Positions 1-23,208 of a stretch of DNA of 23,208 bases are shown here, piece after piece. Each line of letters opens with the position of its first letter. Within the stretch, counting starts at the first letter, position 1. The stretch covers positions 1-23,208 of IMG/VR virus record IMGVR_UViG_3300027852_000171. One strand, 5' to 3'. Made by a program: the position numbers and the translations under genes. The notes under the pieces are model-generated. The model saw nothing but the letters and a program-made list of their open reading frames with translations. It ran no database searches and was not told where the DNA came from. Origin of the DNA: a virus.

Positions 1-30
1 ATATATATTATTATGAGACATAAGTGTATC

Positions 31-61
31 TTGAGACAGAAAAAGCTTGACATCCTATAAT
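31..61 (+). promoter_or_regulatory. sigma70-type promoter candidate
   Basis: A perfect -10 hexamer TATAAT lies at 56-61. The best -35 partner is TTGAGA at 31-36 (5 of 6 to TTGACA) with a 19-nt spacer, slightly long. A perfect TTGACA at 47-52 overlaps the region and could pair with the weaker GATAAG at 69-74 (16-nt spacer). Transcription would start near 68-80, just ahead of the first gene at 83. It would feed the packaging operon. Inference only; no second copy of this motif with correct spacing was seen in the window. Confidence 0.5.
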
Positions 62-82
62 GGATTGTGATAAGAGAGAAAC

Positions 83-307
83 ATGCCTATACAAACTTGC
101 ACAAAAGACGGTAAAAGCGGTTTCCAGTATGGCGATGAAGGAACTTGTTATACTGGTGAAAACGCGAAGAAACGAGCAACACGGCAAGGCAGAGCTATTA
201 AAGCCAGGCAGAATACAAGCAATTCGGGCGCTTATTCCGGGGTAGGGGAAAAAGCTGTAAAGAACCGCAAGAAATACAAGCAGATGCTTAAGGAGGCAGG
301 GCAATAA
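83..307 (+). CDS. conserved small phage protein with CYTG motif
   Basis: A 74-aa basic protein. The N-terminal third has the pattern C6, DGKSGFQYG, then GTCYTG, followed by a Lys/Arg/Ala helix (KKRATRQGRAIKA). Small phage proteins with this Cys/Gly-rich start and a QGxAI helix recur in many phage genomes near packaging or head genes; their function is unknown to me. The ATG at 83 follows a purine-rich site (AGAGAGAA, 73-80). The stop overlaps the next start (TAATG). The two Cys residues could bind metal but are too few to be sure. A virion or assembly role is only inferred from position. Confidence 0.75.
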   Translation: MPIQTCTKDGKSGFQYGDEGTCYTGENAKKRATRQGRAIKARQNTSNSGAYSGVGEKAVKNRKKYKQMLKEAGQ

Positions 308-477
308 TGAGAATCGGGCATAAAGGCAGTGACGTCTTTAAAAGAGCGCTTGGCTTACTCATTACATTAGGGCTTATGCAATTTCTCATACTTATATCTG
401 CGACAATGTATATGTTACCTGTATTGGCTATAGTCGGAGTTATTTGGTTTTTAGGTTTTGAGGATTATGGCAGCTAA
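307..477 (+). CDS. small two-helix membrane protein, holin candidate
   Basis: A 56-aa ORF starting at ATG 307, overlapping the previous stop and preceded by an excellent SD (AAGGAGG, 290-296). The N-terminus is basic (MRIGHKGSDVFKRA). Two hydrophobic stretches follow, roughly residues 14-32 and 36-50, separated by a short SATMY turn, and the tail is acidic (FEDYGS). Size, two helices and a charged N-terminus suit a class II holin. In T7 the holin gene (17.5) lies directly before the small terminase gene (18), which is exactly this gene's position. No endolysin is visible next to it, so the holin call is inference; it could be any small inner-membrane phage protein. Confidence 0.6.
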   Translation: MRIGHKGSDVFKRALGLLITLGLMQFLILISATMYMLPVLAIVGVIWFLGFEDYGS

Positions 478-877
478 AAAGAAAGGTAAAGGAAGACCGA
501 CAAAATACAGACCAGAGTATTGCCAGGATATTATCAATTTCTTTTCCAAACAACTCAACACGAAGAAACCAAGCCTTCCCTTTTTTTCAGCGTATGCAAG
601 AGAAATATCAATAGATGTAGACACTTTGCAAGAATGGAAAAAAGTCCACAAAGATTTTTCCTTATCCTATAGTAAATGTAAAAAAATCCAAGAAGAAATA
701 CTTACACAGGGCGGACTTAACCGAACATTTGATGCCGGCTTTGCATGGAGGACGGGCAAAAATATATGTGGTTGGCGTGATGTGAAGGAAATCAAGCAGG
801 ACATTAAGACAGAACATGATATTTCGCCTGCCTTGGCGGACATGTTTAATACAATGTATAAAGGAGAACCAAAATGA
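467..877 (+). CDS. terminase small subunit-like protein
   Basis: A 136-aa protein from ATG 467. The N-terminus is strongly basic (MAAKKKGKGRPTKY) followed by a helix-turn-helix-like stretch of about residues 14-60 with FxxYAREISIDVDTLQEW, the usual form of DNA-binding small terminases that start GRPTKYxPEY. The C-terminal part (GFAWRTGKNICGWRDVKE) also resembles this group. It would recognise phage DNA and load the large subunit for packaging. An upstream in-frame TTG at 458 is possible, but GAGGA at 460-464 better serves ATG 467 although the gap is short. It overlaps the membrane-protein gene by 11 nt, and its TGA overlaps the next ATG (ATGA), so translation is probably coupled. Confidence 0.75.
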   Translation: MAAKKKGKGRPTKYRPEYCQDIINFFSKQLNTKKPSLPFFSAYAREISIDVDTLQEWKKVHKDFSLSYSKCKKIQEEILTQGGLNRTFDAGFAWRTGKNICGWRDVKEIKQDIKTEHDISPALADMFNTMYKGEPK

Positions 878-1383
878 AGAAACTGTTAGTATCTATTGCA
901 ATCATTGCAGCATTAATCTTTACGGGATCAGCATTAGCAGAGGTTGTACAGCACTCAGGCAGTCTTGGCGTTAAGGGCAAGCTGGGCGATAGCAGGCATA
1001 TATGGAGTGAGGGGTGGATAAACGACATATATATTGACAGTGTGGCGTATGCTGATGTTATTACTGTAGATATGACTGACATTAGTACGGCCGGTAGTGT
1101 GTGGGTTGTGGCTCCTTATGCCGGGACAATAACTACAATCTACTCAGTTATTAATGGAACGATTGCTACAGCCCCGGCTGTTATTACGGTTGAGCTTGGG
1201 GGTACAGCAGTAACAGGCGCATCTATTTCGATTACCCATACTTCGTCTGCAGCAGGTGATGTTGATAGTTGCACACCAACAGCCCTAAACACGGTTACAG
1301 CGGGACAGGCTATTGAGATTATAACCAGCGGAGCATCAACCAACACTATTAGGGCTACATTTACCATCATTATAACGAGGTAA
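874..1383 (+). CDS. Sec-exported beta-rich protein between terminase genes
   Basis: A 169-aa protein with a textbook signal peptide: KK at residues 2-3, a hydrophobic core at 4-18 and a signal peptidase I site ALA|E at 22/23. There is no lipobox. The mature part is Thr/Ile/Val/Gly-rich and beta-like. The last 100 residues, with VAPYAGTITTIYSV and SAAGDVDS then NTVTAGQAIEI, resemble small beta-sandwich phage proteins often found near capsid genes. SD AGGAG at 862-866 is well placed. A signal peptide is odd for a virion protein. A periplasmic or surface role, such as blocking superinfection, is possible, but so is mis-predicted export of a structural protein. Function unknown. Confidence 0.8.
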   Translation: MKKLLVSIAIIAALIFTGSALAEVVQHSGSLGVKGKLGDSRHIWSEGWINDIYIDSVAYADVITVDMTDISTAGSVWVVAPYAGTITTIYSVINGTIATAPAVITVELGGTAVTGASISITHTSSAAGDVDSCTPTALNTVTAGQAIEIITSGASTNTIRATFTIIITR

Positions 1384-1394
1384 AGTTTACCCAC

Positions 1395-1453
1395 ATGCAA
1401 CTAAATAAGCAAAATATGCTCAGATATACGGGGTTTTGACTCAATAGTTGCAT
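1395..1453 (+). promoter_or_regulatory. inverted repeat flanking the TerL start
   Basis: A perfect 9-bp inverted repeat, ATGCAACTA (1395-1403) and TAGTTGCAT (1445-1453), encloses 41 nt that contain a small AGCA/TGCT hairpin (1408-1420). The right arm ends two bases before the TerL start codon, and no SD lies at the normal distance. If formed in mRNA, the structure would sit directly against the start codon and could limit TerL translation. No U-run follows, so it is not a normal terminator. Confidence 0.4.
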
Positions 1454-1454
1454 A

Positions 1455-3047
1455 ATGGTAAATAAATTTATGCAAAACCTAACAAACAGAACACAAGCTC
1501 ATGAGTTTTACGGACAGATACTATCAAAGGCAAAGAAAGAAGGCGTAGCTTCCCAAAAGAAAATAGCTGCTATGATTGGTGCTAACGATCTGTTCTATCT
1601 TCTGGTGTATGTGCTTGACCGTAATGATGTGGATTGCGATTGGTTGTTTGATCGGTGTCGTGAGGTTCAGCTTGCGCCTAATGGGTTTATTGATCTGTGG
1701 GCCAGGGAGCATTATAAGTCAACGATCATTACTTATGCATTAACTATTCAAGACATTATTAATGACGTTAATTTACGCATAGCTATATTTAGTGTTACCA
1801 GGGGCGAAGCTATTAAGTTTGGAAGTGAAATAAAGAAAACATGCGAAAACAACCCTAAGCTGTACGAATTATGGCCTGATGTGTTTTGGCAGGAGCCTCT
1901 TAAGGAAACACGAAAAATTAGTGCAGCATGGTCTGACGAGAAAGGTTTGACGTTCAAACGGACAGCTATATTTAAAGAAAACACACTTGAATGTTGGGGT
2001 CTTGACGCAATGCCTACAGGTCGGCACTATCCTATCAGGGTTTATGACGATATTATCACAGAGCGTCACGTTACTAACCCAGACCAGATTAAGAAATCAA
2101 TGGAAGGCTGGCGGTTGAGTGCAAACCTTGGAAGTGCTGCGTTAATAAAACACTATAAAGAGACAAATATAAGAAGGATAATAGGTACACGCTATCATCA
2201 AAATGATCCATACGGGCAGATATTAAGGGAAAAGATTGCAGTACCGAGGATTTACCCGGCTACCGACAACGGAAAGGATAGTGGAAAGCCTGTTTTCTTT
2301 ACTTCTGAGTTTCTGCATACCAGGCGTAAAGACAATGGCCCTTATCAATTTGCATGTCAGTATCTCCAAGATCCCCAAGCAGATGAAGCGCAAGGGTTTA
2401 ACCCTTCATGGAATATCCACTACAACAATCAGGAATGGAATCATTTGAATAGATACTTGTTGTGCGACCCCGCTGGTGAAAAGAAAAGAGGGCAAGGACA
2501 CGATCCTGATTATACTGTTATGCTGGTTATAGGGTTAGGTGAAGACCAAAACTATTATCTTATTGATGGCGTGCGTGATAGAATGAACTTAACACAGCGC
2601 ACTGAAACATTGTTTAAGTTGCAAAGGAAATACAATCCGTTAAAGACAGGTTATGAGAGGTATGGCAAGGATAGCGATATTGAGCATATTGAATATGTTA
2701 TGACAAAAGAACATTATAGGTTTCAAATTACACCCCTTGGTGGGAGTATGCCGAAGCTTGATAGAATAAGAAAATTAATACCACCGTGGGAGTCAGGCAG
2801 GGTATTCTTACCTTCTGTGTGTCCATTTATAAGCTATGATGGGAAACAATGTGATTTAGTACAAGAATTAAGAGATGATGAACTGTTGACATTTCCCGTT
2901 GGTTCACATGATGACATGCTTGACTGTTTTGCAAGGATACTCGATCCTGAGCTTGGCGCTGAGTTTCCCAGGACTGAAACAGAACAGCATCATTCACAAT
3001 TTACACAGAGGGCGAAGACTGAATATGATGTATTTGAAAATGTTTAA
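1455..3047 (+). CDS. terL: terminase large subunit (ATPase and nuclease)
   Basis: A 530-aa DNA-packaging motor. N-terminal ATPase: variant Walker A AREHYKST (83-90), Walker B RVYDD (195-199) with adjacent acidic residues, and coupling motif IIGTRYHQ (242-249). C-terminal RNase H-like nuclease: CDPAG with D338, a second acidic site near D350-D352, E401 in YERYG, and GSHDDMLD (483-490). All expected motifs are present, so the protein looks intact. It cuts concatemers and pumps DNA into the prohead through the portal. The start is the first ATG. It lacks a clear SD and abuts the inverted repeat at 1395-1453; ATG 1470 is an alternative start, also without SD. The 3' end overlaps the next gene by 23 nt. 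Confidence 0.95.
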   Translation: MVNKFMQNLTNRTQAHEFYGQILSKAKKEGVASQKKIAAMIGANDLFYLLVYVLDRNDVDCDWLFDRCREVQLAPNGFIDLWAREHYKSTIITYALTIQDIINDVNLRIAIFSVTRGEAIKFGSEIKKTCENNPKLYELWPDVFWQEPLKETRKISAAWSDEKGLTFKRTAIFKENTLECWGLDAMPTGRHYPIRVYDDIITERHVTNPDQIKKSMEGWRLSANLGSAALIKHYKETNIRRIIGTRYHQNDPYGQILREKIAVPRIYPATDNGKDSGKPVFFTSEFLHTRRKDNGPYQFACQYLQDPQADEAQGFNPSWNIHYNNQEWNHLNRYLLCDPAGEKKRGQGHDPDYTVMLVIGLGEDQNYYLIDGVRDRMNLTQRTETLFKLQRKYNPLKTGYERYGKDSDIEHIEYVMTKEHYRFQITPLGGSMPKLDRIRKLIPPWESGRVFLPSVCPFISYDGKQCDLVQELRDDELLTFPVGSHDDMLDCFARILDPELGAEFPRTETEQHHSQFTQRAKTEYDVFENV

Positions 3048-3405
3048 CACCATAATAACAAAAGAGGTTGAATGCCCGGAGTGTTTCAAAAAGCACAAGG
3101 ATATACCTTACAGATATATTGATATACTGAATGAGGGCAAAGAGGTTATCGGTCATGCAGCTTTAGGTTTTATGGCTAATAACGAGTGCGTTGCACATCT
3201 TGTGTTTGAATTATGGTCAAGGGGTAGTTTTAAGGCTTTTAAGACGGGCATGTTCAGCGTAATTATTCCGGGGTTGAAGGAATTGGGCATTAAAAAGATA
3301 ATAGCCGTCAATTCAGCCGAGGCTGGGAATAAGTGGGAACGCTTTATGAAATTGATTAATTTTAGTAAGCCGGAACATTTTTTATATTCAACAATGGAGC
3401 TATAG
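3025..3405 (+). CDS. GNAT-fold-like phage protein
   Basis: A 126-aa protein starting inside the TerL 3' end; ATG 3025 is best served by AGAGGG at 3007-3012, with 3028 and 3040 as alternatives. A CPEC pair lies near residues 18-21. The second half reads like the core of a GNAT acyltransferase: strand ECVAHLVFEL, long helix SFKAFKTGMFSVIIPGLKEL, strand KIIAVNS, helix NKWERFMKLINF, closing strand. Podoviruses carry a GNAT-like internal virion protein (T7 gp13), and the Mu DNA-modification protein Mom has also been predicted to be GNAT-like. I cannot choose between these or confirm catalysis; no acetyl-CoA loop is obvious. The next start follows 2 nt after the TAG stop. Confidence 0.6.
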   Translation: MMYLKMFNTIITKEVECPECFKKHKDIPYRYIDILNEGKEVIGHAALGFMANNECVAHLVFELWSRGSFKAFKTGMFSVIIPGLKELGIKKIIAVNSAEAGNKWERFMKLINFSKPEHFLYSTMEL

Positions 3406-3407
3406 TT

Positions 3408-3710
3408 ATGGCATCAGGAACAGCAGCAGCTTGGATAACAGCGATTGGCGCAGTAGCGGGCGCAGGCGCGTCAATGTGGAGTTCTGCAAAACAGCAGGAT
3501 GCGGCCGCCAAGGCTAGGAGAGAACAAAGGGCTGCTATGGCAAAAGCAAGGGCTGAAGCCCAAGCGGAAAGGGACCGAATAGAGAACCTGGAAGCTGAGC
3601 GCTTGGAAAGACTAAGGAAACGAGGGGCGCACCTTCCTCCATCAATGCTAACTCAAGGAATGTCGGGTGCAACCGGCACACCGTCAACTTTAAAACCAAC
3701 ATTGGGGTGA
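3408..3710 (+). CDS. small coiled-coil protein with KPTLG tail
   Basis: A 100-aa protein. An Ala/Gly-rich hydrophobic N-terminus (about residues 5-24) is followed by a charged helix rich in Ala/Arg/Glu (about 28-72) that should form a coiled coil, then a Gly/Thr/Ser-rich tail ending STLKPTLG. Small proteins with an RGRASTxLTGG...KTLLG type tail occur just ahead of portal genes in many podoviruses. T7 has the small virion proteins gp6.7 and gp7.3 in the same place. A virion or tail-assembly role is therefore inferred from position and tail motif, not proven. SD GGAG at 3396-3399 supports the ATG at 3408. Confidence 0.65.
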   Translation: MASGTAAAWITAIGAVAGAGASMWSSAKQQDAAAKARREQRAAMAKARAEAQAERDRIENLEAERLERLRKRGAHLPPSMLTQGMSGATGTPSTLKPTLG

Positions 3711-3714
3711 TATA

Positions 3715-4047
3715 ATGGCATTCCCAGGCACAGGGTCAGAGAAAACCTACCTAAAACGCTTGCTGCAAACCTATAGTATCTACGAAAGAAATCCAAGTAA
3801 AAGGCAGGAGTACTCTAAGCCGTGGAACTTTTTTGATGACAAAGCTGGCGGTGAGAAGTTGTGGAATGAATATCAAAATTGGCAATTGTACGGGCAGCGG
3901 GTTGGCGGCAAGCCAAAACCGCCCGCAACATGGCTTTCAAAGCGCAGGGATTATATGACTCGCAGATATTCAAGCACACCATCAGGCGGTTTTTCAGGTG
4001 CGTTGGGTGGCGCATCGGTACAGAAGAAGCAGCTATTAGGAAGGTAA
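3715..4047 (+). CDS. small basic phage protein with QLLGR tail
   Basis: A 110-aa basic protein, rich in Arg/Lys/Tyr/Trp. The body (about residues 8-85) has aromatic and charged residues such as WNFFDDKAGG and TWLSKRRDYMTRRYS. A Gly/Ser linker ends in GGASVQKKQLLGR, resembling the KxLLG-like end of the gene before it. SD GGGGTGA at 3704-3710 supports ATG 3715. It lies in the packaging-to-portal gap where T7 has small virion proteins. I do not recognise the family; a DNA- or portal-associated virion protein is possible. Confidence 0.65.
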   Translation: MAFPGTGSEKTYLKRLLQTYSIYERNPSKRQEYSKPWNFFDDKAGGEKLWNEYQNWQLYGQRVGGKPKPPATWLSKRRDYMTRRYSSTPSGGFSGALGGASVQKKQLLGR

Positions 4048-4070
4048 ACTATAAGACTTGAGGAGGTTTA

Positions 4071-4181
4071 ATGAATGGGAGCATAAAAAGTGATGCAATA
4101 GCAATGTGTAAGATTGAGGTTGAATTAGATGCGTGGTATTTTACAGACGAAAATGATAAGGAGTATAGCAGACGATATTGA
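4071..4181 (+). CDS. 36-aa small ORF
   Basis: An AGGAGG at 4061-4066, four bases before ATG 4071, gives this very short frame a near-perfect ribosome site. The product is 36 aa, acidic in its middle (EVELDAWYFTDENDKEY) and basic at the end (SRRY). It has no recognisable domain. It lies between the head-proximal small genes and the Com-like gene. The strong SD is the main reason to believe it; function unknown. Confidence 0.5.
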   Translation: MNGSIKSDAIAMCKIEVELDAWYFTDENDKEYSRRY

Positions 4182-4200
4182 TAAGTAGTTAAAAATTAGC

Positions 4201-4220
4201 TTCCTCCCGGCCAGGAGGAA
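4201..4220 (+). promoter_or_regulatory. hairpin masking an SD sequence
   Basis: A perfect 7-bp stem TTCCTCC (4201-4207) / GGAGGAA (4214-4220) with loop CGGCCA. The right arm is itself a strong SD, so the left arm acts as an anti-SD. No U-run follows, so a terminator is unlikely. It lies 20 nt before the Com-like start at 4241, which has no nearer SD. It may control translation of that gene, although the SD is too far for a simple arrangement. Confidence 0.45.
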
Positions 4221-4240
4221 AACAGCGATAAATATATGGT

Positions 4241-4354
4241 ATGACAAAGATAAAATGCAAAAAATGTGGCGCATGGTTATTCAGCGCCGAGGGACATTAT
4301 AAAATAGAGATCAAGTGCAGAAAATGTAAACACATAAACACATTTAAACAATAA
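4241..4354 (+). CDS. Com-like zinc-finger regulator
   Basis: A 37-aa protein with two CxxC pairs, KCKKCGAWL (C6, C9) and KCRKCKHIN (C26, C29), separated by 16 residues with a central IEIK strand. This spacing, the basic residues and the size match the Com family. In phage Mu, Com binds the mom leader mRNA and opens a hairpin so that mom can be translated. This version is shorter than Mu Com and lacks the extended C-tail. The start is ATG 4241, since TAA at 4229-4231 closes the frame upstream. No mom-like gene follows; the next genes are the terminator and portal. RNA or DNA binding is inferred from the family. Confidence 0.65.
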   Translation: MTKIKCKKCGAWLFSAEGHYKIEIKCRKCKHINTFKQ

Positions 4355-4391
4355 GAACGCTTCAAGCGTCTAAAACACAAAGAGCTTTACG

Positions 4392-4428
4392 AAAGCCGTA
4401 TGACCATAACAGGTCGTGCGGCTTTTTT
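4392..4428 (+). terminator. intrinsic terminator before the portal gene
   Basis: A 14-bp stem, 4392-4405 pairing with 4412-4425 with two G-U pairs, has a 6-nt ATAACA loop and ends in a T6 tract (4423-4428). It begins AAAGCCG and returns CGGCTTT, the classic bacterial terminator form. It ends four bases before the portal SD (GGGGA, 4433-4437), with no room for a promoter between, so transcription of head genes requires read-through. A small ACGCT/AGCGT hairpin (4357-4369) and a GCTTT/AAAGC alternative pairing (4384-4396) that would occupy part of the left arm lie just upstream. Confidence 0.75.
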
Positions 4429-4441
4429 ATTTGGGGACAAC

Positions 4442-6136
4442 ATGCCAACAGCAACAAACGTAATAGCAATGACGGATGGACAGCCGAGCAGTTTAAACGC
4501 TCAATTAATGCGAAAGCATAAGTTCTTGGACAGGCAATATCGCGAACACAAGGCTATTCATCAAGACATATCAAAATTCATAGCCGTTGGTAGGGGCAGG
4601 TTTGTTGATCAAGGCTATACTCCATACCGGGATGTTAAGAAGGGATATAAACTAATAGACCCAACACCGGCACAGGCGCTTACAGTCCTTGGGGCTGGAT
4701 TGCATGGCGGTTTGTCCTCTCCTGCTCGTCCATGGGTTCAGTTAGGGCTTGAAGACTCGGACATGAATAAGTATGGGCCGTTTAGGGATTGGATGGACGA
4801 TACTGAAAAGAGGTTAGCATCTATATTCAAGAAATCCAATTTATATAATATGATACATGGTGTTTATGAGGAATTAGGAGCCTTTGGCATAGGGTGTGTG
4901 CTTATAGACGATCATCCTCAAAACCTGGTTCAGTTTCATCAATTCACAATAGGTGATTACCGGGTGGCTGTGAGTGCAGACGGCATGTGTCATACCATGA
5001 CCAGAGAGATTAAAATGGCTGCGTTTCAAGTGGTTGAGTTGTTTGGCGCTAAGAATTGCACATATAAGCTGTTAAACCTGTATCGTAGAAATGAGTTTGA
5101 ATGGGTTACTATTATTCACGTTATCGAAAAGAATCCGGATAGAGACATAAACAAAATTGATTATACAAACATGCCTATTAGGTCGGTGTATTTTGAAAAG
5201 GGCGAGGATAATAAGCAGTTAAGTTACAAGGGTTATCAAGACATGCCTTTAGCAACTCCAAGATGGTCAGCACTCACGAATGAAGCATGGGGTTGGGGCC
5301 CCGGGCTTTTAGGTTTAGGGTTGTCCAAAGCTACTCAAAAGATGGAAAAAACGTCTTTGAAACTGGTTGACCTTGCGTCTGAGCCTCCAATGGGCGTACC
5401 ACCATCACTTAAGGACAGGATGCTTGACCTCACACCGGGCGCAAAAAATCCGATTGGTTTAAATGAGGAAAAGGGTTTATTCCCCTTAGTCAATGTTGAT
5501 TTAAACGGCTTAGACGCACTTGATCGCAAGATTGATAACTACGATGGTAAGATGAGATCGTTATTCTATAACGACTTATTTATGATGATTATCAATGATA
5601 GGATGGGTAAAGCCACAGCCACAGAGATATTAGAAAGACACGAAGAAAAGCTGTTAATGATCGGCCCGGCAATAGAAAGACAACTACACGAACTATTAGA
5701 TATCATTGTAAACGTTACACTTAATAAAGCCCTAAGATACGAAGTTATTCCTCCGCCTCCCCCAGAGTTAAGCGAGGCTGAATACAAAATCGAGTATATC
5801 AGCCTCCTTGCTCAGGCTCAAAAGTTAGTCATGAGTCAGTCAATGCACGCTTATTTAGGCATGGCTGAACGAGTGGCACAGCTTGATCCATTCACTATTC
5901 ATAAAACTGATTGGAACGAATACCTTGACCAGTTTGGGGACATGGTTGGTCTTCCTGCAAAGATAATGAATGACACCGAGGAAGTTGAGGAAATGAAGGC
6001 TCAAGCCCAGGAACAACAGGCAAAAGAACAGCAGATGATGGAGCAACAGGCTACCGTTCAGAACGTTAAAGATTTGGGGCAGGCAAGCACAGAATCAGGC
6101 ACAGCGTTAGCCGAGTTAAAGGACTCTGTAACTTAA
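4442..6136 (+). CDS. portal protein (head-tail connector, T7 gp8-like)
   Basis: A 564-aa portal of the T7-type head-to-tail connecting family. It forms the dodecameric ring through which DNA enters and leaves. Typical features: N-terminal helix with QYREHKAIHQDISKFI, then DPTPAQALTVLGAGLHGGLSSPARPW (residues about 73-98), a central ELGAFGIGCVLIDD region, and a C-terminal crown with MGKATATEILERHEEKL before a proline run and a Gln/Met/Glu-rich coiled coil (about 515-545). An in-frame ATG at 4400 lies inside the terminator stem and is rejected; ATG 4442 has SD GGGGA six bases away. Length fits the family. The stop overlaps the next ATG. Confidence 0.93.
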   Translation: MPTATNVIAMTDGQPSSLNAQLMRKHKFLDRQYREHKAIHQDISKFIAVGRGRFVDQGYTPYRDVKKGYKLIDPTPAQALTVLGAGLHGGLSSPARPWVQLGLEDSDMNKYGPFRDWMDDTEKRLASIFKKSNLYNMIHGVYEELGAFGIGCVLIDDHPQNLVQFHQFTIGDYRVAVSADGMCHTMTREIKMAAFQVVELFGAKNCTYKLLNLYRRNEFEWVTIIHVIEKNPDRDINKIDYTNMPIRSVYFEKGEDNKQLSYKGYQDMPLATPRWSALTNEAWGWGPGLLGLGLSKATQKMEKTSLKLVDLASEPPMGVPPSLKDRMLDLTPGAKNPIGLNEEKGLFPLVNVDLNGLDALDRKIDNYDGKMRSLFYNDLFMMIINDRMGKATATEILERHEEKLLMIGPAIERQLHELLDIIVNVTLNKALRYEVIPPPPPELSEAEYKIEYISLLAQAQKLVMSQSMHAYLGMAERVAQLDPFTIHKTDWNEYLDQFGDMVGLPAKIMNDTEEVEEMKAQAQEQQAKEQQMMEQQATVQNVKDLGQASTESGTALAELKDSVT

Positions 6137-6465
6137 TGGACAAAAAAGAATCATTAGAAAATCAACTCGAAGAACTAAAGAAAGAGGCTGAATTTAACAA
6201 AGCCTTAAAAACAGTCTTTGGCACGAATGACGGGTTGCGAGTGTTTGAATATATTCTAACTCTGGGCAACTTCGGCGGCGTGATTAAGGGTGATTATTCC
6301 TGCGGCGCTCATGCCGTGTCGAGTCAGGTTTGGGCGGATGTGTCTAAAGCAGCGCCGGAAGTGGTTAAGGCTTTCATAGATTTAAGATGTAATGACGTTT
6401 TCACAGACAGACAGAATAGATTTAAACAACTTGAAACTCAACTTAAGGAGGTTGACGATGAGTAA
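6136..6465 (+). CDS. Bbp19-like small head-region protein
   Basis: A 109-aa protein, largely helical: an N-terminal Glu/Lys helix (KESLENQLEELKKEAEF), a core with ALKTVFGTNDGLRVFEYIL and a closing EVVKAFIDLRCNDVF, then a short charged helix. The TxDGxxVxxYI type core, size, and position between portal and scaffold resemble the Bbp19 group of phage BPP-1-like podoviruses. Its exact role is unknown. It starts inside the portal stop (TAATG), so it is translationally coupled, and overlaps the scaffold gene by 8 nt. Confidence 0.65.
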   Translation: MDKKESLENQLEELKKEAEFNKALKTVFGTNDGLRVFEYILTLGNFGGVIKGDYSCGAHAVSSQVWADVSKAAPEVVKAFIDLRCNDVFTDRQNRFKQLETQLKEVDDE

Positions 6466-7138
6466 ATTTACCGAAGCAATACCGGAAGATGTAAGGGGAA
6501 GTGAGCATTTAACAGGCATTGAGGATACAGGCGCGCTTGCATCAAAGTTTGTAGAAAAAATGTCGGAACCTACAGATTTCGCAAGTCAGTTACCAGAGGA
6601 TTTGAGAGACAACGAAACGTTTAAAGATATGGACGTTGGTAAATTAGCAACGTCTTATTTAGATATTCAAGGCAAAGTTCCGGTTGTACCGGGCGAGTCT
6701 AAAGAATATAGTTTCGAGTTTCCAGAGAATGTTCCTTTTGATAAGGCTAACCACAATCTCTTTAAAGATTTTGCTTTAGAGATAGGACTCACACAAGACC
6801 AGTTTGGGAAACTTAATGAATTTGACATTAAGCGTATCGGCGGAATTATGGAGTCTTACGAAGCAAAACAGAAAGAGACATGGAAGCAGATTAGACAGGA
6901 CACAGGACTTGAGGAAACCGAGATTGAAAAGAGGATAGAAGCGGTTGGCAAGGCTATGGGTATGGAAAAATTAATGGAACGGCTGGACTTAAAAGCCGAC
7001 CCTGATTTTGTAACCGCCATGCTGACCATTAAGGAAAAAATGTCCGAGGATGTACTCAAGCTGGGTGTACCTACGGGTAAAACAAGACCAAGAGGGCCGG
7101 ACGGTTCACCACGATTAGTGTTTAAAGACATGGACTGA
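6458..7138 (+). CDS. scaffolding-like capsid assembly protein
   Basis: A 226-aa acidic, Glu/Lys/Asp-rich and mostly helical protein directly before the major capsid gene, the standard scaffold position. The middle reads FPENVPFDKANHNLFKDFAL then EIGLTQDQFGKL, followed by a long charged helix (about residues 125-165). This is common in podovirus scaffold or head-assembly proteins. The C-terminus is basic (TGKTRPRGPDGSPRLVF), as expected for a capsid-binding end. ATG 6458 follows AAGGAGG (6445-6451) at ideal distance; longer open frame from 6392 inside the previous gene has no SD. No protease motif is seen. Confidence 0.75.
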   Translation: MSKFTEAIPEDVRGSEHLTGIEDTGALASKFVEKMSEPTDFASQLPEDLRDNETFKDMDVGKLATSYLDIQGKVPVVPGESKEYSFEFPENVPFDKANHNLFKDFALEIGLTQDQFGKLNEFDIKRIGGIMESYEAKQKETWKQIRQDTGLEETEIEKRIEAVGKAMGMEKLMERLDLKADPDFVTAMLTIKEKMSEDVLKLGVPTGKTRPRGPDGSPRLVFKDMD

Positions 7139-7159
7139 AGGCCATAGGAGAATATAACA

Positions 7160-8128
7160 ATGGCAATGGACGTTAATGAACAAAGAATGAGTTTGGTAGA
7201 GGTCATCAAGCGCCACGACCCGGACGGAAACTTAGCGACAATCGCAGAAGTTCTGAACAAACAGAACGATATGGTTGCCGATGCCGTGTGGAGAGAGGCT
7301 AATGATAATTATTCTAACAAAACGGTAAGGCGCTCAAACCTGCCGAGTGGTACATGGAGAAAGTTTAACAAGGGTGTTGATAATTCAGCGAGTGAGACCG
7401 TTGAATTGATTGACGTAATTGGGATCCTTGAAGCACACGCAAAGAATGATGTGGATTTGATTAATTCCTTTAAAGACCCGCAACAGGCCAGGATGGATGA
7501 AGCGATGTCTTTTATCGAGGGTCTTTCTCAGGATATGGCAACGGCGATGCTTTATGGCGATGCTGCTGCTGACCCTGAAAAGTTTACGGGGCTGGCTCCC
7601 AGACTGGATGATATTGCAGCAACCGCAAACGTGATTAATGAGGGCGGCACTGGGAGCGATTTAAGCTCCGCCTTTGTCGTGGATTGGGGGGTTAATACTT
7701 GTTACATGATGTATCCCCGCAACTCTGTTGTAGGTTTAGAGCATATTGACATGGGTAAGGGTCTTGTCAGCGATAGTGATAGCAAAGAGTTCTTAGCCTA
7801 CCGAGATATTTTCAAGTGGAAAGCTGGTATGGTTGTGAAAAACCATAAAAGCATAGGCCGTTTGGCTAATATCGAAACAACCGGAACAAGCAACCTGTTT
7901 GACAAAGACAACCTGATTACCCTTTTGAATAGAATGACTAAAGGCCCAGGTCGTAGAATTTATGTTAATGAAACCGTTATGACTCAAATGGAAATAGCGT
8001 TTAATGACATAACAAATAGGTATTTCACAAAAGAGGACGGTTTGGCTGCTGGCCCGGTATTGTTTTTCAAGGGTGTTCCGGTTCGTCAAATGGACGCTCT
8101 GACAATTACCGAGACAGCTTTAACCTAA
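7160..8128 (+). CDS. major capsid protein
   Basis: A 322-aa shell protein, placed scaffold-capsid-cement. The sequence runs MSLVEVIKRHDPDGNLATIA, then LPSGTWRKFNKGVD, a helical spine with DEAMSFIEGLSQDMATAMLYGD (about 111-132), FTGLAPRLDDI, and a C-terminal domain ending FKGVPVRQMDAL. This is the major-capsid type of BPP-1-like podoviruses (Bbp17 group), which has the HK97 fold. AGGAG lies near 7145-7149, ahead of ATG 7160. There is no sign of an N-terminal pro-domain, which fits a separate scaffold. It is the most abundant virion protein and would need strong translation. Confidence 0.9.
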   Translation: MAMDVNEQRMSLVEVIKRHDPDGNLATIAEVLNKQNDMVADAVWREANDNYSNKTVRRSNLPSGTWRKFNKGVDNSASETVELIDVIGILEAHAKNDVDLINSFKDPQQARMDEAMSFIEGLSQDMATAMLYGDAAADPEKFTGLAPRLDDIAATANVINEGGTGSDLSSAFVVDWGVNTCYMMYPRNSVVGLEHIDMGKGLVSDSDSKEFLAYRDIFKWKAGMVVKNHKSIGRLANIETTGTSNLFDKDNLITLLNRMTKGPGRRIYVNETVMTQMEIAFNDITNRYFTKEDGLAAGPVLFFKGVPVRQMDALTITETALT

Positions 8129-8155
8129 ACCACTAACTCATAAGGAGAAAGAACA

Positions 8156-8575
8156 ATGGCCTTAGATAAAACGTTAGAATTTAGCGATAAACAGGCGCTT
8201 ACTGCTGATGCTATAAGCACTGTTGTCCACGAAAACACCAGGGCTTCTAAAGATGCTTGGGGTAACTCTATTTCAAACCAGATTGGCGGCATGTCGTTTA
8301 ATGTAGCCGTAACGACCACAATGACGGGTTCCGGCTCAGCAACTATCACGTTGCGTACAAAAGCGGATGCAAGTCTTTCATCCGGTGCAACAACTATAGC
8401 AACTATCGTGTTGGCGGCTGCTACTGTTGCAGGAACAAGGAAGTCTGTCATCCTGCCTGCGGGTACGGAAAGGTTAGCTTTTCTTGGAGCTTACATTGAT
8501 GAATCTGCGTCGTCTGCTGTAACTGCCGGTAACGCCAATATCTGGCTTGGACTGAAACAAGAGAAGATAGACTAA
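8156..8575 (+). CDS. capsid cement protein (Bbp16-like)
   Basis: A 139-aa beta-rich protein directly after the capsid gene, with a strong SD (AAGGAG) before ATG 8156. The start MALDKTLEFSDKQALTADAIST, the stretch VAVTTTMTGSGSATITLRT and the ending ANIWLGLKQEKID fit the Bbp16-type cement proteins, which bind the outside of the capsid shell and stabilise it against internal DNA pressure. Length is normal for the family. A hairpin lies 8 nt after its stop, so messages may be protected or trimmed there. Confidence 0.8.
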   Translation: MALDKTLEFSDKQALTADAISTVVHENTRASKDAWGNSISNQIGGMSFNVAVTTTMTGSGSATITLRTKADASLSSGATTIATIVLAAATVAGTRKSVILPAGTERLAFLGAYIDESASSAVTAGNANIWLGLKQEKID

Positions 8576-8582
8576 TAATAAC

Positions 8583-8600
8583 GGGGGCTGCAATGCCCCC
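8583..8600 (+). promoter_or_regulatory. GC hairpin after the cement gene
   Basis: A perfect 6-bp G/C stem GGGGGC (8583-8588) / GCCCCC (8595-8600) with loop TGCAAT. No T-run follows, so read-through is expected. It separates the highly expressed capsid-cement pair from the next gene, whose SD AGGGGG sits at 8611-8616. It may act as an mRNA 3'-end stabiliser or weak attenuator. Confidence 0.4.
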
Positions 8601-8621
8601 ACCGACTTTAAGGGGGTCACA

Positions 8622-9350
8622 ATGTACGAAGCTATACAAGGGAAGGATATTTTTGATGTATTGCAGCCGTTATTGGAAAAAGGATGGTATATCAGCGCAA
8701 AAGATGGGAAAGTTAAGTGTATCAATACAACGACTTGGGATACTCCATGGATATATGTAAATCCGTCACCTGATGCAAGCTGTACTTTTAATGTTAATCT
8801 TTCCGAAACGGCTGGGATCGTGCCAAGATATTGCAGAAATTGTTTTAAAGTAGTTACCAGGCCGAGAACTGTAGCAGAATTAATACAACTATATGAATTA
8901 ATGAGTACTAAGTTTGTAGAGCTTGGTTTATATTGCAAGTGCGGAATTGAACCACGCTCTTATGTTCATGGTAATTATGGCGGATACAATTACAACCAGG
9001 GGTTGAAGCAAGGCGAAGAAAGTTACGAGGTGATCAGAAAACTAATTAATAAAGAGATTGGAGAAGGTGTGGGCGTTATTTTAAAGCGTGGCTGCACCGA
9101 AATGGAATTAAACTTCGGGCCATCAAAGCAATATGTTGTTCCTGATTGGGCTGACGAATTGGAAGATAAAATAATGGAAGTTGTTGAGCTTCCTAAAAAG
9201 AACCCCCCAATGCCGAAATATTTAAAAAACCATATCATCAGAAAATGGTTAGAGTTTGCTTGGGACAGAGGGGATAAGACTTGTTTGGAGCTTAGCGATG
9301 GAATACCAATATTTCCCAATAAAATAGACACATACCACAAGGAGGCATAG
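8622..9350 (+). CDS. Cys-motif phage protein of unknown function
   Basis: A 242-aa protein I cannot assign. Residues 1-45 resemble a small sensor-like beta fold (GWYISAKDGKVKCINTTTWDTPW). A possible zinc site follows: C71-R-N-C74 and C105-K-C107, with H116 nearby. A further conserved-looking part is YGGYNYNQGLKQGEESYEV (118-137) then ILKRGCTEME (153-162), and the C-terminus is Trp/Lys-rich and helical. SD AGGGGG precedes ATG 8622. Its place among decoration genes suggests a virion or assembly role, but a zinc-bearing enzyme or regulator is possible. Start and frame are secure, function is not. Confidence 0.8.
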   Translation: MYEAIQGKDIFDVLQPLLEKGWYISAKDGKVKCINTTTWDTPWIYVNPSPDASCTFNVNLSETAGIVPRYCRNCFKVVTRPRTVAELIQLYELMSTKFVELGLYCKCGIEPRSYVHGNYGGYNYNQGLKQGEESYEVIRKLINKEIGEGVGVILKRGCTEMELNFGPSKQYVVPDWADELEDKIMEVVELPKKNPPMPKYLKNHIIRKWLEFAWDRGDKTCLELSDGIPIFPNKIDTYHKEA

Positions 9351-9351
9351 T

Positions 9352-9717
9352 ATGACATTAGCAAAAGAAGGTGAATACACAGCGATAAGGGATTGTTATT
9401 ATTCAGACGGTGTTTATAGGCATAAATTTTATAAAGTGGGCGAGTTTTTGCTTTCCGGCTGGATACCGGACGCAAACGGCTGCACTCACTTTGCGCGCAC
9501 TGTGGATGCAAAAAAGATTATCAGGGCCGGAACTGCTGAGCAAAAGGCTTTAACATCTGGGGATGATAACCGAAGTACTGAGGAAATAAGAAATTTGCTT
9601 ACAGAATTTATGAAAGTTCCTATGAGTTGGACACGCAAGAAAATGTGGGGCGAATTGGTAAAGCGGGAAACCGCTGTGGCTAAAGACGCTCAGACGAATC
9701 CGAAGGAGAAAAAATAA
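9352..9717 (+). CDS. hypothetical phage head-region protein
   Basis: A 121-aa protein. The N-terminal half is beta-like with AIRDCYYSDGVYRHKFYKVG and GWIPDANGCTHFAR, a short form seen in small phage structural proteins. The C-terminal half is charged and helical (STEEIRNLLTEF, then SWTRKKMWGELVK), ending in a Lys-rich tail. GGAGG is well placed before ATG 9352. It overlaps the next gene by one base (TAATG). I do not recognise a specific family; a head-completion or minor virion role is inferred from position. Confidence 0.75.
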   Translation: MTLAKEGEYTAIRDCYYSDGVYRHKFYKVGEFLLSGWIPDANGCTHFARTVDAKKIIRAGTAEQKALTSGDDNRSTEEIRNLLTEFMKVPMSWTRKKMWGELVKRETAVAKDAQTNPKEKK

Positions 9718-9992
9718 TGGAATACACGGCAAGTGGAACCGTAAGCGCAGGGCCGGTAACGCTAAAATATGTTCAGGTTATTACAGATGGAACTAACGAT
9801 GCTGTTGTAATCGGTTATAATAAACCGACATCATCGGGCATCGCAGCCGGGAATAAGGTGTTTGAGTTTACGGTTGTTGGCGCAAATAATTACGGTGGCG
9901 GTGCAGTTGGTGGGCGTGAGGGTGTAAGATGTGATGAAGGTTTATATGTGACTGTCTCCGAAAACGGAGCATCTTTCATTCCTGACTGTTAA
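9717..9992 (+). CDS. small decoration-like beta protein
   Basis: A 91-aa Gly/Val/Thr-rich beta protein with no helix evident. The order SAGPVTLKYVQVITDGTNDAVVIGY, then EFTVVGANNYGGG, and an end GLYVTVSENGASFIP resembles small phage beta-sandwich proteins repeated near capsid genes. No signal peptide. The start overlaps the previous stop, so translation is coupled. It is the last gene before a structured 96-nt gap. A capsid-surface role is likely but unproven. Confidence 0.7.
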   Translation: MEYTASGTVSAGPVTLKYVQVITDGTNDAVVIGYNKPTSSGIAAGNKVFEFTVVGANNYGGGAVGGREGVRCDEGLYVTVSENGASFIPDC

Positions 9993-10004
9993 TAGGCATT
10001 TCGT

Positions 10005-10031
10005 GAGGTCTACGGAATGCATTTAGACCTC
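10005..10031 (+). promoter_or_regulatory. hairpin 1 between head and tail genes
   Basis: A perfect 8-bp stem GAGGTCTA (10005-10012) / TAGACCTC (10024-10031) with an 11-nt loop. An alternative GCATT/AATGC pairing (9996-10000 with 10016-10020) overlaps it. There is no T-run. It sits 12 nt after the decoration-like gene and directly before a second, stronger hairpin. Confidence 0.45.
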
Positions 10032-10038
10032 CTTGAAC

Positions 10039-10075
10039 TGTGGGCCGGGAACAAATTGTAGCTTTCCGGCCCACA
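10039..10075 (+). promoter_or_regulatory. hairpin 2, strong stem before the gp11-like gene
   Basis: A 13-bp stem (one G-U pair) with a perfect ten-pair core TGTGGGCCGG / CCGGCCCACA and an 11-nt loop. It stops a few bases before the next SD (AAGGA, 10077-10081). Without a T-run it is not a standard terminator; RNA processing, message stability or attenuation at the head-to-tail boundary are the likely roles. Confidence 0.55.
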
Positions 10076-10088
10076 TAAGGACTAAATC

Positions 10089-10955
10089 ATGGCAATTACA
10101 ACTGTCGAAGGCATATGCAACCTTGCAATGCATCGCTTAGGCGCTGAAAAAGTAACAGACGTAACCGGGAGTCCATCATCTGCTGAAGAAATAGCTTGTA
10201 GCGATATATACGAACAGACCAGAGACGAAATGTTGCAGGGCATGTTTTCAGTTACGGAAATTGGGGATTATAATTGGCAATTTGCTAAAAGACATCTTCA
10301 GCTAAACAAAGCTGCCGGGTATGACGAATCAGACTATGACGAAATAGTCATCACTGGTATCTCCCAGGCTGATCCGGCTGTGATCACGGCTGCGAGTCAT
10401 GGTTTCTCAGACGGTTGGCAGGTTTATATTGATGATGTTTCTGGCATGACAGAGATAAACGGGTTGTATGTGAGGGTTGCGAATGGGGCGGCTAATACGT
10501 TTGAGTGCTATGGTATTGATACTACTAAGTTTACTGCCTATACTTCTGGCGGTACGGTTATACGAAAAGAGCCTTTGTCTGATTACCAACAGGGTTATGC
10601 ATATGAAGTGCCTGCCGACTTTCTTAAAATCGTTACAATGGAAGAAAAATCGCAATATGAGTTAATCGGTTCTGGTAATTCTGCAAGAATCTTGAGTACC
10701 TATGAAAATCCTATCCTTATCTATATTGCACAAGTAACAACAGTTACAGAATTTACAATTGGGTTTATCAGGGCTTTAGCTGGACGCATAGCCTATGAAC
10801 TTGCACCTTCCATATCCCCGAAGAATGTTGAAACAGTTTATAAACAATACACTGTGGATGTCCACGATGCTATTGAGTCAGACTCAAAGAGTGTAACTCC
10901 TGGTAGCCTGATAAAGGAAGATAATCGATATGTTGATGAGGGGGGCTGGGGTTGA
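10089..10955 (+). CDS. tail tubular protein A-like (T7 gp11) with FCCH-like insert
   Basis: A 288-aa tail adaptor that sits under the portal. The N-terminus GICNLAMHRLGAEKVTDV, then RDEMLQ and YNWQFAKRHLQL (61-72), and the later QGYAYEVPADFLKIV (168-182) are the usual gp11-type signatures. Between them about residues 86-159 form an extra beta domain, ITGISQADPAVITAASHGFS to TAYTSGGTVI. This resembles the FCCH-like domain, a small repeat found in many phage tail proteins. Thus the core is interrupted by a likely surface-exposed module. The SD AAGGA precedes ATG 10089. Its TGA stop overlaps the TTG start of the next gene. Confidence 0.85.
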   Translation: MAITTVEGICNLAMHRLGAEKVTDVTGSPSSAEEIACSDIYEQTRDEMLQGMFSVTEIGDYNWQFAKRHLQLNKAAGYDESDYDEIVITGISQADPAVITAASHGFSDGWQVYIDDVSGMTEINGLYVRVANGAANTFECYGIDTTKFTAYTSGGTVIRKEPLSDYQQGYAYEVPADFLKIVTMEEKSQYELIGSGNSARILSTYENPILIYIAQVTTVTEFTIGFIRALAGRIAYELAPSISPKNVETVYKQYTVDVHDAIESDSKSVTPGSLIKEDNRYVDEGGWG

Positions 10956-13900
10956 GTAGATATAACTTTATAAAAACCTCTTTTAATGCTGGTGAATTTT
11001 CACCTAGTATATACGGCCGTACAGACTTGGAAAAGTATAATAACGGCTGTATAACCATGAAGAACTTCATCCCGATTCCGCAAGGGGGCGCAACCCGCCG
11101 TCCCGGGTTTGAGTTTATCGCCGAAGCAAAAAATGATAATGAAAAAGTCCGCCTTATTCCCTTCCAGTTTTCCGATGAGCAATCCTATATAGTTGAGTGC
11201 GGTGCTGGCTATAATCGATACTATAAAGACGGTGGTCAAATCATCACGCCTGACAGCTATTCCAAGCTACTTTTACACATGAACGGCGCTGATGCTTCAA
11301 CAGCTTTCGCAAACGAAGGCGCAGGCTTTATGAGAGCCACAACGATAGCCTTTGTAGACGGTGGCGCGGGAGCAGACACTATTACCGATTCAGGGAGTGG
11401 TTTTGTAACGGCTAACATGGCGGTTGGTTCAATTACGGTAGCTGGTTCGACAAGTAATGATGGTACTTACGCTGTTACTGTCGTTGCTGCCGGAACCTTA
11501 ACTTTAGCAACAGGAGTTCTCACGGCTGAAGCCGCAGGGGATAATGTCTCTATTACCATGCATCCTGTTACAGCTAACGGTAATACTCAGGTTGATACCG
11601 CCGAAAAGAAGTTCGGTACAGGGGCAGGATTATTTGACGGTACAGGCGATTATTTAAGTCTTCCTGATAGTGCTGATTGGAATTTTGGGTCTGATAGATT
11701 TACTATTGATTTAAACATTCGGTTTTCCACCATTTCTGGGATTAGCACTTTGTGGTATCAATCTGACACCACGGGTAGTGACTTAATCTGGTTGTATGTT
11801 GATCATTTGGGTAACACTATAAACCTTAGAGTGGTTGATGCTGGGGTTACAATAATAAATATGTCAGAATCATGGAGCCCATCTGTAAACACCTGGTATC
11901 ACATAGCATTGATTAGAGGGTGGGGCAACCAGGATAACGATTGGGGTTTTTCTGTTGACGGCACTATTCTCGGCACAGCGACCACAGACACAACATCAAT
12001 GGCAGACCATGACGGTAGTATCAACGTGGGTGGCATTGCTGGGGGGAAACTATTCGATTTTAGCGAGGAAAACCATGTGGCTTCCGCTAATGGAAATGCT
12101 GAAATATCTGTAGCGCAATCTAAGTGGGGCGATGCCGCAATGTATTTTGACGGCAGTGGAGATTATTACAGTTTTCCAGATTCTGACGATTGGGATGTTT
12201 TTTCTTCTGGCCTATCAAATGTTACAATAGATTTATGGGTAAAGCATGACGATCATGTCGGGGCAGAAGGTTATGTCGGCCAAGCTTATACATCTGATGA
12301 TTTTTGGAATCTTGAGCATATTCATGGCATAGGATTGCGCTGGATTTTAGGTGTCAATGCAAATTTTGTTATTATATCCGGGGGTGAAATTACTGATACC
12401 GATTGGCATCACGTTGTGGCTGTTCGAGTAGGCGATGAATACGGGTTGTATTTAGACGGCGTGCAGGTAGCTTATACGCAAGACGCTACAACGCACGAAG
12501 GCTGGCCGTATCCTTTTACGGTGGGAACCACACGCCTTGGGTCAGCAGCACTGACAGGATATATAGACGAATTACACCTTACTTATACAAACTTATTTAG
12601 TGCAAGCCCTAATGTCGGGCTGACAGACACCATTACTGTCCCTACCGAGGCGCATGTTCCTATTGGCGGCACGAAATTATTATTACATTGTGACGAACAT
12701 AACCTTGATGGCCACATAGACGAATTTAGAGTATCAAAAGGCGTTGCTCGATGGACTGCCGCTTTTACCCCTCCAACAAGAGCCTACCCGTTAGACACTA
12801 ACGATGGAGCTGTTTATGAATCTTCAAGTACTGGGATATTAGAATCAGAGCTTGATTATCTAAAATGGGCGCAGTCTTACGATACATTATATATTGTTCA
12901 TAAAGATCAGGCCCCCATGAAACTGACAAGGGCGGATCACGATGATTGGCTGCTTACGGATGTGTCTTTCACAGCCACACCCGCGGATTGGGGAAGCGGT
13001 AACGGCTACCCTAGAGCGATTATATTTCACCAGGACAGATTAGTTTTAGCCGGTTCTCCTGGCTATCCTCCCCGGTTTTGGTTTTCCAAAACAAGTGATT
13101 ACGAGAACATGACCACAGGTACTGGTGATGATGATGGTTTTACGATTACGCTGTTATCCGGCAGTGTGGATATGATATATTGGCTGGAAAGCCAAAGGCG
13201 GTTAGTAGCTGGTTCAAATAGCGGTGAATGGTGGTTGTCAGGTGACGGGAATGACTTAATTATCATTCCAACATCAAAACAAGCTCAGAACGATACAAAG
13301 CATGGATCAATAGAAGTTCAACCCGTTAATATTGGGAATACGCTCTTATTAGCTCAACAACCGGGTACGAAACTCAGAGAAATGTCCTATGATTATGACA
13401 CAGACAGCTATGCAAGTAACGATATAACGATTTTAGCAGATCATATCTTAAAGGGCTATTCTTTAAAACAAATGGCCTACCAACAAACTCCTTATCAGAT
13501 AGTATGGGTTTTAAGGTCTGATGGCACGCTTTTTGCGCTTACCTACATGAAAGAACACCAGGTTGTGGGTTGGTCTGAAATCGAAACAGACGGTACGGTT
13601 ATAAGCATTGCGACTATCCCTGGGGATCCTGAAGATGAACTTTGGATAGCAGTCGAAAGAAAAATAGCTGGTTCGCCGGAAGATCTGTTGCCCACCAAAA
13701 TTTGCATTGAGCGATTAAAAAATTTTGCGTTTGCTTCGCTGCAAGATGCTTTTATGGTGGATTCAGGGTTGACATATGATGGTGCTGCGGTTACTTCAAT
13801 AAGTGGACTTGACCATTTAGAAGGTGAAACGGTTGATGTTTTAGCTGATGGAGTTGTGGGGTCTTATACGGTTTCAAGCGGTGCTATTACACTTTCAACG

Positions 13901-14233
13901 GCTGCGTCTTTGGTTCATATCGGTATACCTTATAATTCCGATTTACAAACAATGTATGTTGATATTCCCCTGGAAACTGGTAGCTCAATGTTTATGAAAA
14001 AGCGTATTCCGACTGTTAATTTCAGAGTCAGGAATAGTGCAGGCGGAAAATACGGTAAAGACTCAAGCACCCTTGTTGACCTTATGGATGAAACGTCTTT
14101 ATATAGTGGTGATTTAACTAATAAAAGCGTTAATATGGGCTGGACACGAAACGCAAGCATTTATATAAGGCAAGACGATCCCTTACCTTTAACCATAGAT
14201 TCAATGGTGATGGAGGTGGAAGTTGGCAGGTGA
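10952..14233 (+). CDS. tail tubular protein B-like nozzle (T7 gp12) with LamG insertion
   Basis: A 1093-aa nozzle protein. Core signatures: SFNAGEFSPSIYGRTDLEKY (10-29), PQGGATRRPGFEFIAE (43-58) and LKWAQSYDTLYIVH (637-650), followed by FHQDRLVLAG. About residues 98-616 are an insertion carrying LamG (concanavalin-like) modules and, near 129-203, a small beta domain. Two modules share FDGTGDYLSLPDSADW (228-243) and FDGSGDYYSFPDSDDW (399-414). The insertion explains the excess length over T7 gp12 and probably displays a sugar-binding surface on the tail. The TTG start at 10952 is chosen because the conserved N-terminal motif begins 10 residues later and no suitable ATG precedes it. The purine run at 10938-10946 may serve as SD. 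Confidence 0.88.
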   Translation: MSRYNFIKTSFNAGEFSPSIYGRTDLEKYNNGCITMKNFIPIPQGGATRRPGFEFIAEAKNDNEKVRLIPFQFSDEQSYIVECGAGYNRYYKDGGQIITPDSYSKLLLHMNGADASTAFANEGAGFMRATTIAFVDGGAGADTITDSGSGFVTANMAVGSITVAGSTSNDGTYAVTVVAAGTLTLATGVLTAEAAGDNVSITMHPVTANGNTQVDTAEKKFGTGAGLFDGTGDYLSLPDSADWNFGSDRFTIDLNIRFSTISGISTLWYQSDTTGSDLIWLYVDHLGNTINLRVVDAGVTIINMSESWSPSVNTWYHIALIRGWGNQDNDWGFSVDGTILGTATTDTTSMADHDGSINVGGIAGGKLFDFSEENHVASANGNAEISVAQSKWGDAAMYFDGSGDYYSFPDSDDWDVFSSGLSNVTIDLWVKHDDHVGAEGYVGQAYTSDDFWNLEHIHGIGLRWILGVNANFVIISGGEITDTDWHHVVAVRVGDEYGLYLDGVQVAYTQDATTHEGWPYPFTVGTTRLGSAALTGYIDELHLTYTNLFSASPNVGLTDTITVPTEAHVPIGGTKLLLHCDEHNLDGHIDEFRVSKGVARWTAAFTPPTRAYPLDTNDGAVYESSSTGILESELDYLKWAQSYDTLYIVHKDQAPMKLTRADHDDWLLTDVSFTATPADWGSGNGYPRAIIFHQDRLVLAGSPGYPPRFWFSKTSDYENMTTGTGDDDGFTITLLSGSVDMIYWLESQRRLVAGSNSGEWWLSGDGNDLIIIPTSKQAQNDTKHGSIEVQPVNIGNTLLLAQQPGTKLREMSYDYDTDSYASNDITILADHILKGYSLKQMAYQQTPYQIVWVLRSDGTLFALTYMKEHQVVGWSEIETDGTVISIATIPGDPEDELWIAVERKIAGSPEDLLPTKICIERLKNFAFASLQDAFMVDSGLTYDGAAVTSISGLDHLEGETVDVLADGVVGSYTVSSGAITLSTAASLVHIGIPYNSDLQTMYVDIPLETGSSMFMKKRIPTVNFRVRNSAGGKYGKDSSTLVDLMDETSLYSGDLTNKSVNMGWTRNASIYIRQDDPLPLTIDSMVMEVEVGR

Positions 14234-14738
14234 CTTTAATTACGGCAATGCGATGCAGATTGGCGGGGGTTTTCTTTCTGCCGGGGCTGATTGGTATTCA
14301 GCTATTACAGCTCTTAAGACATCAAAATACGCTGCGGATATTCTCAAATACCAGGCAAGCTATATTGATGCTGTAACAGAGTTAGAAGTTGCCAAAAAGA
14401 AAAGAGAACTAAAAAAAGTTATCGGTTCCCAAAGAGTAAGGACTGCTGCGGCAAATATTATGCCTGACGTTGGAACGCCCATGGAATTACAGGTTGAAAG
14501 TGAGATTTTAAACGAAATTGATATTGCCTTAATAAGAATATCAGGAAGTATGCAAAAGGTGGGTATGCAGGCGCAGGCGTATGAGAAAGAAATAGCTGGA
14601 TATGGGCAGGCAGCACAGCATTTTGGGAGAGCCGCCGGGACATTAACAAATTCTATGATAACGCAGCTGAAACGCAATCCGGAAACAACTACAAGACCCC
14701 AGAATATACAAGGTGGCGATTGGAGGAAAAACCCATAA
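14223..14738 (+). CDS. internal virion protein B-like (T7 gp14 position)
   Basis: A 171-aa helical protein. A Gly/Ala-rich hydrophobic start (MQIGGGFLSAGADWYSAITA) is followed by Ala/Lys-rich helices and a GSQRVRTAAANI...GTPMELQVESE segment (about 68-94), a common pattern in podoviral gp14-like ejection proteins. It would be stored in the head and ejected to help build the channel across the envelope. GGAGG at 14212-14216 is six bases from a TTG at 14223; an ATG at 14253 has no such site, so TTG is preferred. It overlaps the nozzle gene by 11 nt and ends overlapping the next ATG. Confidence 0.7.
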   Translation: MAGDFNYGNAMQIGGGFLSAGADWYSAITALKTSKYAADILKYQASYIDAVTELEVAKKKRELKKVIGSQRVRTAAANIMPDVGTPMELQVESEILNEIDIALIRISGSMQKVGMQAQAYEKEIAGYGQAAQHFGRAAGTLTNSMITQLKRNPETTTRPQNIQGGDWRKNP

Positions 14739-16534
14739 TGCCAAGATTGCCAACATACGAATTAAAAGAAACACCACAAACAAATCTGGTTACGCCTGAT
14801 TTCAGTCATAAGGGCGGTTTGGGAGCTTTAGGCCGAGAAGTTGGGAAAGTCCTTCAAGTTCGAGGCGAACAGCTAACCAGAGAATACGACACTGTTAAGG
14901 CTGTAAGCGCGTTCAATGCGTTTTCTGATTCTTCAAGAGGAATGGTGCAGGGCTTATTAAAGCTCGAATCGGGGGCTGCTGAAGGCGCTCAAGGTGCATA
15001 TAAAGAGTGGTACGGTAAGAATCAGAACGAGTTTACCGGGATGTTGAACAGCCAGCCACAACATGCCATGTTTAAGCGGATGGCCGATCAACGGCGTGAA
15101 GTTGATTTAAACCATCTGGCAAGGCACGAAGCGACACAATATAAAGTACAAAAAAAAGAAGCTCTTGACGGTAATGCTACTAATGCTGATTTAGTGATAA
15201 GGGAAGCAGTAACCGAAGCATTGAAAACGCCCGGTAAGGATTTTACTACTGCCGACATAGTTATTGAAGACTTTAAAAACAGCTTAAAGGCAATGTTTCC
15301 GGGTCACGACTTAAAGGCGCTAAACGCAAAATATACTCAACTATTGCGTGTAGCCCAGCTTGAAGAAATGATGGAAGTTGACCCTCAAACAGCGAGAGAA
15401 TACATTGAAAGAACAGAAATTAAAGATCAGTTAAGTTTTGTCGAAAACGGAATATTAAAAGATGCTTATCCGGCATTAAAGGATAAGTTGAAAGTAGAAA
15501 TAGAAAGAGATAATATTGATAGGGGGTATCATGCTCAGATTGCCAAGTTTCCTACTGACCCTGGCGCAGCTATTAGGGATTTAGACCCCAAAAGAATGAA
15601 AGAACTTGATATTTCAGTTAGAGAAGCACAGTCAATTAAAAATATCTTTAAAGGTGAAATTCAGTGGGCGAGAAATGAAGAGGAAAACCAGCGCCGGGAA
15701 AATGCAGAGGTTATAAGAAACGAAATAAACGAATTAATGTCCAATGGCTTTATGAAACAAGCTCTTGATAAACTCGACCAATCGGCTGCAACTATTTCAG
15801 CGAGCGATTACGCAAACATATTTAGTGTTATCCATACAAGGTCATCTTTATACACAGATACCGACCTGGCAGACAGAATGAGCCAACAGATTCAAGATGG
15901 TATCATAACAGATGAATCACAGGTGTATTTGTATCAAGGCAAGGGTTTAAGCAGGGCTGATACTGCTATTAAAGTCAAAGAATTAAAAGAGTTCCAGAAG
16001 AACCCCTCAACACTCCAATATCTTAACATGGCTTTTGGTAGAGAGGGTTGGTATGAAACTGAATTTGCAGATTCACCTATGATGTTAGGGAATAAGACCT
16101 ATTTAAGAAATGATATTCAAAGACAAATAGACGATAAATCAATTAAGCTGAGAGGTGCAGATATATTAGAAGAAGTTAAAAGACAAGCGGGTGTAATGGA
16201 GAACGTTTACAGAGAAAGGTATGAGCTTTTGGGAGTTCCACTCTGGAAAACTGGGCCGGAAAAAACCAAAGCACCTTTTGGGGAAGAAATTGAAAGACAA
16301 AGATCAAGAGATAAAGCACGAGGTGAGGGGAAACAACCCGCAGGGAAGAACTCCCAACCCGTCAAATCTGAGTTTGCGCCGGATTCGTTTGCAGAAATAC
16401 CGGAAAGCGCAAAAGCTGAAATAGAAAGTATGCTTAAGAAAAGAGGGTACGCTATAACTGACGACAATATGCTGAAAGTTTACCAAAAAAATAAAGATAA
16501 ATTACCTAAAGACAATGCAAGCGGGAGTTGGTAA
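14738..16534 (+). CDS. internal virion protein C-like (T7 gp15 position)
   Basis: A 598-aa hydrophilic, largely helical protein between the gp14-like and gp16-like genes, the T7 gp15 slot. The N-terminus MPRLPTYELKETPQTNL and later long charged helices (for example about residues 300-345) fit podoviral gp15-type ejection proteins. No enzyme motif or transmembrane segment is seen. The C-terminal 100 residues are Lys/Pro/Ser-rich and low in order. It probably forms part of the periplasmic ejection tunnel. ATG 14738 overlaps the previous stop; GGAGG at 14722-14726 is 11 nt away. An in-frame TTG at 14720 has no SD and is rejected. The stop overlaps the next ATG. Confidence 0.72.
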   Translation: MPRLPTYELKETPQTNLVTPDFSHKGGLGALGREVGKVLQVRGEQLTREYDTVKAVSAFNAFSDSSRGMVQGLLKLESGAAEGAQGAYKEWYGKNQNEFTGMLNSQPQHAMFKRMADQRREVDLNHLARHEATQYKVQKKEALDGNATNADLVIREAVTEALKTPGKDFTTADIVIEDFKNSLKAMFPGHDLKALNAKYTQLLRVAQLEEMMEVDPQTAREYIERTEIKDQLSFVENGILKDAYPALKDKLKVEIERDNIDRGYHAQIAKFPTDPGAAIRDLDPKRMKELDISVREAQSIKNIFKGEIQWARNEEENQRRENAEVIRNEINELMSNGFMKQALDKLDQSAATISASDYANIFSVIHTRSSLYTDTDLADRMSQQIQDGIITDESQVYLYQGKGLSRADTAIKVKELKEFQKNPSTLQYLNMAFGREGWYETEFADSPMMLGNKTYLRNDIQRQIDDKSIKLRGADILEEVKRQAGVMENVYRERYELLGVPLWKTGPEKTKAPFGEEIERQRSRDKARGEGKQPAGKNSQPVKSEFAPDSFAEIPESAKAEIESMLKKRGYAITDDNMLKVYQKNKDKLPKDNASGSW

Positions 16535-19500
16535 TGCCTGAACTTGACACCACAGGTTTAAATCTTGAAAAGACAGACTCTTTTGATCTTGAGGGTCTTG
16601 ACCTTGAAAAAGCTGCGCCTGAAGTTACAGCCGGACGTATATTCGGGCGCTTTGGTTATACTGTTTATCAAACCCCTGGGCTTTTCTCTAAAATGAGTCG
16701 GTCTTTTCTTGAAGCCGAGGACATTGACGCTTTAGATGAAAAACCAAGCGTTCCGGTTAAGGGGTTAGTGTTTCCTTTTGCGGATGAAATGCAACAGCTT
16801 GTAGGTAAAATAACAGGCAGGACAGCCATGGACGATGCTTATGACCAGATGGATGTACCCGCACAAACAAGGGTAAACGAAAAAGCTAACGAATATGCAG
16901 AGATTTACCCTGATCGTGAGGCATTTAAAAAGGCTGTTATTGAGGAAAAGAAAGCTGAAAGAAAAGACGTTATTGAACAGATGAAAAGTTTTGAGCAACA
17001 GTTTGAAATGCCTGAGAAATACAAAGAATCTTCCGGTTTTCTTGAAGATATTGCCGGGGGGTTAGGTACGAGCGTTACGTCAGCGATCGCAGGGATAGCG
17101 GGCATGGTGTTCGGTGGGCCTGCAACAAGCTATTTATTTTTAACAGCTGCAGCCTACTCTCAGATGCACGGATATAAGATACAGGAACTTGAAGACATTG
17201 GTGGTGTATCGATTAATGATAAGCTGAACGCAGCTATCCTCTCAGGAGCCATACAAGCACCTTTGGAGGCCGTAAGCAACCTGTTTATGCTTTCTAAGAT
17301 TATGAAACTCAACGGGACATGGACTAAGTTTCTTTTTACGACACTTCCACAGGCTGGGGTTGGCGAATTTTCTACAGAATACTTGCAGCAATGGCCTGAC
17401 ACTTATGCAAGCGTAATGGCTCTAAACCCTGACAGAAACACAGCACAAAACCTTATATTTATGCGGAACAATATAGGCGAAATTAACGGCGAGGCTTTAT
17501 ATGCTGGAACCGTTGGCGGCGCAGCCGGGATGCTTACCGTTGGTCTTGGTAGTGGCGGCAAAATAGCAACTGCGGCTATGCTTAATAAACTCATTTCACC
17601 AGAGCAGAAGGCCATAAACGAGGAAAAAGCTGCAAGGTTTGAGCAGTTGGCTACTAAGTTTGAGAAAAACGGAATAACGGAGTCTGAAGCTGTTGAGTTA
17701 AGGGAAATGGTGAATGCTCCCGAAACCACAGAAATTGAGGAAATTGTTAATGAGGTTAAAAAACAGTTAGTATTTCAAGAGCCGATTAAGAGCGAAACAA
17801 GAGACAGTGTTATAAAATCTGTCAGAGAGTCTAAAAAATTTACAGATGAACAAGTTGATTCATACGCTACTCTTTGGGACGGAATAGCTCGTAATTGGGC
17901 TGAGTTAGAACCTGATAGAAAGCCGGAACAGTGGTATGATACATGGCTAAGTGAGTTTAATGCGGGTGATTTTATTGAAACGGCTAACAAGGTTTATCAG
18001 ATTGCTGCGTGGCATGGCGGCCCTCACTCTTTCGATAAGTTCACAACAGAAAAGATAGGAACCGGAGAGGGCGCACAGGCTTTTGGGTGGGGATTGTATT
18101 TTACTGATGAGGAAAGTATTGCGAAGGGATATGTGGATGCAGGCGTTACAGGCGATTGGCTTACAATGACGATGCCTGATGGCTCAGAAGTCGCATGGGA
18201 TGACTTAACAGAAGAAATGTTGCAAGCCGCCAAGTATATTGAATTCGGCGAAAAAGCTGCTGGAGAATTTAAGCAAAATACACATTACTACGCTGAAATT
18301 AAAGCCAAAGAAGCAGGGGTGTCTAAAAAGGTTGTTGCTCTTATTAAACAAAAACCAAAGTTTAAATACAAAAAACCGCCTAAAAACCTCTACAAAGTAA
18401 CCCTCCACAAAGGCAAGAAGCCAGGGGAATATGAGTGGATAGAGTGGGATAAAAAAATTGCTCCAGGTGCAGGTAAGAAAATAATTGCACAACTGTTAAA
18501 AGAAAAAATAAGATTAGATGGTATTAATGAAAAGATGGTTTCATCACCTGATGAATTTTGGATGAAATCCCGCGTAACTGGCAAAGAAATTTATAGGAAT
18601 TTATCCGAGCGAACAATAGGCTCTGACAAAGAAGCCTCCCTATTCCTCCTAAGAGCAGGCATAGACGGCATTAAATACCCTACCGGAAGCCTGTCATGGG
18701 TAAAGGATTCTAAAAAAACTAATTATGTTGTGTTTGATGAAGAAGCGGTAACGATAGACAAAAAGCTAACCTTCCAAGTCTCGATGGACTATATAGCCGA
18801 AGCTGTCGAAGAAGGCGACCCACAAGCTAAAAAGAAAAAAGCAGCTATCAAAAAGATGGGTGATAGGCTGACTGAGCTTAAAATAGAGCGAAACGAAAAG
18901 ACCGTTGATATGTTTACGGAATTTTTAAGAGGTGTTGAGGCTATTCTATCAGACCCGAAATCTACGCCGGAACAAAAAGAACAAGCTCTTAGCGGTATGG
19001 AAGAAATGGAGAAGGTTGTTAACCGCACTTTGATGTATCAGGATGGCAAAAAACCTCTTGGCGCAATGGAAAACCTGTTTAACGATTCTCCTAAAATCAT
19101 GCACGCCTTTGAAGGTGCAGACCCCTCCACTCCCATACACGAAACAGGACACGTTTTGCTTGAAATGATGTTCCAGGGGGGGCATGAGGATTATCTTGTA
19201 GCTGCTGAGTGGGCAGGGGTAAGTTATGAAAAAGCTATGGGCGGGACAAAGCAATGGACACCTGAGGAACTTGAAAAGTTTGCCAAAGGTTTTGAAGTAT
19301 ACCTGATGGAAGGTAAAGCCCCTACTACTCGTTTGGCAGAGGTATTTAAGAACTTAAAAACATGGTTGTTAGAAGTGTATAAAAGTGTCAAGGCTTTAGG
19401 CGTTGAGCTTAATCCTGAGATAAGGGATGTTTTTGACAGGTGGGTATCCACAGAATTTGAAAGAGAAAACGACCCTATAAGAGATGTTCCCGAATGGCTA

Positions 19501-22500
19501 GTGGCAGATGACATAAAAGCCGACATGAAACGCCGTGAGTTGACCGAAGCTGCATCTTTTGAGGATATACAGGTAGAGGCAAGGAAAAGGGTTCTGGGTG
19601 CGTTAAAGGCCAAACGAGCGAAGCTGGAAAAGAAACTTGAGAAAGAGTTTCGGAAAGAGGCTCGCGAGATGGTTAATGAAAATCCTATTTATGACATGCT
19701 TGCTGATGCTAAAAAACGAGGCGGTCTTAATTATAAAGACCTTCTAAACGATTTCGGGGAGGAGTATCTTGGGGATATCGTTAAAAGGCTTCCAGGAGTT
19801 GTGAATAAAAACGGTGAGCATGTTGATACTTTCGCAATGGAATATGGGTATGATACCGCTGATGAAATGATGCAGGCTATTTTAAACACACCGACTAAAC
19901 AACATGCTGAAAATAGCCATTATGATGACCTGTGGCGTGGCTATGAATCCATGCTTGAGCACGAAAATATCACGGCTTATGAGGATGTAATAGACGAAGA
20001 AATAAATATCCTTAATGAAATGCTTGGCGGGAAACCAAAAGCAAGAAAAGATTTAAAGGGCATTATCAGAAAACAGACCGGGCAAATTAAAGATCAGGAA
20101 TATCAGGAACTAAAAGACGGTATCAAACAAGATATGGTGGTAGCAAGAAAGGCTTTCAGCGCAGGCAAAAAAGAAGCTGTAAAACAACAGTTAGAGAAAA
20201 CCAAGAAACGATTACAGGCATTAAAGAGCCAAGTTAAGGACAGAGACGCAAGGCGCAAGATAGATAAAAGGATGCGAACTATCTGGAAGTCAAAGCTATT
20301 GCCTGAATACAAAGCGCAAATAACACAAATATTAAGCGTATATTATAACATACCAAAGAGTTATCTGATACAGCCGGAGATGTCGCTTGATGCCTTCCTT
20401 GCAGAAAAAGAAGAAGATAATGAAACTAATGTCAATGCTATCCGAAATGCTCTTTTAAATATACCCGAACAAAAGCGCAATAAAGTCGGGTACAGAATAC
20501 CGCTTACGTTAGAAGAAAAACAAGCTATGATGCAGCCGGTTCTTTCTTTAAACCATATGGGCAGGACTGAGAAGATTCTAATTTCAGAGAAAGAAAAGGC
20601 TGACTTAGACGAAAGGGTGCTTGAACTCACAACCCGTGGTTATGAGGTTTTCGGGCGGCCGGAAGAATCAGAGGATGTTATTCTTTTAAGAGAAAAGGTG
20701 TCTTGGTTTGAAAAGATGAGCGAAACTGCAAGGGGGTATTTGGCATCGACAGGTAAACTTGAGTTTATATTCGATATTCTTGATGGCGGTGGTTTGGGTG
20801 GGCCAAACGCTGCCTTGTTTGAGAAATACACGAATGCCTTAGATAGGGAAATGGTTATAGGCAAAGAATATTTAAATAAAATTAAAAAGGTTTTCAAGCC
20901 TGCAAAAAAAGTTAAGAATTGGGCTAATAAAATACATAAAATAGAGGGTGTCCCACAATCATATACTAAAGAACAAATGTTTATGTTTGCCTTGCAGTCT
21001 GCTTCTAAAAGTGGGCGCAATGCTCTTATGACCGGCGACGGGTTTTCTGAGCAACAGATAGATGCAATCGTTCAAAAGCTAAAAGATCAGGGCGAATGGC
21101 ATATGGTTGAGGGCGTGTGGGATGTGTTTGAATCTTTATACCCGATGCTAAACGATGTTCATAGAAAATTGACAGGCATTAGTCTCCCCAAGGTCGAGGG
21201 GAAATACTTTCCATTAAAATATGATCCGGTTCTTTCAAGAACAGCCGGGATGCACGAACAAAGAGCAGCCGAAAGAGACTTATTTCACGCCGCATACACA
21301 AGACCGCATGTCGAAGCCGGATCGCGAATAGCGAGAGTTGCGGGTAACAAGCCCCCTATTTTGCTTTCGTTGAATGTAATTAATATAAAACTAACAGAAC
21401 TGATTCATGATATTACGCATCAGCTCCCGGTAAGGGACTTGCAAAAAATACTGACTAATGAGAAATATAGAGGCATGGTTGATAATACTCTTGGGAAAGC
21501 ATATTATGACCAGATGATGCCATGGTTAGCTCATGTTGCAAAACCTAGAAAACTAAAAACAGAGGGGGAAAGGTGGGCTGACAAGTTAAGAGGAAACACA
21601 ACCATAGTTGCTTTGGGCTTAAAAGTGTCTGTTTCACTAAAACAAGCCGGTTCCATAACCCAAACTGTTGATGAATTAAACTTACTCACCGGAAGCAAGA
21701 CAAAAGGCGTAACTCTAACCGCAAGGGCGATGTCAGATTTTTACCGAGACAGAAAGCACATGGTAGACTTTATAAACGAGTCTTCCCCGCAAATGGCAAA
21801 TAGAAGGAAAAGCTGGAATAGAGAACTTGTTGAATTATATAATGAGTCAGACATTAAGGATTTTGGGAGAAGCGAAGCTGCCAGGGATGCTTATTTTTGG
21901 ATGATTCAAGCAGTTGATTCAATGGTAACAATGCCAAGTTGGTATGCTGGGTATTTACACGGAATGGATGTTTACCATGGTGATCACACAAAAGCTGTTA
22001 AGGTTGCTGACAAACTTGTACGAAAAACACAACCGTCTGCTAATCCTGGTGATTTATCCTTGATACACAGGGGTGGTAAAGACAGGTCTTCTTATGTAAA
22101 GTTGACGACTATGTTCTACACTCACTTTTCGAACTTTCAAAACAGGATGTGGCAAACTAAGCAGCTTCATAAATTGGGACAAATTGACAGAGTTGAAGCA
22201 TATGCGAGTTATTGGTGGTTAATGGTAGCGCCTGGATTATTAGGTGGGTTTCTCGGGAGACGCGAGATCCCTAAAGGCTGGGATTGGCTAACAGATGTAA
22301 TCGGTTATAGTTTAGCGGGCTTGCCCGTGGTTAGAGATATTATGGGGCCATTCCTAACCGGCTATGATTATACAATTTCACCTGTGGTAAGAGGGCTTGA
22401 GTCGCCTATTAAGGTTTATCAATACGCAAAGGGTGGAAAAATAAGCAAGGCTGCGAAAGAGTCTGTAAGATTGTCCGGTTATATATTTGGCTTACCATCA

Positions 22501-22623
22501 GACCAGGCTCTAATTACAATGGATGGTGTGGTTGACTTAATGTCCGGAGAAACAAATAAACCTCAAAGGATGTTTTTTAGAAAGCCATACAAAGAAAAGA
22601 AAAAAGTGAAAAGGAGCTTATGA
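16534..22623 (+). CDS. giant polyvalent ejection protein with ART and zincin domains
   Basis: A 2029-aa protein in the T7 gp16 slot. In order: a charged N-terminus with coiled coil (about 95-165); hydrophobic segments near 176-208 and 320-346 that may insert in membrane; an ADP-ribosyltransferase-like domain (about 488-745) with H494-G495, GWGLYF (518-523) and a closing NYVVFDEEAVTI; a zincin protease-like domain with HETGH (869-873), then EKFAKGFEVYLMEGKAPTTR (914-933) supplying a likely third ligand; a basic coiled-coil region (about 1195-1260); and a C-terminal region from about 1388 resembling LPD38-type large polyvalent domains. No lytic transglycosylase motif is seen. It likely enters the host with the DNA and acts on host targets; those targets are unknown. 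ATG 16534 has SD GGGAG at 16523-16527. Confidence 0.85.
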   Translation: MPELDTTGLNLEKTDSFDLEGLDLEKAAPEVTAGRIFGRFGYTVYQTPGLFSKMSRSFLEAEDIDALDEKPSVPVKGLVFPFADEMQQLVGKITGRTAMDDAYDQMDVPAQTRVNEKANEYAEIYPDREAFKKAVIEEKKAERKDVIEQMKSFEQQFEMPEKYKESSGFLEDIAGGLGTSVTSAIAGIAGMVFGGPATSYLFLTAAAYSQMHGYKIQELEDIGGVSINDKLNAAILSGAIQAPLEAVSNLFMLSKIMKLNGTWTKFLFTTLPQAGVGEFSTEYLQQWPDTYASVMALNPDRNTAQNLIFMRNNIGEINGEALYAGTVGGAAGMLTVGLGSGGKIATAAMLNKLISPEQKAINEEKAARFEQLATKFEKNGITESEAVELREMVNAPETTEIEEIVNEVKKQLVFQEPIKSETRDSVIKSVRESKKFTDEQVDSYATLWDGIARNWAELEPDRKPEQWYDTWLSEFNAGDFIETANKVYQIAAWHGGPHSFDKFTTEKIGTGEGAQAFGWGLYFTDEESIAKGYVDAGVTGDWLTMTMPDGSEVAWDDLTEEMLQAAKYIEFGEKAAGEFKQNTHYYAEIKAKEAGVSKKVVALIKQKPKFKYKKPPKNLYKVTLHKGKKPGEYEWIEWDKKIAPGAGKKIIAQLLKEKIRLDGINEKMVSSPDEFWMKSRVTGKEIYRNLSERTIGSDKEASLFLLRAGIDGIKYPTGSLSWVKDSKKTNYVVFDEEAVTIDKKLTFQVSMDYIAEAVEEGDPQAKKKKAAIKKMGDRLTELKIERNEKTVDMFTEFLRGVEAILSDPKSTPEQKEQALSGMEEMEKVVNRTLMYQDGKKPLGAMENLFNDSPKIMHAFEGADPSTPIHETGHVLLEMMFQGGHEDYLVAAEWAGVSYEKAMGGTKQWTPEELEKFAKGFEVYLMEGKAPTTRLAEVFKNLKTWLLEVYKSVKALGVELNPEIRDVFDRWVSTEFERENDPIRDVPEWLVADDIKADMKRRELTEAASFEDIQVEARKRVLGALKAKRAKLEKKLEKEFRKEAREMVNENPIYDMLADAKKRGGLNYKDLLNDFGEEYLGDIVKRLPGVVNKNGEHVDTFAMEYGYDTADEMMQAILNTPTKQHAENSHYDDLWRGYESMLEHENITAYEDVIDEEINILNEMLGGKPKARKDLKGIIRKQTGQIKDQEYQELKDGIKQDMVVARKAFSAGKKEAVKQQLEKTKKRLQALKSQVKDRDARRKIDKRMRTIWKSKLLPEYKAQITQILSVYYNIPKSYLIQPEMSLDAFLAEKEEDNETNVNAIRNALLNIPEQKRNKVGYRIPLTLEEKQAMMQPVLSLNHMGRTEKILISEKEKADLDERVLELTTRGYEVFGRPEESEDVILLREKVSWFEKMSETARGYLASTGKLEFIFDILDGGGLGGPNAALFEKYTNALDREMVIGKEYLNKIKKVFKPAKKVKNWANKIHKIEGVPQSYTKEQMFMFALQSASKSGRNALMTGDGFSEQQIDAIVQKLKDQGEWHMVEGVWDVFESLYPMLNDVHRKLTGISLPKVEGKYFPLKYDPVLSRTAGMHEQRAAERDLFHAAYTRPHVEAGSRIARVAGNKPPILLSLNVINIKLTELIHDITHQLPVRDLQKILTNEKYRGMVDNTLGKAYYDQMMPWLAHVAKPRKLKTEGERWADKLRGNTTIVALGLKVSVSLKQAGSITQTVDELNLLTGSKTKGVTLTARAMSDFYRDRKHMVDFINESSPQMANRRKSWNRELVELYNESDIKDFGRSEAARDAYFWMIQAVDSMVTMPSWYAGYLHGMDVYHGDHTKAVKVADKLVRKTQPSANPGDLSLIHRGGKDRSSYVKLTTMFYTHFSNFQNRMWQTKQLHKLGQIDRVEAYASYWWLMVAPGLLGGFLGRREIPKGWDWLTDVIGYSLAGLPVVRDIMGPFLTGYDYTISPVVRGLESPIKVYQYAKGGKISKAAKESVRLSGYIFGLPSDQALITMDGVVDLMSGETNKPQRMFFRKPYKEKKKVKRSL

Positions 22624-22673
22624 AGAATTTTTTTTTGACAGAAGCCAACCTTGATAGCATCGGGATATTATAA
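22620..22673 (+). CDS. 17-codon coupling ORF
   Basis: A tiny frame, MKNFFLTEANLDSIGIL, that begins in the giant gene's stop (ATGA) and ends in the next start (TAATG). AAGGAG at 22611-22616 lies just ahead. Without it 49 nt would separate the two large genes. It contains a T9 tract (22628-22636), yet a shift there does not open a longer frame. A translational-coupling leader is the simplest reading; chance cannot be excluded. Confidence 0.35.
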   Translation: MKNFFLTEANLDSIGIL

Positions 22674-23208
22674 TGCCATTAAAACATCTAACATATACCG
22701 CTACAGGGCGCAAGTTTAATGTAGTTGACAAGGACGATAAACCAACTGGCGACAAGGTTTCTAAGTTTGGTTGCGGCCAGGTTAACGTCCTTGATGGCAA
22801 AGACTATAAGCCGTACCTGTGGGATTCAGATCACCAGATATGCAAGTTTAATAAGTATGAAATCCGGCTTGTTACTGGTGGCGTTGAAGTTTGGGAAGGC
22901 AACACAAAGCTGGTCGGCTTTGGAGCGCACCCTGAAATTGAAGACGAAGCGTACCCTGGGGATTTTGACAGAAAAACTGCAACGGTTTCTGGGCTAGCTA
23001 CGAGTCTTGCTACTAATAATGATTCTGCAGATAGAATAGAAATATCTTATGATGTTGATACAGACGATTTCAAAGCTAAGGTTTCTTTTGAGGTTGGAGG
23101 GGCCAGGGGAATTATCTTTGGTGTTGTCAACACGGCTAAGGTCCTGGACAAAAAACAAAGGACCACTCTGGAATTCGACCAGGAGTCTACCCTACAAAAA
23201 GCTGTTTT
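22673..23208 (+). CDS. probable virion/tail protein, 3' end beyond the window
   Basis: The first 178 residues of an open frame starting at ATG 22673, cut by the window edge. It has a beta-rich, Asp/Gly/Lys-rich sequence. Two Cys (34, 57) flank DYKPYLWDSDHQI, and a later stretch reads YEIRLVTGGVEVWEGNTKLV, then GDFDRKTATVSGLATSLA. It follows the ejection genes, the slot of tail fibre or related genes in T7-like phages, which suggests a fibre or other surface protein. No catalytic motif is visible, and I do not recognise the family. SD support is weak (GGGA, 22662-22665); the start is probably coupled to the short ORF before it. Confidence 0.65.
   Translation, partial: MPLKHLTYTATGRKFNVVDKDDKPTGDKVSKFGCGQVNVLDGKDYKPYLWDSDHQICKFNKYEIRLVTGGVEVWEGNTKLVGFGAHPEIEDEAYPGDFDRKTATVSGLATSLATNNDSADRIEISYDVDTDDFKAKVSFEVGGARGIIFGVVNTAKVLDKKQRTTLEFDQESTLQKAV

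What the first reader, a model, noticed from the sequence alone, without database searches (positions are those of the whole stretch)
16534..22623. Polyvalent toxin-like protein occupies the gp16 ejection slot
Seen: one uninterrupted 2029-codon frame follows the gp14- and gp15-like genes and carries hydrophobic segments, an ART-like domain, an HETGH zincin domain and a large C-terminal region. Known: polyvalent proteins of phages and conjugative elements combine such domains and are thought to enter the host with DNA to counter defences. Inference: here the ejection channel protein and the effector are one chain, so enzymes would be delivered at the first moment of infection.
Basis: partly seen in the sequence, partly recalled or inferred. 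Interest (0 to 1): 0.75.

Follow-up and report, generated by a model that had tools for sequence, protein, structure and literature searches.

The report
Phage injection protein carrying swappable enzyme
A short-tailed virus of microbes makes one giant protein whose constant back half looks like DNA-injection machinery and whose front half carries an exchangeable enzyme, here one predicted to tag host proteins; it belongs to a widespread, already described class of 'polyvalent' proteins, but shows how the cargo slot between a fixed front and a fixed protease is built.

Summary
16534-22623 is one open frame of 2029 aa, start overlapping the stop of the gp15-slot gene (TAATG), behind an internal-virion-protein gene. 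It contains a PARP/diphtheria-like ART domain (res. 490-745, H494-Y522-D735), an HETGH zincin (837-985) and about 1,040 aa of helices.

It is not a one-off. It is a divergent member of the giant last ejection protein of BPP-1/AF/Carin1-type podoviruses (PHROG 9880), i.e. the phage polyvalent proteins of Iyer et al. 2017. Among 175 relatives the zincin and C-terminal region are constant in size, while the front half varies from about 300 to 2,100 aa. In the four closest relatives the slot before the zincin holds ART, ART, RadC or an unrelated domain. Cargo borders carry an [LVM][YF]Q motif, far above background and in low-confidence linkers of the model; I propose, unproven, that these are self-cleavage sites. 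Part of the C-terminal region (1405-1672) resembles the gp16 hub of the T7, PhiM1 and E1004 cores (Z 6-7), weak support that the 'gp16 slot' is homologous and not only positional. Virion presence and delivery are inferred, not shown.

The parts
16534..22623 (+). Polyvalent ejection-slot protein, 2029 aa
   Evidence: phrog_9880 E 8e-147; relatives
14223..14738 (+). gp14-slot internal virion protein (phrog_418)
14720..16534 (+). gp15-slot protein (phrog_10475); no SLT domain detected, unlike BPP-1, AF and Carin1
16534..17988 (+). N-terminal region (res 1-485), shared with vir555, L098 and L018; no LPD22 detected; residues ~165-345 Gly-rich and mildly hydrophobic
17770..17778 (+). VFQ motif (res 413-415) in the N-terminal region
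17992..18000 (+). Junction motif VYQ (res 487-489) in front of the ART
18001..18768 (+). ART domain (res 490-745), triad H494, Y522, D735
   Evidence: Pfam; fold; conservation
18769..18777 (+). Junction motif TFQ (res 746-748) behind the ART
18778..19032 (+). Helical insert (res 749-833), absent in vir555
19033..19041 (+). Junction motif MYQ (res 834-836) in front of the zincin
19042..19488 (+). Zincin-like metallopeptidase domain (res 837-985), HETGH 869-873, conserved E914 and E921
19489..22620 (+). Constant alpha-helical C-terminal carrier region (res 986-2029)
20746..21549 (+). Part of the C-terminal region (res 1405-1672) resembling the hub of T7/PhiM1/E1004 gp16-type core proteins; contains invariant G1556-x-Y-x-P1560

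Best explanation
The protein is the last and largest internal ejection protein of a BPP-1/AF-like podovirus. Its constant C-terminal half (zincin plus about 1,040 aa of helices) is the carrier: it most likely sits in the internal core above the portal as T7 gp16 does and leaves the capsid ahead of the DNA. The region in front of the zincin is a cargo slot. Here the slot holds a diphtheria/PARP-type ADP-ribosyltransferase of the H-Y-D polyvalent clade, which would modify a host protein on arrival, in the manner of T4 Alt. The zincin most likely frees the cargo by cutting the chain at the [LVM][YF]Q junctions that flank it. Shown here: domain order, conserved catalytic residues, cargo exchange between close relatives, enrichment of the junction motif at module borders, synteny. 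Inferred: virion location, delivery, ART activity and target, zincin activity and cutting sites (the cutting step alone about 0.25-0.3 likely).
For: Synteny with BPP-1, AF, vir555, Carin1 and others: internal virion protein, gp15-slot protein, then the giant protein. Core present in 173 of 175 proteins, with HExxH found in 168 by script plus 2 more with an insert and 2 cut by contig ends. C-part 5-95% range 1176-1368 aa against 292-2083 aa for the N-part. ART fold: 9k3a_B Z 11.6 over 161 residues, diphtheria toxin Z about 9, tankyrase Z about 9; H and Y 13/13, D 10/13. Cargo exchange: ART in window and vir555, RadC in L018 (E 1.5e-11), neither in L098. Slot contents in 73 other front regions: ART 11, LPD3 10, PBECR5 4, PBECR3 4, GGDEF 3, RadC 2, GNAT 2, MuF_C 2, ParB 1, zeta toxin 1. 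Junction motif: 9/14 ART starts and 56/165 zincin starts against 1.3% and 2.3% in controls, depleted in the C-part, in low-confidence linkers of the model. Gp16-type chains among the top rows for the C-terminal model. Carin-1 virions show an unresolved internal ejectosome (PMC11440229).
Against: No virion proteomics for this phage or, in the papers I could read, for this protein in a relative. The gp16 resemblance is modest (Z 6.0-7.0, where helical models often give such values by chance) and profile-profile comparison is not significant (P 0.04-0.08). Only a third of zincins have the strict junction motif upstream. The motif could be a structural strand or a recombination scar instead of a cleavage site. 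N4 vRNAP, with a comparable zincin, is packaged unprocessed (PMC5512222).
Confidence: 0.6

Rival explanations
1. Ejection protein whose zincin acts on other targets: it is a host-directed protease, or matures virion proteins during assembly, and the ART is delivered as part of an uncut chain.
For: N4 vRNAP and plasmid TraC1/ArdC are delivered uncut although they carry such zincins (PMC5512222). The zincin is the most constant part of the family while the cargo changes, so it need not be matched to the cargo.
Against: The zincin always sits at the cargo/carrier border, and a shared motif marks module borders.
Confidence: 0.3
2. The FQ motifs mark recombination borders or short structural strands that let cargo modules be exchanged, with no proteolysis.
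For: Cassette exchange is visible between close relatives; one member (L177) carries three near-identical LFQ-led modules in tandem, as duplication would give.
Against: Codons at the three window junctions differ (VYQ GTT TAT CAG, TFQ ACC TTC CAA, MYQ ATG TAT CAG), so amino acids, not DNA, seem to be kept. The junctions lie in poorly ordered linkers.
Confidence: 0.4
3. The giant protein is a lysis or cell-wall protein, as the labels 'lysin', 'lysis protein' and 'crystallin beta/gamma motif' in GenBank records suggest.
For: Record annotations; one paper repeats the lysin label for OANV1 gp16 (PMC9239159).
Against: No lytic domain found in it; SLT is in the neighbouring gp15-slot protein in BPP-1, AF and Carin1. 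Separate endolysin genes follow in several relatives.
Confidence: 0.04
4. The ART is a degenerate or structural domain without catalysis.
For: The window copy scores below the Pfam cut-off and has lost some residues conserved in the others (for example R at 722 and Q at 646).
Against: The H-Y-D triad and the whole GxGEGxQ/GWGLYF block are intact.
Confidence: 0.15

Closest known systems
Giant last internal protein of BPP-1/AF/Carin1-type podoviruses (Bbp10, AF gp16, Carin1 gp32; PHROG 9880)
   Same: Same genomic slot, zincin plus C-terminal core homologous along its whole length, variable cargo in front
   Different: Core only 25-27% identical to these three; LPD22 not detected at the N-terminus; cargo is ART instead of PBECR1, LPD23 or PBECR5
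vir555_00054 (BK063671, assigned to Methanomicrobiales)
   Same: 90% coverage at 31% identity, same gene order, same ART cargo flanked by FQ motifs
   Different: Lacks the 85-aa helical insert between ART and zincin
Polyvalent proteins of phages (Iyer et al. 2017, PMC5512222)
   Same: ART-PolyVal with H-Y-D site, zincin, late-gene context
   Different: The main text mentions neither BPP-1 nor Bordetella, nor an FQ junction motif; carrier core and cargo slot are separated here by comparison
T7 gp16 / PhiM1 TEP
   Same: Last gene of the core block; C-terminal part resembles the hub region; both families keep an invariant G-x-Y-x-P
   Different: T7 gp16 has an N-terminal transglycosylase and no known ART or zincin; sequence homology not significant
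N4 virion RNA polymerase
   Same: Same order: N-terminal entry region, enzyme cargo, HExxH domain, about 1,100-aa helical C-terminus
   Different: RNAP cargo; no detectable sequence relation of the C-terminal parts
Cyanophage A-4L gp27 (PDB 9k3a chain B)
   Same: Pre-ejectosome subunit with an ART-like domain; best fold match of the window ART
   Different: ART near the C-terminus, no HExxH, no detected sequence relation

Membership tests
Phage polyvalent proteins (Iyer et al. 2017) | Two or more disparate domains, including enzymatic ones, in one chain | tested here: met
   ART plus zincin plus large helical region
Phage polyvalent proteins (Iyer et al. 2017) | Encoded among late virion genes | tested here: met
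Phage polyvalent proteins (Iyer et al. 2017) | Packaged and injected | not testable with these tools
   needs virion mass spectrometry
ART-PolyVal (Pfam PF18760) | Score over the curated cut-off | tested here: not met
   22.6-23.8 bits against 31.2; ARTs in the same slot of relatives SR18 and ctEw122 pass it
ART-PolyVal (Pfam PF18760) | H-Y-D active site (strands 1, 2, 5) | tested here: met
   H494 13/13, Y522 13/13, D735 10/13 in aligned ARTs
ADP-ribosyltransferase fold | Structural match to solved ARTs | tested here: met
   Z 11.6 to 9k3a_B, about 9 to diphtheria toxin and tankyrase
Zincin metallopeptidase | HExxH helix plus downstream Glu helix | tested here: met
   HETGH in helix 389-404, E914/E921 in helix 433-449 of the model; both conserved 15/15
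Zincin metallopeptidase | Structural match to solved zincins | tested here: inconclusive
   ART filled the hit list; only a weak sequence hint to Spartan SprT, E 0.37
BPP-1-type giant ejection-slot protein (PHROG 9880) | Homologous zincin + C-terminal core | tested here: met
   phrog_9880 E 8e-147; alignment A1
BPP-1-type giant ejection-slot protein (PHROG 9880) | N-terminal LPD22 domain (found in 47 of 50 viral relatives; common, not universal) | tested here: not met
   no Pfam hit in window, vir555, L018 or L098
T7 gp16 | Position after gp14 and gp15 in the core block | tested here: met
T7 gp16 | N-terminal lytic transglycosylase | tested here: not met
   no SLT hit in the protein
T7 gp16 | Hub-domain homology | tested here: inconclusive
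   VIA Z 7.0, 6.5, 6.0; hhalign P 0.04 in a compatible register

The most novel reading that the evidence does not exclude
The family is a delivery polyprotein: a gp16-like ejection carrier with a built-in zincin that cuts at [LVM][YF]Q sites bounding an exchangeable cargo slot, so one injected chain breaks up into separate effectors at the start of infection.
Probability: 0.25. Interest if true: 0.8.

Novelty: new member of a known kind. Interest (0 to 1): 0.5.

Why it matters
Polyvalent proteins were proposed in 2017 as injected multi-effector chains, but how cargo is mounted and released is not known. Comparing this protein with relatives separates a constant carrier from an exchangeable slot and gives a concrete motif to test for processing. 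If right, it would explain how podoviruses swap early-infection enzymes without disturbing the ejection machine, and cultivated relatives such as Carin-1, AF or BPP-1 could be used to test it.

Tried and rejected
The search for related loci with the single protein found nothing; an alignment was needed. Sequence search of solved structures gave no meaningful hit for the C-terminal region or the whole protein and only a weak Spartan hint for the zincin. Foldseek of the C-terminal model against PDB gave nothing below E 1; gp16-type chains appeared only in the VIA second look. Homology of the C-terminal region with N4 vRNAP C1-C2 was tested as a tempting unification and not supported. T7 gp15 against the gp15-slot family: no match. 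LPD22 in the window clade: no profile hit; only a weak match (E 7e-4, probability 27%) of the hydrophobic region to the stretch after LPD22 in relatives. A first script count suggested 20 complete relatives without a zincin; reading them showed HExxH in 18 and the other two were short frames. Papers: no virion proteomics of this protein found in the open library; supplementary files could not be read.

Full report
Observation. Window 16534-22623 is one uninterrupted frame of 2029 codons. Its ATG overlaps the TAA of the preceding gene as TAATG. Gene order in the window is terminase, portal ('head-tail adaptor'), protease, major head protein, tail tube A- and B-like proteins, internal virion protein (14223-14738), gp15-slot protein (14720-16534), then this protein. 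The record is a 23 kb virus contig with no host named.

What it is related to. tblastn against phage records gives 44 hits; the best is vir555, a contig assigned to Methanomicrobiales (90% coverage, 31% identity), followed by Cobetia phage Carin1, Caulobacter phage SR18, Pseudomonas phage AF, Vibrio, Xanthomonas and Bordetella BPP-1 phages. In BPP-1, AF, vir555 and others the relative is also the last large gene of the core block. It belongs to phrog_9880 (E 8e-147). Searches with an alignment found 518 relatives in viral contigs and 154 in genome contigs, best 80 of each kept; the nearest are L018 (viral contig, 39%) and L098 (Desulfosarcina widdelii, 37%).

Constant carrier. In 15 proteins (window plus 14 phage records), residues from about 835 to the end align throughout, with invariant HE..H, E914, A917, E921, Y923, G927, P930 and others. 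Over 112 complete loci the part after the HExxH spans 1176-1368 aa (5-95%) while the part before it spans 292-2083 aa. HExxH is found in the zincin of 168 of 173 proteins; two of the other five have it before an insert (L043, L109), two are cut by the contig end (L040, L070), and L175 was not resolved.

Cargo slot. The four nearest relatives (window included) share the N-terminal region (alignment A4) and the zincin but differ in between: ART in the window and vir555; a RadC domain (Pfam E 1.5e-11) in L018; neither in L098. In more distant members Pfam finds LPD22 at the N-terminus and PBECR1, PBECR5, LPD23, ART-PolyVal, GNAT or ddrB-ParB before the zincin. Among 73 front regions scanned beyond residue 330: ART 11, LPD3 10, PBECR5 4, PBECR3 4, GGDEF 3, RadC 2, GNAT 2, MuF_C 2, ParB 1, zeta toxin 1. 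Most of these are domains of the polyvalent proteins of Iyer et al. 2017 (PMC5512222). LPD22 occurs in 47 of 50 viral relatives but was not detected in the window group.

The ART. Pfam scores it below its cut-off. Against 12 other ARTs of this type H494 and Y522 are invariant and D735 is kept in 10 of 13 rows, the H-Y-D site described for polyvalent ARTs (PMC5512222). An AlphaFold2 model of residues 478-1010 (mean pLDDT 77, pTM 0.47) matches, over 486-747, cyanophage A-4L gp27 in the solved pre-ejectosome 9k3a (Z 11.6, 161 residues, rmsd 4.0), then diphtheria toxin and tankyrase catalytic domains (Z about 9). So an ART-like domain inside a podovirus ejectosome protein already has a solved structure; I could not read the paper behind it.

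The junctions. The window ART is preceded by VYQ (487-489) and followed by TFQ (746-748); the zincin is preceded by MYQ (834-836). In vir555 the same ART is bounded by QFQ and RFQ, and in L098 and L018 FFQ and LYQ stand at one border of their different cargo. Over the family [LIVMF][YF]Q is 2.4 times more frequent than in shuffled sequence in the front part and depleted in the C-part. It lies within 10 residues before 9 of 14 ART starts (control 1.3%) and 5-20 residues before 56 of 165 zincins (control 2.3%). It also leads several unrelated modules. In the model all three window junctions lie in coil of low confidence. A stand-alone ART protein, phiGT1 gp5, has no such motif, while another polyvalent protein with an HExxH (phage LS06-2018-MD07) has nine. 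I read these as candidate processing sites; recombination borders or structural strands are not excluded.

The gp16 question. The C-terminal model (1010-2029, pLDDT 83.6, pTM 0.74) matches polyvalent proteins of other phages along its length in BFVD. Against PDB, gp16-type core proteins appear at ranks 1, 4 and 12 of the VIA list, starting at the same place in the model (residue 1405): PhiM1 8vb2_A Z 7.0 and T7 9jyy_I Z 6.5 over 1405-1672, E1004 9vvp_O Z 6.0 over 1406-1777. Such Z values can arise by chance for helical proteins. Profile comparison with a T7 gp16 family alignment gives P 0.039 in a compatible register, against 0.32 for the reversed profile, and both families have an invariant G-x-Y-x-P. 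This is suggestive, not proof. No similar support was found for N4 vRNAP, although its domain order is the same: entry region, enzyme, HExxH domain, large helical C-terminus (PMC12633501).

Mechanism. Best reading: an internal core protein ejected ahead of the DNA, carrying an ART that modifies a host protein on arrival, with the zincin releasing the cargo. Support for ejection comes from position, structural resemblance and the report that Carin-1 virions, whose gp32 is a relative, contain a visible but unresolved ejectosome (PMC11440229). ART activity, target, zincin activity and delivery are inferences. No counter-defence role can be claimed from sequence.

Differences from T7. No transglycosylase was detected in this protein. 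In BPP-1, AF and Carin1 an SLT domain sits in the gp15-slot protein; it is not detected in the window, vir555, L018 or MZH0603.

Verdict. The finding is real and correctly described. The protein is a new, divergent member of a known kind. The added value is the carrier/slot anatomy, direct evidence of cargo exchange among close relatives, and the junction motif as a testable processing hypothesis.

Noticed in passing
window 10952-14233: Tail tube B-like protein (1093 aa) carries a laminin G/ConA-like lectin domain (Pfam E 5.5e-19, res 400-543); the vir555 counterpart is only 683 aa, so a carbohydrate-binding domain seems inserted into the tail nozzle.
   Followed up: partly
window 10089-10955: Tail tube A-like protein (288 aa) has an extra stretch (E1_FCCH / Phage_tail_3 hits at about res 99-167) compared with the ~196 aa vir555 protein.
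   Followed up: no
window 1455-3047: The best terminase match is ANMV-1 virus (host an uncultured archaeon; 24% identity); with vir555 (Methanomicrobiales) and a Desulfosarcina relative this leaves an archaeal or sulfate-reducer host open.
   Followed up: no
window 14720-16534: The gp15-slot protein lacks the SLT transglycosylase found in BPP-1, AF and Carin1; it is also missing in vir555, L018 and MZH0603.
   Followed up: partly
window 874-1383: A 169-aa protein with a signal-peptide-like N-terminus lies between the terminase small and large subunit genes; no Pfam or PHROG match.
   Followed up: no
L177, residues 1017, 1214, 1423 of the giant protein: Three near-identical modules, each beginning DGSGQVLFQA(A/S)SMKPSLP, stand in tandem before the zincin.
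   Followed up: no
L098 4672-7075 (Desulfosarcina widdelii): The nearest full-length bacterial relative is preceded by regulatory- and replication-type genes, not by virion genes.
   Followed up: no
L178 20116-25269 (Anabaena phage A-4L gp27): Solved pre-ejectosome protein (PDB 9k3a_B) has an ART-like domain at 1418-1604 (LYHGT...GSGTYFS) that Pfam does not detect.
   Followed up: partly
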